From positions 1 to 64,000 of the forward strand of contig NZ_CALUXO010000018.1 in assembly GCF_944324745.1 (NCBI RefSeq): DNA of 64,000 nt. Reading direction: 5' to 3'. Below are positions 1 through 64,000 of this stretch, one piece after another. How positions within the stretch are numbered: the first letter of the stretch is position 1; each line of letters starts with the position of its first letter. The position numbers and the translations under genes were made by a program. The notes below the pieces were generated by a model. That model was not told the origin of the DNA. It was given only the letters and a program-made list of their open reading frames with translations, and made no database searches. The stretch is from an uncultured Thomasclavelia sp. (GTDB taxonomy: Bacteria; Bacillota_I; Bacilli_A; Erysipelotrichales; Coprobacillaceae).

Positions 1-16
1 TTTCATATTTACCTCC
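1..16 (-). promoter_or_regulatory. RBS and first codons of a leftward gene leaving the window
   Basis: On the minus strand a GGAGGT ribosome binding site (16-11) precedes an ATG at 6-4 followed by AAA, after which the window ends. Only Met-Lys is visible, so the product is unknown. A short imperfect hairpin (GTCCG 23-27 with CGGAC 39-43) lies in its leader. The IS110 element stands directly upstream of this gene. Confidence 0.5.
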
Positions 17-84
17 ATTTCCGTCCGTCTTCGTCGGTCGGACACAAACATTTTATTAAAAATAATTTCTCTCCAATCGTTTTT

Positions 85-115
85 GTAGTATCCTATAAGA
101 GAGGTGGTATACTAC
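85..115 (+). repeat. inverted repeat at the IS110 left side
   Basis: GTAGTAT (85-91) pairs perfectly with ATACTAC (109-115), extended by CC/GG around a one-base bulge. It overlaps the possible extended -10 of the leader RNA and may mark or regulate the left end. Confidence 0.5.
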
Positions 116-302
116 AGAGCACGTGGAGGAGAGTAGGCAATTCTACTCGATATAGAATATCCTGAATATTTATAAGTCGCCGTCAGTCTTTCAAGCACAA
201 ACAAGTAGGACTTAGAGCCTGGACACTTAAGATTGTTTTAATCAACTATAGTGATATTTCGCAGACTGACAGTCAATGCCACTTCTCCTTTTTTGAAAGG
301 AG
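115..302 (+). ncRNA. candidate IS110 bridge RNA
   Basis: The region before the transposase holds a run of hairpins: GAGTAG/CTACTC (131-136 with 143-148); a bulged stem pairing 151-160 with 166-174; an 8-bp long-range stem (182-189 with 263-270) closing a loop of about 70 nt with an inner stem (203-209 with 218-228); and a terminator-like hairpin at 285-302. An extended -10 (TGGTATACT, 105-113) would start a transcript near 118-120, giving about 180 nt. Known of the family: IS110-group elements make a bridge RNA of about this size from the left end, with target- and donor-binding loops. That this is one is inference; which loop reads target or donor was not determined. Confidence 0.55.
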
Positions 303-309
303 TTTTTTT
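285..309 (+). terminator. hairpin and T7 run just before the transposase start
   Basis: CTCCTTT (285-291) pairs with AAAGGAG (296-302) around a 4-base loop, followed by seven T and then the ATG at 310. The 3' arm is the transposase ribosome binding site. The structure could both end the leader RNA and hide the RBS in transcripts entering from outside. Confidence 0.7.
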
Positions 310-1575
310 ATGCTTAAAATCCACCGTTTTAATTGTGCTGGTCTTGATGTTCACAAGAACCTTATTGTTGCCACCATTGGTATCACTGACAAGAAAACTC
401 GTGTCACTGAATATATTCAAAAAGTTTTCTCTTCTCTTAACTATGATCTCTATAACCTTAAAAACTGGCTTATTGAGCACAAATGCTTTGATGTCTGCAT
501 GGAATCTACCGGTAAATATTGGATCCCTGTCTTCAATATTCTTGAGACTGAATCTAAAATGAATATTGTCCTTGTTCATCCTAAATATGTCAAAGCTATC
601 AAAGGCAAAAAAACAGACAAGAAAGATTCCAAATGGATTTGTGATCTTTTCAAACATGATCTTCTCAAATCATCTTTTATCCCATCTAAGGATATTCGTG
701 AATTAAGAAATCTCTCTCGTTACCGCTTCAAGCTCATCTGTATGCGTACTTCTGAACGGAATCGTTATCAGAATTCTATGACCGTTTCCAATATCGCTCT
801 TGCTTCTGTTGTTTCTGATCCTTTTGGAAAAACAGCTAAAGCCATAATGAATGAAGTTCTATCTACTGAAGCTATTGATGAAGCTAAAATCACAAAACTT
901 ATACATGGCAGCTGCAGAAACAAAGACAAAATAATTGAATCTCTTAAAAATTCCAAGATTGAGCCCGATCAAAGATTTAAGATGACAGAAATTCAATCAC
1001 ATATGAATGAACTTGATAAACATATTGAAGCTGTTGAAATAGAAATCATCAAACGTGCTTCCAGATACTTTGATGATTTCATCCATATTACGGAAATTGA
1101 TGGAATACAGCTTATGTCTGCTATTCTTATCATTTCTGAAATCGGTGTTGATATGACACAATTTGAAACAGATAAACAGCTATGCTGCTGGGCTGGAGTC
1201 TCTCCTGCCAATAATGAAAGTGCAGGAAAGAAAAGATCAGTTCGTATCAGCAAAGCCGGGCAGTATCTTAAACCGGTATTAGTACAATGTGCATTGGCAG
1301 CCATCAGAAAGAAAAACAGTTATTTTGGTCAAAAGTATACAAGGATCAAGAAAAGAAGAGGACACAAGAAAGCAATCATAGCTATCGCAAGAATGATGCT
1401 TGTCAGTATTTATCACATGATTCTTACTGGAGAAAAGTTCAATCCTTCAGACTACGAATCATTTAAGGATCCAAAGCCACAAAGAGAAAAGAATAATTAT
1501 ACAGTTGAGACAGCACTGGACTTTCTAAAATCACAGGGATTTGATGTATCATCTATTCAAGAAATTCCTAAATAA
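310..1575 (+). CDS. IS110-family transposase (DEDD recombinase)
   Basis: A 421-residue transposase of usual family length. The N-terminal RuvC-like DEDD domain shows D13 (LDVHK), E65 (MESTG), D103 and D106 (KTDKKDSKW). A coiled middle section follows. The C-terminal Transposase_20 domain (about 255-345) carries the EIDGI and CWAGVSP motifs and S304 in NNESAG, the position of the family's catalytic serine. All key residues are present and the frame is open, so it may be active. It starts at ATG 310 with AAGGAG inside a hairpin (285-302). Known of the family: the enzyme excises a circle and inserts it under guidance of an element-encoded RNA. Confidence 0.93.
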   Translation: MLKIHRFNCAGLDVHKNLIVATIGITDKKTRVTEYIQKVFSSLNYDLYNLKNWLIEHKCFDVCMESTGKYWIPVFNILETESKMNIVLVHPKYVKAIKGKKTDKKDSKWICDLFKHDLLKSSFIPSKDIRELRNLSRYRFKLICMRTSERNRYQNSMTVSNIALASVVSDPFGKTAKAIMNEVLSTEAIDEAKITKLIHGSCRNKDKIIESLKNSKIEPDQRFKMTEIQSHMNELDKHIEAVEIEIIKRASRYFDDFIHITEIDGIQLMSAILIISEIGVDMTQFETDKQLCCWAGVSPANNESAGKKRSVRISKAGQYLKPVLVQCALAAIRKKNSYFGQKYTRIKKRRGHKKAIIAIARMMLVSIYHMILTGEKFNPSDYESFKDPKPQREKNNYTVETALDFLKSQGFDVSSIQEIPK

Positions 1576-1599
1576 TATTCTGTTTTTTCTAAATGAAAC

Positions 1600-1628
1600 C
1601 GAACTTGTTTTTAAGTTCGTCTTTTTTT
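1600..1628 (+). terminator. terminator after IS110 transposase
   Basis: CGAACTT (1600-1606) pairs with AAGTTCG (1613-1619), followed by a T-rich run. Confidence 0.8.
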
Positions 1629-1749
1629 GTGTTTTTACTCACGATTGGGTCAAATTATTTTTCACACTTCCTCCAGTAATAATGTAGCAAAAAAAAGATA
1701 AAGTTAGTTTATTTATTGATTAAGTGGTTGAAATTAATGATTGAACGGA

Positions 1750-1775
1750 AAAACGAAGAGTTGCCTCTTCGTTTT
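1750..1775 (-). terminator. terminator of the PRD gene
   Basis: AAACGAAGAG (1751-1760) pairs with CTCTTCGTTT (1765-1774). It lies about 40 bases past the PRD stop codon and reads into T on the minus strand. The symmetric A/T flanks could also let it act rightward. Confidence 0.75.
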
Positions 1776-1810
1776 ATCCATAAATTTATTCATATTTTAT
1801 TATATTAGTT

Positions 1811-2488
1811 TTAGTCAAGACGATTATTAGCAACAACAAAATGCAATGCAATAAAAGCTAGTTCATCATCGTTAAATGAAAGATTTAATTGTTGCTTGAT
1901 AATTTCATTTAAAACCTGGCTATATTTAAATTCAGTTGGATGACGTTCAATTATTTTATCTTTTAACGGATTTTCAACTTGTTCATTTTTACTTAAGCGT
2001 TCTAAAGCCGGTTCTAAGTGTAGACCGATAGCAATGATCAAACGATCATCATTACGATAATCATGTTGGAATTTTTCATTAATTACATCCATTGATTGTC
2101 TTAAAATTTGATAAACATGCTCATCGAGTAAGTCTAATCCTGAATTAATTTCTAAATCTAATTTTTGATTTTTTGATAAATACATTGAAACTAATGATAT
2201 TTCGGCTTCAGGAAATTCAATATTAAATTCAGTTGCTAAGCGATCACAAAGCATTTTAGCATATGGATAACTATATTCTTGTTTATATGAAGAAATTTGA
2301 CTATTACTTAAAGGAATATAGTTATTAGATTTAATTCTTAAAATTGCAATAGCTAAGTGAACTGCTAGATTATTGATTGAATTTTCACTAAGTGTTAAAT
2401 CATAATCGTTGATTGTATTTTTTATGATACTTGTAATAAGCGCTTTTGTTTGATCAAAAGCTTCGTCATTATTGACTTGTAAATCCAT
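1811..2488 (-). CDS. stand-alone dual-PRD regulatory protein
   Basis: A 225-residue protein made of two PTS regulation domains (PRD1 about 1-105, PRD2 about 110-225), with conserved histidines in AVHLA, GLHLEPAL and ALHFVVAN. Known of the family: BglG/LicT antiterminators and LicR/MtlR activators use such domains to sense PTS phosphorylation, but carry an N-terminal RNA-binding CAT domain or HTH. Neither is here. The start is sound (AGGAGG 9 bases upstream of the ATG) and the DNA before it looks non-coding, so the output domain is not lost to a nearby frameshift. It may act by dimerising with another regulator. It is divergent from pflB. Confidence 0.8.
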   Translation of the reverse strand: MDLQVNNDEAFDQTKALITSIIKNTINDYDLTLSENSINNLAVHLAIAILRIKSNNYIPLSNSQISSYKQEYSYPYAKMLCDRLATEFNIEFPEAEISLVSMYLSKNQKLDLEINSGLDLLDEHVYQILRQSMDVINEKFQHDYRNDDRLIIAIGLHLEPALERLSKNEQVENPLKDKIIERHPTEFKYSQVLNEIIKQQLNLSFNDDELAFIALHFVVANNRLD

Positions 2489-2945
2489 TGTGAAACCTCC
2501 TACAACATAGATTATACTATATAATAAATTGAAGAAAAAATCTACTATTAAATCATTTATTTTTTTACATCTAATAGTGTTTGTAACTATCTGTTATTAG
2601 TCTATGGTTATTTGTAATCAATAATACATAGTATTATATTATTTTAAATGGAAGCGCTTACAAGAAAAACGTTTTTATCAGCAAAAATCAAAGAAAAAGA
2701 ATTGTTAAAAATAATTTGTTTTTTTGGTGCAAATCACTGGAATATAAAATCATTTTATAATATAATGCAATCGTGGATAACAAAGGGAAAACAAGTGATT
2801 TTCCAAAATATAGTGTGTGTTATTCTTATTTGTAAATGTTTACTTAGAGTTAAATGAGTAATCTGCCAATATCCCTTGCTTAAATCAGATTATTATAAAC
2901 TCAAGTAAGATTTGCTGGAAAAAATTTAAGGAGGAAAAAATTTAT
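2489..2945. other. divergent intergenic region between the PRD gene and pflB
   Basis: This 457-base stretch has no convincing gene. On the minus strand a TATAAT-like box lies shortly before the PRD gene. Toward pflB there is a cre-like site (2649-2662), TATAAT boxes at 2756-2766 with a weak CTGGAA at 2737, a 12-bp palindrome GTAAATGTTTAC (2832-2843), and a leader hairpin TAATCTG/CAGATTA (2859-2865 with 2886-2892). A 69-codon open frame at 2648-2857 has no ribosome binding site and low-complexity content. Confidence 0.6.
2649..2662. promoter_or_regulatory. cre-like CcpA site upstream of pflB
   Basis: The 14-mer TGGAAGCGCTTACA fits the CcpA cre consensus (TGWAANCGNTNWCA) at all but the third base. 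It sits about 90 bases upstream of the probable pflB -10, a position where CcpA usually activates overflow-metabolism genes. That role is inference. Confidence 0.6.
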
Positions 2946-5198
2946 ATGTTAAAGAAAGAACAATGGAATGGCTTTAAAGGTAGACTTTGGAAAGAAGAAG
3001 TAAACGTTCGTGACTTCATCCAACAAAACTACAAACCATATTATGGTGATGAATCATTCTTGGCCGGACCTACTGAAGCAACAGATAAGTTATGGGGTAA
3101 ACTTCAGGAACTTCAAAAAGAAGAACGTGCTAATAACGGAGTATTAGATATGGAAACTCATGTAGTTTCTGGATTAACTGCTTATGGGCCTGGATATATT
3201 GATGAAGATCTTAAAGATCTTGAAAAAGTTGTAGGTCTTCAAACTGATAAACCTTTAAAAAGAGCATTTATGCCTTATGGTGGTATCAGAATGGCTGAAC
3301 AAGCTTGTGAAACTTATGGATATACACCTGATCCAGAATTACACAAAATCTTTACAGTATATCATAAAACACATAACCAAGGTGTTTTCGATGTTTATAC
3401 ACCTGAAATTAGATTAGCTCGTCGTAATAAGATCATTACTGGTTTACCAGATACTTATGGACGTGGACGTATTGTTGGGGATTATCGTCGTGTTGCTTTA
3501 TATGGTATCGATGAATTAATCAACTTTAAACAACAAGATTTGGCAGTTTGTGGTAGTGGTTCAATGACTGATGATATTATTCGTCGTCGTGAAGAAATTG
3601 CTGAACAAATCAAAGCTTTACAAGGTATGAAAAAGATGGCAGAAATTTATGGATATGATATTTCTGAACCAGCTAAAAATGCTCCAGAAGCAGTTCAATG
3701 GTTATACTTTGGATATTTAGCAGCTATCAAAACTCAAAATGGTGCTGCAATGTCAGTAGGACGTATTTCTACTTTCTTAGATATCTATATTGAAAGAGAC
3801 TTAGCTGCTGGAACAATTACTGAAGAAGAAGCTCAAGAATTAATCGACCATTTCGTTATGAAATGTAGAATGGTTAAATTCGCTCGTATTCCTTCATATA
3901 ACCAATTATTCTCAGGTGACCCAGTATGGGCTACACTAGAAGTTGCTGGTATTGGTTGTGACGGTCGTCCAATGACAACTAAAAACGATTTCCGTTTCTT
4001 ACACACATTAGAAAACATGGGACCTTCACCAGAACCAAACTTAACAGTATTATATTCTTCTAGATTACCTGAAAACTTTAAGAAATATGCTGCTAAAATT
4101 TCTATTCAAACAAGCTCAATCCAATACGAAAATGACTGCGTAATGCGTCCAGTATGGGGAGATGACTATTCAATTTGCTGCTGCGTTTCTGCAACTCAAA
4201 CTGGTAAAGAAATGCAATTCTTCGGTGCCCGTGCTAACTTAGCTAAATGTTTATTATACGCTATCAACGGTGGTGTCGATGAAAAAACTAAGACTCAAGT
4301 AGCTCCTGAATATCGTCCAATTACTTCTGAATACTTAGACTATGATGAAGTTATGAGAGCTTATGATCAATGTATGGACTGGTTAGCTGATATTTATGTA
4401 AATACACTAAACTTAATCCAATACATGCATGATAAATATTACTATGAAGCTGCTCAAATGGCTTTAATTGATACTGATGTTAAACGTACATTTGCAACTG
4501 GTATCGCTGGATTCTCTCATGTAGTAGACTCTTTAAGTGCTATCAAATATGCAAAAGTTAAAACAATCCGTGATGAAGATGGTATCGTTGTTGACTATGA
4601 AACTGAAGGAGATTTCCCTCGTTATGGTAACGATGATGACCGTGCTGATGATATCGCAGTTTGGTTATTACAAACTTTCTTAGGAAAGATCAAAAAACAT
4701 CACACTTATCGTGATTCTGAACCAACTACTTCTATCTTAACTATTACTTCTAACGTAGTTTATGGTAAAGCAACTGGTTCATTACCTGATGGACGTAAAG
4801 CTGGTGAACCATTATCTCCAGGTGCAAACCCATCATACGGTGCTGAAAAATCTGGTTTATTAGCTTCATTAAACTCTGTAGCTAAATTACCATATGAATG
4901 GGCATTAGATGGTATTTCTAATACTCAAACAATCAGCCCTGATACATTAGGACATGATTTAGAAGAACGTAAAAATACATTAGCTAGAGTATTAGATGGA
5001 TACTTTGATCAAGGTGCTCATCACTTAAATGTTAACGTATTTGGAACTGAAAAATTAATTGATGCTATGGAACATCCAGAAAAAGAAGAATATGCAAACT
5101 TCACAATTCGTGTATCTGGATATGCAGTTAAATTCATTGACTTAACTCGTGAACAACAATTAGACGTTATTTCAAGAACTTGCCATAAATCAATGTAA
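2946..5198 (+). CDS. pflB: pyruvate formate-lyase (formate C-acetyltransferase)
   Basis: A 750-residue glycyl-radical enzyme that converts pyruvate and CoA to acetyl-CoA and formate, the main anaerobic pyruvate route. The catalytic cysteines lie in [10 protein letters not shown] (C411-C413; the family needs two adjacent Cys). The glycyl radical is G725 in RVSGYAV near the C-terminus. The [12 protein letters not shown] and AINGGVDE motifs are typical of true PFL rather than of diol dehydratases or choline lyase. It starts at ATG 2946 after AAGGAGG. It is followed by its own terminator and then its activase gene. A cre-like site lies upstream. Confidence 0.98.
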
Positions 5199-5220
5199 TT
5201 TATTACAAAAATTTAATGTC

Positions 5221-5252
5221 AACAGCCTCTTAGTTTAAAGAGGCTGTTTTGA
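5221..5252 (+). terminator. terminator between pflB and pflA
   Basis: AACAGCCTCTT (5221-5231) pairs with AAGAGGCTGTT (5238-5248), followed by T. An 11-bp stem should stop most pflB transcripts, leaving pflA expressed by read-through or its own weak promoter. That would match the low need for activase relative to PFL. Confidence 0.85.
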
Positions 5253-5283
5253 TAAATCTAGAAATAGGAAAATGGAGAAAACA

Positions 5284-6045
5284 ATGGATACTACAATTAA
5301 AGCAAAAGTGCATTCAATTGAAAGCTTTGGTTCTGTCGATGGCCCAGGAATTCGTTATATTCTCTTTTTATCTGGTTGTCCTTTACGCTGTAAATATTGC
5401 CATAATCCAGATACTTGGGCTAATGCTAAACCAACGATGGAAATGACCCCTCAAGAAGCTTTAGATAAAGCTATGAAATATAAGAGCTATTGGGGTGAAG
5501 ATGGTGGTATTACTGTCAGTGGCGGTGAACCATTATTACAAATTGATTTCTTGATCGAATTATTTAAAATGGCTAAAGCTGAGGGAGTTACTACTTGTAT
5601 TGATACTAGCGGGGGTAATTTTACTCGGGAAGAACCATTCTTTTCTAAATTTAATGAATTAATGAAATATACTGATTTATTGTTAGTTGATATCAAACAT
5701 ATCAATGAACAAGAACATATTAATTTAACTGGTAAAACTAATACTAATATCTTAGATATGGCTCGTTATTTATCAGATATTGAAAAACCAGTTTGGATCA
5801 GACATGTCTTAGTTCCTGGAATTACCGATAATGATGAATATTTAAAACAATTAGATCAATTTATTAGTACTTTAAATAATGTTCAAAAAGTGGAAGTTTT
5901 ACCTTACCATACATTAGGTACTTTTAAATGGGAAGAATTAAAGATTCCTTATCCATTAGAAGGAGTTAATCCACCTAGCGAAGAAAGAGTTGCTAATGCC
6001 AAGAAATTATTACATACTGATCAATATCCAAAAAAGAAATATTAA
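5284..6045 (+). CDS. pflA: pyruvate formate-lyase activating enzyme
   Basis: A radical SAM protein (253 residues) that abstracts a hydrogen from the PFL glycine to create the glycyl radical. The 4Fe-4S motif CPLRCKYC gives C32, C36 and C39 (CxxxCxxC). GGEPLLQ is the SAM-binding GGE motif, and the DGPGIR stretch typical of glycyl-radical activases lies just before the cluster. The ATG at 5284 has GGAG six bases upstream. An in-frame ATG at 5272 is also possible but its GGA is too close. A terminator follows at 6052. Confidence 0.96.
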   Translation: MDTTIKAKVHSIESFGSVDGPGIRYILFLSGCPLRCKYCHNPDTWANAKPTMEMTPQEALDKAMKYKSYWGEDGGITVSGGEPLLQIDFLIELFKMAKAEGVTTCIDTSGGNFTREEPFFSKFNELMKYTDLLLVDIKHINEQEHINLTGKTNTNILDMARYLSDIEKPVWIRHVLVPGITDNDEYLKQLDQFISTLNNVQKVEVLPYHTLGTFKWEELKIPYPLEGVNPPSEERVANAKKLLHTDQYPKKKY

Positions 6046-6051
6046 TCGACG

Positions 6052-6080
6052 GGATAAACTTAAAGGTTTATCCTTTTTAT
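6052..6080 (+). terminator. terminator after pflA
   Basis: GGATAAAC (6052-6059) pairs with GTTTATCC (6066-6073), followed by TTTTTAT. Confidence 0.85.
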
Positions 6081-6081
6081 G

Positions 6082-6110
6082 TTCAATTATTTGGAAAATT
6101 AAGTTATAAT
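6082..6110 (+). promoter_or_regulatory. promoter of the ROK kinase gene
   Basis: TTCAAT (6082-6087) and TATAAT (6105-6110) with a 17-base spacer, 28 bases before the start codon. Confidence 0.6.
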
Positions 6111-6137
6111 AGGATATATGAACGAGGAGGTATAGTA

Positions 6138-7016
6138 ATGAAATTAGGTGCGATTGAAGCTGGAGGAACAAAGTTTGTTGTTTGTATCGGTGATGAATCG
6201 GGAAATGTGATTGAAAGAGCGACATTTCCAACAGAAACTCCAGAAAAAACAATGGCCAATGTATTTAAGTTTTTTGATGGGAAAGATATTGAAGCATTAG
6301 GAGTAGGAAGTTTTGGTCCAATTGATCCTGATGTTAAAAGTCCAACTTATGGTTATATTACTACAACACCAAAACCAGGATGGCAAAATTATAATATCAT
6401 AGGTGAGTTAAAAAAACGTTACAATATTCCAATGGGATTTGATACTGATGTTAATGGTGCCTGCTTAGGAGAAGCTTATTTTGGAGCAGCTAAAGGATTG
6501 GATAGTGCTTTATATATGACAATTGGTACTGGTATTGGTTGTGGTGCTATTGTAGAAGGAAATTTAGTTCATGGATTATTACATCCTGAAATGGGACATA
6601 TTAAAATGATCGTCCGTGAAGATGACAGCTATGCTGGTAAGTGTCCTTATCATGGTACTTGCTTTGAAGGATTAGCTGCTGGTCCAGCAATCGAAGCTCG
6701 TTGGGGTAAAAAAGGTCAAGAATTACCTGCTGATCATCCAGCTTGGGATTTAGAAGCTTATTATATTGGACAAGCATTAGCTAATTATATTTTGATCTTA
6801 TCACCTAAAAAGATCATTATTGGTGGTGGGGTAGCTAAACAAAAACAGTTATTTCCAATGATTTTCAAATATGTTAGAGAATTTTTAAATGGATATGTGC
6901 AAAAAGATGAGATTTTAACTGATAAAATTGCTGAATATATCGTTTCACCAGGATTAGGTGATAATGCTGGAGTATGTGGTGCTTTAGCTTTAGCTAAATT
7001 AGCATTAGAAAAATAA
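6138..7016 (+). CDS. scrK: ROK-family fructokinase
   Basis: A 292-residue ROK sugar kinase phosphorylating a hexose at C6 with ATP. It opens with AIEAGGTKF (phosphate-binding loop). DTDVNGACLGE supplies the catalytic Asp, and TIGTGIGCG the second ATP loop. HPEMGH followed by CPYHGTC is the ROK zinc-binding pattern. The short length and sequence style are those of the ScrK/GmuE fructokinase branch rather than glucokinases. It starts at ATG 6138 with AGGAGG, is monocistronic, and ends at a shared terminator. The GH32 fructosidase about 4 kb away could supply fructose. Substrate is inferred. Confidence 0.88.
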   Translation: MKLGAIEAGGTKFVVCIGDESGNVIERATFPTETPEKTMANVFKFFDGKDIEALGVGSFGPIDPDVKSPTYGYITTTPKPGWQNYNIIGELKKRYNIPMGFDTDVNGACLGEAYFGAAKGLDSALYMTIGTGIGCGAIVEGNLVHGLLHPEMGHIKMIVREDDSYAGKCPYHGTCFEGLAAGPAIEARWGKKGQELPADHPAWDLEAYYIGQALANYILILSPKKIIIGGGVAKQKQLFPMIFKYVREFLNGYVQKDEILTDKIAEYIVSPGLGDNAGVCGALALAKLALEK

Positions 7017-7019
7017 AAG

Positions 7020-7049
7020 TGGTAATATCGATTTGATATTACCATTTTT
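7020..7049. terminator. bidirectional terminator
   Basis: TGGTAATATC (7020-7029) pairs with GATATTACCA (7035-7044), with T on both flanks. It serves the kinase gene and the convergent sulfotransferase gene. Confidence 0.85.
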
Positions 7050-8690
7050 AATTAAACCAGTAATTTTTATAATCATACTTAAAAACTCGATACCACCAGG
7101 TTGCTCCATTGCCTTTAAGTGATTGGATCAACTGATCGTTATTATCAAATTCAAATGCTTCAAAAGCACTGCCGCTATCAACAAGTGTATTATTATCTAA
7201 TTCTTGAACAGAACTAACATAGCCAGAATATGTAACTGGGATCTGTTTAACTAAACTAAAAGTCCGGTTGTTTTCATCGACTAAATATTTTTCATAATAT
7301 GAATATTCACCATTAGTTCCTATTCCGGTACCATAATAGCTATCATCCAATGAATAATCATAATCGCGACTACTGCAGTAAGTATTATTATTGTTATAGA
7401 AGTATAAATAGTACTGTCCAGCTGGCAAAGAATCATCTGCTTGATAAACTACACAATGTTGACCAGCATTTAAAGAGAAATTACCACTGGCATCTAAAAC
7501 AAGATCATCATAACCGCTTTCCTGCCAGAATTGTTTAGAATCAATCAAGTAATCTATTGTTGGTTCTTGATATAAATTAGATATTTTAATGATAGTTGAT
7601 GTCTCACGAGAACTGATGATAATGCTGTTATCATCGATTAAATCAATCGAGTTAATATGCATCCAGTCTAAGGCTTCATCACCGTCATTAGTTAAATTTT
7701 TATAATAGTTGCTAAATAAATCTTTTAAATCAATCAGCTTGTTGATATCACCAGTTGTTGCATCAATGCTGATAATCAAATCTTCCTGGGTATCACTATT
7801 TTTTTGACTTGTTAGAACTAAAAAGTCGTTTTGAGCCCCAAAAATATAATCATGATGCAGTTTGTAATCACCGGTATTATATAGATTGGTAATTTGACCA
7901 GTACGATCCATTGCTGCAATTAAACTGGCACTAGTACTGAAGTACATAATATCATCTTCAAATAAGATCCGACAGCTGCGATAGCTGATAATCGGAATTT
8001 CACTGCGTATAGTACCATCATTATCATATATTAAAATAAAATCAATTTCTTCATTATCCTCTGCTGTTCGATTTCCTAACATTGTATAAAAACCATCGCT
8101 TAAGGGTTCGTTACTTTCCCCGTTAGTAACTTCAAGTTGAATGTTATCTTCACTCCCTGCAAGGTTAGTGGCATCATAGCTCCAGCATAGACTATCAACT
8201 AAATTATCAGTTTCATCATACAAATTAACCGTAATAATATTAGTAGTACCAGGAACACTGCCAACTAGTAAATATTCGTGAACAGTAGTATAGCCGTCTT
8301 GTTCATCGTTATTTAATGATTCACTGAAACTGTTATAGCCACTTGTTTCAATGCTATAATCAGCTTTACAAGCAATATCAGTAGTAAAATACATGTAAAT
8401 TCCTGTAGTATTAGTTCCGAAAGGGTTTACGATCAATAGCGGATTATCAAAAGTATAGTTGTGCTTTTTGATTAAATGATTGATTTGTGATTTTATCTTT
8501 CCCTGTATTGTAAGTCATAGATAGTATTGACATCATCTGTAATCTCAGTCAGTTTAGTATATGTGATACTGTTATCATCTTCACTAGAGTTATAGGTCGT
8601 AACATTATCTCTGGTGATGAAAAGAACTAGTATTAAAGCTAAGACTACAATTAGTACTGGGATAATTATTTTTAATTTTGCCTTCTTCAT
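7048..8690 (-). pseudogene. aryl-sulfate sulfotransferase, split by a frameshift
   Basis: Two reading frames together make one PAPS-independent aryl-sulfate sulfotransferase (ASST). These enzymes move sulfate from one phenol ester to another outside the cytoplasm. The first frame (8690-8493) starts with a good RBS, has an N-terminal membrane anchor at about residues 8-25, and ends at a stop after 65 codons. The second frame carries the family's N-terminal domain signature YTFDNPLLIVNP and runs open for about 480 codons to 7048. Reading across the gap, the frames join if one base is restored near 8501-8503, for example a lost base in the CCC run (GGG on the coding strand). Everything else looks intact, so it may be a recent mutation, phase variation or a sequencing error. 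Confidence 0.8.
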
Positions 8691-8810
8691 TGTACCTCCT
8701 TCAGTCGCATTATTGTATAGAAATATGTAATAATTATCGAAATATCATAAAATTAAAAGGTATTGATATTAAGTTTTATGATGCAAATATATTTAGTAAA
8801 ACAATATTAA

Positions 8811-8839
8811 TTGACAGATAATATTATACAACATATAAT
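8811..8839 (+). promoter_or_regulatory. promoter of the padR operon
   Basis: TTGACA (8811-8816) and TATAAT (8834-8839) with an exact 17-base spacer, about 36 bases before the start codon. This is a near-consensus sigma-A promoter, so it needs a repressor to be controlled. Confidence 0.85.
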
Positions 8840-8844
8840 ATTAT
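8818..8844. promoter_or_regulatory. perfect palindrome over the -10, probable PadR operator
   Basis: ATAATATTATA (8818-8828) and TATAATATTAT (8834-8844) are exact reverse complements separated by CAACA. The 27-bp dyad covers the promoter spacer and the -10 box, as expected for autorepression by the first gene product. Assignment to PadR is inferred from position. Confidence 0.65.
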
Positions 8845-8874
8845 TGAAAATAAAGTAGGAAAGGGGATTGTCAG

Positions 8875-9201
8875 ATGATTTTTAATACCGGAGCAGCGTT
8901 GTTAGATACGATTGTATTATCGGTTGTTTCTAAAGAAGCTAAAGGGACTTATGGTTATAAAATAACTCAGGATGTTAGAACGGCATTGGATGTATCGGAA
9001 TCCACATTGTATCCGGTTTTGCGACGATTGTTGAAAGATGATTGTTTAAAAACATATGATCAAGAATATGGTGGACGTAATCGGCGCTATTATCAGATAA
9101 CACCCAAGGGAAAGGCACAGTTACAGTTATATATCAAAGAATGGTATGAATATACCAGAAAGATAAATATGATTATTGGGGGAAATAATGATGAATCGTA
9201 A
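8875..9201 (+). CDS. PadR-family transcriptional regulator
   Basis: A 108-residue winged-helix repressor. The typical PadR core is present: DTIVLSVVS, GTYGYKI, the recognition-helix stretch SESTLYPVLRRL, then wing residues GGRNRRYYQITPKG. It has only a short C-terminal dimerisation helix, as in the small PadR-s2 group (LmrR-like). First gene of a four-gene operon behind a strong promoter with a palindromic operator. Its end overlaps the next gene. PadR regulators of this type commonly control envelope-stress modules with the DUF1700 and PspC proteins found here. Confidence 0.9.
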   Translation: MIFNTGAALLDTIVLSVVSKEAKGTYGYKITQDVRTALDVSESTLYPVLRRLLKDDCLKTYDQEYGGRNRRYYQITPKGKAQLQLYIKEWYEYTRKINMIIGGNNDES

Positions 9202-9916
9202 AGAGTTTTTAGATAGATTAGCATTTTTGCTTCAAGATATTGATGAAGAAGAAAGAAAGTCAGCGTTAGAATATTATGAAGCCTATTTTGATGATGCTGG
9301 AAAAGATAATGAGCAACAAGTTATTAGTGAATTAGGTTCACCTGAACAGGTGGCTGCGATAATTAAAGCTGGATTGGATGAAAGTTTTGATCAAAATATT
9401 GAATATAGTGAAACTGGAATGAAAAATTCTCGTTATAAACAAAATGATACTATAATTGAAGCTGAAATTATAGATGAAAGAAAGCAAGATAAAAATAGTC
9501 ATTTTAAAGGTAATCCTGATCGAAATCGTATTTTATTGATCTTTATCGTTATTGCTGCTATTTGTTTGTTTGCAGGGATAGGAACTGGAATTATTCCAGT
9601 ATTAGTGGGAATCTTCATTGCTGTTATCTTTTTTGGAATCGGAATTTTTATTGGTGGATTTGCCTGTTTAATTGGAGCTGTAGCCTGTATAATTAAAGGA
9701 ATATTAGTAATTGGTGGTTTCACGGGCGCTGGTTTAATTACGATTGCTGCCGGTATAGGTTTGATAGCTTTAGCTTTATTGTTTTTTATGCTTGATGTTT
9801 TAATTATTAAATTGTTTCCATCACTCATTAGATTTGTCGTCAGATTAATCAGAGATATTATTAATTATATTTTACGACTATTAGATCGAGGAGGAAAAAC
9901 AGAATGCGAAAAATAG
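9191..9916 (+). CDS. DUF1700 / HAAS-domain membrane protein
   Basis: About 241 residues. The N-terminal 75 residues form a HAAS signalling helical domain (RKEFLDRLAFLL, EERKSALEYYEAYF, ELGSPEQVA). A charged linker follows, then about 110 residues of Gly/Ile-rich transmembrane segments. These proteins accompany PadR regulators and are thought to relay membrane state. ATG 9191 has the best spacing to the GGGGGA site; ATG 9188 is possible. It overlaps padR by 11 bases and the next gene by 13, so the operon is translationally coupled. Confidence 0.88.
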   Translation: MNRKEFLDRLAFLLQDIDEEERKSALEYYEAYFDDAGKDNEQQVISELGSPEQVAAIIKAGLDESFDQNIEYSETGMKNSRYKQNDTIIEAEIIDERKQDKNSHFKGNPDRNRILLIFIVIAAICLFAGIGTGIIPVLVGIFIAVIFFGIGIFIGGFACLIGAVACIIKGILVIGGFTGAGLITIAAGIGLIALALLFFMLDVLIIKLFPSLIRFVVRLIRDIINYILRLLDRGGKTECEK

Positions 9917-10692
9917 GATATGCGATTTTAGTTATATCAATAATTGCGCTAATTTTTCTTGTTTCAGGGGCAATGTTAGGTGGTTTTAGTGAATTAGAAA
10001 CGTTATATCACAATGGCGATTATAATATTAATTTACCATTTTATCAAACTAAGAATGTTGTTCAAGAATTTAGAGATGTGAGTAATCTAGAAATTAATTG
10101 TGAGATAGGAACTGCAAATATTAAAAGTTATGGTGGTTCATCAATAAAAGTTGAAGGTAGAAATGTTAGTAGAAAGATCAAGATTGAAAAAGAACATGAA
10201 ACGCTAGTTATAAAAGACGGTAGTCAGTTTGGTCGTATATTCAACTATAACGATAATGATACTGGAATAACGATTTATGTGCCTAATGATTATCAATTTG
10301 ACCAGGTAAATCTAGAAGTGGATGCTGGAAAAATGACTATTGATCAGCTTAACTGTCAAGAGTTGGAAATAAATGTTGATTTAGGTGATTTTTATGGTAA
10401 TCAAATAGTAGCTACACAGGCTAAAATTGAAGTTGATGCTGGTGATATTACTATTGATTATTTAGATAGTATGAATTGTGATTTTAATTGCGATTTAGGA
10501 AATATTACCGCCACGGTGGCTGGTAGTGAAGCTGATTATGATTACGAGGTTGATAGTGACTTAGGAGATGTTACTATTGGTAGCTATAATAGTGACAGTA
10601 TGGAAGATAAATATACTTTACAGCGTGGTGCCAATCGTAGATTAAAGGGTAGCTGTGATGCTGGCAATATTGAAATTTTCATGGAGGTATAA
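9904..10692 (+). CDS. DUF4097-family envelope protein
   Basis: A 262-residue protein with one N-terminal transmembrane or signal segment (about 5-27) and an extracytoplasmic beta-helical DUF4097 domain. That domain has repeated turns ending in Asp/Gly pairs (VDAGKMTIDQL, VDLGDFYGN, VDAGDITIDYL, DLGNITATV, DLGDVTIGSY). Known of the family: LiaG/YvlB-like proteins of cell-envelope stress operons; no enzyme activity is known. AGGAGG precedes ATG 9904. Its 3' end abuts the pspC-like gene, and the stop overlaps nothing. Confidence 0.88.
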   Translation: MRKIGYAILVISIIALIFLVSGAMLGGFSELETLYHNGDYNINLPFYQTKNVVQEFRDVSNLEINCEIGTANIKSYGGSSIKVEGRNVSRKIKIEKEHETLVIKDGSQFGRIFNYNDNDTGITIYVPNDYQFDQVNLEVDAGKMTIDQLNCQELEINVDLGDFYGNQIVATQAKIEVDAGDITIDYLDSMNCDFNCDLGNITATVAGSEADYDYEVDSDLGDVTIGSYNSDSMEDKYTLQRGANRRLKGSCDAGNIEIFMEV

Positions 10693-10694
10693 AG

Positions 10695-10874
10695 ATGAAA
10701 CGTTTATATCGATCAAATCAAGATCGGATGCTTTGTGGGGTTTGTGGTGGTTTGGCAGAATACTTTGATGTTGATCCAACATTAATTCGTTTAGCATGGG
10801 TTTTATTTGTTGCTGTTGGTGGTAGTGGTATATTAGCTTATTTTGTTGCTGCCATCATTATTCCAAGTCGATAG
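10695..10874 (+). CDS. small PspC-domain membrane protein
   Basis: A 59-residue protein. The N-terminus has the PspC pattern: KRLYRSNQDRMLCGVCGGLAEYF without insertions, then DVDPTLIRLAWVLF and one transmembrane hairpin ending in IIIPSR. Known of the family: PspC proteins sit in the membrane and take part in phage-shock or envelope-stress responses. GGAGGT precedes ATG 10695, two bases after the upstream stop. It is the last gene of the padR operon and is followed by a bidirectional terminator. Confidence 0.9.
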   Translation: MKRLYRSNQDRMLCGVCGGLAEYFDVDPTLIRLAWVLFVAVGGSGILAYFVAAIIIPSR

Positions 10875-10878
10875 TAAA

Positions 10879-10908
10879 ATAGTGTCATTTTACATGACAC
10901 TATTTTTG
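10879..10908. terminator. bidirectional terminator
   Basis: ATAGTGTCAT (10879-10888) pairs with ATGACACTAT (10894-10903), followed by TTTT. The stop codon of the convergent GH32 gene lies inside the 3' arm. Confidence 0.85.
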
Positions 10909-12198
10909 ATAGATTTGATAAGCTACATTGCTGGTAATTTCATCACCAATATTATAAACAATATTAGAAATGACATATTGACCATCATTGATGAAAATTT
11001 CAATAATATGCTGGTCATAAAAAATATTTAACTGACACTGATCAAGTTTTGGTGAAACCAGGTTGGTTTGTCCACCTTTATTAGTATAAACGAGCTGACG
11101 ATCAATTTTTAAAGTACCATCAAAACTGATTGAATAACCACCAATATTTAAATAATCACCTTTATTTAAATTAGTTGTTATTTTGCATGGTTGGTTAAAA
11201 TCAAAAGCGTTAACTTTTTTATTAAATAGTTGATCAACATTAGGATGAATATTAGTGTAAATATGATTATCATGGTAAGTAATTACTCGTGGATAAGTTA
11301 TTAATCCAATCCAATCGTCTTCATCAGCTTTAGGCATCCGCATCCAACCAACATAAATGCGATTGCCATCTTTATCAATAGTAGTTTGTGGTGCATATAA
11401 ATCAAGACCGTAATCTAAATAATTTAAATCACCAGTAATTTTTAAAGAGCAGTCATCATGATCAAAATCAATCGTGGTTATTCGTCCATGTGAAGGATAG
11501 CCAGTTGAATTAGTTCTTTCTGGTGACATGATCAATAAATATTGTCCATCAACTTCGAACACATCAGGGCATTCCCACATATCACCAATTTTGATCCCAC
11601 GATAATTATTTACATATTCCCATTTTTTAGCATCGTCAGAACGATAAAATAATAATTGTCCATTATAATTGTTATCATCATCTAAATACTTGCTGGCAAC
11701 AACTAAATAATATTTATCTTGATATTTCCAGACTTTAGGATCACGAGTGTGGGTTGGATGACCAATCTGTCCTTCTTTAAATTCTGGAATTATTAATGAC
11801 TTAGCGTTGAGATTGTCAAAAGCAAAACCATCCTCACTAATTAATAGAGCCTGACTGGCAATGAATTCATCGCCACTAAAAGTTACATTAATATTTTCAG
11901 GATTAACTTTGGTATATTTTACTCCAGTATAATAGATATACATTTTATCATCAATTTCGATACTAGAACCAGAAAAACAACCATTTTGATCATATAATTT
12001 GCTTGGATATAAGGCTATTCCTAAATCCTGCCAATGAATAAGATCTTTGCTAATGCTATGGCCCCAATGCATAGTTCCCCATCTATTTTCATATGGATAG
12101 TATTGGTAGAATAGATGATAATTTCCCTGATAGTAAATAAAACCGACTGGATCATTGATCCAATGTTTAGGTGCGGTTAAGTGATATTTTGGATGCAT
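10900..12198 (-). CDS. scrB: GH32 fructosidase (sucrose-6-phosphate hydrolase / beta-fructofuranosidase)
   Basis: A 432-residue glycoside hydrolase family 32 enzyme releasing fructose from sucrose(-6-phosphate) or fructooligosaccharides. All three active-site motifs are visible: WINDPVG with nucleophile D16, RDPKVW with transition-state Asp D153, and ECPDVF with acid/base E209. The five-blade propeller is complete. The C-terminal beta-sandwich is shorter than the roughly 480-residue norm. There is no signal peptide, so it is cytoplasmic. AGGAGG precedes the ATG. No PTS sucrose gene is adjacent, so the exact substrate is uncertain; the fructokinase at 6138 is a plausible partner. Confidence 0.92.
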   Translation of the reverse strand: MHPKYHLTAPKHWINDPVGFIYYQGNYHLFYQYYPYENRWGTMHWGHSISKDLIHWQDLGIALYPSKLYDQNGCFSGSSIEIDDKMYIYYTGVKYTKVNPENINVTFSGDEFIASQALLISEDGFAFDNLNAKSLIIPEFKEGQIGHPTHTRDPKVWKYQDKYYLVVASKYLDDDNNYNGQLLFYRSDDAKKWEYVNNYRGIKIGDMWECPDVFEVDGQYLLIMSPERTNSTGYPSHGRITTIDFDHDDCSLKITGDLNYLDYGLDLYAPQTTIDKDGNRIYVGWMRMPKADEDDWIGLITYPRVITYHDNHIYTNIHPNVDQLFNKKVNAFDFNQPCKITTNLNKGDYLNIGGYSISFDGTLKIDRQLVYTNKGGQTNLVSPKLDQCQLNIFYDQHIIEIFINDGQYVISNIVYNIGDEITSNVAYQIYQK

Positions 12199-12323
12199 TT
12201 AGTTTCCTCCTTGTTTATTCATTTCCTTTATTATAGCATCTTTTCATATGATAATTAAGCTGAAAACACAATATGTGCTAATACATTTTATCTGCTTATT
12301 TTTATCATGATAATAATTTTTGG

Positions 12324-12352
12324 TTGATTATTATTTTTAAATATGATATTAT
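12324..12352 (+). promoter_or_regulatory. promoter of the first opp operon
   Basis: TTGATT (12324-12329) and TATTAT (12347-12352) with a 17-base spacer and an extended TG two bases before the -10. A leader inverted repeat AATTGTAT/ATACAATT (12368-12375 with 12390-12397) lies between it and the gene. Confidence 0.7.
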
Positions 12353-12418
12353 GGGTTTGTAAACAAAAATTGTATACATGTATTTGATGATACAATTAAT
12401 AAAAGAAGGGGGATTTAC

Positions 12419-14017
12419 ATGAAAAAACTATTAGCGGTTCTTGCTAGTTTAGCCATGATGGTTTCATTGACTGGCTGCGGTGGAGGAAGTGATGATAATG
12501 TTCTTTATTATGCTTTAGACACTGAAGCTAGTTCATTAGATTCTACAGTGGCAACAGATGGGGCTTCATTTACAGCTATTGCTCAATTCGTTGAAGGTTT
12601 AACAGCTCGTGGTGAAGATGGTGAAATTGCTTTAAACTTAGCTGAAGATGTTGATACTAGTGAAGACGGTCTTACTTGGACATTTAAAATTAGAGATGAT
12701 GCAAACTGGGAAAATGGTGATCCAGTAACTGCAAATGATTTTGTTTACGCTTGGACTAGACTTTTAAGAAATGGTGGCGAATATTCTTCAATGTTTGGAC
12801 CAGATGGTGCTAACATCGTAAATGCTACTGCCATTATGGAAGGTACTATGGAAGCTGACCAATTAGGTGTTGAAGCAACTGATGACAAAACTTTAGTTGT
12901 TCATTTAGTTACACCTTGTGCTTATTTCTTGGAATTAATGAACTTTGCAGTTTTCTATCCACAAAATCAAGCATTCGTTGAAAAAGTTGGTGAAGATAAC
13001 TATGCTACTTCTGCTGATAACTTATTATCTTGTGGACCATTTAAAGTAACAGATTATCAACAAGGTTCTCGTATTTCTTATGAAAAGAATGAAGAATACT
13101 TTAATGCTGATGCTGTACAATTAGATGGTATTGAAATTTATCAATCAGTTACTTCTGATACCGGAACAATGGGATTTGAAAACGGTGATTATGATTTCGT
13201 ACCAATCAGTTTTGAAATGGTAGATCAATATGCTGATAATGATGCATTCTATACTTATCAACAAGGTTATATGCATTTCATTATGTTCAATTTCCAAAAT
13301 CAATATTTACAAAATATTAACTTACGTCGTGCTATTAACTTAGCTATCGATCGTGCAGATTTTGCTGATAATGTCTTAAAAGATGGATCAGTAGCTGCTG
13401 AAGGTTTTGTACCTAGTGGTTTATCAGAAAGCTCTCAAGGAACTGATTTCCGTGATGATGCTGGAAGTTATTTAAGCTATGATTTAACTCAGGCACAACA
13501 ATATTTAGATACAGCTTTACAAGAATTAGGAGTTTCAGAAATTACATTAGAATTATTATATGGTAATAACGAAGCACCAAATGATACTGCTGCAGAATAT
13601 TTAGAAAGTGCTTTATCTAAATTAAATGGATTAAATATTGAAATGAAAGTAGAAACAAAAACTGCTAGATTAGATGACATGACAAATGGAAACTTTGATA
13701 TGGCAGTAACTCGTTGGGGACCTGACTTTGCCGATCCAACAACTTATTTAACATTATACAATACTACAAATAGTAACAATGATGGTAAATATTCTAACGC
13801 TGATTACGATGCAATCTTAGCTCAAATCACTAATGAAACTGATGTTGATGCACGTTGGCAATTAATGATTCAAGCTGAAAAAATGTTAATGGATGAATAT
13901 GCAATGGTACCTATTTTTGAAAAAGGTGGTACAGCATTATGGAATCCTGATTATGAAGGTTTAGTAATTAGAGTAACTGGACCAAACGTATTGAAATATG
14001 TTCATCGTGTTGAATAG
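12419..14017 (+). CDS. oppA: oligopeptide ABC transporter substrate-binding lipoprotein (system 1)
   Basis: A 532-residue SBP family 5 protein. A lipoprotein signal peptide ends in the lipobox SLTGC, so the mature protein is anchored on the outer face by Cys20. Family motifs include NLAEDVDTSEDGLTWTF, NDFVYAWTRL and the late RWGPDFADPTTYL region. It captures peptides for the permease and ATPase genes that follow. It is separated from oppB by a strong hairpin (14047-14078), a usual way to make more binding protein than membrane parts. GGGGG precedes the ATG. Confidence 0.95.
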   Translation: MKKLLAVLASLAMMVSLTGCGGGSDDNVLYYALDTEASSLDSTVATDGASFTAIAQFVEGLTARGEDGEIALNLAEDVDTSEDGLTWTFKIRDDANWENGDPVTANDFVYAWTRLLRNGGEYSSMFGPDGANIVNATAIMEGTMEADQLGVEATDDKTLVVHLVTPCAYFLELMNFAVFYPQNQAFVEKVGEDNYATSADNLLSCGPFKVTDYQQGSRISYEKNEEYFNADAVQLDGIEIYQSVTSDTGTMGFENGDYDFVPISFEMVDQYADNDAFYTYQQGYMHFIMFNFQNQYLQNINLRRAINLAIDRADFADNVLKDGSVAAEGFVPSGLSESSQGTDFRDDAGSYLSYDLTQAQQYLDTALQELGVSEITLELLYGNNEAPNDTAAEYLESALSKLNGLNIEMKVETKTARLDDMTNGNFDMAVTRWGPDFADPTTYLTLYNTTNSNNDGKYSNADYDAILAQITNETDVDARWQLMIQAEKMLMDEYAMVPIFEKGGTALWNPDYEGLVIRVTGPNVLKYVHRVE

Positions 14018-14046
14018 TAGATAAAACAAAATAAAAAAAGTAGGTA

Positions 14047-14083
14047 GAAACACATTATATTTATCTATAATGTGTTTCTTTAT
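14047..14083 (+). terminator. attenuating hairpin between oppA and oppB
   Basis: GAAACACATTATA (14047-14059) pairs perfectly with TATAATGTGTTTC (14066-14078), followed by a short T-rich tail. It is probably a partial terminator or mRNA-stabilising hairpin, since the downstream genes have no obvious promoter of their own. Confidence 0.75.
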
Positions 14084-14100
14084 TAAAGGAGGAAAAAGAT

Positions 14101-15042
14101 ATGGATAAGGCAATGGTTAAATATATAACTAAACGACTAGCCATTTCTCTTGTTACTCTATTTGTAATTATTGTAGTATTATTCGTAATGATCAGATCAT
14201 TACCAGGAACTCCTTTTAACTCTGAAAGGATGACCGATGCACAACTGGCAGCAGCTAATGCCAAGTATGGTTTTGATCAACCTTTATTAGTACAATTTGT
14301 TATGTATTTAAAAGATATGATTACGGGTGATTTTGGTATCTCATTTACCTTATATAAAAATGTATCTGTAGCTTCATTAGTGGGAAATGCAGCAAAGATT
14401 TCATTTATGTATGGTATCGCAGCGACTATTTTTGGTACTTTAGTTGGAATGCTTTTAGGTGTTATTGCAGCACTTAAGAAAAATACTATCTGGGATACTT
14501 TAACAACAACAATTTCAGTTTTAGGGGTATCAATACCATCATTTGTTTTTGCTTTATTGATGGTTATGTTTTTTGCTTATGAATTGAAAATATTGCCATT
14601 GCAATATAGTAACCGAAATCCGATTTTTAGTTCAATCTTGCCAGTGCTGGCGCTTTCGATGAGCGTTATTGCTAACGTGGCTCGTTTTACCAGAACTGAG
14701 ATGATTTCCGTATTAAATAGTGATTATATTACATTGGCTAAAGCTAAAGGGCTAGATGGTAGAACATTGATTTTAAAACATGCTTTAAGAAATGGTTTAA
14801 TTCCAGTTATTACTATTTTAGGACCTATTTTGGTTAACTTGATGACTGGTACTATGGTTGTTGAACAAATCTGTGGGGTACCTGGTCTAGGAAAATTATT
14901 GATTAATGGTATTTCAGCAAACGATTATGATATCGTTCTAGCATGTGCTTTCTTATATGCGGTTATGTATATTGTAATTGTTTTTGTAATTGATGTTTCT
15001 TATGGATTAATTGATCCAAGAATTCGTTTAGGAAAGGGGTAA
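14101..15042 (+). CDS. oppB: oligopeptide ABC transporter permease OppB (system 1)
   Basis: A 313-residue DppB/OppB-type permease. The first transmembrane helix is followed by RSLPGTPF, then a five- to six-helix BPD_transp_1 core with the EAA loop SDYITLAKAKGL that contacts the ATPases. The C-terminal signature GLIDPRIRLG is present. AGGAGG precedes ATG 14101. It forms the pore with OppC. Confidence 0.95.
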   Translation: MDKAMVKYITKRLAISLVTLFVIIVVLFVMIRSLPGTPFNSERMTDAQLAAANAKYGFDQPLLVQFVMYLKDMITGDFGISFTLYKNVSVASLVGNAAKISFMYGIAATIFGTLVGMLLGVIAALKKNTIWDTLTTTISVLGVSIPSFVFALLMVMFFAYELKILPLQYSNRNPIFSSILPVLALSMSVIANVARFTRTEMISVLNSDYITLAKAKGLDGRTLILKHALRNGLIPVITILGPILVNLMTGTMVVEQICGVPGLGKLLINGISANDYDIVLACAFLYAVMYIVIVFVIDVSYGLIDPRIRLGKG

Positions 15043-15045
15043 ACA

Positions 15046-15978
15046 ATGATGGATGAAAAATTTGAATTTTTGCCTGATGATTTTGATTTCGTCAGTGAGG
15101 GGCAAGTAGAAATCAAAGATGTTGTTACACCAGCCAAACCTTTTTGGAAGGATTCAATTGGTCGTTTTATTAAAAATAAAGGATCAGTAATTGGTATTAT
15201 TTTTATTGCAGTTTATATTTTATTAGCAATCATCGTTCCGATGGTCAGTCAATGGAATTATGCTGAAATTAACACATCACTTGCCAATATTGAACCTAAT
15301 GCAACTCATTTTTTTGGAACTGATAACTTTGGTCGTGATTTATTTGTTAGATTATGGCGTGGAGCTAGAGTTTCGTTATTAATTGCTTTTTTAGCAGTAT
15401 TTATTGATGTTATTGTTGGAATGACTTATGGTTTAATTTCTGGATATTTTGGTGGTAAGGTCGATATGGTCTTACAAAGAATTCAGGAAGTCTTAAACTC
15501 AATTCCTACATTAGTAGTTTTAACTTTATTATTAACAGTTATGAAATCATCGCTAATTACTATTGTAATTGCTTTGTCATTTACAGAGTGGATTCCGATG
15601 TCAAGAATTACTAGGGCGCAAGTATTAAAAGTAAAAGAAGATGAATTTGTTTTAGCTTCAAGAACATTAGGAGCTTCCAACTTCTTTATCATTTTTAAAG
15701 AAATTTTGCCAAATATTATTAATCAGTTAATTATCATGTGTATGATGACTGTACCTAATGCCATCTTCTATGAAGCATATTTATCATTTGTCGGATTAGG
15801 TTTACCAGTACCAGAAGCATCTTTAGGTACATTGGTTAATGATGGATTCTCATTTTTCTTGATTTATCCATATCAGATGCTAATTCCAGCCATTGCTTTG
15901 GCAATTTTGATGTTATGTTTCAATTTAGTAGCTGATGGTCTTCGTGATGCGTTAGATCCAACCATGAAGGAGATGTAA
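15046..15978 (+). CDS. oppC: oligopeptide ABC transporter permease OppC (system 1)
   Basis: A 310-residue permease. An N-terminal cytoplasmic extension is followed by the OppC_N helix (about 45-65), the GTDNFGRDLFVRLWRGA motif, and the BPD_transp_1 domain with EAA loop EDEFVLASRTLGASN. It ends in ADGLRDALDP. It begins three bases after the oppB stop, with GGGG upstream; ATG 15046 or 15049 could serve. Confidence 0.95.
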   Translation: MMDEKFEFLPDDFDFVSEGQVEIKDVVTPAKPFWKDSIGRFIKNKGSVIGIIFIAVYILLAIIVPMVSQWNYAEINTSLANIEPNATHFFGTDNFGRDLFVRLWRGARVSLLIAFLAVFIDVIVGMTYGLISGYFGGKVDMVLQRIQEVLNSIPTLVVLTLLLTVMKSSLITIVIALSFTEWIPMSRITRAQVLKVKEDEFVLASRTLGASNFFIIFKEILPNIINQLIIMCMMTVPNAIFYEAYLSFVGLGLPVPEASLGTLVNDGFSFFLIYPYQMLIPAIALAILMLCFNLVADGLRDALDPTMKEM

Positions 15979-15980
15979 TT

Positions 15981-17066
15981 ATGGAAGAAAAAAGAGAAAA
16001 GATTTTAGAAGTTAGAGATTTACACATTTCTTTTAAAACCGACTCTGGTAAAGTTAGTGCCATTCGTGGTGTAGATCTTGATTTATATAAAGGTGAAACA
16101 ATTGCAATCGTTGGTGAATCAGGTTCTGGAAAAAGTGTTACTACTAAAGCAATTTTAGGAATTATGGCCAGCAATGGAACAATTGACAGTGGTTATATCA
16201 ACTATGTCTGGTATGATGAATATACTGGTGAACGGCAAGAACGAGATATCGTACAAATGAGCGAACATGAAATGCAAAAAGAAATTCGTGGTCGTAAAAT
16301 TGCCATGGTATTCCAAGATCCAATGACATCGTTAAATCCAACGATGACCATCGGTAAACAAATTATGGAACCAATGATCTATCACTATAAAACACCTAAA
16401 GAGGAAGCTTATAAAAAAGCAATTGAACTATTAGAATTAGTTGGAATTACTGATGCCGAAAAAAGAATGAAAAACTATCCTCATCAATTATCTGGAGGAA
16501 TGCGTCAAAGAGTTGTTATTGCTATCGCTTTATCATGTGACCCATATGTATTAATTTGCGATGAACCAACAACAGCATTAGATGTTACGATTCAAGCTAA
16601 AATTTTGGAATTAATTAAAGAAATTCAAGCTAAAAAAGATTTATCAGTAATTTATATTACTCATGACTTAGGTGTTGTTGCCAAAGTGGCAGATTTTGTC
16701 AATGTAATGTATGCTGGAAAGATTGTTGAAAAAGGAACAATTGATGAAATTTTCTATGATCCACGACATCCATATACTTGGGGATTACTTTCATCAATGC
16801 CAGATTTAGATACTGATGATGATGTTTTATATACTATTCCTGGAACACCACCTAACTTGACTAATGAGATAGTAGGTGATGCTTTTGCACCACGTAATCC
16901 ATATGCTTTGAAAATAGATTTACGTGTAGAACCACCAATGTTTGATGTGCCTGGTTCTTCAACTCATAAGGTTGCTAGCTGGTTAATGCATGAAAAGGCA
17001 CCAAAAGTAGAAATGCCAGAATCATTAAAAAATCGTCTAGAAAAAATGAAAAGTGAGGGACTGTAA
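15981..17066 (+). CDS. oppD: oligopeptide ABC transporter ATPase OppD, AmiE-like (system 1)
   Basis: A 361-residue ABC ATPase with Walker A GESGSGKS, Q-loop FQDPMTSLNP, signature LSGGMRQR, Walker B/D-loop VLICDEPTTALD and H-loop THD. The C-terminal extension reads GDAFAPRNPYA and later VASWL, where many OppD/DppD proteins have Cys (CxFAPRC, ACWL). All four cluster Cys are absent. As far as I recall, this matches the Ami/Opp systems of lactic acid bacteria, so it marks a subfamily, not decay. It begins two bases after oppC. Confidence 0.95.
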   Translation: MEEKREKILEVRDLHISFKTDSGKVSAIRGVDLDLYKGETIAIVGESGSGKSVTTKAILGIMASNGTIDSGYINYVWYDEYTGERQERDIVQMSEHEMQKEIRGRKIAMVFQDPMTSLNPTMTIGKQIMEPMIYHYKTPKEEAYKKAIELLELVGITDAEKRMKNYPHQLSGGMRQRVVIAIALSCDPYVLICDEPTTALDVTIQAKILELIKEIQAKKDLSVIYITHDLGVVAKVADFVNVMYAGKIVEKGTIDEIFYDPRHPYTWGLLSSMPDLDTDDDVLYTIPGTPPNLTNEIVGDAFAPRNPYALKIDLRVEPPMFDVPGSSTHKVASWLMHEKAPKVEMPESLKNRLEKMKSEGL

Positions 17067-17068
17067 AG

Positions 17069-18004
17069 ATGGAAACAAGAGAACCAGTATTAGAAGTTGA
17101 AAACTTAAAACAATTTTTTAGAATTAATCGTAAATTTACAGTCAAAGCCGTTAATGGAATTTCTTTTAAAATTTATCCAGGGGAAACTTATGGATTAGTT
17201 GGTGAATCTGGTTCTGGAAAATCAACTACTGGTCGTAGTATTATCCGTTTATATAAACCAACTGATGGTAAAATTACTTTTAAAGGTAAAGATATTTCTG
17301 GAAAAATGTCTAATAGTGACTTAAAACTATTAAGAACTAAGATGCAGATGATTTTTCAAGATCCGATGGCTTGTTTAAATCCCCGTAAAAAAGTTATGGA
17401 TATTATTGCTGAAGGATTAGATATTCATCATTTATATAAAAATAATAAGGAAAGAGAAGAAAAAGTTTATGAAATGCTAGAGCTAGTTGGTTTATCAAAA
17501 GAACATGCCAGCCGTTATCCTCATCAATTTTCTGGAGGACAACGTCAAAGAATCGGTATTGCTCGAGCATTGATCATGGAACCTGATTTAATTATTGCTG
17601 ACGAAGCAATTTCAGCATTGGATGTTTCAATCCAGGCGCAAGTAGTTAATCTGATGAAGAAAATTCAAAAGGATACTAATACAGCGATTTTGTTTATTGC
17701 CCATGATTTAAGTATGGTTAAATATATTTCTGATCATATTGGGGTTCTTCATTTAGGACATCTAGTTGAAACTGGAACAACTGAAGAAATATTTGAAAAT
17801 CCGATTCATCCTTATACTAAATCATTGTTAAGTGCAATTCCAGTTCCTAACCCAAGAGTTGAAAAGAATCGTACTTCTTTAACTTATGATTATGATTCTA
17901 ATGATATTGATTATGAAAAAGGAACGGAACATTTAGTTGATGGAACACATGTAGTTTTAGCTACTGATGAAGAATTTGCAAAATGGACGCAAAAACAGGT
18001 TTAG
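17069..18004 (+). CDS. oppF: oligopeptide ABC transporter ATPase OppF, AmiF-like (system 1)
   Basis: A 311-residue ABC ATPase partner of OppD, with GESGSGKS, FQDPMACLNPR, FSGGQRQR, LIIADEAISALD and the AHD switch. The Walker B run has Ala in place of the usual Pro (DEAISALD). The C-terminus (SLTYDYDSND, HVVLATDEEFAKW) lacks the Cys4 motif present in the second system's OppF. It is the last gene of the operon; its stop codon lies in the terminator stem. Confidence 0.95.
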   Translation: METREPVLEVENLKQFFRINRKFTVKAVNGISFKIYPGETYGLVGESGSGKSTTGRSIIRLYKPTDGKITFKGKDISGKMSNSDLKLLRTKMQMIFQDPMACLNPRKKVMDIIAEGLDIHHLYKNNKEREEKVYEMLELVGLSKEHASRYPHQFSGGQRQRIGIARALIMEPDLIIADEAISALDVSIQAQVVNLMKKIQKDTNTAILFIAHDLSMVKYISDHIGVLHLGHLVETGTTEEIFENPIHPYTKSLLSAIPVPNPRVEKNRTSLTYDYDSNDIDYEKGTEHLVDGTHVVLATDEEFAKWTQKQV

Positions 18005-18034
18005 AATAATTATTTCTAAACCTGTTTTTTTTTA
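17993..18034. terminator. bidirectional terminator after opp operon 1
   Basis: A 14-bp stem pairs 17993-18006 with 18014-18027, followed by a T run. A-rich DNA on the other side lets it serve the convergent lipid kinase gene too. Confidence 0.88.
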
Positions 18035-18928
18035 TGGAATTAAAATATTGATTGCCTTAGAGGCAACTTCAATCGTTACTGGTAACTGTGACCCTTCTTC
18101 ACCATCAATATCGATAACCAAGGGTTGATTAGTACTGATGGCAATTTTTTTAGCTTGAGTATAGTAGATAAAGGGACTATCAGCATGTTTTTTTAAAAGA
18201 TAATCTTTTGATAATGCCATTAAATCAGTTACTGAACACTTTTTGATAACGATTAAATCTAATAAACCATCTTGAACATCGGCATAAGGGATAATGCAAT
18301 CAAAACCACCAACTCGGTTGGTATTAGAAACCATAAACATTTTTGCTTCAATTTCAATTGGATCTTGATCATCTACTGTAATTGTTAAATCAATATTAGT
18401 ATTTAACTGACTAGGAAGATTGATAATTCCATTGATATAATAGGCTAAAGGACCCAATCTTTTTTTATCGGCTTTGCTGACAGTAAAAGATACATCACTA
18501 AACATACCACCAGCAGCAACATTCATAAAATAACGATTATTTATTTTACCTACATCACAACATAGTGTTTTAAATTGTTTGATCAAATCACAGACTTTAT
18601 CAACTTGACTTGGCAAATTTAAATAATTAGCAAAGTCATTAACAGTTCCAGCAGCTAAGATACATAATGGAATTGTTTTATGACTAGTGACCATCCCACT
18701 GACCACTTCATTGATGGTTCCATCACCACCAACGACAACTAGAAAATCATAATCATTTTGATTAACATTTAAAGCTTGATAGTAAGCATCATCTTTTTTT
18801 TGAGTGAAAAAGACATCTACATGGTTTACTAGCTGCTTTAGGGCTAATTGTCCAATTAGTTTATCTAATGAATTTTGAATTGTTCTTTGTCCTGAAGAAG
18901 GATTGATAATAAATAAACACCGTTTCAT
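18032..18928 (-). CDS. diacylglycerol/lipid kinase family protein
   Basis: A 298-residue DAGK-catalytic family protein (DgkB/YegS type) phosphorylating a membrane lipid such as diacylglycerol. It shows INPSSGQ at the N-terminus, VVGGDGTINEVVSG (nucleotide-binding GGDGT), LAAGTVNDFA and the C-terminal DIDGEEG. The start ATG directly follows the pepT stop (TAGATG), so the two are cotranscribed. A second, divergent copy of the family lies at 41533. Confidence 0.9.
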   Translation of the reverse strand: MKRCLFIINPSSGQRTIQNSLDKLIGQLALKQLVNHVDVFFTQKKDDAYYQALNVNQNDYDFLVVVGGDGTINEVVSGMVTSHKTIPLCILAAGTVNDFANYLNLPSQVDKVCDLIKQFKTLCCDVGKINNRYFMNVAAGGMFSDVSFTVSKADKKRLGPLAYYINGIINLPSQLNTNIDLTITVDDQDPIEIEAKMFMVSNTNRVGGFDCIIPYADVQDGLLDLIVIKKCSVTDLMALSKDYLLKKHADSPFIYYTQAKKIAISTNQPLVIDIDGEEGSQLPVTIEVASKAINILIP

Positions 18929-20137
18929 CTATTCTTTAACAAGTTCCAATAAAACTTTTACGGCTTGTTTCATCATGGTCAAAGACACGAATTCAAAAGG
19001 ACCGTGAAAATTAGCACCGCCAGTACCAATATTTGGACATGGTAACCCTTTATAAGTTAAATTAGCTCCATCGGTACCACCTCTAATTGGTGTGGCAACG
19101 GGTTCGATTCCTACAGCGTTCATGGCCTTTTCTAATCGTTCAATAATATAATAATTTTCTTTAATAATTTTAGCCATATTTAGATAAGATTGATTGATTT
19201 CTAATTTAACTAATTCATATCCATATTTAGCATCTAAATAATCTTTAATGCGTTTAAAATCAGCAATTTGTTTTTGAATAGTATCATAATCATGGTTTCG
19301 AATGATATATTCGGCTTTAGCATATGAGCAGTCACCTTCTAAATGGTGGAGATGATTGAAACCATCATAATTATCAGTATAATATGGCTTCATTTGTTCT
19401 GGTAACATATTTTCAAATTCAATAGCGACATTAATAGCACTGATCATTTTATTTTTAGCATCACCAGGATGAATTGATTTACCGGTAATTTCTACTACAG
19501 CACTATAAGCGTTGAAGTTTTCATAGTTATATTCTTGTAAATCACCACCATCTAAGGTATAGGCATATTTAGCATCAAACTTCTTAACATCAAAATTTTC
19601 AGTTCCGCGTCCAACTTCTTCATCAGGGGTGAAAGCAATTTTAATGTCATTGTGTTTAATTTCAGGATGATGATATAAATAATCGGCTAAATCCATGATA
19701 ATGGCAACACCAGCTTTATCATCAGCTCCTAGTAGAGTAGTTCCATCAGTAGTGATTAAATCATGACCGATCATTTTATTCATGATTTCAAATTTACTAG
19801 GATCTAGAGTTAAATTTAATTCTTGATTGATCGTAATTACAGAGCCATCATAATTGGTTACTTTATTTGGTTTAATATCTTTACCACTGGCATCAGGTGA
19901 AGTATCCATATGGGCAATAAAACCGATAACATCACCAGTACCACCATTTCCTTTGATAGTTCCATAAACGATACCATATTCATCTAAATGGGCATCGTCA
20001 ATCCCAATTTCTAACATTTGTTTAACTAATTCTTTTCCTAATTCTAATTGTTTTAGTGTTGATGGTGTAGTTGATGAGTATTCATCAGATTGACTATCAA
20101 AACTAACGTATTTTAAAAATCTTTCTTCAATATTCAT
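18929..20137 (-). CDS. pepT: peptidase T (tripeptide aminopeptidase)
   Basis: A 402-residue M20 metallopeptidase removing the N-terminal residue of tripeptides. Zinc ligands and catalytic residues are seen in AHMDTSPD (His and Asp), LLGADDKAG (bridging Asp), FTPDEEVGRG (catalytic Glu plus ligand), YTLDGGD and the late NFHGPFE (His). Length is normal. The AAGGAG site precedes the ATG. Lying between two oligopeptide transporters, it would digest imported peptides. Confidence 0.95.
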   Translation of the reverse strand: MNIEERFLKYVSFDSQSDEYSSTTPSTLKQLELGKELVKQMLEIGIDDAHLDEYGIVYGTIKGNGGTGDVIGFIAHMDTSPDASGKDIKPNKVTNYDGSVITINQELNLTLDPSKFEIMNKMIGHDLITTDGTTLLGADDKAGVAIIMDLADYLYHHPEIKHNDIKIAFTPDEEVGRGTENFDVKKFDAKYAYTLDGGDLQEYNYENFNAYSAVVEITGKSIHPGDAKNKMISAINVAIEFENMLPEQMKPYYTDNYDGFNHLHHLEGDCSYAKAEYIIRNHDYDTIQKQIADFKRIKDYLDAKYGYELVKLEINQSYLNMAKIIKENYYIIERLEKAMNAVGIEPVATPIRGGTDGANLTYKGLPCPNIGTGGANFHGPFEFVSLTMMKQAVKVLLELVKE

Positions 20138-20285
20138 ATCTAAGACTCCTTAATAATATTGTTTATGGTAATTATACCCACTAATTTGAATTAAAACAAT
20201 CCCTTTATTAAGTACCCTTGTTGTTTATTTACTTCTTGGTCATTCTAAGATAAAATAGTAAAGATGTTTTTTTAAAGGAGTAATT

Positions 20286-20888
20286 ATGGCAAAATATTAT
20301 GCAGTAAAAAAAGGACGAAAACCCGGTATCTATAATAGCTGGGATTTATGCCAGCAACAAGTTAATGGTTTTAAAGGGGCAATTTTTAAATCATTTAAAA
20401 CTGAAGCTGAAGCGTTAGCTTTTATTGAAGATAAACCATTAGAAAAAAGCTATGTAGATGTAGATGTTGACTTGCAGGCATATGTTGATGGAAGTTTTAA
20501 TACTACAACTAGAGAATATGGTTATGGATGTGTTATCATTAAAGATCAACAGGTAGTTAAGGAGTTTTTTGGAAAAGGTAATAATGAAGAATTAACTGAA
20601 ATGCGAAATGTGGCCGGAGAAATATTAGCGTGTTTAAATGCTTTAAAATATGCAATTGCTCATGGATATAAAAGCATTGGTATTTACTATGATTTTGAAG
20701 GAATTGAAAATTGGGCAACTAGTGCCTGGCAGGCAACTAAACCAGGGACCATTGCTTATCAAAATAAAATGAAAGAATTGCGACAGCAAATCGCTATAAC
20801 CTTTGTTAAGGTAGAAGCCCATAGTGGTGATTTTTACAATGATCGGGCTGATAAACTTGCTAAAAAGGCAGTTGGTATTAAAGCTTAA
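20286..20888 (+). CDS. rnhA: RNase HI with N-terminal viroplasmin domain
   Basis: A 200-residue type 1 RNase H. Residues 1-50 are a viroplasmin/caulimovirus-type hybrid-binding domain (KYYAVKKGRKPGIYNSWDLC, VNGFKGAIFKSF). The catalytic domain shows D68 (YVDGS), E112 (GEILA), D136 (YYDFEG), H179 (EAHSGD) and D186 (NDRADKLA), a complete DEDD set. It cuts RNA in RNA-DNA hybrids. The thermonuclease gene follows after 17 bases. Confidence 0.93.
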   Translation: MAKYYAVKKGRKPGIYNSWDLCQQQVNGFKGAIFKSFKTEAEALAFIEDKPLEKSYVDVDVDLQAYVDGSFNTTTREYGYGCVIIKDQQVVKEFFGKGNNEELTEMRNVAGEILACLNALKYAIAHGYKSIGIYYDFEGIENWATSAWQATKPGTIAYQNKMKELRQQIAITFVKVEAHSGDFYNDRADKLAKKAVGIKA

Positions 20889-20905
20889 AAGGGGAATTTA
20901 AATAA

Positions 20906-21442
20906 ATGGCAAGGCAGATTAGACTAAGTAAAAGTAAAAGAAAAAAATTATCAAAAAGCTGGATTGGAATATTAATATTGATTATCATTGCCGGTTATAA
21001 TTTTTATCAGGCAAATAAGTCTATTGAACCAGGGGAACGCTTTGAAGTTACTCTGTCAAAGTGTGTTGATGGAGATACGGCCTGGTTTGATATTGATGGT
21101 GAAACGACCAAAGTGCGTTTTTTGTATGTGGATACTCCCGAATCAACAAATGAAATCGAACCATATGGAAAAGAAGCCAGTGAGTTTACCAAAGATCAAT
21201 TAACTAACGCTACGACCATTGAGCTGGAATTAAATAATGATGGCGATACAAATGATAAATATGATCGACTGTTAGCATGGGTATTTGTGGATGGTGAATT
21301 ATTACAGGAAAAATTAGCTAGCGAAGGATATGTTGAAAAATTCTATGACTATGGTTATGATTATACCTATAAACAAGAAATCATCACAGCTGATAAACAA
21401 GCACAGGATTTACATAAAGGAATCTATAGTCTACCACAATAA
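20906..21442 (+). CDS. membrane-anchored thermonuclease (SNase family)
   Basis: A 178-residue staphylococcal-nuclease homologue. A basic N-terminus and one transmembrane helix (about 18-31) are followed by the SNase fold: VDGDTAWFD (Ca-ligand Asp), KVRFLYVDTPE (catalytic Arg, ligand Asp, Glu), then YDRLLAWVFVDG with the second catalytic Arg. It is probably an extracellular or surface DNA/RNA degrader for nucleotide scavenging. It is cotranscribed with rnhA. Confidence 0.92.
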   Translation: MARQIRLSKSKRKKLSKSWIGILILIIIAGYNFYQANKSIEPGERFEVTLSKCVDGDTAWFDIDGETTKVRFLYVDTPESTNEIEPYGKEASEFTKDQLTNATTIELELNNDGDTNDKYDRLLAWVFVDGELLQEKLASEGYVEKFYDYGYDYTYKQEIITADKQAQDLHKGIYSLPQ

Positions 21443-21513
21443 TCCAAATTGTATGTAAAGTTATGGTAATTATTTAAAAAAGCTCGAAAAACCGTTTAAA
21501 ATTAAGATTTTTT

Positions 21514-21549
21514 AGGGGTGATTATCAAATTAATCATCCTCTTTTTTTA
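21514..21549 (+). terminator. terminator after the nuclease pair
   Basis: AGGGGTGATTA (21514-21524) pairs with TAATCATCCTCT (21531-21542) with one bulge, followed by TTTTTTTA. Confidence 0.8.
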
Positions 21550-21589
21550 TTTTTTCTAGGTAGAATACAGCTTTGAACCAAAAAAGTAT

Positions 21590-21618
21590 TTGAAATTTAA
21601 CATATTTTAAGGTATTCT
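21590..21618 (+). promoter_or_regulatory. promoter of the second opp operon
   Basis: TTGAAA (21590-21595) and TATTCT (21613-21618) with a 17-base spacer, 32 bases before oppB. Confidence 0.6.
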
Positions 21619-21650
21619 ATAACATATATAGTAAAGGAATAGGTGATTAA

Positions 21651-22568
21651 ATGTTAAGGTATGTTTTAAAGCGTGTCCTGATTGGAATCGTAACACTTTT
21701 TGTCCTTGCTAGTGTAACGTTTTTTCTGATGAAAGCTACACCAGGATCACCAATCAATGGTGAAAAGTATAAAACAGAAGAAGCCTACCAAGCTGCGATG
21801 GAAAAGTATAATCTTGACAAACCAGTCTTTGAACAATACTTAATTTATATTGAGGATTTAGCTCATGGTAATTTAGGTGAAAGTATGGTTCAAGAAGGTA
21901 GAACGGTTGAGTATTATATCAAAAACGGTTTCCCAGTTACGGCACGATTAGGATCAATTAGTTTTATAGTTGCCGTTGTAGGCGGGATTTCTTTAGGAAC
22001 AGCTGCTGCTCTTTCTGAAAAGAAATGGGTAAGTAATGTTTGTATGTTTATTGCAACGATTGGAGTTTCAATTCCTTCATTCTTAATTGCAATGTTATTG
22101 ATTGTATTTGTTGGGGTGGAATTACAACTCTTGCCGTTTGTGGGGCTCAATAGCCCGGCCAACTATGTCATGCCAGCGATTTCGCTAGCACTTTATCCAA
22201 TTTCGATGATTTCTCGTTTAACTAGAAGTTCATTAGTTGAAGTCATGAAACAGGATTATATTGTTTTAGCTCGTAGTAAAGGAACTCCATACCGTCGAGT
22301 TGTTCTTCGCCATGCGATTAAAAATGCAATGTTACCAGTTGTAACATACGCTGGACCAATGTTTGCATTTTTATTAACTGGAAGTTTCGTAGTTGAAAGT
22401 ATTTATTCTATTCCCGGGGTTGGAAGTACTTTCGTTTCATGTGTTATGAATCGTGACTATCCAGTAATTATGGGAGTAACAATTTTCTTAGGTATTTTAA
22501 TTATTTCATTTAACTTAATTACTGATATTATTTCAGCGTTAATCGATCCAAGAATTAGATTGAAGTAA
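21651..22568 (+). CDS. oppB: oligopeptide ABC transporter permease OppB (system 2)
   Basis: A 305-residue DppB/OppB-type permease. It has KATPGSPI after the first helix, a BPD_transp_1 core, EAA loop QDYIVLARSKGT and C-terminal ALIDPRIRL. First gene of the second transporter operon, whose order is B-C-D-F-A. Confidence 0.95.
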   Translation: MLRYVLKRVLIGIVTLFVLASVTFFLMKATPGSPINGEKYKTEEAYQAAMEKYNLDKPVFEQYLIYIEDLAHGNLGESMVQEGRTVEYYIKNGFPVTARLGSISFIVAVVGGISLGTAAALSEKKWVSNVCMFIATIGVSIPSFLIAMLLIVFVGVELQLLPFVGLNSPANYVMPAISLALYPISMISRLTRSSLVEVMKQDYIVLARSKGTPYRRVVLRHAIKNAMLPVVTYAGPMFAFLLTGSFVVESIYSIPGVGSTFVSCVMNRDYPVIMGVTIFLGILIISFNLITDIISALIDPRIRLK

Positions 22569-22578
22569 GGGGGTAAAG

Positions 22579-23514
22579 ATGATGGAAAATAAGAATAAAG
22601 AATTAGAACTTACTCCTGAATTATTTGAACCGCTTGCTGAATCTGAAAAAAATGCTGAAAAAATTTCATATGAAAGTAAGACGTATTTTCAAGATGCTTG
22701 GAGTCGTTTTAGACAAAATAAATTAGCTTTTGTGGGATTTTGCTTTTTAGCCGTTATGGTTGTTTGCTGCATCGTAATCCCAATGGTTTCACCATATACA
22801 TATGATGGTCAAGATATGGCTAGTGCCAATTTGGGTTCTTCATTAGCTCATCCAATGGGAACTGATAAATTTGGTCGTGATATCTTAGTTCGGGTTATGT
22901 ATGGTGGGCGTATTTCATTAACAGTTGGAGTTGTTGCTGCCTTTATTGCTTTATGTATTGGGGTATTATATGGCGGTGTTGCTGGATACTTCGGTGGTAA
23001 AGTTGATATGTTAATGATGCGTTTTGTAGATATGATGTATTCAATTCCTGATATCTTATACGTAATTTTGATCGTAGTAGTTATGGAACCGAGTATGTTT
23101 TCAATCCTGCTAGGGATTTCGATTTCGTCATGGATGGGAATGTCTAGACAGGTTAGAGCTCAGGTTATGACCCTAAAAGAACAGGAATTCTCACTTGCAG
23201 CCTTTGTATTAGGGGCAAGTCGTAAAAGAATTATTTTAAAACACTTGATCATTAACTCAATGGGACCAATTATTGTATCAGTTACGATGTTAGTTCCAAG
23301 TGTAATCTTTAATGAAGCTTATTTAGGTTTCTTAGGGATTGGGTTAAATGCCCCACAAGCCAGCTGGGGTACATTAGCTAACGATGCTCGTCAGGTCATG
23401 ATGATTTATCCAATGCAGGTTGTTTGGCCAGTACTGGCAATCTGTTTAACCATGTTAGCATTAAACTTTATTGGAGACGGATTAGGCGATGCCTTAGATC
23501 CTAAGAAGAAGTAG
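22579..23514 (+). CDS. oppC: oligopeptide ABC transporter permease OppC (system 2)
   Basis: A 311-residue permease with a charged cytoplasmic N-terminus, OppC_N helix (about 52-72), GTDKFGRDILVRVMYGG, EAA loop EQEFSLAAFVLGAS and final GDGLGDALDP. GGGGG precedes ATG 22579/22582. Confidence 0.95.
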   Translation: MMENKNKELELTPELFEPLAESEKNAEKISYESKTYFQDAWSRFRQNKLAFVGFCFLAVMVVCCIVIPMVSPYTYDGQDMASANLGSSLAHPMGTDKFGRDILVRVMYGGRISLTVGVVAAFIALCIGVLYGGVAGYFGGKVDMLMMRFVDMMYSIPDILYVILIVVVMEPSMFSILLGISISSWMGMSRQVRAQVMTLKEQEFSLAAFVLGASRKRIILKHLIINSMGPIIVSVTMLVPSVIFNEAYLGFLGIGLNAPQASWGTLANDARQVMMIYPMQVVWPVLAICLTMLALNFIGDGLGDALDPKKK

Positions 23515-23526
23515 GAGGTATAGAAT

Positions 23527-24534
23527 ATGAGTATGTTAGATATTAAACACTTGTCTACTGAATTCACTACTGAAAACGGGATCGTACAGGCTGTTAGAGA
23601 TGTTACAATAAGTGTTGAAAAAGGTGAAATTTTAGGAATTGTTGGTGAATCTGGTTCCGGAAAATCACAAACAATGTATTCAGTAATGGGCTTGTTAGCG
23701 GGAAATGGTCGTGTTAGCGAAGGTGACATTACAATTGATGGAAAAGATATTTCACCAAAAAATTACGATAAAAAAGAATATGATAAAATCATGAGCAGTA
23801 TTCGTGGAAATGATATGGCCATGATTTTCCAGGATCCAATGACTTTCTTGAATCCAGTTTTAACTATCGAAAAACAATTATGTGAACCAATCTTAAATCA
23901 CAATAAGATTTCGAAAGCGGAAGCAAGAAAAAGAGCAATTGAATTAATGAAAAAAGTTGGTATTCCTTCACCAGAACAACGGATCAAACAATATCCATAT
24001 CAGTTTTCTGGAGGGATGCGTCAAAGAATTATCATTGCAATGGCGCTGGCATGTAATCCAAAAGTAATTATTGCCGATGAACCAACAACAGCGTTGGATG
24101 TTACTATTCAGGCTCAAGTACTTGATTTAATTAAAAATTTAAAGAAAGAAATTGATTCAAGTATTATTATGATTACTCATGACTTAGGTGTCGTTGCCAG
24201 TATCTGTGATCGGATTGCTATCATGTATGGTGGTAAGATTGTTGAAATCGGTACTGCAGATGAAATTTTCTATAATCCACAACATGAATATACTAAAGGT
24301 TTATTATCTTGTATTTCTAATCCAGAAGAAGTGGAAAGAAAAGAATTACATCCAATTCCGGGATCACCACCTGATTTATTAAATATCGGTGATTGGTGTC
24401 CGTTTGTTGATCGTTGTGATAAAGCAATGAAGATTTGTAAAATGAAGATGCCAGAAGAAAAACAATTTAGTGAAACGCACGCATGTTCTTGCTGGTTATC
24501 TCACCCTTTAGCGAAACAAGGAAAGGGGGCTTAA
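23527..24534 (+). CDS. oppD: oligopeptide ABC transporter ATPase OppD, Cys4 type (system 2)
   Basis: A 335-residue ABC ATPase with GESGSGKS, FQDPMTFLNP, FSGGMRQR, IIADEPTTALD and THD. The C-terminal extension keeps a Cys cluster (WCPFVDRC, MKIC, ACSCWL), the motif that binds a 4Fe-4S cluster in related peptide transporters. This differs from the OppD of system 1. AGGAGG precedes ATG 23527. Confidence 0.95.
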   Translation: MSMLDIKHLSTEFTTENGIVQAVRDVTISVEKGEILGIVGESGSGKSQTMYSVMGLLAGNGRVSEGDITIDGKDISPKNYDKKEYDKIMSSIRGNDMAMIFQDPMTFLNPVLTIEKQLCEPILNHNKISKAEARKRAIELMKKVGIPSPEQRIKQYPYQFSGGMRQRIIIAMALACNPKVIIADEPTTALDVTIQAQVLDLIKNLKKEIDSSIIMITHDLGVVASICDRIAIMYGGKIVEIGTADEIFYNPQHEYTKGLLSCISNPEEVERKELHPIPGSPPDLLNIGDWCPFVDRCDKAMKICKMKMPEEKQFSETHACSCWLSHPLAKQGKGA

Positions 24535-24537
24535 AAG

Positions 24538-25509
24538 ATGGATAAAAAACCAGTCTTAAAAATCGAAGATTTAAAAGTCTATTTTCAAATCGGTGGTGGC
24601 TTTTTAAAGAAAAAAGATATTGTCAAAGCAGTAGATGGGATTTCGTTTGAAATCTATGAAGGTGAAACATTCGGTTTAGTTGGTGAATCTGGGTGTGGTA
24701 AAAGTACTACTGGTAGAGCAATTGTTAAAATTAATACACCAACTGCAGGAAAAATCTATGTAAATGGTAAAGATATTACTACTATTAAGGGAAAAGAATT
24801 AAAACAATTTAAACGTGATGTCCAAATGATTTTCCAGGATCCTTATGCCAGTTTAAATCCACGTATGACAGTTGGGGAAATCATTAGAGAACCAATGGAT
24901 ATTCACAATATTGGTACTAAAGAAGAACGTGAGAAGCGAGTTCGTGAGTTGTTGGAAATTGTTGGTTTGAAACCAGACCACATTCGTCGTTATCCTCATG
25001 AATTCTCAGGTGGACAAAGACAAAGAATTGGAATTGCTAGAACTTTAGCATTAAATCCAAAATTCATTGTTTGTGATGAGCCTATTTCTGCGCTTGACGT
25101 TTCTATTCAGGCGCAAGTAATAAATTTGCTTGAAAAGATTCAAGCCGAAATGGGGATTTCTTATTTATTCATTGCCCATGATTTAAGTATGGTAAAACAT
25201 ATTTCTGATCGAATTGGGGTAATGTATTTAGGAAATTTGGTTGAGGTTGGTGATAGTGATGATGTTTATCGTCGTCCATTACATCCTTATACTCAAGCCC
25301 TTTTATCTGCTGTGCCAATTCCAGATCCAAAAGTGGCTCGAGAAAGAGAACGTATTGTTCTACAAGGAGAATTACCTAGCCCAATCAATCCGCCTAGTGG
25401 CTGTGTGTTTAGAACACGTTGCCCTAAGGCTACTGAGAAATGTGCTCAGGCTAAGCCACAACTTAAAACAGTTGAGGGTCGCCAGGTAGCTTGTTTCTTA
25501 TATGAATAA
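24538..25509 (+). CDS. oppF: oligopeptide ABC transporter ATPase OppF, Cys4 type (system 2)
   Basis: A 323-residue ABC ATPase with GESGCGKS, FQDPYASLNPR, FSGGQRQR, FIVCDEPISALD and AHD. The C-terminal oligopeptide-transporter extension has the Cys motif (CVFRTRC, TEKC, VACFL). It begins three bases after oppD. Confidence 0.95.
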   Translation: MDKKPVLKIEDLKVYFQIGGGFLKKKDIVKAVDGISFEIYEGETFGLVGESGCGKSTTGRAIVKINTPTAGKIYVNGKDITTIKGKELKQFKRDVQMIFQDPYASLNPRMTVGEIIREPMDIHNIGTKEEREKRVRELLEIVGLKPDHIRRYPHEFSGGQRQRIGIARTLALNPKFIVCDEPISALDVSIQAQVINLLEKIQAEMGISYLFIAHDLSMVKHISDRIGVMYLGNLVEVGDSDDVYRRPLHPYTQALLSAVPIPDPKVARERERIVLQGELPSPINPPSGCVFRTRCPKATEKCAQAKPQLKTVEGRQVACFLYE

Positions 25510-25529
25510 TTTTAGAAAGGGGAAAAAAC

Positions 25530-27179
25530 ATGAAAAAACTATTTAGCTTTCTAGTATGTTTAGCTATGTTAGTTTCACTAACTGGCTGCGGTGGTGGATC
25601 AAACCGTGATACTTCAACAGTTAGAGCTGCAGTAGGTGGGGACATTGAAATCTTAGACCCAGCTATTGTTGATGATTCTATTACTGCCAATGTATTGGCA
25701 CAAATGTATGAAGGTCTATATAAATTAGATCAAGATGGTAATGCTGTACCAAATGTGGCAACTGATATGCCAGAAATCAGCGACGACGGTTTAACTTATA
25801 CAATCAAAATTCATGATGGCTATAAATGGTCTGATGGGGAACCATTAACTGCAAATGATTTTGTTTATGCATGGAAACGTGCTGCTGCAATGGGAACTGG
25901 TACTGCTTATTATTCACAATTTATTTCTGAAAATGTTTTAAATGGTGGTACTGGTGCTGAACTTGGATCAATTGATGAATTGGCTGATTTTGGAGCTGTT
26001 GCATTAGATGATACAACTATCCAAATTACATTAAAGGCAAAATGCCCTTACTTCACTTCATTATTAACTAACACAGTATTCTATCCAATGCGTCAAGATG
26101 TTATTGAAAATGCTGATGCTCCTAATGGTGGCGATCCTTTAAAATCAACTTGGGCTGATCAAACTGACTTACCAACTAATGGTGCTTTCTCAGCTACTAA
26201 AGTAGATTCTAAAGATGAAGTTGTTTTAACTAAAAATGATGAATATCATGCTGCTGACGAAGTAAAATTAGAAACAATTTCTTTCAAAGTAATGGCTGAT
26301 GCTAACTCAGAAACTAGTGCTTTCCAATCTGGAGAAATTGATTTCGCAACAAACGTTAACAGTGAAACTATTGAAAATAGCAAAGAATTACAAGATCAAG
26401 TTTATGTAATTGATCCATTTGTATGTAACTATTATGTTTTAATCAACTCTGGAGAAGAATGTACTAATGAAGTATTAAAAGACCCTGAAATCAGAGAAGC
26501 ATTCTCTCTTGCAATTGACCGTGATGCTGTAATGCAAGCTTCTGGTAAAGGTGATTATGCTTATGAATTAAATAACTTAGTTCCTATTGGTATCCCTGGA
26601 GCTAATGGTGATTATACTGAAGAAGTTGGAAACAACTATGCAGGTGGTTATGATATTGAAAAAGCAAAACAAATTATGGAAGCTAAAGGATACAGCGCTG
26701 ATAATATGTTAACATTAACATACAGCTACAACGATGTTCCTATGCATAAAGACGTTGCTCAAGCTATTCAAGCATCTGTAAAAGAAGCTTATATCAACTT
26801 AGAATTAAAAGTAGCTGAATTACAAACATTCTTTGATCAACGTGATAAAGGTGAATTCGAAACTTGCCGTCATGCAATGACTGCAGACTTCTTAGATCCA
26901 ATGGCTTACTTATCTATGTACTATGGGTTCGATAAAGCTGGTAATACAGTTGATGATGCAACTTATGAATCTATGTTAGATGCAGCTAACGCTTTAGATG
27001 GTGCTGAACGTATGAATGGTTTACATGCAGCTGAACAATACTTAGTTCAAACTATGCATTATGTAGTTCCATTATTTGGATATACTGAACCATTCTTAAA
27101 AGCATCAGAATTAGAAGGTGTTACTTCTTCACCAGAAGGACATTATGATTTAACAAGAGCTTCATACACTGCTGAATAA
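25530..27179 (+). CDS. oppA: oligopeptide ABC transporter substrate-binding lipoprotein (system 2)
   Basis: A 549-residue SBP family 5 lipoprotein with lipobox SLTGC (Cys20). Motifs include EGLYKLDQDGN, YTIKIHDGYKWSDGEPLTANDF and the late DFLDPMAYLSMYYG. It is the last gene of operon 2, the opposite position to system 1. The signal peptide and first residues closely resemble those of the system 1 protein, suggesting duplication. A terminator follows. Confidence 0.95.
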   Translation: MKKLFSFLVCLAMLVSLTGCGGGSNRDTSTVRAAVGGDIEILDPAIVDDSITANVLAQMYEGLYKLDQDGNAVPNVATDMPEISDDGLTYTIKIHDGYKWSDGEPLTANDFVYAWKRAAAMGTGTAYYSQFISENVLNGGTGAELGSIDELADFGAVALDDTTIQITLKAKCPYFTSLLTNTVFYPMRQDVIENADAPNGGDPLKSTWADQTDLPTNGAFSATKVDSKDEVVLTKNDEYHAADEVKLETISFKVMADANSETSAFQSGEIDFATNVNSETIENSKELQDQVYVIDPFVCNYYVLINSGEECTNEVLKDPEIREAFSLAIDRDAVMQASGKGDYAYELNNLVPIGIPGANGDYTEEVGNNYAGGYDIEKAKQIMEAKGYSADNMLTLTYSYNDVPMHKDVAQAIQASVKEAYINLELKVAELQTFFDQRDKGEFETCRHAMTADFLDPMAYLSMYYGFDKAGNTVDDATYESMLDAANALDGAERMNGLHAAEQYLVQTMHYVVPLFGYTEPFLKASELEGVTSSPEGHYDLTRASYTAE

Positions 27180-27192
27180 TTAATTACTTATT

Positions 27193-27224
27193 AGGAATAC
27201 ACTTATGTGTATTCCTTTCTTTAT
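27193..27224 (+). terminator. terminator after opp operon 2
   Basis: AGGAATACAC (27193-27202) pairs with GTGTATTCCT (27207-27216), followed by a T-rich tail. Confidence 0.85.
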
Positions 27225-27265
27225 TTAAAAGTAGTATAATTTAGATATTATGAAAGGAGAAATTT

Positions 27266-28510
27266 ATGATAAGTATAAAAACAGTAAAAGAACAATATCA
27301 AATAAAGGATAAAATCTTACAAGAACGTTTAGATTTGATTTTGCCTGAAGTAATGAAAGAATATGACGTAGATATGTGGCTTTCAGCATCGAAAGAGTAT
27401 AATGAAGATCCACTTTTTCACGCAATTACCCCAGCTAGTTATCCAACAGCTAGACGAATTTCATTATTCGCTTTTGTTAAAAAGGGTGATGAAGTAAAAC
27501 GTTTTTCATTATGTATGCCAAGCAAAGAGCTGGCTCCTTATTATACTAGCTATTGGATTGATTTTAATCACGAAGATCAAATGGCATGCTTAAATCGTTT
27601 ATGCCAAGAATATGATCCTAAAAACATAGCTGTTAATGTTTCTGATAATTTTGCTTTTAGTGATGGAATGTCACAGGGATTATATGAAATGATCACTGCA
27701 AAGATGGATGAAAAATATCAAAAAAGGATTATTAGAAACGATGCTCTAGCAATCAAATTAATGGAATTAAGAACACCAACTGAATTAGAGTTACATCCAG
27801 AAGTTGTAGCTGTGGCTTTTTCGGTAATTGAAGAAGTATTCAGTGCTAAAAGTATTACTCCAGGTGTAACTACTTGTGAAGATCTTCAATGGTTAATGAT
27901 GCAAAAAGTCAAAGATTTAGGTTTAGATTACTGGTTTGAGCCAACTGTTGATTTACAACGAGAGGGTCTTGAAGATAGCCAGTATTTTGGAGTAATTGAA
28001 AAAGGTGATTTGTTGCACTGTGATTTTGGTATTCGTTATTTGAATATTTGTACGGATACGCAACGGTTAGCTTATGTTGCTAAAGATGGTGAAACAAAAA
28101 TTCCTGATGAGCTATTAGCAGGAATGAAAATAAATGATCGTTTCCAAGATATTGTTGCCAGCCAGATGAAAGTTGGAAAAACCGGAAATGAAGTTTTGAT
28201 TGATGCATTAAATCAAGCTAAGGAAGAAGGAATTGAAGCGGTATTATATTCACATCCATGTAATTTTTACGGACATGGTCCTGGACCAACAATTGGATTA
28301 TGGAATAATCAACAGGCTATTCCAGTAAAAGGTGATGTAAAATTGTCCAATAATACAACTTTTGCTTTAGAATTAAATACTAAGGCCCCTGTAAATAATC
28401 AAGATTATTATTTCTATACTGAAGAAACTGTTTTATTTAACGAAAAGGGATTAACTTATTTATATCCAGGTAGAAAGGACATTTATTTTATTAACTGCAA
28501 TGAAAAATAA
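27266..28510 (+). CDS. M24-family metallopeptidase (Xaa-Pro peptidase-like)
   Basis: A 414-residue protein with a creatinase-like N-terminal domain (about 1-170) and a pita-bread M24 domain. Metal ligands are seen in HCDFGI and CTDTQR (two Asp), HGPGP (His), FALEL (Glu) and TEETVLF (Glu), so it should be active. Known of the family: aminopeptidase P and prolidase cleave bonds next to proline. The position between peptide uptake and an aminotransferase suggests peptide catabolism. AAAGGAG precedes the ATG. Confidence 0.87.
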   Translation: MISIKTVKEQYQIKDKILQERLDLILPEVMKEYDVDMWLSASKEYNEDPLFHAITPASYPTARRISLFAFVKKGDEVKRFSLCMPSKELAPYYTSYWIDFNHEDQMACLNRLCQEYDPKNIAVNVSDNFAFSDGMSQGLYEMITAKMDEKYQKRIIRNDALAIKLMELRTPTELELHPEVVAVAFSVIEEVFSAKSITPGVTTCEDLQWLMMQKVKDLGLDYWFEPTVDLQREGLEDSQYFGVIEKGDLLHCDFGIRYLNICTDTQRLAYVAKDGETKIPDELLAGMKINDRFQDIVASQMKVGKTGNEVLIDALNQAKEEGIEAVLYSHPCNFYGHGPGPTIGLWNNQQAIPVKGDVKLSNNTTFALELNTKAPVNNQDYYFYTEETVLFNEKGLTYLYPGRKDIYFINCNEK

Positions 28511-29714
28511 AATGAAACCGGCTTTTCAAAGTATTTCTGGTGGTTTGTTTGAAGCAGTAGAAAAAGCAGATGTTGGAGACAGTTATACTAAACTAGCTAG
28601 TCAGGGGGTATCCCTGATGGGCTGGGCTGATCCAATGATGCCTGATTATGCTTTAAATGAAACTGTCTTAAATAAAACTATCGAAGCTATTAAATCACCA
28701 CTAGCCAGTCATTATACAGCTCCAACTGGTAATATGGAATTAAGAACAATTATTTGTCAACATGCCAGTAAAAAATATGGAGTGGATCTAGATCCAAATC
28801 GAAATATTATTATTACTCCTGGCAGTGACAGTGCGTTATTTTTTGCCATGTTCCCTTTTTTACAAGCTGATGATGAAGTAATTGTGCCATGTCCTTGTTA
28901 TCCTAATAACTTACAAAATATCGCTATGATGCAAGCTAAAGCTAAAATATTACCATTAAAAAAAGAAAATGGGTATCAAATTGAGTCTTCAACTTTAGAA
29001 GCCTTGATTACTGATAAGACGAAAATGATCGTCTTGACCCATCCTAACAATCCAACTACGACTGTTTTTAATCGTGCAAGTTTAGAGGCAATTAGACAGG
29101 TAGTATTAAAATATGATTTAGTTTTAGTTTGTGATCAGGCATTTGAAGATTTTACCTTTGAAAATGAATTTATAGCTCCAATGAGCCTGCCGGGAATGTT
29201 TGAACATACAATTACTGTTTGTTCGGTCTCTAAAGGGATGGGTTTAAGTGGTTATCGAGTTGGTTATATTTTTGCTTGCGATGAAGTTATGGATGTAATG
29301 TATGGTTGTGCGGTTAGTGTAATTGGCGCAACGAATACCGTTAGCCAGATTGCTGTTATCGAAGCTTTTAAAAATCCTGATTTTATGGAAGAATTTAGAC
29401 AAAAATATGATTATCGCCGAAAAATGGCTTATCGTATTTTAAACGAAGTTCCTGGTGTTTCAATGGAATTGAGTCAGTCTGGTTTCTTGGGCTGGGTTGA
29501 TGTTAGTCGATTAGGAGATAGTAGTGAAATTTGTCAACGCTTAGTAACTGAAGCTAAGGTATCTGTAAATGATGGTAAAAATTATGGACCAGGTGGTGAA
29601 GGCCATTTTCGAATCGTTCTAGGGGTTTATCGTGATAATGATAAAGTAATTGCGGCATTAAATAATATTGCCTCAGTACTGACAAAAATTGCTCAGGAAA
29701 AGAAGATAAAATAA
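28500..29714 (+). CDS. PLP-dependent class I/II aminotransferase
   Basis: A 404-residue fold-type I aminotransferase. It shows TPGSDSALFF, CPCYPNN, THPNNPTT (Asn that binds PLP), CDQAFEDF (Asp for the pyridine N), the Schiff-base Lys in CSVSKGMGLSGYRVGY, and a final Arg in HFRIVLG. It overlaps the M24 gene by 11 bases and has no clear RBS of its own, so translation is probably coupled. Amino acid specificity cannot be told. Confidence 0.88.
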   Translation: MKNKMKPAFQSISGGLFEAVEKADVGDSYTKLASQGVSLMGWADPMMPDYALNETVLNKTIEAIKSPLASHYTAPTGNMELRTIICQHASKKYGVDLDPNRNIIITPGSDSALFFAMFPFLQADDEVIVPCPCYPNNLQNIAMMQAKAKILPLKKENGYQIESSTLEALITDKTKMIVLTHPNNPTTTVFNRASLEAIRQVVLKYDLVLVCDQAFEDFTFENEFIAPMSLPGMFEHTITVCSVSKGMGLSGYRVGYIFACDEVMDVMYGCAVSVIGATNTVSQIAVIEAFKNPDFMEEFRQKYDYRRKMAYRILNEVPGVSMELSQSGFLGWVDVSRLGDSSEICQRLVTEAKVSVNDGKNYGPGGEGHFRIVLGVYRDNDKVIAALNNIASVLTKIAQEKKIK

Positions 29715-29742
29715 AAAGAACTAGATGACTAGTTCTTTTTAC
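29713..29742. terminator. bidirectional terminator
   Basis: TAAAAAGAACTAG (29713-29725) pairs with CTAGTTCTTTTTA (29730-29742). It is shared by the aminotransferase gene and the convergent small membrane protein gene. Confidence 0.88.
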
Positions 29743-30031
29743 TTTTTTTATTTGCTCTTTTATGACATAAATAAGCGATTGCAATAGTAATAACAGCGAC
29801 GATTGGTAAAATCCATAAGAAATTACTGTTGATGTATTGATAATCACCAGACCAGATTCCAGTCCATTCTCCAATTTTTTTGATTAAAATTGCAATTGCA
29901 TAAGATGTAGTAACTACTTGCACTGCTCCTAAAATAAACTTAATGATTTTTGGAAATACTTCAGTAAATAAGATTAAAGAAACAATACAAACAGCACTGA
30001 TAAAGCAGTTTATAACAAAATACATTGGCAT
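29729..30031 (-). CDS. small three-helix membrane protein, unknown
   Basis: A 100-residue protein not recognised. Hydrophobic segments lie at about 3-24, 31-50 and 70-88, with a basic tail (KRANKKSKKN). AAGGAG stands eight bases before the ATG, supporting expression. Its stop lies inside the shared terminator. No functional clue comes from its neighbours. Confidence 0.65.
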   Translation of the reverse strand: MPMYFVINCFISAVCIVSLILFTEVFPKIIKFILGAVQVVTTSYAIAILIKKIGEWTGIWSGDYQYINSNFLWILPIVAVITIAIAYLCHKRANKKSKKN

Positions 30032-30142
30032 TTCTCCTTTTATAAGTACTTAAATAAAATACCACAAAATACTAAGAAATGCAATATCAACTACATATTA
30101 TCAATTAAATATGTTAAGATATATTTATTAGGGGGATTTTCA

Positions 30143-31135
30143 ATGAAAATATTAACAATTTGTATTCCATGTACTAATGCAATCAATTATATGCATAAAG
30201 CTTTAGGGTCTTGTATGATTTTAAAAGATGATTTGGAAATTATCATTATTGATAATAATTCTACTGATGAAACTTATCAGGCGGCGTTAGCATATCAACA
30301 AGACTATCCTGAAACATTTAAAGTTATTAAAAATACGGAAAATGAAGATATTATCGCTCTAGCATATCGTCATGCCACTGGTTTATATTTTAAGGTTTTA
30401 GACAGTTATGATTGGGTAGATCGAGCCTCATTAGTACGAGTGGTCGAAACTTTACATGATATTATTAGAGTGCAAGCTAATTTAGATGTAATTGTCACTG
30501 ATTATTGTGCTTTTTATGAAAAGAAACCACGAGTTGTTTCTTATCGTTCGGTTTTTCCTAAAGATAAGATTTTTGGATGGCATGAAATTAAGCATTTTAA
30601 GAAAAAACAGTATTTATTAAGGTCATCATTGATTTTAAAAACTAGGATCGTTAAGGAAGTAATTGATAATTTTTCATTAGGAGCTACGTTTCCTCTAGAA
30701 ATATTAGCTTATGGACCTTTACCATATTTAAGATCATTTTGTTATATTGATATGCCACTACATTGTTTTGGGAGAAATCCATTTACTAATATTTCCATTG
30801 ATACCTTTAAGCAAATGGATTTATTAAAAGTAGCACGGTTATATTTTGATTATTATGATATTTATAGTTTACGTTCACGTAAGCAAAGAAATTATATGAT
30901 CAAGTATTTATCAATGGTAACTTTAATTGTCAGTGCTTTGCTTAGTCTTGAGGGTAATTTAGAGAGTATTCAAGATAAGGATGATTTATGGAATTATTTA
31001 AAATATACTAATGCTAAGTTGTATAAAGAGCTAAAAAAGACGTCTTATGGTCGTTTAGCAATTGTAGAAGGGCGTTTATCTAATAATGTGATTAAGTTGG
31101 CATATGATTTGATATTAAAAATTTATGGGATTTAA
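30143..31135 (+). CDS. glycosyltransferase family 2 protein
   Basis: A 330-residue GT-A protein. TICIPCTNA opens the nucleotide-binding fold and IIIDNNSTDET is the usual GT2 NDGS-type motif. The metal-binding DxD position is less standard (VLDSYDWVD). The C-terminal half is not recognised and has no membrane helix. GGGGG precedes the ATG. It stands alone, so the glycan built is unknown. Confidence 0.82.
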   Translation: MKILTICIPCTNAINYMHKALGSCMILKDDLEIIIIDNNSTDETYQAALAYQQDYPETFKVIKNTENEDIIALAYRHATGLYFKVLDSYDWVDRASLVRVVETLHDIIRVQANLDVIVTDYCAFYEKKPRVVSYRSVFPKDKIFGWHEIKHFKKKQYLLRSSLILKTRIVKEVIDNFSLGATFPLEILAYGPLPYLRSFCYIDMPLHCFGRNPFTNISIDTFKQMDLLKVARLYFDYYDIYSLRSRKQRNYMIKYLSMVTLIVSALLSLEGNLESIQDKDDLWNYLKYTNAKLYKELKKTSYGRLAIVEGRLSNNVIKLAYDLILKIYGI

Positions 31136-31220
31136 TTGTATACATATTTATGATTTTAGTTTAAATGTTTTGGAATTTCCTAAATTAAGGAAAGAAAATT
31201 AGTTTTTTCAATATTTTTTG

Positions 31221-31248
31221 TTGACATTTTCTTAGTAATGGATATAAT
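31221..31248 (+). promoter_or_regulatory. consensus promoter of a short orphan transcript
   Basis: TTGACA (31221-31226) and TATAAT (31243-31248) with a 16-base spacer. Both boxes are perfect consensus, one of the strongest promoters in the window, yet no gene begins before the terminator 75 bases on. Confidence 0.8.
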
Positions 31249-31254
31249 CTATTT

Positions 31255-31358
31255 ATAAATCAGAAATGGTTTATAAGTAGGGGAAGAAAGATACACACTA
31301 TAATAGTATCTAATATTAATAGACAGGACTTGTTGGGGGATGAGTTCTGTTTTATTTT
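31255..31358 (+). ncRNA. candidate small RNA or leader before cysE
   Basis: From the expected start (about 31255) to the terminator this is about 100 nt with no plausible coding frame. A 5' hairpin pairs TTATAAA with TTTATAA (near 31253-31276), a purine-rich single-stranded part follows, and a terminator closes it. No T-box, SAM or other riboswitch pattern was recognised. It could be an independent sRNA or a regulated cysE leader. Confidence 0.5.
31323..31358 (+). terminator. terminator of the short transcript
   Basis: ACAGGACT (31323-31330) pairs with AGTTCTGT (31343-31350) with one G-U pair, followed by TTTATTTT. It lies about 95 bases before cysE. Confidence 0.75.
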
Positions 31359-31451
31359 GGCCTAAAAATAATTAGCATGATTGAATAAAATATACTATAT
31401 TAGTTGCAATTTTCTTAAAATATCAGTATATTAACAAAAAGGGGTGAGATT

Positions 31452-31994
31452 ATGAAGAATAAAAGTTTGATCAGAAAAGTTATTGAAACTGATCCAGCAG
31501 CACGATATGCTTTAAATGTTATTATCAATTATCCAGGGGTACATGCGATGTTCTGTTATCGGATCAATAACTTTTTGTGGACTAAGTTGCATTTGAAATT
31601 ATTAGCGCGTTTATTAAGTCAAATTGCAAGATTCTTTACAGGAATTGAAATCCATCCAGGTGCGACAATTGGGAAAAGATTATTTATTGATCATGGCATG
31701 GGCGTAGTAATTGGTGAAACAACCATTATTGGCGATGACTGTGTTTTATATCAGGGAGTTACTTTAGGTGGTGTTGGTACTGGTGAACATAAAGTAAAAC
31801 GCCATCCAACCTTATTAAATAATGTAATGGTCTCGGCAGGGGCAAAAGTAATTGGCGATGTAACGATTGGAAATAATACCATTTTAGGAGCCCAAACGGT
31901 AGTTTTAAAAGATGTACCTGATAATTGTACGGTAGTCGGTGTTCCAGCTTTTATAGTTAAGGAAAATGGTGTCAAAGTTAAAAAAGAATTATAA
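31452..31994 (+). CDS. cysE: serine O-acetyltransferase
   Basis: A 180-residue enzyme making O-acetylserine from serine and acetyl-CoA, the first step of cysteine synthesis. An N-terminal helical domain ([11 protein letters not shown]) is followed by left-handed beta-helix hexapeptide repeats with the catalytic [20 protein letters not shown] and the acetyl-CoA loop [14 protein letters not shown]. The short form typical of Firmicutes. GGGGTGAG precedes the ATG. The following gene overlaps its end. Confidence 0.95.
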
Positions 31995-32565
31995 GCAATA
32001 TTTATTTTTAATGCCACTTATTTTGTTTATCACCGATTATTATTTAATGATAAATGGTCATTTACAAAAAATTGATCATCTGGTTTTTGTAATTTTAAGA
32101 ACATTAACAAGTGATATAGTTACTATATTTTTTATTTCAATAACTCAGTTGGGGAGTTTGTTTGGGATTTTGATCGTCACTGCTGGAGTCTTTTTATTTA
32201 ATCGTAAACTGGCACTTACCTGTTTACTTACTGCTTTATTTACTCAAGGATTAAACCAGGTCTTAAAAGTGATTATCCAACGTCCTAGGCCAGAGGTCAT
32301 GACATTTATTCATGAAAGTAACTATAGTTTTCCTAGTGGCCATGCAATGGCAGTCACTTGTTTATATGGGATGTTAATATATTATTTTTATCATAGTAAT
32401 TTTAAATATCGGAAGTTGTTGATAGCAATTAGTGTGGTGATTATTACTTTAGTATCACTGAGTAGAATTTATTTAGGAGTGCATTATTTTAGTGATATTA
32501 TTGGTGGAATTTTATTATCTATTAGTTTAATATTATTTATTATTCATTGGCCTTCTTTATTTTAA
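31966..32565 (+). CDS. PAP2-family membrane phosphatase
   Basis: A 199-residue protein with about five to six membrane helices and the three phosphatase motifs: [13 protein letters not shown] (catalytic His) and [16 protein letters not shown] (second His). It could act as an undecaprenyl-diphosphate or phosphatidate phosphatase at the outer face; the substrate is not set by sequence. It overlaps cysE by 29 bases, with AAGGA before ATG 31966. Confidence 0.9.
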
Positions 32566-32578
32566 AGAAGGTTTTTTT
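32551..32578 (+). terminator. terminator after the PAP2 gene
   Basis: CCTTCTTT (32551-32558) pairs with AAAGAAGG (32564-32571), followed by TTTTTTT. The stop codon is in the loop. Confidence 0.85.
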
Positions 32579-32660
32579 GAATTTTTAAGCGCTTAATTTT
32601 AGTCAAAATATGGGATTAATTGTGTTATAATTAAAGTAGTTTTTAAAGGGGAGAAAATAA

Positions 32661-33773
32661 ATGCAAAAGACAAAATTAAAGCAATATAGTATAATATTAA
32701 TCTTAGGGATAATATTGATAGTGATTTTTAAAGTGTTTGATCCATCGTGGTTTACAGTTGTCTTGAAAGCATTTTATCCAGTTATCATAGGGGCAACATT
32801 GGCATATATCTTATATCCACTAGTAAAGATATTAGAGAATTGCTTTAATAATAATCAATCTAAATTTATTAGTAAACATAGTCGGGTAATAAGTATTTTA
32901 ATTGTTTTCTTGGCATTGATTGTTTTATTAGTTTTGTTACTATACTGGTTAATTCCAGTGATTATGAGTTACATAATTGAATTAATTAATAATATTGATT
33001 ATTATTATTTTAATTTTAAAACGACGATTAATCAAACTTTTAATGATCCGAAGATAACTGAAACGATTATTAAAGTTAGTGACAGACTAGTTAATTCAAT
33101 AAAAAGTTTATCAGCTAATGATTATTTACGAATGATTGCTTTTGCCGGAAAGACCGGAAGTACTTTACTTACTATTTTAATGGGACTGATTTTTTGTCCT
33201 TATATTTTGATTGAAAGCAAGAAGTTATTAGGTATTTTTGATCGATTAATGTTATGTTTTATAAATCATCATAAATTGGATTTAATTCATCATTATGCTT
33301 ATAAATCACATAAAATCTTTGGTGATTTTATTTATGGGAAATTTATTGATTCGGTAATTATAGGTTTAATTGCTTTAGTTGGTTTTTATTTCATGAATCT
33401 ACCATTTTATCCTTTATTAGCCTTTGTAGTATTTATTACCAATATTATCCCTTATTTTGGGCCTTTTATCGGTGGTATCCCGGTTACTTTTGTGGTTTTC
33501 TTGATTGAAGGTTTGATGCCAGGGATTGCTACGGGAGTTTTTATCTTTGTATTACAACAGTTTGATGGATTATTCTTAGGACCACATATCTTAAGCGATA
33601 CTGTAGGGGTTTCTCCATTTTGGATTATTACTTCAATAACAGTTTTTGGAAGTTTGTTTGGATTTTTTGGAATGCTGCTTGGAGTACCGATGATTTGTGT
33701 TATCAGAATGTTTTTTAATGATTTTATTGCTTATCGTAAAAAGATTAATGCCTATGATAAATCAACGAAATAA
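32661..33773 (+). CDS. AI-2E family transporter (UPF0118)
   Basis: A 370-residue polytopic protein of the AI-2E/PerM family. Paired N-terminal helices and a central amphipathic stretch are followed by the conserved C-terminal block FVVFITNIIPYFGPFIGG, PHILSDTVGVSPFWII and FGMLLGVPM. Members include autoinducer-2 exporters and Na+/H+ or glycine-type transporters, so the substrate is open. A symmetric TTAAGCGCTTAA (32585-32596) lies upstream and resembles the core of a cre site without its outer bases. Confidence 0.88.
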   Translation: MQKTKLKQYSIILILGIILIVIFKVFDPSWFTVVLKAFYPVIIGATLAYILYPLVKILENCFNNNQSKFISKHSRVISILIVFLALIVLLVLLLYWLIPVIMSYIIELINNIDYYYFNFKTTINQTFNDPKITETIIKVSDRLVNSIKSLSANDYLRMIAFAGKTGSTLLTILMGLIFCPYILIESKKLLGIFDRLMLCFINHHKLDLIHHYAYKSHKIFGDFIYGKFIDSVIIGLIALVGFYFMNLPFYPLLAFVVFITNIIPYFGPFIGGIPVTFVVFLIEGLMPGIATGVFIFVLQQFDGLFLGPHILSDTVGVSPFWIITSITVFGSLFGFFGMLLGVPMICVIRMFFNDFIAYRKKINAYDKSTK

Positions 33774-33806
33774 AATAAGCGAGATTATTTATTTCTCGCT
33801 TATTTT
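33772..33806. terminator. bidirectional terminator
   Basis: AAATAAGCGAGA up to 33784 pairs with TCTCGCTTATTT from 33794, and T follows on either side. It overlaps the 3' end of the convergent aminotransferase gene. Confidence 0.85.
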
Positions 33807-35051
33807 TTCAATTGCAGCTAATTGCACACAGATAGTCAGCAAAGTAGCGGCTTTATTTAATTCTTCTACAGTTGGAAAAGATGGTGCTATACGGATATTT
33901 TGATCTTGAGGATCTTTACCATATGGGAAAGTAGCTCCAACATTAGTAAGAGTTACGCCACCTTCTTGACATAATTGCCATACTCGTTTAGCACATCCTG
34001 GCATTACATCCAGACTGATAAAATAACCACCATTAGGTTTAGTCCATGTAGCAATCTCCTTACCACCTAATTCAGTTTCTAAACAATTAAGCACAGCATC
34101 AAATTTTGGCTTTAAAATTTTAGCATGTAATTGCATATGCTTTTTTAAATTAGCGACATCTTTAAAGAAGACTAAATGTCGTAATTGGTTCATTTTATCT
34201 TGTGAGATTGATTGAACTGATAAACGTTTTTTAATATCAGCAATATTATTATCGCTGGCAACTAAACATGAAATACCACTTCCGGCAAAAGTAATTTTAG
34301 ATGTAGAAGCAACCATAATAACTAAATCTTCGTTATTATATTTTGGTAATTCGTCAAATATATTTAATAGCTGGTCACCAGGTGATGTTAGATCATGAAC
34401 ACAATAAGCATTGTCATAAATGATTCTAAAGTCTTTAGCAGCTGGCTTTAAGGCTGCTAGTTCTTTGATAACTTGATCACTATAAGTAATACCAGTTGGA
34501 TTAGAATATTTAGGAACACAAAACATTCCTTTAACCGATTCATCTTTAATATATTCTCTAACAGCATCCATATCTGGTCCTTCATCGTTTAAAGCGATGG
34601 TAATCATTTCAATGCCAAAATATTCTAAGAAAGCAAAATGGCGATCATATCCAGGTGCTGGACATAAAAATTTAACTTTATCTAATTTTGACCATGGAGT
34701 ATTGTTTAAAATTCCTGTGGCCATTGCTTGTGATAAATAATCAAACATTATAGTTAAACTTGAAGTTCCACCGATGATAATGTTATCAGCATTAACTTGA
34801 AGCAAATCACTAAAAAATGCTCGTAGTTCTTTTAAACCTTCAAGGCCACCATAATTACGGCAATCTACACCACCACAGATATATTCTTGACAATTAAGTA
34901 AATCCATTGATAAATCTAATTGATCGCTTGATGGTTTACCACGTGACATATCTAATTTTAAACCTTGCTGTTTAAATTCATTGTAACGTTTTTCTAATTC
35001 TATTTTTGCATCAATAAGTTCTTCTTGATTCATTTGCGAAAATGCTTTCAT
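33789..35051 (-). CDS. class Ic aminotransferase (aspartate aminotransferase-like)
   Basis: A 420-residue PLP enzyme of the Aminotran_MocR/AAT_Ic group, used as an aspartate aminotransferase in several bacteria. Features are SRGKPSSDQ and RNYGGLEGL near the N-terminus, CPAPGYDRHF, PKYSNPTG (PLP Asn), DNAYCVHDL, the Schiff-base Lys in ASTSKITFAGSG, and RIAPSFP with the carboxylate-binding Arg. GGGGG precedes the ATG. Confidence 0.9.
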   Translation of the reverse strand: MKAFSQMNQEELIDAKIELEKRYNEFKQQGLKLDMSRGKPSSDQLDLSMDLLNCQEYICGGVDCRNYGGLEGLKELRAFFSDLLQVNADNIIIGGTSSLTIMFDYLSQAMATGILNNTPWSKLDKVKFLCPAPGYDRHFAFLEYFGIEMITIALNDEGPDMDAVREYIKDESVKGMFCVPKYSNPTGITYSDQVIKELAALKPAAKDFRIIYDNAYCVHDLTSPGDQLLNIFDELPKYNNEDLVIMVASTSKITFAGSGISCLVASDNNIADIKKRLSVQSISQDKMNQLRHLVFFKDVANLKKHMQLHAKILKPKFDAVLNCLETELGGKEIATWTKPNGGYFISLDVMPGCAKRVWQLCQEGGVTLTNVGATFPYGKDPQDQNIRIAPSFPTVEELNKAATLLTICVQLAAIEKISEK

Positions 35052-35155
35052 GACAGTCCCCCTTATAAATATATGTAAGTCGTAAGTATTGTAACCATTA
35101 TAGTTCTTTTTTTCAAGATGAATACTTAAATTTAAAGGAATTTCTTGAAAAAAGA

Positions 35156-35186
35156 TTGACTTGAAGTTAACTACAAGTATTAAAAT
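35156..35186 (+). promoter_or_regulatory. MerR-type promoter with operator in a 19-bp spacer
   Basis: TTGACT (35156-35161) and TAAAAT (35181-35186) are 19 bases apart, too long for unaided sigma-A. The spacer holds the dyad CTTGAAGTTAACTACAAG (35160-35177), whose halves match at 8 of 9 positions. Known of the family: MerR regulators twist such overlong promoters into use. It drives the aldo/keto reductase and probably merR. Confidence 0.8.
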
Positions 35187-35247
35187 TAATTTATTAGAAA
35201 TAGTAATCTTGACAGAAATAAAGGACTTAATTAAAGGAGGTAGCCAG

Positions 35248-36261
35248 GTGAAAACAAAAGTTTTAGGTAAAGATTTTAAAGTGTCCGCAATTGGTCTAGG
35301 ATGTATGGGGATGACCCATGGGTTTGGAGATGCTGCTAATCCTGATGAAATGATTGAAGTAATTCGTGGAGCTTATCAGGCTGGAATTACAATGTTTGAT
35401 ACAGCTGAATGTTATCAGGGAGTTGGAGTAGATGGCCAAATTTTGTATAATGAAGATTTAGTAGGAACAGCTTTATCAATCTATCCTCGTGATAGTTACC
35501 AAATTGCAACTAAATGTGGTATTAAAGTAGTAAATAATGAACAAGTTTTAGATGCAAGACCTGAGGTGATTAGAGCTTCATTAGCTGGTTCTTTAAAAAG
35601 ATTAAAGACAGATTATGTAGATTTATATTATTTACATCGAGTTGATCCAAATACACCAATTGAAACAGTGGCTATGGTAATGAAAGAATTAATGGTTGAA
35701 GGAAAAATCAAGCATTGGGGATTAAGTGAAGCGGGAATCGAAACCATTAAAAAAGCCCATGCTATTTGCCCTTTAACGGTTGTTGAAAGTGAATATTCGA
35801 TGATTTTTAGAGAACCAGAAAATAATGGTTTATTAAAAACACTACAGGAGTTACAGATTGGCTTTGTTCCATTTGCTCCGCTAGGAAAAGGTTTTCTAAC
35901 GGGAACAATTGCCAGTAATCAAAGTTTTCCTGTTAATGATACACGCAGCAAACAGCCACGATTTAAAAAGAAAAATATGCAGGCCAATCAGATTCTGATC
36001 GATCTAATAGAAAAAATAGTTACAAAGAAACAAGCCACTCCAGCTCAAATTGCCTTGGCCTGGGTCATGGCACAAGGAGATTATATTGTTCCTATACCTG
36101 GTAGTCGTAAATTGAGTCGAATTAAAGAGAATATTCAAGCTACGGAAATTAAATTTACTGCTCAAGAATTGTCTAAAATCAAAGAAGCATTAGACAAAAT
36201 GGAATTACAGGCTTTACGTTGGGATCCTGATTCAACTATGGCTAAAAGAGTCGGGCGCTAA
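35248..36261 (+). CDS. aldo/keto reductase
   Basis: A 337-residue NADPH-dependent reductase of aldehydes or ketones. The tetrad is visible: Asp in MFDTAECYQ with the catalytic Tyr, Lys in ATKCGI, His in YYLHRVD. The cofactor end is marked by IPGSRK. The start is GTG 35248, with AAAGGAGG nine bases upstream; an upstream in-frame ATG (35161) lies inside the promoter and can be dismissed. Paired with a MerR regulator, it probably answers an electrophile or aldehyde signal. Confidence 0.93.
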   Translation: MKTKVLGKDFKVSAIGLGCMGMTHGFGDAANPDEMIEVIRGAYQAGITMFDTAECYQGVGVDGQILYNEDLVGTALSIYPRDSYQIATKCGIKVVNNEQVLDARPEVIRASLAGSLKRLKTDYVDLYYLHRVDPNTPIETVAMVMKELMVEGKIKHWGLSEAGIETIKKAHAICPLTVVESEYSMIFREPENNGLLKTLQELQIGFVPFAPLGKGFLTGTIASNQSFPVNDTRSKQPRFKKKNMQANQILIDLIEKIVTKKQATPAQIALAWVMAQGDYIVPIPGSRKLSRIKENIQATEIKFTAQELSKIKEALDKMELQALRWDPDSTMAKRVGR

Positions 36262-36318
36262 AATCAATTGCCGGATTAATAAAACTGCTCTATAATATAA
36301 CTAAAAGAGGTGACAAAG

Positions 36319-36708
36319 ATGACAATTGCAGAAGTAAGTAAGAAGTTTGATATTAGTTCTACTACTTTAAGGTACTATGAAAAAATTGGATTGATGAATC
36401 CTGTTCATAAAAATTCCAGTGGTCATCGTGATTATCAGGAAGCTGATTTTCGGCGGATTAATTTTATTAAGTGTATGCGAAAAGCTGGAATGACAATTGA
36501 ACAGATAAAATTATATGTTGATTTATTTAATGAAGGCGAACATACTATTCCCAAACGTAAAGAAATTATGATTGAACAGTTAGGTAATCTAGAAGCTCAA
36601 GTTCGTGAGTTAGAGGATGTCATCAGCTATTTAAAAAATAAAATTGAAAATTATGAAAATACGCTGGTAAAAAGAGAAATGGAACAACGTCATCATCAAA
36701 GAGGATAA
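36319..36708 (+). CDS. MerR-family transcriptional regulator
   Basis: A 129-residue regulator. The N-terminal winged helix-turn-helix (TIAEVSKKFDISSTTLRYYEKIGL, broken here by no insert) is followed by RDYQEADFRRINFIKCMRKAGMTIEQI and a long dimerisation coiled coil. A Cys in FIKCMR is at the position of the redox/aldehyde-sensing Cys in AdhR/NmlR-type members. ATG 36319 fits the AGAGGTG site better than GTG 36310. It follows the aldo/keto reductase by 57 bases. Confidence 0.9.
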   Translation: MTIAEVSKKFDISSTTLRYYEKIGLMNPVHKNSSGHRDYQEADFRRINFIKCMRKAGMTIEQIKLYVDLFNEGEHTIPKRKEIMIEQLGNLEAQVRELEDVISYLKNKIENYENTLVKREMEQRHHQRG

Positions 36709-36714
36709 AAAGTC

Positions 36715-36752
36715 AAATCTCGTAGAATAAAATAGTTCTACGAGATTTTCTG
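36715..36752 (+). terminator. terminator after merR
   Basis: AAATCTCGTAGAA (36715-36727) pairs with TTCTACGAGATTT (36736-36748), followed by TCTG. Confidence 0.85.
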
Positions 36753-36832
36753 TGTTATAATGGAGTATATTAATACAACAGATACGTAGTGATAGATAAT
36801 GATACAAATAGTTGAAAGGTGGAGGTAATTTT

Positions 36833-37162
36833 ATGCGGATTTATTTGATTATCGGGATCGTAGTAGTAGTTATATTATTATTGCTTTTAATTATTTTTTT
36901 AAGAAAAAGAAATCGACGCCCAAAATATTATATATTGATTGTTAATTTTGATGATGGATATTTTTATGATTTAGCTGCTGATGAACGGTTTAATAAATTA
37001 GCCAGCTTTGAAAAAAATGGGGATGGATTTATTGCTAGAACGCATTTAAATGAAGTTCAGTTGAAAAAAGAAATTGGTCAGATTTTAGACATGGATCTGG
37101 CAAAAGTACACGTTATTATTAAAAGATGGTGGCTAAATCGCAATCAGGAAGATTTTATGTAA
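36833..37162 (+). CDS. small single-pass membrane protein, unknown
   Basis: A 109-residue protein not recognised. One strong N-terminal helix (about 2-22) is followed by a basic stop-transfer run (RKRNRRPK), giving a soluble domain of about 80 residues containing VNFDDGYFYD. GGAGGTAAT precedes ATG 36833; an in-frame upstream start at 36812 is less likely. It is monocistronic with its own terminator. Confidence 0.7.
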   Translation: MRIYLIIGIVVVVILLLLLIIFLRKRNRRPKYYILIVNFDDGYFYDLAADERFNKLASFEKNGDGFIARTHLNEVQLKKEIGQILDMDLAKVHVIIKRWWLNRNQEDFM

Positions 37163-37163
37163 G

Positions 37164-37187
37164 GCATGAAGCAATTCATGCTTTTTG
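37164..37187 (+). terminator. terminator
   Basis: GCATGAA (37164-37170) pairs with TTCATGC (37175-37181), followed by TTTTT. Confidence 0.8.
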
Positions 37188-37254
37188 TATTTGTTAAATT
37201 ATTTACTGGTTTAGATAGTTAAAATTTGTCAATACATTTAATGGAGGCGATGAA

Positions 37255-37428
37255 ATGATCGATCAAGTTAAATTATTGGCAGGAGCCCAGGATATAAATG
37301 GGATTTTTTTACCTATAGATGAGATTTATATTTTAGTATCAACTGGTTATACCCATAGTATTTTAGAAAATCGAGTTCGAAAACAATATTATGTCAACAA
37401 TAAATACATTGATTTCAAGTCTGAGTAG
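37255..37428 (+). CDS. small protein, unknown (57 aa)
   Basis: A 57-residue frame opening MIDQVKLLAG and ending YIDFKSE. GGAGG stands eight bases before the ATG and a terminator overlaps its stop, so it looks like a complete small gene. It may belong to the remains of the element integrated near tRNA-Arg. No family recognised. Confidence 0.55.
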   Translation: MIDQVKLLAGAQDINGIFLPIDEIYILVSTGYTHSILENRVRKQYYVNNKYIDFKSE

Positions 37429-37446
37429 TCAATCAGACTTTTTTAT
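37418..37446 (+). terminator. terminator overlapping the small gene's stop
   Basis: AAGTCTGA (37418-37425) pairs with TCAGACTT (37433-37440), followed by TTTT. Confidence 0.75.
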
Positions 37447-37504
37447 CTAAAAACAACTTCCAATAATGAAAGTTGTCAGTATCATAACAGGGAGGTGATT
37501 AAAA

Positions 37505-37693
37505 ATGATTGATCCAAAAGATTATCCATTTCATGTTAAGTGGCTTGGTGGGATAGAAGAATTTGATGATTATATTAACTCATGGAAAGAAGCCGCACCG
37601 TGGGATAATGAAAATCACATAAAAGAAATATTAGATGGAGAAGAACAAGCACAGGTTAGTATGTCTATGTGGTCCAACCCATATATGCGATAA
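37505..37693 (+). CDS. small acidic protein, unknown (62 aa)
   Basis: A 62-residue Trp- and acid-rich soluble protein (EEFDDYINSW, EAAPWDNENH) not recognised. GGAGGTGATTAAAA precedes the ATG, an excellent ribosome binding site. It is followed 32 bases later by another 62-codon gene. Possibly cargo of the decayed integrative element. Confidence 0.65.
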   Translation: MIDPKDYPFHVKWLGGIEEFDDYINSWKEAAPWDNENHIKEILDGEEQAQVSMSMWSNPYMR

Positions 37694-37725
37694 CCAATAA
37701 AGTTTAATATAAGGAAGTGTTTTAA

Positions 37726-37914
37726 ATGACTGAAAAAGAAAAAGAACAAGAATATAAAAGATTGTGTATTAAATTAGGTTTTATTCCGTCAGAATATGAG
37801 CCTGATACATCAAAAGGTGTTTTTGAAGACGGCAATATGTATAATCCATTTAAAAAATTAACGTATGATGAATTAATGTTTTTATATGATAACGGTTATT
37901 TAGATAAAAAATAA
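37726..37914 (+). CDS. small charged protein, unknown (62 aa)
   Basis: A 62-residue soluble protein beginning MTEKEKEQEYKRL and ending FLYDNGYLDKK, with a mostly helical look. AAGGAAG precedes the ATG. No similarity to its 62-residue neighbour was seen. Same probable origin. Confidence 0.6.
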   Translation: MTEKEKEQEYKRLCIKLGFIPSEYEPDTSKGVFEDGNMYNPFKKLTYDELMFLYDNGYLDKK

Positions 37915-37962
37915 AACTCCGGTTATTCATAATTAAGCCACCAATAAAGGAGTGATAAGGTC

Positions 37963-38864
37963 ATGAGTATAGAAAATGACCTAGTAAGAAGAAAAAAGCC
38001 GTTATGTCTTTGAGATAAATTTTACCTATAAATGTTAATGGTATTACCAGGCGGTATTGGAAATCAGGCTTTACTACTAAAAAAGAGGTTCAGGAGCACG
38101 AGACACTGATCAGGGCTGAGGTTAAGGAAAAAGGCACGATGAAAAAAGATAGTCTCAAGATCCTTGATTGATGTCTATCAGTAATTTTTAGACTTTGGAG
38201 CAAGTCAGTACCAGGAAAATACTATAAAAAATATAGTTAATTATCACTATTTCAAAGTTGTACTTATCAAAATGCTTGATTATGCCTCGCTACAGGGCTA
38301 CTTCAATATGGTATTGAGACAAATAAAAACATCAGGAAAGCACTAAATTGCATTATAAAATACACTTTTAAAGTTGGTTATATTAGTAACAATCGTAACT
38401 GTCACTGGTAAGGAAAATGCTGGAAACGTTGATAAAATACTTGATCAACAAGGTGTTTTGATTTTGGTAGATGCTCTTATAGATAAAAGCATTTTTGACC
38501 TGGATAATGATATTATTCATGCAGATAAAAAACTAATCTGCAAAGAATTAAAGAAAAAAGACTTTAAAATTTCCCATGAATGAAGTCCAAAAATCTAATT
38601 CCCCTACCTGGTATTCTTAAAGATATTATTAACGGTTTATGGTCAATCCATCTAACAAGGCTATTTGCGACGTAGAGGGCTTTGTATGGGCATAGATTAG
38701 AATACTAGATATTTCTTTTAATTTCTTATATGCTAAGACATACCTATGTTACAATGCTGGTAATTAATATTGTTGATTTAAAAACTGTGCAGGATTTAAT
38801 GAGACATAGTAATATCAATACTACTATGAGCATTTACACGCATATTAAAAAAAGCATTAATTAG
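37963..38864 (+). pseudogene. tyrosine integrase remnant
   Basis: No open frame spans this region, but translated pieces follow a phage/ICE integrase from start to end. About 38029-38160 gives the arm-type DNA-binding domain (INVNGITRRYWKSGFTTKKE). Around 38500-38580 FDLDNDIIHADKKL resembles the core DID motif. About 38600-38645 reads IPLPGILKDIINGLW. The segment 38727-38864 gives LRHTYVTML (HxxR), DLMRHSNI (His) and IYTHI (catalytic Tyr), ending in a stop. Several stops and shifts lie between. It lies just beyond the 3' end of tRNA-Arg, the usual place for such an integrase. Confidence 0.8.
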
Positions 38865-38907
38865 AGGTTAGTATTTTTGAAAAAAATGTGGTAAAAACAT
38901 CAGATAA

Positions 38908-38950
38908 ACAAAAAGCCCTCAACTAGAATTGGCTCTAGAATGAGGGTTTC
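38908..38950 (-). terminator. terminator of tRNA-Arg
   Basis: On the minus strand CCCTCA is paired with TGAGGG (38916-38921 with 38941-38946) and an inner 5-bp stem (38923-38927 with 38934-38938), followed by TTTTTG. Confidence 0.8.
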
Positions 38951-38982
38951 AAGCAATTTTATAAACTTTATAGATTTATATT

Positions 38983-39057
38983 TGGCATCCCTAGTAGGAA
39001 TCGAACCTACAACTTAACCTCCGGAGGGTTACGTGATATCCATTTCACTATAGGGAC
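38983..39057 (-). tRNA. tRNA-Arg (anticodon CCG)
   Basis: The minus strand folds as a complete 75-nt cloverleaf: acceptor GTCCCTA with TAGGGAT (a G-U at 1-72), D stem GTGA/TCAC, anticodon stem TAACC/GGTTA with loop CTCCGGA (anticodon CCG, reading CGG), T arm GTAGG-TTCGATT-CCTAC, discriminator G and encoded CCA. A terminator follows. Its 3' end faces the integrase remnant, so it was probably an attachment site. Confidence 0.95.
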
Positions 39058-39291
39058 ATTTCTTGATTAGTATAACATTTATTTTAATAAAAATAAATAA
39101 CAACTGAATAATTTTTTTATTTTATCAAAGAAAAAAGTATAAAGCTAAATGAAAAAAGGGTAGGCTAATTAAAAAAATCATGCTATGCTATTTTTAATAA
39201 AAAAGTTAATAAAAATGAATGGATTTTGTTGCTTCAATCGTATTATTAGTGAAAAGAGTTAGATTTACTAAATAATCGAGGAGGGATTTTG

Positions 39292-39666
39292 ATGAAAAAA
39301 ATTATTATTAGTTTATTAACTGGAATTGGATTGTTAGGATTTGGAGCCAATGTGATCATGGCTGATGCACCAGCTAACAGTAGTACTAATCAAGGAGGTA
39401 CTGCTACGGTAACTGAAATTACTGGTACTAATTGCAATCATGTTGATAGTGATGGAGATGGTATTTGTGATTATTGCCAGGCAAATTGTGGAAACAGTCA
39501 GGAAAATTATCAATGTAAGCATCATGATGAAAATGGTGATGGTATTTGTGATAATTGTAATGAAAGTTGTCCTCACTATGGCAATACTGGCACTACTACT
39601 AGTTCAACTAGCTATGGTCATCATGAAAATGGACATAATGCAAGACACCATGGTAATCATCATTAA
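39292..39666 (+). CDS. secreted Cys/His-rich repeat protein
   Basis: A 124-residue protein with a signal peptide (about 1-25, ending near MADA). Two copies of one unit follow: C48-x-H50-x4-DGDGIC59-x2-C62-x3-C66 and C75-x-H77-x5-GDGIC86-x2-C89-x3-C93. Each has six conserved metal-type ligands around an Asp/Gly calcium-loop-like turn. The last 17 residues are His-rich (YGHHENGH, RHHGNHH). I infer metal binding, probably Zn or another transition metal, outside the cell. GAGGAGGG precedes ATG 39292. The ECF sigma gene starts 14 bases later, so they form an operon and this protein is a likely regulon member or sensor partner. Confidence 0.8.
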   Translation: MKKIIISLLTGIGLLGFGANVIMADAPANSSTNQGGTATVTEITGTNCNHVDSDGDGICDYCQANCGNSQENYQCKHHDENGDGICDNCNESCPHYGNTGTTTSSTSYGHHENGHNARHHGNHH

Positions 39667-39680
39667 TAAAGGCTAGTTTA

Positions 39681-40163
39681 ATGCGTAGTGAACATGAATT
39701 GAATCGGGTTATTGATCAATACGGTGATACTGTTAGACGAATTTGTCTGCTTTATTTAAAAAATGAAGCTGATAGTGAAGATATTTTTCAAACAGTTTTT
39801 TTGAAGTATGTTACTAGTACCACTAAATTCGATAGTTCGGAACATGAAAAAGCCTGGATTATTCGGGTTACTATCAATAACTGCAAGGATTTACTTAAAA
39901 AGTTTTTTCGTCGAAAAACAGTGTCACTTGATGATTTGATTGAAAAACCCAGATCTTTAAGTGATGATCATCGTGAAGTGATTGAAGCGGTGTTGTCGTT
40001 ACCGCAAAAGTATCGAGATGTTATCTATTTACACTATTATGAAGGTTATACAGCACCAGAAATTAGTCAAATTCTTGGTAAAAATGTTAACACTGTTTAT
40101 ACACTCCTGACTCGTTCCAAGAAAATGCTGCGAGAACAATTAGGGGGTGATTATGATGGATAA
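39681..40163 (+). CDS. ECF-type RNA polymerase sigma factor
   Basis: A 160-residue sigma-70 family protein with region 2 (DQYGDTVRRICLLYLKN, DSEDIFQTVFLKY, EKAWIIRVTINNC) and region 4 (LPQKYRDVIYLHYYEGYTAPEI, VNTVYTLLTRSKKML), and no region 1 or 3. It overlaps the next gene by eight bases (ATG inside its final codons), the usual coupling of an ECF factor with its anti-sigma. Its target promoters are unknown, but autoregulation of this operon is expected. Confidence 0.93.
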   Translation: MRSEHELNRVIDQYGDTVRRICLLYLKNEADSEDIFQTVFLKYVTSTTKFDSSEHEKAWIIRVTINNCKDLLKKFFRRKTVSLDDLIEKPRSLSDDHREVIEAVLSLPQKYRDVIYLHYYEGYTAPEISQILGKNVNTVYTLLTRSKKMLREQLGGDYDG

Positions 40164-40887
40164 AAAGATCCAAGAAGCTTTTGACCAGATTCAAGTTGAA
40201 GATCGTTTAAAAGATAAAACTAAAGCTTATATAGTAAAACAAACCAAGAATTATACTAAAAGTAAACAATTTCATTTTTATCGTTTAATTCCATTAGCAG
40301 TATCTTTGATATTACTGATAATTGGTGGGTATTGGTTATATTTTGTTCCAACAGTAGCTATCAGTGTTGATATTAATCCGTCAATTGAACTAGGTATTAA
40401 TCGTTTTAATCAGGTTGTTTCTGTTGATAGTTATAATGATGATGGTAAGTCATTATTAGAATCATTGGATCTTAAATATCGAGATTATCAAGATGCGATT
40501 GATTCAATAATCAATAATGATCAGGTCATTGCTTATTTATCTAATGATGAAGTGATGACAATTTGTGTTATAGGTGATGAAAATAACCAGTCTAATCAAA
40601 TTTTATCGAATCTTGAAACAGTTACTAATGATCAAAGTAATACTTATTGTTATCATACTAATCATCATGAGGTTAATGATGCTCATGAATTGGGATTGTC
40701 GTATGGTAAATACCATGCATATTTAAAACTTCAGGAGTTGGATCCTAGTATTACGATTGATGATGTTCAAAATATGTCAATGAAAGAAATTCATCATTTG
40801 ATTGAATCACTTACATCAAGTAATGGAAGTGCTGAAAGTGGCGAAAGTAGTGAACATGGTCACCATCATGGTCAACACCATGAATAA
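40156..40887 (+). CDS. RsgI-like transmembrane anti-sigma factor with His-rich tail
   Basis: About 243 residues. A short cytoplasmic N-terminus (1-43), one helix (44-62), then the RsgI periplasmic fold beginning VAISVDINPSIELGIN. N74-P75 matches the Asn-Pro bond at which RsgI proteins cleave themselves. A conserved HELGLSYGKYHAYL / LDPSITIDDV helical part follows. The C-terminus ends EHGHHHGQHHE. Most RsgI proteins partner SigI and have carbohydrate-binding ends; this one partners an ECF factor and ends in a probable metal-binding tail like that of the first gene product. ATG 40156 fits the GGGGG site; ATG 40153 is possible. Confidence 0.83.
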   Translation: MDKKIQEAFDQIQVEDRLKDKTKAYIVKQTKNYTKSKQFHFYRLIPLAVSLILLIIGGYWLYFVPTVAISVDINPSIELGINRFNQVVSVDSYNDDGKSLLESLDLKYRDYQDAIDSIINNDQVIAYLSNDEVMTICVIGDENNQSNQILSNLETVTNDQSNTYCYHTNHHEVNDAHELGLSYGKYHAYLKLQELDPSITIDDVQNMSMKEIHHLIESLTSSNGSAESGESSEHGHHHGQHHE

Positions 40888-41430
40888 AAGGATTTTAACT
40901 AAAATCCTTTTTTGTAACATAATAAATCGATATTGACTAAAAAAATAAAAAATCCAGCAATATTTAATCAATGATGTATCAATGATCTTTAAATAACCGG
41001 CTCCAATGATCATATCACAAATCAGTAATAGTAAAAGAGAAATAAAAAGATGATCTTTATTTTTATAAGCAAAAAATAAATTTAGAAGACTGTAGGAAAG
41101 ATAAATAAGCGCTAGAGCTATCAGTGGATCAACTATTAAAAGAATACATAAAATAAAAGGAAAATATTGCTGGTAGTTTAATAGTTTTGAATATTGAATC
41201 TGAACCAAAATAAAAAAGAAAATACCAATAGTGTAGTGATGAGTAAATAATAATAGATAATCACCAATTAACATGTAAAAAAATGTTTTTATCATCTGAA
41301 TATTTTTGATAGTGTAAAAACTATAGATTAAATGAACGATCGTTGTCAGCAGTTTAATGCTGTTGCTATCTTTATTGAGAAAATCGAAAATGATAAAGAT
41401 AATAAAAAGAATGAAATTTAAAACGAGCAT
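40816..41430 (-). CDS. YhhN-like multi-pass membrane protein
   Basis: A 204-residue very hydrophobic protein with about seven helices. FYMLIGDYLLLF, IGIFFFILVQIQYSKLL, LICDMIIGAGYL and FYFFSQYRFI line up with the YhhN/TMEM86 (lysoplasmalogenase) pattern of GDxLL, FxxGxxxFxxxHxxY, SDxxL and YxxxQ. The match is by eye and moderate. Its last 30 codons run through the convergent terminator and antisense to the anti-sigma gene, an odd C-terminus. No strong RBS is seen before the ATG. Confidence 0.55.
   Translation of the reverse strand: MLVLNFILFIIFIIFDFLNKDSNSIKLLTTIVHLIYSFYTIKNIQMIKTFFYMLIGDYLLLFTHHYTIGIFFFILVQIQYSKLLNYQQYFPFILCILLIVDPLIALALIYLSYSLLNLFFAYKNKDHLFISLLLLLICDMIIGAGYLKIIDTSLIKYCWIFYFFSQYRFIMLQKRILVKILLFMVLTMMVTMFTTFATFSTSIT
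40886..40916 (+). terminator. terminator of the ECF operon
   Basis: AAAAGGATTTT (40886-40896) pairs with AAAATCCTTTT (40901-40911), followed by TT. Confidence 0.85.
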
Positions 41431-41532
41431 TTAACCACCATTATTAGTTTGAGTTTTTTAGTAAGATATAATCAAAAAGAGTGTAGTAAATTAGGATAAT
41501 TTGATAGAATATAGATAACTGGGGGAAAAGTA

Positions 41533-42396
41533 ATGAAACATATTTTTATCATCAATCCTAATAATCAAAGTAAAATAGAAAATATAATCGTAAAAGTGAT
41601 GCAAGGATATCAATATGAAATCAAGTATACGCAATATCCACGACATGCTACTAAAATAGCTTCTAATTATTATTCATGTCATTATCGCATTTATGCAGTT
41701 GGTGGCGATGGCTTGATTCATGAAATTGTTCAGGGACTAGCTGGCAGTGATAATGAGTTAGTGGTAATTCCCATGGGTACAGGCAATGATTTTATTCGTA
41801 CGATTGCCAATAGCCATGATCCACAATTGTTATTAGAACAATCATTGAAGCTAAAAGCTCAGCCGATTGATTTGATACAAGCTAATGATATTTATTGTAT
41901 CAACGTTCTTTGTTGTGCTTTTGATAGTGATATTGCCAATAATGTCCATAATTATAAACAAATCAGGCTGTTACCACGTTCTTTACAGTATGTCAACGTT
42001 TTATTACATCGGGTTTTTAAATATCATCTTTCTTTGACTAAAGTTAGTTTAAATGGGGAAAAATTATATGAGAACAAGCTGTTGTTAGGAGCGCTTTGTA
42101 ATGGACAATATTTTGGTGGTGGCTTTAAAATTGGTAAATATGCTAATGTTCAAAATGGTCTAATTGACATTAATCTTGTACCTAAATTACCAGGTTATAA
42201 AATTTCTTATTATCTTTCATTGCTACTAACTGAAAGACTTGAAAAAGGAAAATTGTATTATCATAATCAATTAGAAAGGGTTACGCTTGAAAGCTGGCAG
42301 GAAGTTAATATCGATGGTGAAGTTTATCCTCCAGGCACTTATCAATTGAGAATTGTTAAAAATCAGTTAAAAGTTGTCTTATTTACTAAAAATTAA
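41533..42396 (+). CDS. diacylglycerol/lipid kinase family protein (second copy)
   Basis: A 287-residue DAGK-catalytic protein with IINPNNQSK, YAVGGDGLIHEIVQG (GGDG nucleotide loop), VIPMGTGNDFIRT and the C-terminal NIDGEVYPPG. It is divergent from the copy at 18032; one may use diacylglycerol and the other another lipid, but this cannot be told. GGGGG precedes the ATG. It has no clear terminator before the riboswitch. Confidence 0.9.
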   Translation: MKHIFIINPNNQSKIENIIVKVMQGYQYEIKYTQYPRHATKIASNYYSCHYRIYAVGGDGLIHEIVQGLAGSDNELVVIPMGTGNDFIRTIANSHDPQLLLEQSLKLKAQPIDLIQANDIYCINVLCCAFDSDIANNVHNYKQIRLLPRSLQYVNVLLHRVFKYHLSLTKVSLNGEKLYENKLLLGALCNGQYFGGGFKIGKYANVQNGLIDINLVPKLPGYKISYYLSLLLTERLEKGKLYYHNQLERVTLESWQEVNIDGEVYPPGTYQLRIVKNQLKVVLFTKN

Positions 42397-42430
42397 TTGA
42401 CTTTCGTAACTTTTTGGATTATTATTACTG

Positions 42431-42560
42431 CTATAAAAGGGAGTAGCTGACACAATAGTGTTTACGATTTCGTCAATACGATGATTTATCATCCGGAACG
42501 TGATTAAACAGCGAGACTTTTATTGCAAAAATCGATGCAATAAAAGTGCTCGCTTTTATT
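42431..42560 (+). promoter_or_regulatory. yybP-ykoY manganese riboswitch
   Basis: The leader carries the conserved parts of this class in order: AAAAGGGAGTAGCTGA (42435-42450), CGTCAATACG (42471-42480), ATCCGGAAC (42491-42499) and AAACAGCGAGAC (42507-42518), then a terminator. Known of the class: it binds Mn2+ and turns on Mn exporters. The expression platform seems to be the long hairpin at 42511-42553, whose 5' arm overlaps the last aptamer element. Confidence 0.85.
42511..42560 (+). terminator. riboswitch-controlled terminator
   Basis: GCGAGACTTTTATTGC (42511-42526) pairs with 42537-42553 with a single bulged C, followed by TTTTATT. The 5' arm shares GCGAGAC with the riboswitch, allowing Mn2+-dependent antitermination. 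Confidence 0.85.
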
Positions 42561-42583
42561 GTGGAAAAAGAGGAGAAATGAAA

Positions 42584-45190
42584 ATGAAGGCTTATTACAA
42601 CGAGAGCAAAACGGAAGTTAGAAAACGTGTTAATGGGTCGTTAAAACCATTGACAGACCAGCAAGTTAAGGCTAATCAAGAAAAGTACGGGTTAAATGAG
42701 CTGGTAGAAGCAAAAAAGAAAAGCTTATTCAAAGTTTTTCTAGAACAGTATCAAGATTTTTTAGTTATTATTTTAATTATCGCGGCGATTATTTCGGGGT
42801 TTTTAGGTGACTTTGAAAGTACGATCGTAATTTTAATCGTTATTACGATCAACGCCATTTTAGGAACTGTTCAAACAGTTAAAGCGGAACAGTCATTAAA
42901 CAGTTTAAAAGAATTATCTTCACCAAACGCTAAAGTTTTAAGAAATGGACAAATCATTGAGATTCCTAGTAAGGAAGTAACTATTGGTGATGAAGTTCAT
43001 CTAGAAGCTGGTGATTTTATTCCAGCAGACGGTCGTATTTTAGAAAATGCTAGTATGAAAGTTGACGAAAGTGCTTTAACTGGTGAAAGTGTGGCGGTTG
43101 AAAAAGACACTGATGTAATTGAAGGAGAAGTTCCATTAGGTGATCGAACTAACATGGTTTATTCTGGAAGTTTTGTTACTTATGGACGGGGTACTTTTTT
43201 AGTAACTGCTATTGGTATGGATACTGAAGTTGGTAAAATTGCGCAATTATTAAAATCAACTTCTGAAAAGAAAACACCATTACAAGTTAACTTAGATAAT
43301 TTTGGTAAAAAATTATCAATTATCATTATCATTTTCTGTGCTATTTTATTTGGAATTAATATTCTTCAAGGTGGTAATCCTGGAGATGCCTTTATGTTTG
43401 CAGTTGCTTTAGCTGTAGCTGCCATTCCGGAAGCATTAAGTTCAATTGTTACGATCGTGTTATCATTTGGAACCCAAAAGATGGCTCGTGAAGGGGCAAT
43501 TATTCGTAAATTACAGGCTGTTGAAGGTTTAGGTAGTGTTTCTATTATTTGTTCTGATAAAACTGGTACCTTAACTCAAAATAAAATGACAGTTGAAGAC
43601 TACTATGTCGAAGGTCAAAGAATTCCAGCTGATCAAATTGATCCAAATATTCCGTTCCATAAAGACTTAATACGTTTAAGTATTTTATGTAATGACTCAT
43701 CTAATGTAGATGGAAAAGAAATTGGTGATCCAACTGAGACAGCGTTAATTAATTTAAGTCAAAAATTAGGTGTTCCAGCCAGTAGAGTTCGTGGTGTTTA
43801 TCCACGTTTAAGCGAATTACCATTTGATAGTGATCGTAAAATGATGTCAACTTTACATCAATTAAAAGATGGTTATACTATGATCACTAAAGGTGCGGTT
43901 GATGCTTTAATTGATCGTGTAAAATATATTCGTAAAAATAATCAAGATGTTGCTATCACGGATCAAGATAAAGAAGATATCTTGAAAATGAACTTGGAGT
44001 TTTCTCAAGGAGGACTTCGGGTCTTAGCGTTTACTTATCGTCGTTTTGATGAAGAAAAAAACTTAGATTATGATGATGAAAATGATTTAACTTTCTTAGG
44101 GTTGATTTCAATGATGGATCCACCTCGTGAAGAAAGTGCTGCTGCGGTTGCTGAAAGTAAAATGGCTGGTATTACACCAATCATGATTACTGGAGATCAT
44201 AAAATTACAGCTGCTGCTATTGCTAAAAGAATTGGTATTTTAACTGATATGTCACAAGCTGTCGAAGGTAGTGCTATTGATAATTTAAGTGATGAAGAAT
44301 TACAAAAATTTGTGGAAGATAAACGCGTTTATGCTCGTGTTTCTCCAGAACATAAAATTAGAATCGTTCGTGCCTGGCAAGATAAAGGTAATATCGTTGC
44401 CATGACAGGGGATGGTGTTAATGACGCCCCAGCTTTAAAACAGGCTGATATCGGAGTAGCTATGGGAATTACTGGTAGTGAAGTTTCAAAAGATGCTGCT
44501 GCCATGGTTTTAACTGATGATAACTTTGCTACAATCATTAAAGCAGTTGAAAATGGTCGTAATATTTATGCCCATATCAAAGATGCAATTCAGTTCTTAT
44601 TATCTGGTAACTTTGGAGCAATTCTAGTTGTTTTATATGCTTCACTTTGTGCTTTACCAGTTCCATTTGAACCAGTGCATTTATTGTTTATCAACTTATT
44701 GACTGACAGTTTACCTGCAATTGCTTTAGGTTTAGAGCCACATAGCAGCGCTGTTATGAAAGAAAAACCTCGTCCAATGAATGAGTCAATTCTAACAAAA
44801 TCATTCTTAACTAGTATTGGATTGGAAGGTTTGGTTATTTCAATCATGACAATGATTGGCTTTATGATTGGTTACCAGGAAAATGCTGTTTTAGCTAGTA
44901 CAATGGCTTTTGGTACTTTATGTTTATCAAGATTAGTTCATGGATATAACTGTAAATCAAAAACACCAGTATTGTTCAAAAAAGGTTTCTTTAATAATAT
45001 CTATTTACAAGGGGCTTTCTTAATTGGCTTCATATTAATCACAAGTGTTTTAGTTATTCCATTCTTTGATACAATGTTTAAAGTACAAACTTTATCATTA
45101 CAACAATTTGTGCTTGTATTTGGTTTAGCTTTAGCTAACTTACCAATTATTCAAATTCTTAAATGGATTAGAAGTCGTTTTAGTAAATAA
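42584..45190 (+). CDS. P-type ATPase, probable Mn2+ (or Ca2+) exporter
   Basis: An 868-residue P2A ATPase. It shows cation_ATPase_N (1-70), actuator TGES (about 166-169), M4 AAIPEAL, phosphorylation site DKTGTLTQNK (D at about 325), hinge TGDGVNDAP (about 609) and M6 NLLTDSLPAIALG. Sequence alone gives 'calcium-transporting ATPase', but the manganese riboswitch directly upstream argues for manganese export, as for YoaB and MgtA of lactococci and streptococci. AGGAG is eight bases before ATG 42584. Longer in-frame starts (42500) lie within the riboswitch. Confidence 0.93.
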   Translation: MKAYYNESKTEVRKRVNGSLKPLTDQQVKANQEKYGLNELVEAKKKSLFKVFLEQYQDFLVIILIIAAIISGFLGDFESTIVILIVITINAILGTVQTVKAEQSLNSLKELSSPNAKVLRNGQIIEIPSKEVTIGDEVHLEAGDFIPADGRILENASMKVDESALTGESVAVEKDTDVIEGEVPLGDRTNMVYSGSFVTYGRGTFLVTAIGMDTEVGKIAQLLKSTSEKKTPLQVNLDNFGKKLSIIIIIFCAILFGINILQGGNPGDAFMFAVALAVAAIPEALSSIVTIVLSFGTQKMAREGAIIRKLQAVEGLGSVSIICSDKTGTLTQNKMTVEDYYVEGQRIPADQIDPNIPFHKDLIRLSILCNDSSNVDGKEIGDPTETALINLSQKLGVPASRVRGVYPRLSELPFDSDRKMMSTLHQLKDGYTMITKGAVDALIDRVKYIRKNNQDVAITDQDKEDILKMNLEFSQGGLRVLAFTYRRFDEEKNLDYDDENDLTFLGLISMMDPPREESAAAVAESKMAGITPIMITGDHKITAAAIAKRIGILTDMSQAVEGSAIDNLSDEELQKFVEDKRVYARVSPEHKIRIVRAWQDKGNIVAMTGDGVNDAPALKQADIGVAMGITGSEVSKDAAAMVLTDDNFATIIKAVENGRNIYAHIKDAIQFLLSGNFGAILVVLYASLCALPVPFEPVHLLFINLLTDSLPAIALGLEPHSSAVMKEKPRPMNESILTKSFLTSIGLEGLVISIMTMIGFMIGYQENAVLASTMAFGTLCLSRLVHGYNCKSKTPVLFKKGFFNNIYLQGAFLIGFILITSVLVIPFFDTMFKVQTLSLQQFVLVFGLALANLPIIQILKWIRSRFSK

Positions 45191-45218
45191 GGAAAGATTT
45201 TAAAAGTCTTTCCTTTTT
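45189..45218 (+). terminator. terminator after the P-type ATPase
   Basis: AAGGAAAGA (45189-45197) pairs with TCTTTCCTT (45207-45215), followed by TTT. Confidence 0.8.
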
Positions 45219-45328
45219 ATTTTGAATTGATGGTTGCCGGCAATCTATTTATCAATTTGTAAGGAATGAGGATTTTTGGTATACTAATATTGCATATAGT
45301 TTTATCAAATTATATGCATATATGTAAA

Positions 45329-45490
45329 GACAGAAAAAGCTAAATATTGTGATTGATTTTTTGGATAATATATAAAAGACTGACTGACCATATTAACTGA
45401 CTATGTATTTCATAAAAAATCTTTCCGATAATTATTTATACACGAACATAACATTAATATTTGGCTAAGTTTTCTGTCTTTTTCTTTAAA
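45329..45490 (+). repeat. nested inverted repeat with U-run upstream of fic
   Basis: The 364 bases before fic hold no gene. GACAGAAAA... (45329-45348) is an imperfect inverted copy of 45456-45478. Inside, GATTTTTT (45355-45362) pairs with AAAAAATC (45414-45421), and short TGACTGAC repeats occupy the apex. A T-rich run follows the outer arm. It could be a structured RNA, a large terminator or a small mobile-repeat relic. Confidence 0.5.
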
Positions 45491-45554
45491 TATTAAATAA
45501 TTAACGGATATATATGTAAAATCATTTTATTCATAATGAAAAGAGGAATTAAAT

Positions 45555-46433
45555 ATGGATGTTAAAACAAGGATATCTAATCTTAAATTCGACGATATGA
45601 CTAAAGATGAAACTATTAGAGTGATTCGGTTACTTAAATCAGCATTATTACAACAAAAAAATGAAAAATATGATCCCTTTAATGTATATACTATTACTCA
45701 GAGTGAATTTACCAACAATTCTTTGGGCATCGAAAATCCAAATTTCTCCATAAATAAGCAGCAAATTAGTCGTATATATGAAGATGGTTATTTGTATGAT
45801 TGTAATAAATATCTTAATATTCAAACAGTTGAAGAAATAACCGGTCATTATCTTTTATTTAATGAAATGCTGGATACTTTAAATGATGAACTTAGTCAAG
45901 AGTTAATCAAAAAATATCATTATATTTTCAAACATGATGTTTTTATTGAAAGGGTTAATGGTCATCCGTGTGGTGAATATAAAAAGACTGATAATAATAC
46001 TAAAACTGAACAGTTTGTCAAACCAGCTAAGGTAAAAAAAACGATGCAAGAGTTAATCGATTGGTATAATAACCAGCCAAAGGATTTATTAAGGATTATC
46101 CGTTTTTTGGTTGAATTTGATAAAATCCATCCTTTTTATAGTGGTAATGGAATTATAGGAAGAATGCTGGTCTTTAAAGAATGCTTAAAAAATGATATTT
46201 TTCCAGTAATATTTAAAGATGAATCCCCATTTAGTGCAATTAATTATCATGAAAACATGAAATCAGCAAAAGAGCAAGATAATTTACTTATTTTGCAGAT
46301 TGGTTTCGGTTTTGCTGCTAAAAAATATCAACAACAATATTTTGAATTGATTCAATCATCTTTATCTGAATACCAAACAAGCCAGGCTGCCAGCAAAAGT
46401 TATGCACCAGCTGAAAAAAAAGATAAAAATTAA
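45555..46433 (+). CDS. Fic-domain protein with altered active-site motif
   Basis: A 292-residue Fic protein. The inhibitory motif S56-L-G-I-E60-N fits (S/T)xxxE(G/N), as in class II Fic proteins that block their own ATP site. The catalytic loop is H192-P-F-Y-S-G-N-G-I-I-G-R203. Relative to HPFx(D/E)GNGRxxR, the metal-holding acid is Ser196 and the first Arg is Ile200, while the catalytic His and last Arg remain. Fic enzymes usually transfer AMP from ATP to a protein; here activity may be changed or lost. AGAGGAA precedes the ATG. It stands alone behind a structured leader. Confidence 0.88.
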   Translation: MDVKTRISNLKFDDMTKDETIRVIRLLKSALLQQKNEKYDPFNVYTITQSEFTNNSLGIENPNFSINKQQISRIYEDGYLYDCNKYLNIQTVEEITGHYLLFNEMLDTLNDELSQELIKKYHYIFKHDVFIERVNGHPCGEYKKTDNNTKTEQFVKPAKVKKTMQELIDWYNNQPKDLLRIIRFLVEFDKIHPFYSGNGIIGRMLVFKECLKNDIFPVIFKDESPFSAINYHENMKSAKEQDNLLILQIGFGFAAKKYQQQYFELIQSSLSEYQTSQAASKSYAPAEKKDKN

Positions 46434-46507
46434 TCAAGGATTGACCGTAACTTGGAATTGGTGTAAATTAAACATCGTATAGTATAAATAATATCGAGGT
46501 GGAAATT

Positions 46508-47878
46508 GTGGAAGTAGCATTAAAAACAGATTCAAGAAAGGTAAAACCGGGTGATACCTTTATTGCCATTCCTAATGTGGTAAGAGATGGTCACGACTAT
46601 ATTGAACAGGCAATAAAAAATGGTGCGGTTAAGATAATTTGTGAACATGGCAGTTATAGTGTAGAAACTCAAATTGTTCCTAGTACCCGTAAATATTTAA
46701 AAGATTATCTGTATCAAAATTATTACCCATTAATTAAGGATATGAAATTAATTGGGGTAACTGGTACTAATGGTAAAACAACAACTTGTCTAATGATTTA
46801 CCAAATCTTAACGATGTTAAAAGTAAAAGCGGCTTATATGGGAACGATTGGTTTTTATTATGGTGATGTTAAAAAGCCGATGGCTAATACTACGCCTGAT
46901 GTTGATGTTTTATATAATATGTTATTAGAAGCTAAAGATCATGGAATTGAATATTTTGTAATGGAAGTTAGTTCGCATGCTTTAGATATGGACCGGATTC
47001 ATGGTTTAGAATTTGATGAAGTAGCTTTTACTAATTTAACTCAGGATCATTTAGATTATCATAAGACTTTAGAAAATTATGCTAATGCTAAGCAAAAATT
47101 ATTTAAAAAGACTCGTCATCAAAAGATTGCAGTTATCAATGGAGATGATCCGCATTTTCAACATTTTGTTTTAGAAAATAATCATAATATTATTATTAGT
47201 GAAACAAACGGGGATTTAACCATTGAAAATATTACTTTTAGCCATTTGGGTACCAGTTTTAGTTTTAGTTATGAAAACCATCAATATCAAACAACATTAA
47301 ATATGGTAGGTCGTTATAATGTTTATAATTACTTAACGTCAATGTTGTTAGTTCATTGTCTAGGGTTTGAAATTGATCAGATTTTGCAGCTTAATGATCG
47401 TTTGAAGGCACCAGCTGGACGAATGGAATTGATCAAATATCAAACCAATAGTATCTTTGTTGACTATGCTCATACACCTGATGCAGTCTTAAATGTTTTA
47501 AATAGTGCTCAAGAATTTAAAATCGGACGGATAATTACTATTATTGGCTGTGGTGGTGATCGTGATCCATTAAAACGGCCTATTATGGGCAAAATTGCAG
47601 TTGAAAATAGTGACTATGTTATTTTTACCAGCGATAATCCCCGCAGTGAAGATCCGTTAAAAATTTTAGATGATATTACCAGAGAGTTAACTGGAGATAA
47701 TTACTGTATTGAAGAAGATCGGGCAAAGGCAATTAAACAAGGAATTGATTTATTACATGATAATGATATTTTGATGATTCTTGGTAAAGGACATGAAGAT
47801 TATCAAATTACTAAAGCTGGTAAACATCACTTCAGTGATCAAGAAGAGGTAGCTAAATATCTTGAACAAAAAAGTTAG
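46508..47878 (+). CDS. murE: UDP-MurNAc-tripeptide synthetase
   Basis: About 456 residues. This ATP-dependent Mur ligase adds the third residue of the peptidoglycan stem. It has GVTGTNGKTTT (P-loop), TTPDVDVLY, EVSSHALDMDR, YAHTPDAV and the substrate motif DNPRSEDP. DNPR is the signature for meso-diaminopimelate rather than lysine. GTG 46508 is placed well from GAGGTGG; GTG 46499 is too close to it. An acetyltransferase remnant overlaps its end. Confidence 0.93.
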   Translation: MEVALKTDSRKVKPGDTFIAIPNVVRDGHDYIEQAIKNGAVKIICEHGSYSVETQIVPSTRKYLKDYLYQNYYPLIKDMKLIGVTGTNGKTTTCLMIYQILTMLKVKAAYMGTIGFYYGDVKKPMANTTPDVDVLYNMLLEAKDHGIEYFVMEVSSHALDMDRIHGLEFDEVAFTNLTQDHLDYHKTLENYANAKQKLFKKTRHQKIAVINGDDPHFQHFVLENNHNIIISETNGDLTIENITFSHLGTSFSFSYENHQYQTTLNMVGRYNVYNYLTSMLLVHCLGFEIDQILQLNDRLKAPAGRMELIKYQTNSIFVDYAHTPDAVLNVLNSAQEFKIGRIITIIGCGGDRDPLKRPIMGKIAVENSDYVIFTSDNPRSEDPLKILDDITRELTGDNYCIEEDRAKAIKQGIDLLHDNDILMILGKGHEDYQITKAGKHHFSDQEEVAKYLEQKS

Positions 47879-48300
47879 GTTAATGACTATTGAAGACTAC
47901 CAATCAGTTTTTGATTTATGGCAACAAAGTAAGATGGTTGGTTTATGCTCTCTAGATGATAGTTATGAAGGTATTTACAAGTTTTTAAAACGTAATCCCA
48001 GCAGTAATTTTGTAGCTTTGATAGATGATCAATTAGTTGGAGCTATTATGAGCGGTCATGATGGTCGTCGCGGTTTTATTTATCATTTAGTAGTGGCTCA
48101 AGATCATTCACGTCAAGGTATTGGGCCGGGAGTTAGTGTTTAAATGCCTGGAGGCTTTAGAGAAAGAAGAAATAACTAAAGTAGCAATCGTTGTTTTTAA
48201 AAATAATGAAAATGGTAATGCTTTTTTGCAGCATTTAGGCTTTGAATTACGGGATGATTTAGTGTATCGAAATATTAGTATTAATCAGGAGAATAATTAA
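47862..48300 (+). pseudogene. GNAT acetyltransferase, frameshifted
   Basis: A GNAT-family gene in two frames. The first (to 48143) gives MTIEDYQSVFDLW, ALIDDQLVGAIMSGHDGRRG and DHSRQGIG, then a stop. The other frame continues RELVFKCLEALEKE, AIVVFKNNENGN and LGFELRDDLVYRNI to 48300. One extra base in the GGGCC run near 48121-48125 joins them exactly at the acetyl-CoA loop. Start is TTG 47862 inside murE or ATG 47883. A recent mutation or a sequencing error. Confidence 0.82.
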
Positions 48301-48582
48301 ATGCGAATTCATCAGTTAGATATAAGTGAAATAAAGTTTGAGCGGAAAACTTATACGGATAGTTTATCAGCTTCAATCAAACGAATTGGATTATCTTTTC
48401 CAATCAAAGTAAAATTTGAAAATAATCAGTATTATTGTGTTGATGGTCATAAACGTTTAACTGCCATCAGTGATATCGATGATGATAATTTATATACTAA
48501 ACGTCGTAAAGTCAATGTCATCATTACCAATAATGGTGATTTACGGTCTAATGATTGCTGGCGTGGTCGAAATATGCATTAA
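48301..48582 (+). CDS. ParB-N-like domain small protein
   Basis: A 93-residue protein of the ParB/sulfiredoxin-type fold. ISEIKFERKTY is followed by SIKRIGLSFPIKV and the box VDGHKRLTAI, close to ParB box II. It lacks the HTH and dimer domains of chromosomal ParB, so it is not a partition protein proper. It begins directly after the stop of the broken GNAT gene, with AGGAG upstream. Function unknown. Confidence 0.72.
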   Translation: MRIHQLDISEIKFERKTYTDSLSASIKRIGLSFPIKVKFENNQYYCVDGHKRLTAISDIDDDNLYTKRRKVNVIITNNGDLRSNDCWRGRNMH

Positions 48583-48606
48583 AGACGAGGGAAACCTCGT
48601 CTTTTT
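48581..48606. terminator. bidirectional terminator
   Basis: AAAGACGAGG (48581-48590) pairs with CCTCGTCTTT (48595-48604). It is shared with the convergent metH gene. Confidence 0.88.
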
Positions 48607-50965
48607 AATCAATAATTCGATTTAATAATTCTACAGCGTCCATAGCATCTTTAGAATAATAATCAGCATTAATTTCTTTAGCATAATCTTCAGTTAGGAC
48701 AGCACCACCGACAAAGATTGGACACATACCATCAATTTCTTTTAACATGGCAATTGTTTTTTCCATTGAAGCAACGGTTGTTGTCATTAAAGCACTTAAT
48801 CCAATTGCTTTTGGATGATATTGCTTATAAGCTGCCACGATATCTTCTGGTGGTACATCCTTTCCTAAATCGATTATTCTATAACCATAACTTTCTAAAA
48901 CGACCTTAACGATATTTTTACCAATATCATGAATATCACCCTGGACCGTAGCCATGATTACTGGCCCTTTAGCTTTTGAAGATTCATTAAAAGTTTCTTT
49001 GATTACATTAAAAGCAATTTTCGATGTTTCAGCGGCTTGAATTAACTGCGGTAAAAAGATAGTGTTGTTTTCATATTGAACGCCAACTTTATCTAAAGCT
49101 GGAATTAGAATCTGATTGATTACTTCTAAACCGTCTTTTGTTTCTAATTCTTTTTTAGTTGCTGCTGTTACTTCATCTTTTAATCCCCGAATGATAATAT
49201 CTTCTAAATTGAATTCAAGGGTAGTTTGTGGTGTTTTATTTGTTTGATTAGCTTGTCGATTGATATAAACAGTTGCATCGTGGTCATAATTATATAAAAC
49301 ATTAAAGGCATCAATAGCACTCATCAATTCTTGATCGAGTGGATTAATAATTGGTAAATCTAATCCTGCAGTCATCGCCATTGTTAAAAAGGTCTTATTT
49401 AATAATGGACGATTAGGTAATCCAAATGAAACATTGCTGACTCCAAGTACTGTGTGCACCCCTAATTTTTCTTTGACCATTTGAACAGCTTTGACAGTTT
49501 CCATCACTTCTTTTTGTTGAGCTGAAACAGTTAATACAAGACAATCGATAATGATATTTTCTTTACTGATACCATAATCAGCAGCAGTCTTGATAATTTT
49601 TTTGGCAATTTTGAAACGATCTTCAGCTAATGGTGGAATACCATTTTCGTCTAAAGTTAATCCTATAACAACACCACCATATTTTTTTACAATAGGAAAA
49701 ATAGTTTCCATTGTTTCCATCTTCCCATTTACTGAATTAATTAATGGCTTTCCATTATAATAACGACAGCCCTGTTCAATAGCGGTAACATTGGAACTAT
49801 CGATTTGCAATGGTAAAGAAACAACTTCTTGAATTAACTTGATAACTTTTTTCATTGTTGCTGGTTCATCAATTCCAGGCAAGCCAACATTGACATCTAA
49901 AACATGGGCTTTAGCTTGATCTTGTTTGATTGCTTCAATAACTAATTCATCATAATGCTGTTGCTTTAAAGCTTCCTTTAATTTTTTCTTCCCAGTTGGA
50001 TTTAAACGTTCACCGCAAACAACAACATGATGGCCAAATTCTACTGTTTGGCTGCCACTGGACACTCGAGTGGCGATAACAGGATTTGTAGTAACTGGTT
50101 GATCAGGTAAAGCTTGTTTTAGTGCTTGAATAAATTCTGGGGTAGTACCACAGCAGCCCCCAACGACTCTAACACCATTATTTACATGTTTAATAGTTTC
50201 GTTAACGAATGTCACTGCATCCATATTGTAGCAGGTTTTTCCAGCTACAAGACATGGTAAACCGGCATTTGGCTGGACAATTACTGGGACAGTAGCCGTG
50301 GATAAGATTTCATTGATAATTGGGGTTAATTCAACGGGTCCTAATGAACAGTTTACCCCTAATGCGTCAACATTTAATCCTTCTAGGACATTTACCATTG
50401 TTAGTGGATCACAGCCTGATAAGGTTCGTTGGTTACTTTCAAAAGTCATAGTGACAAAAACTGGTAAATCGCTGTTTTCTTTAACCGCCAGAACTCCAGC
50501 CTTGACTTCATAAATATCAGTCATAGTTTCCAGCAAGACTAAATCAACTTTATCTTTGGCAATCAATACTTGTTCTTTGATAATGTCATAAGCCTGATCA
50601 AAGGTTAAAGTTCCCATTGGCTCTAATAGTTGACCAATAGGTCCAATATCCAAAGCAATATAACATTGATCTTCTAAATGGGCTTTTTTTCTAGCCGCAA
50701 TTGCATTATCAATGGCACTGTTGATAATATCTGATAATTCATAGGGAGCGTCTTTCATTTTTAAAGCGTTAGCTCCAAAAGTATTAGTGGTAATAAAATT
50801 GGCACCAGCTTTTAAATATTTTAAATGAATTTCTTGAATTAATTCAGGCTTGGTGATATTTAAACATTCAGGAATATCACCAGCTTTCAACCCAGCTTCT
50901 TGAAGCTGGGTTCCCATCGCTCCATCAAAAACTAATATTTCTTTTTTTAATCTATCTTGTAACAT
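48605..50965 (-). CDS. metH: B12-dependent methionine synthase without activation domain
   Basis: A 786-residue cobalamin enzyme moving methyl from methyltetrahydrofolate to homocysteine. Order: homocysteine domain (FDGAMGTQL, GVNCS, GGCCGTTP zinc Cys), pterin-binding domain (GERLNPTGKKKL, DVNVGLPGIDE, DSSN), B12 cap, and B12-binding domain with GDIHDIGKNIV holding the cobalt-ligand His. It ends there. The SAM-binding reactivation domain of the roughly 1200-residue MetH is missing and is supplied by the next upstream gene, which overlaps its start by 19 bases. Confidence 0.95.
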   Translation of the reverse strand: MLQDRLKKEILVFDGAMGTQLQEAGLKAGDIPECLNITKPELIQEIHLKYLKAGANFITTNTFGANALKMKDAPYELSDIINSAIDNAIAARKKAHLEDQCYIALDIGPIGQLLEPMGTLTFDQAYDIIKEQVLIAKDKVDLVLLETMTDIYEVKAGVLAVKENSDLPVFVTMTFESNQRTLSGCDPLTMVNVLEGLNVDALGVNCSLGPVELTPIINEILSTATVPVIVQPNAGLPCLVAGKTCYNMDAVTFVNETIKHVNNGVRVVGGCCGTTPEFIQALKQALPDQPVTTNPVIATRVSSGSQTVEFGHHVVVCGERLNPTGKKKLKEALKQQHYDELVIEAIKQDQAKAHVLDVNVGLPGIDEPATMKKVIKLIQEVVSLPLQIDSSNVTAIEQGCRYYNGKPLINSVNGKMETMETIFPIVKKYGGVVIGLTLDENGIPPLAEDRFKIAKKIIKTAADYGISKENIIIDCLVLTVSAQQKEVMETVKAVQMVKEKLGVHTVLGVSNVSFGLPNRPLLNKTFLTMAMTAGLDLPIINPLDQELMSAIDAFNVLYNYDHDATVYINRQANQTNKTPQTTLEFNLEDIIIRGLKDEVTAATKKELETKDGLEVINQILIPALDKVGVQYENNTIFLPQLIQAAETSKIAFNVIKETFNESSKAKGPVIMATVQGDIHDIGKNIVKVVLESYGYRIIDLGKDVPPEDIVAAYKQYHPKAIGLSALMTTTVASMEKTIAMLKEIDGMCPIFVGGAVLTEDYAKEINADYYSKDAMDAVELLNRIID

Positions 50966-51579
50966 CTTTGCCCTCTTTTCCGATATTGACAGTTATCTTT
51001 TAAATAGCAGCTAAAACAATGTCTCTTTTGCTGCTGGTTACCAATTCCAATTAAGCCAATCATTGATTTTTGTGGCAAAAGCAAACAATCAGGTAAAACT
51101 GTTAAACCAATATGCTTATCACACTGTAATGCTTTTGCTAAAGGTCGATTCAGTTCTATCGGTACATTACCATAGCCTGGACAAAATCTAAACGTATGTA
51201 ATCCAAAGTTTTGCTTTGCTTCAAATTCATCGCATTTAGCTTCGAGATAACTGCTGGCAACTGCATCAAGAATCGTCATTTTAGTAAGATCGATAATACT
51301 ATAGTATTTTAACTTTTTATCCAATTCTAGACCTAGAGTACAGGCAATAACAACGACCTGATTACAAGAGTCAAATAAATCAATTAAATCAGGATAATCA
51401 ATTGTTAAATCTAACTCTTTGATAGTTAATGGCTGATGGCTTAAAGTAAATATCTGATACATAATTTTTGGAGAAAACTGAGTAATTTCTTGTAAACATT
51501 CATTTAATAATTGCTCAGTTTGGTTGTCAATTTTTTGATTCTGGTAACCAAGATATTTTAAAGCATTTTCTTTAATCAT
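50947..51579 (-). CDS. methionine synthase activation-domain protein
   Basis: A 210-residue stand-alone version of the MetH reactivation domain. TLGLELDKK, SYLEAKCDEFE and especially RFCPGYGNVPIELNR (the RxSPGYG-type SAM site) with late Cys residues (CFSCYLKDNCQYRKRG) identify it. It should help SAM-dependent re-methylation of oxidised cobalamin on the short MetH. It overlaps metF by eight bases and metH by 19, forming a tight metF-activator-metH operon. Confidence 0.88.
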   Translation of the reverse strand: MIKENALKYLGYQNQKIDNQTEQLLNECLQEITQFSPKIMYQIFTLSHQPLTIKELDLTIDYPDLIDLFDSCNQVVVIACTLGLELDKKLKYYSIIDLTKMTILDAVASSYLEAKCDEFEAKQNFGLHTFRFCPGYGNVPIELNRPLAKALQCDKHIGLTVLPDCLLLPQKSMIGLIGIGNQQQKRHCFSCYLKDNCQYRKRGQRCYKID

Positions 51580-52462
51580 CGATAAATTCCTTAAAAATAT
51601 TTTCAGTTCTAAGTAATATTTCTTTAACGATTTCAGGACGATTCATTGTATATAAATGAATACCATCAACCCCATTAGTAATTAAATCAATAATTTGATT
51701 GGTAGCATAGTTTAAACCGACTTCACGCATTGCTTTAGGATTGTTTCTAAAACGTTCCAAAGAAGCTGATAAGGTATAAGGAATATTGCTGCCACTTAAT
51801 TTAGCCGTATTTAATAAAGAACGGCTATTAGTTGCCGGCATAATTCCGGCGATAATTGGTACATTTATTCCGCGTAATCGAGCTTCACGAACTAGTCGGT
51901 AGTAATAATTGTTATCGTAAAATAACTGTGTAATCAAATACTGGGCTCCAGAATCAATTTTCTTTTTTAAAGCATCTAAATCAGCTTCCAAAGAAGGTGC
52001 CTCTTGATGGACTTCTGGATAACAGGCTCCACTTAAACAGAAAGTATCGGGATAATTTTTTGTGATAAATTCATTTAATTCACTGGCATATTTAAAACAG
52101 TGCGGAGCGGTCTGGGGATCATAATCTTTAGGATAGTCTCCACGCAAAGCTAAGATATTTTCAATCTTATTTTCTTTTAATTGATTTAAAACCTGAGTTA
52201 ATTGTTCAGGAGTGGCATCGATACAACTTAAATGAGCTACCGGTTCAACATCATAATCACGTTTAATTTTAGAAACGATTTCGACAGTGTTTCTAGTAGT
52301 TGAACCACCAGCACCATAAGTAACCGAAATGAAATCAGGCTTTAACTTTGCCAGTTCATCTATGGTTGCATAAATAGAACTAATATCACCATCATTTTTT
52401 TTAGGTGGAAATATTTCAAAAGATAATGTTGGTTTTTTCATTAATTTATCAATAATCTTCAT
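51572..52462 (-). CDS. metF: methylenetetrahydrofolate reductase
   Basis: A 296-residue FAD-dependent TIM-barrel enzyme that makes methyltetrahydrofolate for MetH. SFEIFPPK (with catalytic Glu) opens the protein, then VTYGAGGST, HLSCIDAT, LALRGDYP, QLFYDN and AGIMP follow. First gene of the methionine operon, with AAGGAG before the ATG. No SAM riboswitch or T-box is visible in the short leader. Confidence 0.95.
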   Translation of the reverse strand: MKIIDKLMKKPTLSFEIFPPKKNDGDISSIYATIDELAKLKPDFISVTYGAGGSTTRNTVEIVSKIKRDYDVEPVAHLSCIDATPEQLTQVLNQLKENKIENILALRGDYPKDYDPQTAPHCFKYASELNEFITKNYPDTFCLSGACYPEVHQEAPSLEADLDALKKKIDSGAQYLITQLFYDNNYYYRLVREARLRGINVPIIAGIMPATNSRSLLNTAKLSGSNIPYTLSASLERFRNNPKAMREVGLNYATNQIIDLITNGVDGIHLYTMNRPEIVKEILLRTENIFKEFIDD

Positions 52463-52516
52463 CTTTGTTTCTCCTTGAATTTATTACGTACATTATAGAA
52501 AATAGCGTCTTTTTCG

Positions 52517-53062
52517 TCAACTGTCTTCTTCAAAGCAGCTATCGATAATTTTAGCCGCCATAACACTAAACTGATTAGAATAATAGGCTAGAACTAAAAT
52601 TAGAATTAGTCGTTTTTGATCATCTTCGATATCTAGTTCATAGTTGGAAACTATGTTTTCAAGCATAGTTTTAAAATTTGATTTTTGTTCATTTTTTATC
52701 TTAAGAAAATAATTATAAATAGTTTCTAAATCTTGATTATTTTCATATACTGGTGTTAACAATTGTTTAATTTCTTGAAGCGTAATTGTATTTTTTAAAT
52801 TATAGATCAGTAACATGGCAATAATTTGTTCTTTGGAATATTTTTTTCCTTTTACCGGTTTGATGATTCCCGCTTTAGAATAGTTATTGATCATGGTTTT
52901 GGTTAATAGTTTATCATCTTGATGTCGTTTGTTATCAGTTAGATTATTTTCAAATAAAGTCATGATTTGATCCATATATAAATCTAGGGTTGGAATATCT
53001 TGACTGTTTAAATCGCTTTGATTGATTGTTTCTTCAAGAATAGTCTCAAGTTTTTTTACCAT
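52517..53062 (-). CDS. DUF1836-family protein
   Basis: A 181-residue protein with the DUF1836 pattern: LTKTMINNYSKAGII, KGKKYSKEQI and a helical C-terminal half. The N-terminal part looks like a winged-helix DNA-binding segment of the MerR style, so it may be a regulator. Start ATG 53062 has GAGGTG upstream; GTG 53071 is less likely. Common in Firmicutes, function unknown. It is divergent from the hemolysin III gene. Confidence 0.8.
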   Translation of the reverse strand: MVKKLETILEETINQSDLNSQDIPTLDLYMDQIMTLFENNLTDNKRHQDDKLLTKTMINNYSKAGIIKPVKGKKYSKEQIIAMLLIYNLKNTITLQEIKQLLTPVYENNQDLETIYNYFLKIKNEQKSNFKTMLENIVSNYELDIEDDQKRLILILVLAYYSNQFSVMAAKIIDSCFEEDS

Positions 53063-53188
53063 TATGTTCACCTCATGTTAATTTTATCTTAATTTATTAG
53101 ATGATTCAAGATATGGTTGACATTGATATAAATAATGGTATTATTATCATACAATATAGTTTTAAAAACTACATTAGGAGGTTTTGAT

Positions 53189-53845
53189 ATGAAATTTTTT
53201 AAGAACGCTATGGATCCTGTTAGCAGTGAAACTCATTTTATTGGGGCAATTCTTTCATTAGCTGCTTTGATTGTGATGATGATAATAGCCATTATTGAAG
53301 ACTCTACTCAGTTTACTAAAATTGGAATTATTGTTTTTGGGATTTCATCAGTTGCATTATATACTGCAAGTACTGTTTATCATTATTTTAATGGGAATCC
53401 TGATAATAAAATAAAGTTATTTTTACGAAAATTAGATCATTCAATGATCTATGTTTTGATTGCTGGAACTTATACACCATTTTGTTTAACTTACTTAGAC
53501 TATCCTCATAGTATCTACTTTCTTGGAGTAATCTGGTCAATTGCTTTGATTGGAATCTTAATCAAATTATTTTGGATCAAAGCACCACGAATTCTATCAA
53601 CGATATTTTATTTATTGATGGGCTGGGCCTTGATTTTTGATTTTCCAGCATTTTTAAATATTCCATTAGGATGTTTAGCTTTAGTTGCTTGTGGCGGTAT
53701 TAGTTATACAGTTGGGGCAATTATTTATTTAATTAAAAAACCCAACTGGTTTAAAAGTTTTGGATTCCACGAATTGTTTCATATCTTTGTTATGATTGGT
53801 TCTGCTTTCCATTTTGTAGCCGTTATTGTTTATGTTCTGTTTTAA
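53189..53845 (+). CDS. hemolysin III / PAQR-family membrane protein
   Basis: A 218-residue seven-helix protein. SSETHFIGAILSL, ASTVYHYF, FLRKLDHSMIYVLIAGTYTPF and FHELFHIFVMIGSAFHF are the PAQR/HlyIII metal-site motifs (Ser/His, Asp, two His). The family's bacterial role is poorly known; some affect membrane stress. ATG 53189 has AGGAGG upstream; a longer frame from 53135 lacks an RBS. Confidence 0.92.
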   Translation: MKFFKNAMDPVSSETHFIGAILSLAALIVMMIIAIIEDSTQFTKIGIIVFGISSVALYTASTVYHYFNGNPDNKIKLFLRKLDHSMIYVLIAGTYTPFCLTYLDYPHSIYFLGVIWSIALIGILIKLFWIKAPRILSTIFYLLMGWALIFDFPAFLNIPLGCLALVACGGISYTVGAIIYLIKKPNWFKSFGFHELFHIFVMIGSAFHFVAVIVYVLF

Positions 53846-53867
53846 TTTTTAAATCTATAAATTATGA

Positions 53868-53904
53868 TTAAAAAGTTAATTTTAAATTAACTTTTTAATT
53901 TTTT
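53868..53904 (+). terminator. terminator after the hemolysin III gene
   Basis: TTAAAAAGTTAA with its inverted copy TTAACTTTTTAA around a short AT loop, followed by TTTTTT. Confidence 0.75.
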
Positions 53905-54011
53905 TACCTAAAATACTAATAATTTACTTGAATTAAGAATTCTTATTATTGGCATTTTACTTTATCTTGTGGTTATTTTTCAATTATTGTATAATATTTT
54001 TGGGTGATATA

Positions 54012-54497
54012 ATGAATTTAAGAAAAAGAGATAAGTTTATATACTTGATTACGATGATCGTGATTCTTGGGGGAGATCAGTTAACTAAACATTTAGTTTC
54101 ATCGTCAATGCAATTAGGACAGTCTCATGAAATAATTGATAATCTGTTTTATTTTACATATGCACAAAATACGGGGGTTGCCTGGGGAATGTTTGCTGGG
54201 CATTTGAGCATTTTTATCATTATTGCTTTAGTTGCCGCAATAGTGATAATTGCTTTTTTTAGAAAAACAGGTGAAAATGATGTTTTAACTCGTTATGGCT
54301 TGGTCTTAACTTTTGCTGGATTAGCGGGGAATTTAATTGATCGTCTATTTTTTGGTTATGTTCGTGATTTTATTGATGTAGTGATTTTTGGTTATAATTT
54401 TCCGATTTTTAATATTGCTGATATGGCAGTAGTAATTGGAGTTGCTTTGATTATTATTGAAATTGTAATTGAGGAGTATGTGCATGGAAAAGATTAA
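54012..54497 (+). CDS. lspA: lipoprotein signal peptidase
   Basis: A 161-residue four-helix aspartyl peptidase that removes signal peptides from lipoproteins such as the two OppA proteins here. GGDQLTKH opens the first helix, QNTGVAWGM follows, and the catalytic Asp pair lies in IDRLFFGYVRDFID and FNIADMAV. ATG 54012 follows GGGTGAT; the frame upstream to 53949 is not needed. The pseudouridine synthase gene overlaps its end by 14 bases, the usual Firmicute arrangement. Confidence 0.95.
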   Translation: MNLRKRDKFIYLITMIVILGGDQLTKHLVSSSMQLGQSHEIIDNLFYFTYAQNTGVAWGMFAGHLSIFIIIALVAAIVIIAFFRKTGENDVLTRYGLVLTFAGLAGNLIDRLFFGYVRDFIDVVIFGYNFPIFNIADMAVVIGVALIIIEIVIEEYVHGKD

Positions 54498-55404
54498 TTT
54501 TATTGTGGAAACAAATAATCAGCGTCTTGATAAAGTAATTGCACAACAATTACCTGAAATTTCACGGACAAGAATTCAAGAAATGATTAGCCAGGGACTA
54601 GTTTTAGTTAATGGTAAGGTTGAAAAGGCTAGTTATAAAACTAGAATTGAAGATCAAATTGAAATAACTTTAAAGGAAAATACAGATTTGGATTTAGAAC
54701 CAGAAAATATTCCTTTAAATATTGTTTATGAAGATAGTGATATCATTGTTGTTGATAAACCAAGTGGAATGATCGTTCATCCTTCACCAGGTATCAATCA
54801 TGGTACATTAGTTAACGCTTTATTGTACCATTGTAATGATTTATCAGGAATCAATGGGGTAAATCGACCTGGAATCGTTCATCGAATTGATAAAGAAACT
54901 AGTGGGTTATTAGTAGTAGCTAAAAATGATCATGCTCATAAAATTTTGTCACAACAATTAAAAAATCATGATATGACAAGAAGTTATATTGCTTTAGTTC
55001 ATGGATTGATTCCTCATCAATTGGGAAAAGTTGATGCTCCGATTGGTCGTGATAGTAAAGATCGTCAAAAAATGGCGGTTACTAGTCATAATAGTAAACA
55101 TGCAGTGACTAATTTTAAAGTGTTAAAAAGATATCGTTCTATGAGTTTAATTGAATGTCGTCTCGAAACTGGACGTACTCATCAAATTAGGGTTCATATG
55201 AGCTATATCGGTTATCCAGTTTATGGGGATCCTAAGTATGGATGGCGCAAAGATGATCAAACATATGGTCAGTTTTTACATGCTAAAAAGCTGGGATTTA
55301 TTCATCCAACTACTAATAAATATATTGAGTTTGAAAGTGAATTACCGGATTTCTTTCAAGAAAAATTAAATCAATTGCAGGAGGAATATGAATATGCCAA
55401 ATAA
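54484..55404 (+). CDS. rluD: RluA-family 23S rRNA pseudouridine synthase
   Basis: A 306-residue enzyme with an N-terminal S4 RNA-binding domain (QRLDKVIAQQL, SRTRIQEMI) and the RluA catalytic domain. It carries HRIDKETSGLLVVAKN (catalytic Asp), LETGRTHQIRVHM and GDPKYG. The exact RluA/C/D site cannot be fixed by eye; its position next to lspA fits the RluD-like YlyB group. ATG 54484 has GAGGAG upstream. Confidence 0.92.
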   Translation: MEKINFIVETNNQRLDKVIAQQLPEISRTRIQEMISQGLVLVNGKVEKASYKTRIEDQIEITLKENTDLDLEPENIPLNIVYEDSDIIVVDKPSGMIVHPSPGINHGTLVNALLYHCNDLSGINGVNRPGIVHRIDKETSGLLVVAKNDHAHKILSQQLKNHDMTRSYIALVHGLIPHQLGKVDAPIGRDSKDRQKMAVTSHNSKHAVTNFKVLKRYRSMSLIECRLETGRTHQIRVHMSYIGYPVYGDPKYGWRKDDQTYGQFLHAKKLGFIHPTTNKYIEFESELPDFFQEKLNQLQEEYEYAK

Positions 55405-55861
55405 AGTTATCAATTGGACGCAGTACTTTATGGGAGTTGCTAAACTATCGGCTTTTCGCTCTAAAGATCCAAACACTCAAGTAGGTGCTTGTATTGTCAA
55501 TCCTGATAATAAGATCGTTGGAGTAGGGTATAACGGGCTTCCATGGGGATGTGAAGATAATGAGTTTCCTTGGGAAGTAAGAGAAGGGGAACTATATGAC
55601 ACTAAATATCCTTATGTTGTTCATGCGGAACTAAATGCCATTTTAAATAGTACTAGTAACTTAAAAGGATGTCGTATTTATGTTTCATTATTCCCTTGTC
55701 ATGAATGTGTTAAAGCGATTATTCAAAGTGGTATCAGTGAAATTATTTATGAGGATGAAAAGTACAAAGGTACTGATAGTGATCGAGCTGCTAAAAGAAT
55801 GTTAGATGCGGCCGGGGTCAAATATACCAAAGTGCCACCATTTACTATTGATATAAGATAA
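55394..55861 (+). CDS. comEB: dCMP deaminase family protein
   Basis: A 155-residue zinc cytidine/deoxycytidylate deaminase. DPNTQVGACIV, H77-A-E79 (zinc His and catalytic Glu) and PCHEC (C102, C105 zinc ligands) are complete. It converts dCMP to dUMP for thymidylate synthesis. ATG 55394 stands nine bases after AGGAGG; ATG 55388 is closer than ideal. It overlaps the rluD-like gene. Confidence 0.93.
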   Translation: MPNKVINWTQYFMGVAKLSAFRSKDPNTQVGACIVNPDNKIVGVGYNGLPWGCEDNEFPWEVREGELYDTKYPYVVHAELNAILNSTSNLKGCRIYVSLFPCHECVKAIIQSGISEIIYEDEKYKGTDSDRAAKRMLDAAGVKYTKVPPFTIDIR

Positions 55862-55882
55862 GACAGCCTGGCTGTCTTTTTT
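55860..55882 (+). terminator. terminator after the dCMP deaminase gene
   Basis: AAGACAGC (55860-55867) pairs with GCTGTCTT (55871-55878), followed by TTTT. The stop codon is at the stem base. Confidence 0.8.
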
Positions 55883-55944
55883 AATGTGTAATTAAAAAGT
55901 TTAGTTATTGACAAATTCCGGTTATCTTGTTAATAATGGGATAT

Positions 55945-55973
55945 AATAAAAAAGGATAACAAAAGTTATCCTA
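55945..55973 (-). terminator. terminator of rnhC
   Basis: AGGATAAC/GTTATCCT (55953-55960 with 55965-55972); on the minus strand a TTTTTTTA run follows. The rnhC stop codon overlaps the stem edge. Confidence 0.8.
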
Positions 55974-56747
55974 GATTAAATCCTTAATTCGCTTAAAATT
56001 GGTCATATTAGTCTTAGTAACTTTATTAAGCATTTTAGCACCATACTTTTTAGCTACCTCAACTGCAACAGCATCAACACTATTACTGTTACCACGAGGT
56101 AATTTCATTTTTAAACTTCGTGACATATTGTTGAAATATTGTAGGTAAGCATATCGTGATAAAATATTAGAACAAGCTATACCCAAATATTTTTCTTCAC
56201 CTTTTTGAAGAAATTTTAAATCCTTAACAACAATTACTTCACTTTTTAAATAGTTATAATAAGTCTTTGGTGAAACAAATTGATTAACTAATTTATCTTT
56301 TACGGGCATACCTACTTTTTGCATTACATTTGTCACGGCCTGGTTATATAGTTTAGCTTTAATATTCGCAAGATTATTTCCTTGTTTGACCATAGCATTA
56401 TAATGAGAATTATCAAGTATCAAAAGACTATAAATTATGCGGTCTTTGATTTCTTTTGCTACTTTCACCAATTCCTTGTTATCCATTTCTTTGGGATCAC
56501 GTACCCCCACACTCAAAAGCCATTCGTAGTCGCGTTCATCAACATAACATGAAACAACACACAACGGTCCGAAAAAGTCAGCGGAACCAGTTTCATCACA
56601 AGCAATATGACTTACATTAATATATTGGCTAGTAATGGGAGTTTCAACGGAACTTGAGTAGCTGAGAGTCGCAAGTTTATCGTAAGCATGCATATTAATA
56701 ACACTGATTCTTTTTGAATTATCTTTTACTACATTCATGTTCTTCAC
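55971..56747 (-). CDS. rnhC: ribonuclease HIII
   Basis: A 258-residue type 2 RNase H. ACDETGSADFFGPLCVV is the HIII form (DExGxGDxFGP) with the first Asp and Glu. Further acidic residues lie in LLILDNSHYN and around NSVDAVAVEVA. The N-terminal TBP-like substrate-binding domain of other HIII proteins is short or missing (258 against about 300 residues). The usual Gly-Asp is Ala-Asp here. Together with the RNase HI at 20286 the cell has both RNase H types. Confidence 0.87.
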   Translation of the reverse strand: MKNMNVVKDNSKRISVINMHAYDKLATLSYSSSVETPITSQYINVSHIACDETGSADFFGPLCVVSCYVDERDYEWLLSVGVRDPKEMDNKELVKVAKEIKDRIIYSLLILDNSHYNAMVKQGNNLANIKAKLYNQAVTNVMQKVGMPVKDKLVNQFVSPKTYYNYLKSEVIVVKDLKFLQKGEEKYLGIACSNILSRYAYLQYFNNMSRSLKMKLPRGNSNSVDAVAVEVAKKYGAKMLNKVTKTNMTNFKRIKDLI

Positions 56748-56848
56748 TTGCCTCCTAGTCCTATATTTATTATAACATGATTTTAATATTTTTGACAGTA
56801 GAAATTTGTTTTGCTACAATGTATACTAAAAGAAATTGGGGTGATTCG

Positions 56849-57661
56849 ATGAATTTTATCTTAAATCCAGTTAATATTGATATTGTCATTGCTATAATTT
56901 TGATTGTAATGTTAATATTTGGATATATAAAAGGTTTTATTTATAGTGTCTATGGTTTGTTAGCGACATTAGTTTCTTTATTTTTAGCACTATATTTATC
57001 AAGTCCCATAGCTGCGCTTTTTAAAGTGTATCAAGTATCGGGCTTGGGTGAACAAGTTGGTGAAGTCATTAATCGTTTCTTGATTTTTGTTATCTTGTTT
57101 ATTGTAATCAAAGCCATAGTAGCGCTAATTGGTTTAGTGATTAAACCTTTAATTAAAGGAATTATTGACAGAATTAGTATTTTTAAAACCATTGATGGGA
57201 TTTTAGGTGCCCTTTTTAAATTAATCGAAGGAATAATCTTGATTTATATTGCATTAATTTTTATCATAACACCAATTGTTCCTGGTGGTAAAGAAAGTGT
57301 TGATAATACATTGCTTGCTAGTCGGATTTTACGATTAGTTCCTTCTTTAAGTGAAGAAATGAGTGCAGTAACTGATGGAGTTGTAGTATTTGATGATTTC
57401 TTTGATCAGGGATTACAAAATAATAGTTATGATCCAACAACGATGAACTCGGTGATCACAATGTTATCATCAGCTTATGATTATGGACTGGTCAGTCAAG
57501 AAAATATGGTAGAAATGCTATATCGTTATTATGATCCAATTGAAAGTCCGGTTGTTGTTGATAATGAGTTATATCAACAGACAGTTTCGTTGTTAAATCA
57601 AATTAATGAAGTATCTTTTGATCAAAATCGGGTTTTAAGTAAAATAATAGTGAGTGAGTAA
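56849..57661 (+). CDS. CvpA-family membrane protein
   Basis: A 270-residue protein with four helices in the first 160 residues (GYIKGFIYSVYGLLATLVSLF is the CvpA start) and a soluble C-terminal part. Known of the family: colicin V production/biofilm proteins, role still vague. It is the usual neighbour of mutS2 in Firmicutes. ATG 56849 follows GGGGTGA. Confidence 0.88.
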   Translation: MNFILNPVNIDIVIAIILIVMLIFGYIKGFIYSVYGLLATLVSLFLALYLSSPIAALFKVYQVSGLGEQVGEVINRFLIFVILFIVIKAIVALIGLVIKPLIKGIIDRISIFKTIDGILGALFKLIEGIILIYIALIFIITPIVPGGKESVDNTLLASRILRLVPSLSEEMSAVTDGVVVFDDFFDQGLQNNSYDPTTMNSVITMLSSAYDYGLVSQENMVEMLYRYYDPIESPVVVDNELYQQTVSLLNQINEVSFDQNRVLSKIIVSE

Positions 57662-57662
57662 A

Positions 57663-59975
57663 ATGAAGGATATATATGATACATTAGAATTTAATCAAGT
57701 TAAAAATTTAATTAGTGAATATTGTGTTAGTATGATGGCCAAAGAACTAATAGTCTCATTAAAACCAATTGAAGACTATGATGATTTGCTTTTGCAGCAA
57801 CAGTATCTAGATCAAGCCATGCAGTTAATTTATCATTATGGTCGTTTACCATTAGCACCGTTTGATGATGTGGAACCGTTATTAAAAAAAGCTAATAAAG
57901 ATGGAACACTACTTGGTCAAGAGCTATTAGCGATAGTTTATCTATTGAATAATGTTAAAGAAGTTAAAGAATATTTAGAAGATAAAGATTTTGATGGTCA
58001 GGAGTTACTACAATTATGTCAACAGCTAGTATTGCCAAGACAACTATTAGCTAATATCAATCACTGTATCGACAGCAGTGGTAATGTGGTTGATAATGCC
58101 AGCAGCAAATTAAAACAGTTACGGCGACAAATTTTAAATTTGGAAACTAATATAAGAAATCGGATAGAAAAAATAAAGACAGAAAACAAAGATTATTTAA
58201 GTCAGGAAAATGTGGCTACTAGAAATAATCATCTAGTTTTACCCGTAAAAGCTGGAAGTAAAGGAAATGTTAAAGGAATTGTCCATGCTCTTTCAGCCAG
58301 TGGCCAGACTATGTTTGTTGAACCAGAAGTAATTGTTCAAATGAATAATCAGCTGGTTAATGTCAAAGAAGAAGAACGCCGCGAAGTATTAAGAATTTTA
58401 AAGCTGCTTTCTAGTCAGGTCAAAGACAATTATCAGGATTTACGTGACAATCAGGAGTTATTGGTAGAACTAGATGTAATATTTGCCAAAGCGGGATATG
58501 GGGTCAAATTAAATGCCGTTGTTCCTCATGTCGTAACTGAATATCAAACATTAAGTTTAAAAAAAGCACGACATCCTTTAATTGATCAAGATACGGTAGT
58601 TGCTAATGATATTGTCTTGACACCACCTAAAAGAACTTTGTTAATAAGTGGTTCAAATACCGGTGGAAAGACCGTTGTTTTAAAAACCGCTGGTTTATTG
58701 AGCTTGATGGCTTTGTGTGCCATGGCAGTACCTTGTTATGAAGCTACAGTGCCTTTATTTGATCAAATTTGTGTTGATTTAGGTGATGAACAATCAATTG
58801 AACAATCATTATCTACTTTTTCTAGTCATATGAAACGATTAATTGAAATTACTGATGAAGTGACTTCAAAATCATTAGTTTTATTAGATGAGGTGGGTTC
58901 TGGTACTGATCCTCAAGAAGGGCAAAGCATAGCTGAAGCAATCTTGCGTTATTTACAGACTATTAATCCGTTTGTTTTAGCTTCAACGCATTATTCAGGA
59001 TTAAAAGAATTTGCGAAAAATGAAGAATCTATCTTAGTAGCTGCAGTTGAATTTGATCAGGAAAAAATGCAGCCAACTTATCGTTTATTAGCTGGTAGTG
59101 TGGGTAATTCTTATGCAATTGAAATCTCACGTCGTTTGGGGCTAAAACCTGAAATTGTCAATATGGCCTATTCAATCAAAGAAGCAGCAATGACTGATAC
59201 CGAAAAATTATTAGAAAAGTTGCAGGATGAATTAGCTAAAGTGCAGCTTGAAAAAGATCAGTTGGCTTTACTTACTAAAGAGGCCGATGAAAATAAACAA
59301 CATTATCAGCAGTTGGTCGATAATTATGAAAAACAAAAAGATAAATTATTAGAAGCTGCTAAACAAGAAGCTAATCAGTTATTAGAGGATGCGAAAGAAG
59401 AAATTGATCTGGTAGTTGCAGATTTAAAAAATAATGCTGAAATCAAACCACATGTGGTAATTGATGCTAAAAGAAATTTAGATCTGATGAAACATGAGGC
59501 TAAAAAAGAAGTTAATCATGAAAAACATGATTATCAAGTTGGTGATATTGTCAAAGTTCTTTCAGCTAATCGCCAGGGAGAAGTCATGTCTATCAATAAA
59601 AAAGGGGTTCTATCAATTGATATGAGCGGTATTCGAGTCAATGCAAAACCTGAAGAAGTAATGTTCGTTTCTAAAAAGACCAAACCAAAAAAAGTACGTT
59701 CTAATTTAAAAGCAGTTCGTAAAGCAACAAACCAAAGTGTTGAGTTGAATATCATTGGTCAGCGCTATGAAGAGGCAATGAATAATGTTGATAAGTTTTT
59801 GGATAATGCACTAGTCAATAATTATTCGATGGTTAGAATTATTCATGGGATGGGAACTGGTGCTTTGCGTAATGGGGTGCGTAAATTGTTGCAAAAAAAT
59901 AAAAATGTGGTTAGTTATCGCGATGGTGGTCCTAATGAAGGAGGACTAGGGGCAACTCTAGTATATTTTGAATAA
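57663..59975 (+). CDS. mutS2: endonuclease MutS2 / ribosome rescue factor
   Basis: A 770-residue protein lacking the mismatch-recognition domains of MutS. It has the core lever domain, the ATPase with SGSNTGGKT (P-loop, about 330), LLDEVGSGTDPQEG and STHYSGLKEFA, then a KOW-like linker and a C-terminal Smr domain (about 693-770) with HGMGTGALR. Family members suppress recombination and split collided ribosomes. The first ATG is two bases after the cvpA stop. Confidence 0.95.
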   Translation: MKDIYDTLEFNQVKNLISEYCVSMMAKELIVSLKPIEDYDDLLLQQQYLDQAMQLIYHYGRLPLAPFDDVEPLLKKANKDGTLLGQELLAIVYLLNNVKEVKEYLEDKDFDGQELLQLCQQLVLPRQLLANINHCIDSSGNVVDNASSKLKQLRRQILNLETNIRNRIEKIKTENKDYLSQENVATRNNHLVLPVKAGSKGNVKGIVHALSASGQTMFVEPEVIVQMNNQLVNVKEEERREVLRILKLLSSQVKDNYQDLRDNQELLVELDVIFAKAGYGVKLNAVVPHVVTEYQTLSLKKARHPLIDQDTVVANDIVLTPPKRTLLISGSNTGGKTVVLKTAGLLSLMALCAMAVPCYEATVPLFDQICVDLGDEQSIEQSLSTFSSHMKRLIEITDEVTSKSLVLLDEVGSGTDPQEGQSIAEAILRYLQTINPFVLASTHYSGLKEFAKNEESILVAAVEFDQEKMQPTYRLLAGSVGNSYAIEISRRLGLKPEIVNMAYSIKEAAMTDTEKLLEKLQDELAKVQLEKDQLALLTKEADENKQHYQQLVDNYEKQKDKLLEAAKQEANQLLEDAKEEIDLVVADLKNNAEIKPHVVIDAKRNLDLMKHEAKKEVNHEKHDYQVGDIVKVLSANRQGEVMSINKKGVLSIDMSGIRVNAKPEEVMFVSKKTKPKKVRSNLKAVRKATNQSVELNIIGQRYEEAMNNVDKFLDNALVNNYSMVRIIHGMGTGALRNGVRKLLQKNKNVVSYRDGGPNEGGLGATLVYFE

Positions 59976-61741
59976 TGGATCGACAAATGATTAAAGATAA
60001 ACTATCATTATTACCTTTACAACCAGGTTGTTATTTAATGAAGGATAAAAATAATGAAGTAATCTATGTTGGTAAAGCTAAAAAACTAAAAAATCGTGTT
60101 TCTTCTTATTTTGTAGGAGCACATAATTATAAAACAACAAAATTAGTTCAGGAAATTGTTGATTTTGACTATATTGTGACTGATTCTGAAAAAGAAGCGT
60201 TGTTATTGGAGATTAATTTGATAAAGGATTATTCTCCTAAATACAACATTTCTTTCATGGATAATAAATATTATCCTTATATTCAGCTTACAAGAGAAAA
60301 AGATCCGACTTTAAAGATCGTGCGTAATGCCCAAGAAAAAAAACATAAACATTTTGGACCCTTTCCAGATGGAACTGCAGCTAGAGAGACATTTAAATTA
60401 TTAAATCGGCTGTTTCCGCTTAGAAAGTGTAATCATATTCCTAAAAAGCCATGTTTATATTATTCGTTGAATCAATGTCTAGCTCCTTGTATTCAAGAAG
60501 TAGATCCTGAAGACTATAAAAAAATATCTTCCCAGATTACTAAATTTATCCAAGGGGATACTAAAGAAGTCATTGATAACTTAACAGATAAGATGATGGC
60601 AGCAAGTGATGTACAAAATTATGAGCTGGCTAAAGAATGTCGTGATTTAATTACTTATATTAATCATGTTACTAGTAAACAACATGTTCAGTTTAATGAT
60701 CTGGTTGACCGGGATATTGTTGGTTATTATCATGATAAAGGATATTTATGTCTGCAATTGTTTTTTATGCGCAATGGAAAACTATTAGCTCGTGACTTAA
60801 ATCTTGTTCCTATGCAGGAAGATTATCAAGAACAGATTGTTTCCTTTTTGGTACGTTTTTACCAGGAAAATACGGAACCTAAAGAATTATTAGTGCCTAA
60901 AGATCTAAATGTGGATTTATTGCAGGAAATAATCAGCTGCAAAATTATTAAACCTCAAAAAGGTAATAAAGCCAGCTTAGTAGAAATGGCAAATGAAAAT
61001 GCTAAGGAGCAATTGGAAAAAAAATTTTTATTAATTCAAAAAAATGAAGCAGCTACGATTGGCGCAGTTAAGCAATTAGGAGCAGCTTTAAATATCAAGA
61101 TGCCACGAAGAATTGAATTATTCGATAACTCTAATATTCAAGGAGCTTATGCAGTAGCCGGAATGGTTTGTTTTAAAGATGGTGTTCCTTCAAAGAAAGA
61201 CTATCGTAAATTTAAAATTAAAACTGTAGAAGGACCTGACGACTATGCCAGTATGAAAGAGGTTATCTATCGTCGCTATTATCGAGTGTTGATGGATGGT
61301 TTAGAACGGCCTGATTTAATTATTGTCGATGGTGGTAAAGGCCAAATAAAAGTGGCAAAAGAAGTAATCGACGCTTTAAATCTCGATATACCTGTTTGTG
61401 GTTTAGCTAAGGATGATCGACACAGTACGTCAATGTTATTAGATAGCAACGGTCAAGAAGTAGCAATTGATCGTAAAAGTGAATTATTTTTCTTGCTGAC
61501 AAGAATGCAGGATGAAGTGCATCGTTATGCCATCAGTTTTCATAAAAATGTCCGGTCAAAATCTTTATTCCAATCAATCCTGGATGATGTAGAAGGAATC
61601 GGACCAAAACGGAAAAAACTATTGCTGCGAAAATTTGGTAGTGTCAAAAAATTGAAAGAAGCCAGCTTAGAAGATTTACAAGAAGTTTTACCTGGGGAAG
61701 TGGCTAAGAATTTATTTAACACGTTGAAAAATGACACTTAA
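59975..61741 (+). CDS. uvrC: excinuclease ABC subunit C
   Basis: A 588-residue nucleotide-excision repair nuclease. N-terminal GIY-YIG domain (PGCYLMKDKNNEVIYVGKAK), Cys cluster (CNHIPKKPCLYY, CLAPC), UVR motif (QNYELAKECRDLI), RNase H-like C-terminal nuclease (ELFDNSNIQG, IIVDGGKGQ) and final helix-hairpin-helix. Its ATG overlaps the mutS2 stop (TAATG). Confidence 0.96.
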   Translation: MDRQMIKDKLSLLPLQPGCYLMKDKNNEVIYVGKAKKLKNRVSSYFVGAHNYKTTKLVQEIVDFDYIVTDSEKEALLLEINLIKDYSPKYNISFMDNKYYPYIQLTREKDPTLKIVRNAQEKKHKHFGPFPDGTAARETFKLLNRLFPLRKCNHIPKKPCLYYSLNQCLAPCIQEVDPEDYKKISSQITKFIQGDTKEVIDNLTDKMMAASDVQNYELAKECRDLITYINHVTSKQHVQFNDLVDRDIVGYYHDKGYLCLQLFFMRNGKLLARDLNLVPMQEDYQEQIVSFLVRFYQENTEPKELLVPKDLNVDLLQEIISCKIIKPQKGNKASLVEMANENAKEQLEKKFLLIQKNEAATIGAVKQLGAALNIKMPRRIELFDNSNIQGAYAVAGMVCFKDGVPSKKDYRKFKIKTVEGPDDYASMKEVIYRRYYRVLMDGLERPDLIIVDGGKGQIKVAKEVIDALNLDIPVCGLAKDDRHSTSMLLDSNGQEVAIDRKSELFFLLTRMQDEVHRYAISFHKNVRSKSLFQSILDDVEGIGPKRKKLLLRKFGSVKKLKEASLEDLQEVLPGEVAKNLFNTLKNDT

Positions 61742-61779
61742 AAATAATTTTCTCATATAGTATAATATGAGGTGAATCG

Positions 61780-61986
61780 ATGATGAATATTATCCTGACC
61801 CCTAGGGAAAAGGAGATTTTTGATTTATTAGTAAAAAATCAATCAACCAAGGAAATTGCTAAAACACTGGGAATTAGTGAAAAAACGGTTCGTAATCATA
61901 TTTCTAATGTTATCCAAAAACTAGGAGTTGATTCAAGAATTCAGGCGGTCTTTGAACTGATTAGATTTAAGGAATTAGAATTATAA
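61780..61986 (+). CDS. GerE-like stand-alone LuxR-type HTH regulator
   Basis: A 68-residue protein that is just the LuxR_C helix-turn-helix: LTPREKEIFDLLVKNQSTKEIA, LGISEKTVRNHISNVIQKLGV and SRIQAVFEL. It has no receiver domain. Its size and make-up match GerE, the late mother-cell sporulation regulator of Bacilli (about 74 residues), and it has the GerE hallmark of standing alone. GAGGTGA precedes the ATG. Orthology is an inference. Confidence 0.85.
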   Translation: MMNIILTPREKEIFDLLVKNQSTKEIAKTLGISEKTVRNHISNVIQKLGVDSRIQAVFELIRFKELEL

Positions 61987-62000
61987 CTAATTCCTTTTGT
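61969..62000 (+). terminator. terminator after the gerE-like gene
   Basis: AAGGAATTAG (61969-61978) pairs with CTAATTCCTT (61987-61996), followed by TT. The 5' arm lies in the coding sequence. Confidence 0.75.
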
Positions 62001-62033
62001 TAAGATGATGTTTTAATAAAAAAAGGTGATTTT

Positions 62034-63200
62034 ATGAAGCTAAGAAAAGGACATTTATATATTATCGTAACTCTATGTTTCGTCATGGCATTTGTTGCAA
62101 TTAATCGTAAATATGATCGTTTTTATCGGGTCAATGGCATTAATAACGATAATCGTGCTTTGATTGAAATGTATTTAGACGATCAGGAACAAGAGTATTT
62201 GATTGAAAATGCGATTCCAGTCAATGAGTTTATCCAATATATTACATATCCTGATTTTAATTTGGTGTATTATCAGTTTTACAATGCTTTAAATAAAACC
62301 AACAAATATAGCAGCTATGAAGAATTACTGAGCGTAGGTAATCAGCTGGCTAGTAAATTAGAGGTTTCTTTTGGTAGTAACGCGCTTACTTACTGTGATC
62401 GATTGATTAAAAATGATCTGGTTGCTGCTTATATTAATCAAGAAAATTTTGAATTTGATTATATCAACTATTATCAGCTAATTCGAGCTTTATATGATGA
62501 AACTGACTACACATATATTAATGACACTAATAATTATATTGCAATTATGTTAGATTATGATCAGGTTGATGAAGATGATTTGGAAACTGCTATTACCGAT
62601 CTTTGTGATAATTTCACCAAAACTTCTTTAGCTTCTTTATTTAATAGTGAGCTATTGCCAGGATCTTCTAGGGTATATGATCCTAGTCCAGCAACTATTG
62701 TTATCAACAATAGTACTTATATAGGTGGTTATGAACCTAAAAATCTGGTTACGACATTAGGAATCCCTCGAACCAATTATTCAATGTATTTACAGGAAGA
62801 AACTTTTAATCAGTTATTAGAAATGTATCGAGCCTGTTATAGTGAACTTGGCAGTGGTTTGATTTTAACTAAGGCTTATGTTGGTTATGATGTAGCGATG
62901 TTAGAAGACCGTGGAGTTATTGCTGGATATAATGAGTTCCAGTTAGGAAATACGGTAGCTTTGCAAAAAAGTGAGATCAGTGCTGAGGATTTTGTGGAAA
63001 CTGATGTTTATCAGTGGCTAATAAATCACTGCTACGAGTATGGTTTTGTTTTACGATATCCAGTAGATAAAGTAGCTGTTACTAACCATGAATTTGATTC
63101 TGCAATTTTTAGATATGTTGGTGTTGAAGTCGCCACCAGCATGCATAATCAAAATCTTTGTTTAGAGGAATACAATAATTTAAATCAAAATGAACAGTAA
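62034..63200 (+). CDS. VanY/M15-like protein lacking zinc ligands
   Basis: A 388-residue protein with an N-terminal membrane anchor (about 7-24), a middle part unlike known domains (about 30-235), and a C-terminal half with the D,D-carboxypeptidase VanY framework: AGYNEFQLGNTVAL (298-310), WLINHCYEYGFVLRYP (to 343), FRYVGVEVA (359-367) and LEEY (377-380). In active VanY these read SxHxxGxAxD and EPWHxRYVG. Here the His, Asp and second His are Phe302, Ala309 and Ile358-type residues, so no zinc site remains. It faces the outside and may bind peptidoglycan without cutting it. GGTGAT precedes the ATG. Confidence 0.83.
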   Translation: MKLRKGHLYIIVTLCFVMAFVAINRKYDRFYRVNGINNDNRALIEMYLDDQEQEYLIENAIPVNEFIQYITYPDFNLVYYQFYNALNKTNKYSSYEELLSVGNQLASKLEVSFGSNALTYCDRLIKNDLVAAYINQENFEFDYINYYQLIRALYDETDYTYINDTNNYIAIMLDYDQVDEDDLETAITDLCDNFTKTSLASLFNSELLPGSSRVYDPSPATIVINNSTYIGGYEPKNLVTTLGIPRTNYSMYLQEETFNQLLEMYRACYSELGSGLILTKAYVGYDVAMLEDRGVIAGYNEFQLGNTVALQKSEISAEDFVETDVYQWLINHCYEYGFVLRYPVDKVAVTNHEFDSAIFRYVGVEVATSMHNQNLCLEEYNNLNQNEQ

Positions 63201-63226
63201 AAATGCAGGGTGACCTGCATTTTTTA
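63200..63226. terminator. bidirectional terminator
   Basis: AAATGCAGG (63201-63209) pairs with CCTGCATTT (63214-63222), followed by TTT. It is shared with the convergent gene. Confidence 0.85.
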
Positions 63227-63571
63227 AATATCTTTTTCTACTAAAATTGTTCCAGATAAATCTTTTATTAGTTCTTTTTGGCTTATCGCTTGACCAATTA
63301 CATATAAACCGCTATAGCTACCACATGGACCATAGTACATAACAACATTTTTCCATGGTGCAAAATAAGCTAATGTTCCTACATCACCAGATTCTAATAG
63401 TGGCGTATTACTAGTTTTTAAAGATGTTGGTGGATAGAAGATCTTTTCATTGTTTGAAAAATTTTCTACCGCTATTTCCAGTGGTAATTGATCGTATAAG
63501 GATTTAGCCCCATCACTATCATTTAATTTAAAAATAATTTGTTTATCTTGATTAGTTACTTTAATATTCAT
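63224..63571 (-). CDS. cyclophilin-like fold protein
   Basis: A 115-residue protein resembling the cyclophilin-like domain family (DUF3830/cyclophil_like2): LYDQLPLEIAVENFSNNEKIFY, GDVGTLAYFAPWKNVVMYYG and YVIGQAIS are its typical stretches. No isomerase activity is established for the group. ATG 63571 stands five bases after GAGGTG; ATG 63574 is two bases from it. Confidence 0.82.
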   Translation of the reverse strand: MNIKVTNQDKQIIFKLNDSDGAKSLYDQLPLEIAVENFSNNEKIFYPPTSLKTSNTPLLESGDVGTLAYFAPWKNVVMYYGPCGSYSGLYVIGQAISQKELIKDLSGTILVEKDI

Positions 63572-63705
63572 CATATCACCTCAAAAATATTGTAATAAAA
63601 AAACACCTGAACTACCAATACTTATTAAATATAACTAACTATACCTTAAAGTAATAGTTTTTTGTTTTAAATCCCTTTTTTTAACTTTTAACCAGCCTTC
63701 TGTGT

Positions 63706-63735
63706 TTTACAGACAAGCAATAAAAAAATTATAAT
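63706..63735 (+). promoter_or_regulatory. promoter of the last gene
   Basis: TTTACA (63706-63711) and TATAAT (63730-63735) with an 18-base spacer, 33 bases before the start codon. Confidence 0.6.
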
Positions 63736-63768
63736 TAATATGAAAGTTAGATATTGGGGGTGATAAAA

Positions 63769-64000
63769 ATGGATTGGAAATTAAGCGCTAGAAATAGAAG
63801 CTTAGATAATCAGCTAACTTATAAAGAATTTGATAATAATCAATATCTTATTCTTCATTATGATGATATCAAAGATTATTTAGAGAGTATTCGAACTAGT
63901 ATATATGAAGCCGGTGATGTAAAGTTTGATGGTAATCTTGATTTGTTGGTCCATGATGGAAGGATCGTGGTAACGTTACAGACAATAAGGCAACTAAATG
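63769..64000 (+). CDS. unknown protein, cut by the window end
   Basis: An open frame of 77 codons running off the window, starting at ATG 63769 after GGGGGTGAT. It opens MDWKLSARNR and contains YLILHYDDIKDYL and GDVKFDGNLDLLVHDGRIVV; no family recognised. Soluble and acidic as far as seen. Confidence 0.7.
   Translation, partial: MDWKLSARNRSLDNQLTYKEFDNNQYLILHYDDIKDYLESIRTSIYEAGDVKFDGNLDLLVHDGRIVVTLQTIRQLN

What the first reader, a model, noticed from the sequence alone, without database searches (positions are those of the whole stretch)
85..309. Structured left leader of an IS110 element: probable bridge RNA
Seen: four hairpins in order (131-148, 151-174, 182-270, 285-302), an extended -10 at 105-113, and a U-run end, giving an RNA of about 180 nt just before an intact DEDD/Ser recombinase. 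Known: IS110-group enzymes are guided by such an RNA with two programmable loops. Inference: this is a new, possibly working member of the guide-RNA recombinase class.
Basis: partly seen in the sequence, partly recalled or inferred. Interest (0 to 1): 0.75.

Follow-up and report, generated by a model that had tools for sequence, protein, structure and literature searches.

The report
Guide RNA targeting gene start signals
The stretch in front of this jumping gene very probably makes a small two-loop guide RNA, and in this family the guide steers the element into the ribosome-binding site and start codon of other genes, with the guide pieces in the opposite order from the best-studied relatives.

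Summary
Other copies place the element at about 9-1669, so the left end is not at 85. The RNA starts near 97, not 115. A 37-leader alignment shows compensatory pairs in most conserved helices. The loops carry guides: window 221-228 copies the right end, with matching changes in relatives (own six-mer in 84 of 87 elements, others' in 18.6%); 165-171 copies the left target (31 distinct guides, 3.61 of 4 variable positions paired, shuffles never above 2.81); 124-131 pairs with the right target more weakly (0.716 against 0.663, 0 of 500). The target is a gene's translation start: Shine-Dalgarno, spacer, ATG. IS900 has a published target of the same shape. New against the accounts I could read: the guide order is the reverse of IS621 and ISEc21 and like IS1111, although the RNA is upstream; base pairing explains start-codon insertion; short non-autonomous relatives sit at the same kind of site. 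Not shown: transcription, activity, right-donor-guide pairing. The '-10' at 105-113 lies inside the RNA's closing stem.

The parts
1..8 (+). Left target (LT) flank, reads TTTCATAT: reverse complement of a start codon (CAT at 4-6) plus two specified bases; continues as the response-regulator gene on contig C12
   Evidence: 127-bp contig overlap C18/C12; same CAT position in 18 of 18 Merdibacter copies
9..10 (.). Left core TT
   Evidence: copy comparison and guide register
11..1667 (+). Body of the IS110-family element between the two cores
   Evidence: left and right edges from copies in other genomes
12..16 (-). CCTCC at the left end: reads GGAGG towards the interrupted gene's ATG, so a possible replacement Shine-Dalgarno (inference)
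   Evidence: sequence; CCTCC at the same place in the Merdibacter copies; in most Lachnospiraceae-type copies the same place reads otherwise
20..42 (.). Subterminal palindrome of the left end
   Evidence: 31 of 44 distinct left-end segments fold as low as at most 5 of 100 shuffles; kept in most of the mini-elements
43..50 (+). CACAAACA motif after the palindrome, same letters as 196-203 of the RNA
   Evidence: 20 distinct pairs, identity at positions 6-11 3.75 against 3.20 permuted, 0 of 2000; meaning unknown
97..303 (+). Bridge RNA, approximate extent
   Evidence: start from the closing stem P0, end from the 285-302 hairpin; no transcript data
99..109 (+).
   Evidence: 95.3% of cells paired, 10 of 11 pairs with double changes
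277..287 (+). P0 3' strand
119..122 (+). P1 5' strand, base of the target-binding loop, pairs with 176-177 and 179-180
   Evidence: 99.3% of cells paired
124..131 (+). [quoted passage not shown]
   Evidence: offset 3: 0.716 against 0.663 permuted, 0 of 500; window 126 and 129 on one antiparallel diagonal, z 3.8 and 3.1
134..164 (+). Apical stem of the target-binding loop (134-137 with 161-164; 140-145 with 153-158)
   Evidence: outer pairs well kept, inner part only in the window's subgroup
165..171 (+). Left target guide (LTG), AAUAUUU, same letters as top strand 4-10 except the first (pairs with the bottom strand)
   Evidence: window 168, 169, 170, 171 on one diagonal with LT, z 8.1, 10.9, 9.6, 7.5
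182..270 (+). Donor-binding stem-loop (P3 182-189 with 263-270; P4 206-209 with 218-221)
   Evidence: 94.3% and 100% of cells paired
196..205 (+). 5' strand of the donor loop, CACAAACAAG, expected place of the right donor guide; pairing to the right donor not established
   Evidence: position by analogy with the target loop
221..228 (+). Left donor guide (LDG), GGACACUU, last six letters same as the right end of the element 1664-1669 (ACACTT)
   Evidence: 84 of 87 against 18.6%; window 225 z 9.6, 228 z 6.9
285..302 (+). Hairpin followed by a U-run; holds the recombinase's Shine-Dalgarno 296-302
   Evidence: sequence, folds
310..1575 (+). IS110 recombinase, 421 aa; D13, E64, D103, D106 and Ser304 at the places of IS621's DEDD and S241
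1668..1669 (.). Right core TT
1670..1679 (+). Right target (RT) flank CCTCCAGTAA, reverse complement of a Shine-Dalgarno (GGAGG)
   Evidence: right flanks of other copies are of the same type

Best explanation
The leader encodes a bridge RNA of the IS110/IS1111 kind. It folds into a long closing stem (P0) that holds two stem-loops. The first is the target-binding loop. [quoted passage not shown] YAU-NN-UU in most relatives) pairs with the bottom strand across the start codon (often G.U at the first base), two further bases and the TT core. [quoted passage not shown] The recombinase, with a DEDD RuvC domain and a serine, would hold circular element and target together through this RNA and join them at the TT core, so that the element lands between the Shine-Dalgarno and ATG of a gene. 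The guides are in the reverse order of IS621 and ISEc21 and in the order reported for IS1111. Shown by comparison: ends, structure, left-target and left-donor matching, target class, guide order. Supported but weaker: right-target pairing. Inferred: circle, serine chemistry, transcription, right-donor pairing, and that the left-end GGAGG lets the interrupted gene still be translated.
For: Ends: 6 G007 left ends and 18 Merdibacter copies agree up to the same boundary while flanks differ. Structure: 24 of 33 RNAalifold pairs have a double change; the 41-pair model has 89.1% of cells paired against 78.1 shuffled and 33-49 when slid, 169 double-change cells against 48.8, 0 of 500 (37 of the 46 dereplicated leaders, the 9 of a divergent group left out). 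Left donor guide: own six-mer in the right-end region of 84 of 87 elements, other elements' six-mers in 18.6%, over 14 distinct eight-letter guides. Left target guide: 83 of 91 leaders usable, 69 with at least 6 of 7 paired; 31 distinct guides, positions 4-7 3.613 of 4 against 2.271 permuted, highest permutation 2.806, 0 of 5000, 23 of 31 identical. Scan not steered by the guide position: 168-171 lie on one diagonal with the target, 225 and 228 with the right end. Empty site: fucosidase orthologues in three genomes of the genus read GGGGAGAA-AATT-ATGG where the G007 copy sits. Start codons: 54 of 68 tested insertion ATGs open a frame of at least 80 codons (or 60 to the end of the stretch), against 467 of 2175 control ATGs. 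A second subfamily at about 47% identity repeats left target guide, left donor guide and CAT in 5 of 5 copies. Recombinase: IS621 8wt6 E 1.9e-7, NF033542 238.5 bits. ISEc21 control gives the published order under my conventions.
Against: No RNA or transposition data. Guide and flank counts are on related sequences; permutations do not remove kinship, although the matching letters change together in many types. The right target match is partial: in the window copy 5 of 8 pairs are standard and 1 is G.T (my reading). The right donor guide's pairing was not found. Some copies mismatch: L109, L114, L120 and L172/L173, among others, are counted as poor. The recombinase has Ser-Ala where ISEc21 and the IS1111-like rows have Ser-Gly. 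Several insertion ATGs are inside genes or open short frames (14 of 68).
Confidence: 0.88

Rival explanations
1. The leader is only a cis-acting control region of the recombinase mRNA (attenuator or Shine-Dalgarno-sequestering hairpin); it is structured but guides nothing.
For: The 285-302 hairpin contains the recombinase's Shine-Dalgarno and a U-run.
Against: It does not predict that loop letters change together with the element's right end and with the left flank outside the element.
Confidence: 0.03
2. Insertion at start codons reflects survival, not targeting: insertions elsewhere were lost, and those that restored a ribosome-binding site stayed.
For: The left end of this clade carries GGAGG towards the ATG, and most sites are gene starts.
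Against: The two bases after CAT and the core follow the element's own guide, a site inside coding sequence keeps the motif in uninterrupted orthologues (fucosidase), and Lachnospiraceae-type copies without CCTCC still sit at CAT. Survival may add to targeting.
Confidence: 0.05
3. The reversed guide order is not remarkable in itself: the clade is a displaced IS1111 branch whose RNA moved upstream.
For: Siddiquee et al. report exceptions in RNA position in both groups (PMC11187229 section 6). Deep branches of my tree are long and partly unresolved.
Against: In the tree the clade groups with long IS110 recombinases of Streptomyces, Klebsiella and Paraburkholderia and not with the rows taken as IS1111-like; the clade's rows of 405-432 aa fit the IS110 subgroup (395-455 aa) and not IS1111 (330-350 aa) of that paper (one relative, L067, is longer); no long subterminal inverted repeat was seen.
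Confidence: 0.2
4. The system is real but the window copy is dead.
For: One full copy in this genome; one guide mismatch (165) and partial right-target match.
Against: Open reading frame, catalytic residues, helices and both ends are intact; near relatives are multicopy.
Confidence: 0.2

Closest known systems
IS621 and its bridge RNA (Durrant et al. 2024, PMC11208160; Hiraizumi et al. 2024, PMC11208158; passages read)
   Same: Upstream RNA, target and donor loops each with two guides that include a 2-base core, DEDD plus serine recombinase (8wt6 hit)
   Different: [quoted passage not shown] here it is the reverse. Core TT not CT; a closing stem joins both ends of the RNA; recombinase about 95 aa longer; Ser-Ala where IS621 has S241-G242
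ISEc21 seekRNA (Siddiquee et al. 2024, PMC11187229; abstract and sections 6, 9, 12, 13, 14 read)
   Same: Upstream non-coding region, IS110 type
   Different: Top-strand match lies 3' of the bottom-strand match there, 5' here (control on L227); unrelated target
IS1111-type seekRNAs (ISEc11, ISPa11, ISKpn4; same paper)
   Same: Top-strand match 5' of bottom-strand match, as here
   Different: RNA downstream of the gene, subterminal inverted repeats, recombinase 330-350 aa
IS900 of Mycobacterium avium subsp. paratuberculosis (PMC8141618, passages read; Doran et al. 1997 seen as a title in its reference list only)
   Same: Published target motif CATGNNNNNNTCTCCTT: start codon on one side, Shine-Dalgarno on the other, the same shape as the target here

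Membership tests
IS110 family (recombinase) | DEDD RuvC domain (PF01548) plus PF02371 with conserved serine | tested here: met
   Pfam, NCBIfam NF033542, residues (serine followed by alanine, not glycine)
IS110 family (recombinase) | No terminal inverted repeats, no target duplication beyond the core | tested here: met
   Ends read by eye; core TT only; fucosidase empty site
IS110 group as against IS1111 group | Long non-coding region upstream of the gene | tested here: met
   left end about 300 bp, right end about 92 bp
IS110 group as against IS1111 group | Top-strand match 3' of bottom-strand match in the RNA (reported for ISEc21 and IS621) | tested here: not met
   124-131 pairs top, 165-171 pairs bottom; control
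IS1111 group | Downstream non-coding region and subterminal inverted repeats of 7-17 bp | tested here: not met
   RNA is upstream; no such repeat seen by eye between the ends; not searched by program
Bridge RNA | Conserved structured RNA with two internal loops | tested here: met
Bridge RNA | Loop 1 pairs with both halves of the target | tested here: met
   left half strong, right half weaker
Bridge RNA | Loop 2 pairs with both halves of the donor | tested here: inconclusive
   left donor met; right donor pairing not found
Bridge RNA | RNA is transcribed and bound by the recombinase; reaction depends on it | not testable with these tools
   needs experiment

The most novel reading that the evidence does not exclude
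A large clade of IS110 elements in Firmicutes carries an upstream bridge RNA with IS1111-type guide polarity, programmed against the conserved translation-initiation signal of genes (Shine-Dalgarno plus ATG). By varying only two or three guide bases the elements tune which spacer-ATG sequences they accept while keeping a target present at a large share of all genes. The end hands back a ribosome-binding site, and the same ends mobilise short RNA-less mini-elements in trans.
Probability: 0.5. Interest if true: 0.75.

Novelty: new variant of a known kind. Interest (0 to 1): 0.62.

Why it matters
It gives a base-pairing explanation for start-codon insertion, a target class described for IS900 without a guide-RNA mechanism in the passages I could read. 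It shows that guide order and RNA position can be uncoupled in this family, which bears on how IS110 and IS1111 arose and on how a recombinase reads its RNA. It offers recombinases with a TT core and many natural guide sets, in effect natural reprogramming events, for testing what the loops accept.

Tried and rejected
Single-sequence folding was uninformative (z -0.28 and -1.32). Rfam had nothing. I first thought four target bases were lost on insertion, because the right flank stopped four bases short of the ATG. The guide register and the fucosidase orthologues removed this: those bases are NN plus the TT core. I first read the constant bases after CAT as part of the element; the guide comparison showed that they are specified by the RNA. 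Pairing of the 5' donor strand with the right donor was looked for by eye and not found. A direct empty site for the window's own insertion was not found: in the genus search with its right flank the long matches in the other genomes start at query base 124 or later and so do not reach the junction; one short match (G001, query 10-77) was not examined. The left gene had only distant relatives. The hydrolase orthologues agree with a four-base gap in length but their letters there (a glycine codon) do not give the expected AATT, so this site neither proves nor excludes the motif. A promoter was not assigned. The tree does not resolve the deep order of IS110 and IS1111 (long branches, ISEc21 6.38).

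What I did not see: Extended Data Fig. 10 of PMC11208160, where six diverse bridge RNAs are drawn, is a figure and is not held; one of them may already show the reversed order. My statement that I did not find the order in print for an upstream RNA rests on passages of that paper, the named sections of PMC11187229, and the searches in an open-licence library without bioRxiv.

Rows dropped before counts: 9 of 100 candidate loci had no leader anchor; 9 of 46 leaders left out of A1; 8 of 91 had no left-end anchor; 87 of 91 had enough right-end sequence and a readable guide; 82 of 84 sites aligned for the right guide. Several left-anchor errors (L101, L108, L113 among them, read as matches by the rule) were kept as misses.

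Full report
The window starts inside an insertion site. Its first 127 bases are identical to the end of contig C12, the overlap expected between neighbouring contigs, so C12 carries the left flank, a gene that begins ATGAAAGTTGC on the minus strand and reads like a response regulator (the gene name is my reading). In a genome of the same genus (G007) contigs break at the edges of the same element: six left ends share everything from CATAATT[C/T]CCTCCATTTCC inwards, and right ends share everything up to TTTTTCACACTT. Eighteen copies in Merdibacter massiliensis, with both flanks, give the same edges. The element therefore spans about 9-1669 of the window, not from 85.

What the flanks are. In 18 of 18 Merdibacter copies the left flank ends in CAT at the same position, and the right flank is mostly of Shine-Dalgarno type on the opposite strand. 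Over the related loci with enough flank, 54 of 68 of these ATGs open a frame of at least 80 codons (or at least 60 reaching the end of the stretch), against 467 of 2175 other ATGs on the same strand of the same flanks. The element sits between the Shine-Dalgarno and the start codon of genes. A few copies are inside genes. One G007 copy in a fucosidase gene has uninterrupted orthologues in three genomes of the genus that read GGGGAGAA-AATT-ATGG; two further orthologues (G008, G002) differ by one or two bases there. This is the same motif and shows that nothing but the TT core is repeated. The left-hand contig of that particular copy was not identified.

The RNA. I took leaders from 91 of 100 candidate loci, dereplicated them to 46 and aligned 37 (the nine left out belong to a group with a different target loop). 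RNAalifold gave 33 pairs, 24 with changes on both sides in at least one sequence. A 41-pair model written in window coordinates had 89.1% of cells paired, against 78.1% shuffled and 33-49% when slid, and 169 double-change cells against 48.8, 0 of 500 shuffles reaching it. The closing stem P0 (99-109 with 277-287), the donor stem P3 (182-189 with 263-270) and P4 (206-209 with 218-221) are the best supported; P2b and P5 are supported in part of the set only. The proposed -10 at 105-113 overlaps P0.

Donor guide. Bases 221-228, GGACACUU, end with the letters of the element's right end. In relatives both change together: CACTCTT with GGACUCUU, CACCCTT with GGACCCUU, CAAACTT with GAAAACUU, CAAGCTA with GCAAGCUA, CACAGTA with GCACAGUA, CACGCTA with GCACGCUA. 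The last six letters of each element's own guide occur in its right-end region in 84 of 87 elements (misses L112, L120, L131); other elements' six-mers occur there in 18.6% on average.

Target guide, left half. Bases 165-171, AAUAUUU, correspond to the seven bases CATATTT at window 4-10. With a left-end rule that does not use the guide, 83 leaders were usable; 69 pair at 6 or 7 of 7 positions. For 31 distinct guides the four positions after CAT pair at 3.613 on average, permutations average 2.271 and never exceed 2.806 in 5000. An open scan of leader columns against flank positions, with a third anchor rule, put 168, 169, 170 and 171 on one diagonal with the left flank (z 8.1, 10.9, 9.6, 7.5) and 225 and 228 on one diagonal with the right end (z 9.6, 6.9); other high values in that scan, mostly at the core position, are off the diagonal and I take them to follow kinship. 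The permutations do not remove relatedness; the many different letter sets that agree are the stronger argument.

Target guide, right half. [quoted passage not shown] Of nine offsets one stood out, 0.716 paired against 0.663, 0 of 500 (offset 0 gave 3 of 500). In the open scan the best of 2520 column pairs was 126 with the seventh flank base (z 3.8), and 129 with the fourth lay on the same antiparallel diagonal (z 3.1). This is weaker evidence, and in the window copy the match is partial.

Guide order. Siddiquee et al. state that the top-strand match is 5' of the bottom-strand match in IS1111 seekRNAs and 3' of it in IS110-type ISEc21 (PMC11187229, abstract and sections 9 and 12); Durrant et al. 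describe the 5' side of each IS621 loop as pairing with the bottom strand (PMC11208160, passage). Applied to ISEc21, my convention gives the published order. In the present clade the 5' strand of the target loop pairs with the top strand and the 3' strand with the bottom, and the donor loop has its left guide on the 3' strand too. So the RNA lies where IS110-type RNAs lie but has the order reported for IS1111. A second subfamily (five copies, L181-L185, about 47% recombinase identity) has the same arrangement by reading: CATAATAA beside the left end with UAUAAUAA in the leader, and TTCAGATTA at the right end with CAGAUUA in the leader.

The recombinase. 421 aa, Pfam DEDD_Tnp_IS110 and Transposase_20, NCBIfam IS110 family RNA-guided transposase, sequence relatives with solved structure IS621 8wt6 and ISCro4 9t56. 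D13, E64, D103, D106 and Ser304 stand at the places of the catalytic residues named for IS621, with alanine after the serine. In a tree of 26 recombinases the clade groups with long IS110 proteins and apart from the rows I take as IS1111-like, but deep branches are long.

Known precedent for the target. IS900 has a published motif CATGNNNNNNTCTCCTT (PMC8141618, passage), and that paper's reference list holds a 1997 paper whose title says that IS900 targets translation initiation signals (that paper not read). So start-codon targeting by an IS110 element is not new. The guide RNA that explains it here, and the guide order, are what I did not find in print within the searches named in Tried and rejected.

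Mini-elements. A 194-base query from this genome found short relatives in the genus; 14 of 17 loci put to the script were read, about 140-180 bp. They keep the first 45 bp or so of the left end (palindrome, lost in one, and CACAAACA) and, in most, a right end close to TTTTATTTTCACACTT, sit mostly at CAT, and are too short for the gene. They look like non-autonomous elements moved in trans (inference).

Score. The surprise is the combination of an upstream RNA with IS1111-type order and a target that is the translation start. Interest 0.62.

Noticed in passing
window 20-42: A palindrome about 10 bp inside the left end keeps its pairing while its letters change across relatives; 31 of 44 distinct left-end segments fold as low as at most 5 of 100 shuffles. 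Possible end-recognition feature.
   Followed up: partly
window 43-50 and 196-203: CACAAA(C/T)A occurs both just inside the left end and on the 5' strand of the donor loop, and the variable bases tend to agree between the two. No mechanism offered.
   Followed up: partly
G000 contig C75 20650-20843 (L228), contig C29 34911-35081 (L239); more in G002, G005, G007, G008: Family of about 140-180 bp mini-elements with the same left and right ends and mostly start-codon sites but no gene.
   Followed up: partly
window 12-16: In this clade the left end carries CCTCC, so after insertion the interrupted gene reads GGAGG five bases before its ATG: a possible replacement ribosome-binding site.
   Followed up: no
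window 1-127 and G000 contig C12 1-127: Contig break with exact 127-base overlap at the element's left junction, which could reflect a second copy or a circular form in the reads; not testable without reads.
   Followed up: no
L175: One G018 copy lacks the usual left junction and looks recombined or truncated at the left end.
   Followed up: no

What the first reader, a model, noticed from the sequence alone, without database searches (positions are those of the whole stretch)
39292..40887. Possible new metal-sensing module: Cys/His-repeat secreted protein + ECF sigma + His-tailed RsgI-like anti-sigma
Seen: an operon of a secreted protein with two Cys-His/DGDGIC repeats and a His-rich end, an ECF factor, and an anti-sigma factor with the RsgI autocleavage motif (NP at 74-75) and its own His-rich end. 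Known: RsgI normally pairs with SigI and reads polysaccharides through its C-terminal domain. Inference: here the outer end reads metal, perhaps by sharing metal with the secreted partner, and signals across the membrane by the RsgI cleavage route.
Basis: partly seen in the sequence, partly recalled or inferred. Interest (0 to 1): 0.8.

Follow-up and report, generated by a model that had tools for sequence, protein, structure and literature searches.

The report
Self-contained sigma-factor cassette with matched tails
In this bacterium and many other gut bacteria, a small portable set of three genes makes a Cys/His-rich protein that is exported from the cell, a gene switch for it, and a membrane 'brake' on that switch whose outer tail matches the exported protein's tail, which looks like a tiny sense-and-respond loop, possibly for metals, that has not been characterised.

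Summary
Window 39216-40887 carries a promoter and three genes: a secreted Cys/His protein with two DxDGDGICDxC repeats and a His-rich end, an ECF sigma factor, and a membrane anti-sigma with an RsgI-type self-cleaving domain (Asn74-Pro75) and a disordered His-rich end. It is a conserved cassette: in 55 loci from Erysipelotrichales and Clostridia the anti-sigma, the ECF and a secreted Cys-containing protein occur together. In the genus it is a discrete insert beside tRNA-Arg, absent from congeners. A near-invariant ECF-type promoter (TGAA[T/A]G-N17-CGTAT) precedes the operon. In 12 module genomes the module's own promoter is its best match, and the window genome has no other, so the regulon is probably only this operon. 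His content of the two tails co-varies across modules (37 both rich, 12 both poor, 6 discordant; independent contrasts r=0.59, 48 modules), while other RsgI-type tails lack His. A third of modules are not His-rich at both ends, so metal sensing is plausible but unproven. Best reading: a feedback loop in which the anti-sigma tail reads the same ligand or site as the secreted protein. Metal is the likeliest ligand here; cell-wall targeting is the main rival. New variant of RsgI-type signalling.

The parts
39216..39255 (+). Autoregulatory ECF-type promoter: -35 TGAATG (39216-39221), -10 CGTAT (39239-39243), conserved downstream TATTAGTGAAAA
   Evidence: Found upstream of 38 distinct module loci at fixed spacing; only match in the window genome to the extended motif at up to 3 mismatches, reversed control 0
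39280..39285 (+). Ribosome binding site GGAGGG
   Evidence: Read directly from sequence; inference
39292..39666 (+). Secreted Cys/His-repeat protein (124 aa): signal peptide, two C-x-H-x(n)-DxDGDGICDxC-x3-C repeats, His-rich C-terminus
   Evidence: no Pfam family; DxDGICD-coding pattern found only inside the module in 11 module genomes, none in 4 congeners without it
39681..40163 (+). ECF sigma factor (160 aa)
   Evidence: Sigma70_r2 45 bits, Sigma70_r4_2 57 bits; sigma70-ECF TIGR02937 85 bits
40156..40887 (+). Membrane anti-sigma factor: cytosolic N-terminus, TM helix about residues 45-63, RsgI_M/SEA-like self-cleaving domain (N74-P75), disordered His-rich tail about 225-243
   Evidence: PF23750 103 bits; AF2 pLDDT 89 with residues 232-234 and 236-243 below 50; all ten PDB matches with E<=0.001 are RsgI
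40375..40380 (+). Codons for Asn74-Pro75, predicted self-cleavage site
   Evidence: 54 of 57 module anti-sigmas keep NP; solved RsgI chains start at the aligned Pro
40885..40912 (+). A/T-rich inverted repeat followed by T run, probable terminator
   Evidence: Sequence AAAAGGATTTTAACTAAAATCCTTTTTT; not reported by the terminator scan, whose rule asks for three G-C pairs

Best explanation
The three genes form a portable, self-contained feedback loop. The anti-sigma holds the ECF factor at the membrane. Its RsgI-type (SEA-like) outer domain cuts itself at Asn74-Pro75 but the halves stay together. When the disordered outer tail is engaged, the halves separate, RseP cuts in the membrane and the ECF is freed. 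The ECF then transcribes essentially only its own operon, so the output is the secreted Cys/His-repeat protein plus more sigma and anti-sigma. The secreted protein's tail matches the anti-sigma's tail, so both probably bind the same extracellular ligand or site: the secreted protein buffers or occupies it, and the anti-sigma tail reads how much is left free. In His-rich versions such as the window's, a transition metal (Zn, Ni or Cu) is the likeliest ligand, with Ca2+ in the DxDGDG loops probably structural. Shown by computation: gene content, domain identity, cleavage-site conservation, cassette conservation, single-promoter regulon, tail co-variation. Inferred: cleavage, RIP, ligand identity, buffering.
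For: The 55 loci with the ECF and a secreted Cys-containing protein upstream of the anti-sigma (50 with at least 4 Cys). No other gene recurs around 24 loci apart from ABC-type proteins at varied positions. Discrete insert: in five congeners tRNA-Arg is followed directly by the genes that flank the module in the window. One promoter per module and no other good site: the two extra strict-pattern hits in the window genome lie inside genes. RsgI fold and cleavage motif. RseP present. His fraction of the two tails: Spearman 0.62, contrasts r=0.59, p=8e-6, n=48; pooled 0.69, n=55, against 0.02 for a control with the sigma's C-terminus and 0.65 after removing GC. Tails of RsgI proteins of other architecture: 1 of 29 His-rich.
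Against: No biochemical data. Metal specifically: modules that are not His-rich at one or both ends (18 of 55) still keep the cassette, and those checked keep the promoter. The co-variation was seen first and tested afterwards; the small set fetched later was not significant alone (n=7, rho 0.38). Gly content co-varies as well (contrasts r=0.42), so general tail style is a factor. Cys165 and His177 of the outer domain, candidate metal ligands, do not co-occur preferentially. No metal transporter or metal-resistance gene is attached. Three anti-sigmas have lost the NP motif.
Confidence: 0.45

Rival explanations
1. Cell-wall gap sensor. As reported for B. subtilis RsgI, the anti-sigma's disordered tail detects loosened peptidoglycan and pulls the self-cleaved halves apart; the secreted protein's similar tail directs it to the same gaps. 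His and Arg serve as positive charge or wall affinity, not as metal ligands.
For: RsgI fold and cleavage site. Tail is disordered. Other versions are Gly/Asn/Gln/Lys/Arg-rich. A paper by Brunet et al. [quoted passage not shown] that it reports wall-gap sensing through the tails of RsgI and PBP1 in B. subtilis is from memory.
Against: His, not total positive charge, is the feature that co-varies: contrasts for H 0.59, for H+R 0.18, for R 0.20, for K 0.16. The output carries conserved Cys and Dx[DN]xDG loops. No wall enzymes in the regulon.
Confidence: 0.3
2. Autocrine signal. The secreted protein is itself the inducer: it binds the anti-sigma outside and switches the operon on, a positive density-sensing loop.
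For: Secreted protein is co-transcribed first and is the only clear output. The two tails co-vary.
Against: Secreted proteins differ greatly in sequence and repeat number, unlike known peptide signals. At least one two-gene module, the second in Claveliimonas bilis (L192), has the promoter directly before the sigma and no secreted gene.
Confidence: 0.12
3. Calcium or redox sensing through the secreted protein: DxDGDGICD loops bind Ca2+ and the Cys pairs respond to oxidation; His tails are incidental.
For: Dx[DN]xDG is a known calcium-binding linear motif (PMC3123361); 35 of 55 secreted proteins carry the loop with Cys.
Against: 20 of 55 partners lack the loop; the Ca-ATPase downstream in the window is also present in congeners without the module, so it is not linked.
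Confidence: 0.1

Closest known systems
RsgI/SigI systems (B. subtilis RsgI; C. thermocellum RsgI1-9)
   Same: Outer domain fold, Asn-Pro cleavage motif, single TM helix, disordered outer region, likely RseP step (PMC12203970)
   Different: Partner is an ECF factor, not SigI; no sensor domain such as a carbohydrate-binding module beyond the tail; the operon includes a secreted partner; cytosolic N-terminus does not match the RsgI_N family
CnrYXH nickel/cobalt system of Cupriavidus metallidurans
   Same: Three-gene logic: ECF, membrane anti-sigma and an extracytoplasmic third protein; metal is thought to bind CnrX and make CnrY release CnrH (PMC4598750)
   Different: CnrY and CnrX have no RsgI-type domain and act by a conformational switch; resemblance is of logic only, and metal response is untested here
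ECF/RsgI_M pairs with PepSY repeats in the same family of bacteria (e.g. L004, L008)
   Same: ECF partner and the RsgI_M domain with NP
   Different: Long PepSY-bearing ectodomains, no His tail, no secreted Cys/His partner, poor score to the module profile
RsiV/SigV and RsiW/SigW
   Same: ECF factors in Firmicutes released by intramembrane proteolysis of the anti-sigma
   Different: No self-cleaving RsgI domain; broader regulons (from memory)

Membership tests
RsgI-type (SEA-like, self-cleaving) anti-sigma factors | RsgI_M / SEA-like outer domain | tested here: met
   PF23750 103 bits; Foldseek top matches all RsgI, TM to target up to 0.79
RsgI-type (SEA-like, self-cleaving) anti-sigma factors | Asn-Pro at the cleavage position | tested here: met
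   N74-P75 aligned to chain starts of solved cleaved RsgI; 54 of 57 relatives
RsgI-type (SEA-like, self-cleaving) anti-sigma factors | Self-cleavage occurs | not testable with these tools
   Needs protein
Canonical SigI/RsgI pair | Partner is SigI | tested here: not met
   Partner is ECF with regions 2 and 4; no SigI above cut-off in the genome
Canonical SigI/RsgI pair | RsgI_N cytosolic domain | tested here: not met
   No RsgI_N match at E up to 1
ECF sigma factors (group IV) | Only sigma regions 2 and 4, about 160-200 aa, autoregulation from own promoter | tested here: met
   (autoregulation inferred from promoter conservation)
Metal-sensing ECF modules (CnrYXH type) | Metal binding by the outer protein and metal-dependent sigma release | not testable with these tools
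   His/Cys composition and co-variation only
EF-hand/thrombospondin-3-like calcium loops | Dx[DN]xDG loop in a defined fold | tested here: inconclusive
   Linear motif present twice; EF-hand Pfam only 10.8 bits, below cut-off; AF2 model pLDDT 45

The most novel reading that the evidence does not exclude
A widespread, undescribed class of one-operon homeostats in gut Firmicutes in which a self-cleaving anti-sigma factor and a secreted protein carry co-evolving metal-binding tails, so the cell measures free extracellular metal by competition between its own secreted buffer and its own receptor, with a regulon of a single operon.
Probability: 0.3. Interest if true: 0.8.

Novelty: new variant of a known kind. 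Interest (0 to 1): 0.58.

Why it matters
It would extend RsgI-type self-cleaving signalling from SigI and polysaccharides to ECF factors with a dedicated secreted partner, and would give many gut bacteria a small, autonomous extracellular sensing loop that can move as a three-gene unit. The fixed, almost unique promoter makes it easy to test with a reporter. The matched tails make a concrete, checkable claim about how a disordered receptor tail gains specificity.

Tried and rejected
A link to the calcium P-type ATPase at 42500-45190 was rejected: it and its neighbours are in place in congeners without the module. A wider regulon was not supported for the strict and extended motif: the other two hits in the window genome are inside genes, and the recurrent genus-wide hit TGAAAGAATTAGARAAAATGAATCGTATTA also occurs in genomes without the module and looks coding. 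The first extended-motif scan used the wrong spacing and is void; one search replaces it. A conserved fourth gene was not found. A Cys165-His177 metal site was not supported. Prediction of the secreted protein gave no usable model. No described version of this module turned up in the papers searched, which cover open-licence papers only. The key RsgI self-cleavage papers were not held.

Full report
What is there. On the plus strand, a secreted Cys/His protein (39292-39666), an ECF sigma factor (39681-40163) and a membrane anti-sigma (40156-40887) follow each other with gaps of 14 and -8 bases. The ECF has regions 2 and 4 only. The anti-sigma carries the RsgI_M domain (103 bits), no RsgI_N, and nothing foldable after it. 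The AlphaFold2 model from 57 relatives has mean pLDDT 89, with a disordered end (residues 232-243 mostly below 50). All ten significant structural matches are RsgI proteins. A profile search of the PDB sequences aligns Pro75 with the first residue of chain B in RsgI1, RsgI2, RsgI6 and RsgI9, that is, with the observed self-cleavage point. The secreted protein has no Pfam family and is the most His- and Cys-rich gene of the window; the anti-sigma has the second most His-rich end.

It is a conserved cassette. Searches of 40 and 295 genomes from the order and its families, 299 from Lachnospiraceae and 391 from Clostridia gave loci that I read gene by gene. In 55 loci the anti-sigma is preceded by the ECF and by a small secreted Cys-containing protein (50 with at least four Cys). 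A few further loci have the ECF but no recognisable secreted gene. The partner's sequence varies widely: 35 of 55 carry a Dx[DN]xDGxCD loop, others have CxxC or Cys/His repeats of other kinds, yet composition and place are kept. In 11 genomes with the module, a DNA pattern for DxDG[IV]CD occurs only inside it; four congeners without the module have none. No further gene travels with the three.

It is a discrete insert. In five species of the genus without the module, tRNA-Arg(CCG) is followed at once by a small membrane protein, a diacylglycerol-kinase-like gene and, where the locus reaches that far, a calcium ATPase. In the window and in G002 the cassette sits between the tRNA and that membrane protein; in G006 it sits after the kinase gene. 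G005 keeps only a decayed fragment of a divergent anti-sigma elsewhere. The window's anti-sigma is closer to that of an uncultured Ruminococcus bin (55-56%) and of Claveliimonas bilis (48-49%) than to some same-family homologues (25-39%). Together this suggests gain and loss, probably with lateral transfer.

The regulon looks like one operon. Upstream of the secreted gene, 38 distinct promoters share TGAA[T/A]G-N17-CGTAT with further conserved bases and a downstream TGAA. The strict pattern occurs in the window genome three times, of which two are inside genes. The extended pattern with up to three mismatches occurs once in the window genome, at the operon, with none for the reversed control, and in the other 11 module genomes the module promoter is the best or equal-best hit. 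Chance-level hits also occur in congeners without the module. A diverged target promoter could still be missed.

The tails are matched. In 48 modules the His fraction of the last 30 residues of the anti-sigma tracks that of the secreted protein (Spearman 0.62; independent contrasts on a tree of sigma plus anti-sigma core, r=0.59, p=8e-6). With seven more modules the correlation is 0.69; 37 have at least 3 His in both, 12 in neither, 6 discordant. The sigma's own C-terminus shows no such relation (0.02), correction for GC leaves 0.65, and RsgI proteins of other architecture are almost never His-rich (1 of 29). Gly co-varies too (0.42 by contrasts), total positive charge does not. The pattern was noticed before it was tested, and the seven later modules alone are not significant, so it needs an independent repeat.

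How it most likely works. From work on RsgI (PMC12203970; self-cleavage papers known from memory and not held): the outer domain cuts itself, the halves stay together until pulled apart, then RseP and a cytosolic protease finish the anti-sigma. The genome has RseP and no SigI above cut-off. The sensor here can only be the domain itself or the disordered tail. Because the tail is matched to the secreted product, and the product is the only output found, I infer a homeostat in which both bind the same thing. His-rich tails and Cys/His repeats make a transition metal the first candidate; the His-poor modules and the wall-reading role reported for disordered RsgI tails keep the wall rival alive. 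I put the shared-ligand homeostat at 0.45 overall, and about 0.3 that the ligand is metal and the class is new.

Known or new. RsgI-type domains, ECF factors and three-part metal sensors (CnrYXH) are known; the paired arrangement with a co-varying secreted partner and single-operon regulon was not found in the open-licence papers searched. I file it as a new variant of a known kind.

Noticed in passing
window 38730-38864 and 37162-38983: Next to tRNA-Arg, on the other side from the module, a short ORF (MLRHTYVTMLVINIVDLKTVQDLMRHSNINTTMSIYTHIKKSIN) looks like the end of a tyrosine integrase, in a gene-poor stretch: probably a decayed integrated element.
   Followed up: no
L192 1826-3119 (Claveliimonas bilis, second locus): Two-gene variant: promoter directly before the ECF, no secreted gene, and a long Gly/Asn/Gln/Lys tail with no His on the anti-sigma.
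   Followed up: partly
L004, L006, L008, L010, L021: ECF/RsgI_M pairs with PepSY repeats are common in this family; these anti-sigmas pair with ECF factors rather than SigI.
   Followed up: partly
L080 (Lachnospiraceae): The secreted partner has an unusually regular array of C-x(n)-FVDxDGDGICDxCG units with CxxC knuckles, the clearest repeat version for biochemistry.
   Followed up: no
L191 1986-2183: Decayed fragment of a divergent module anti-sigma in G005, a congener without an intact module.
   Followed up: partly
window 310-1575: Transposase-like ORF (looks like the IS110 family) at the start of the window.
   Followed up: no
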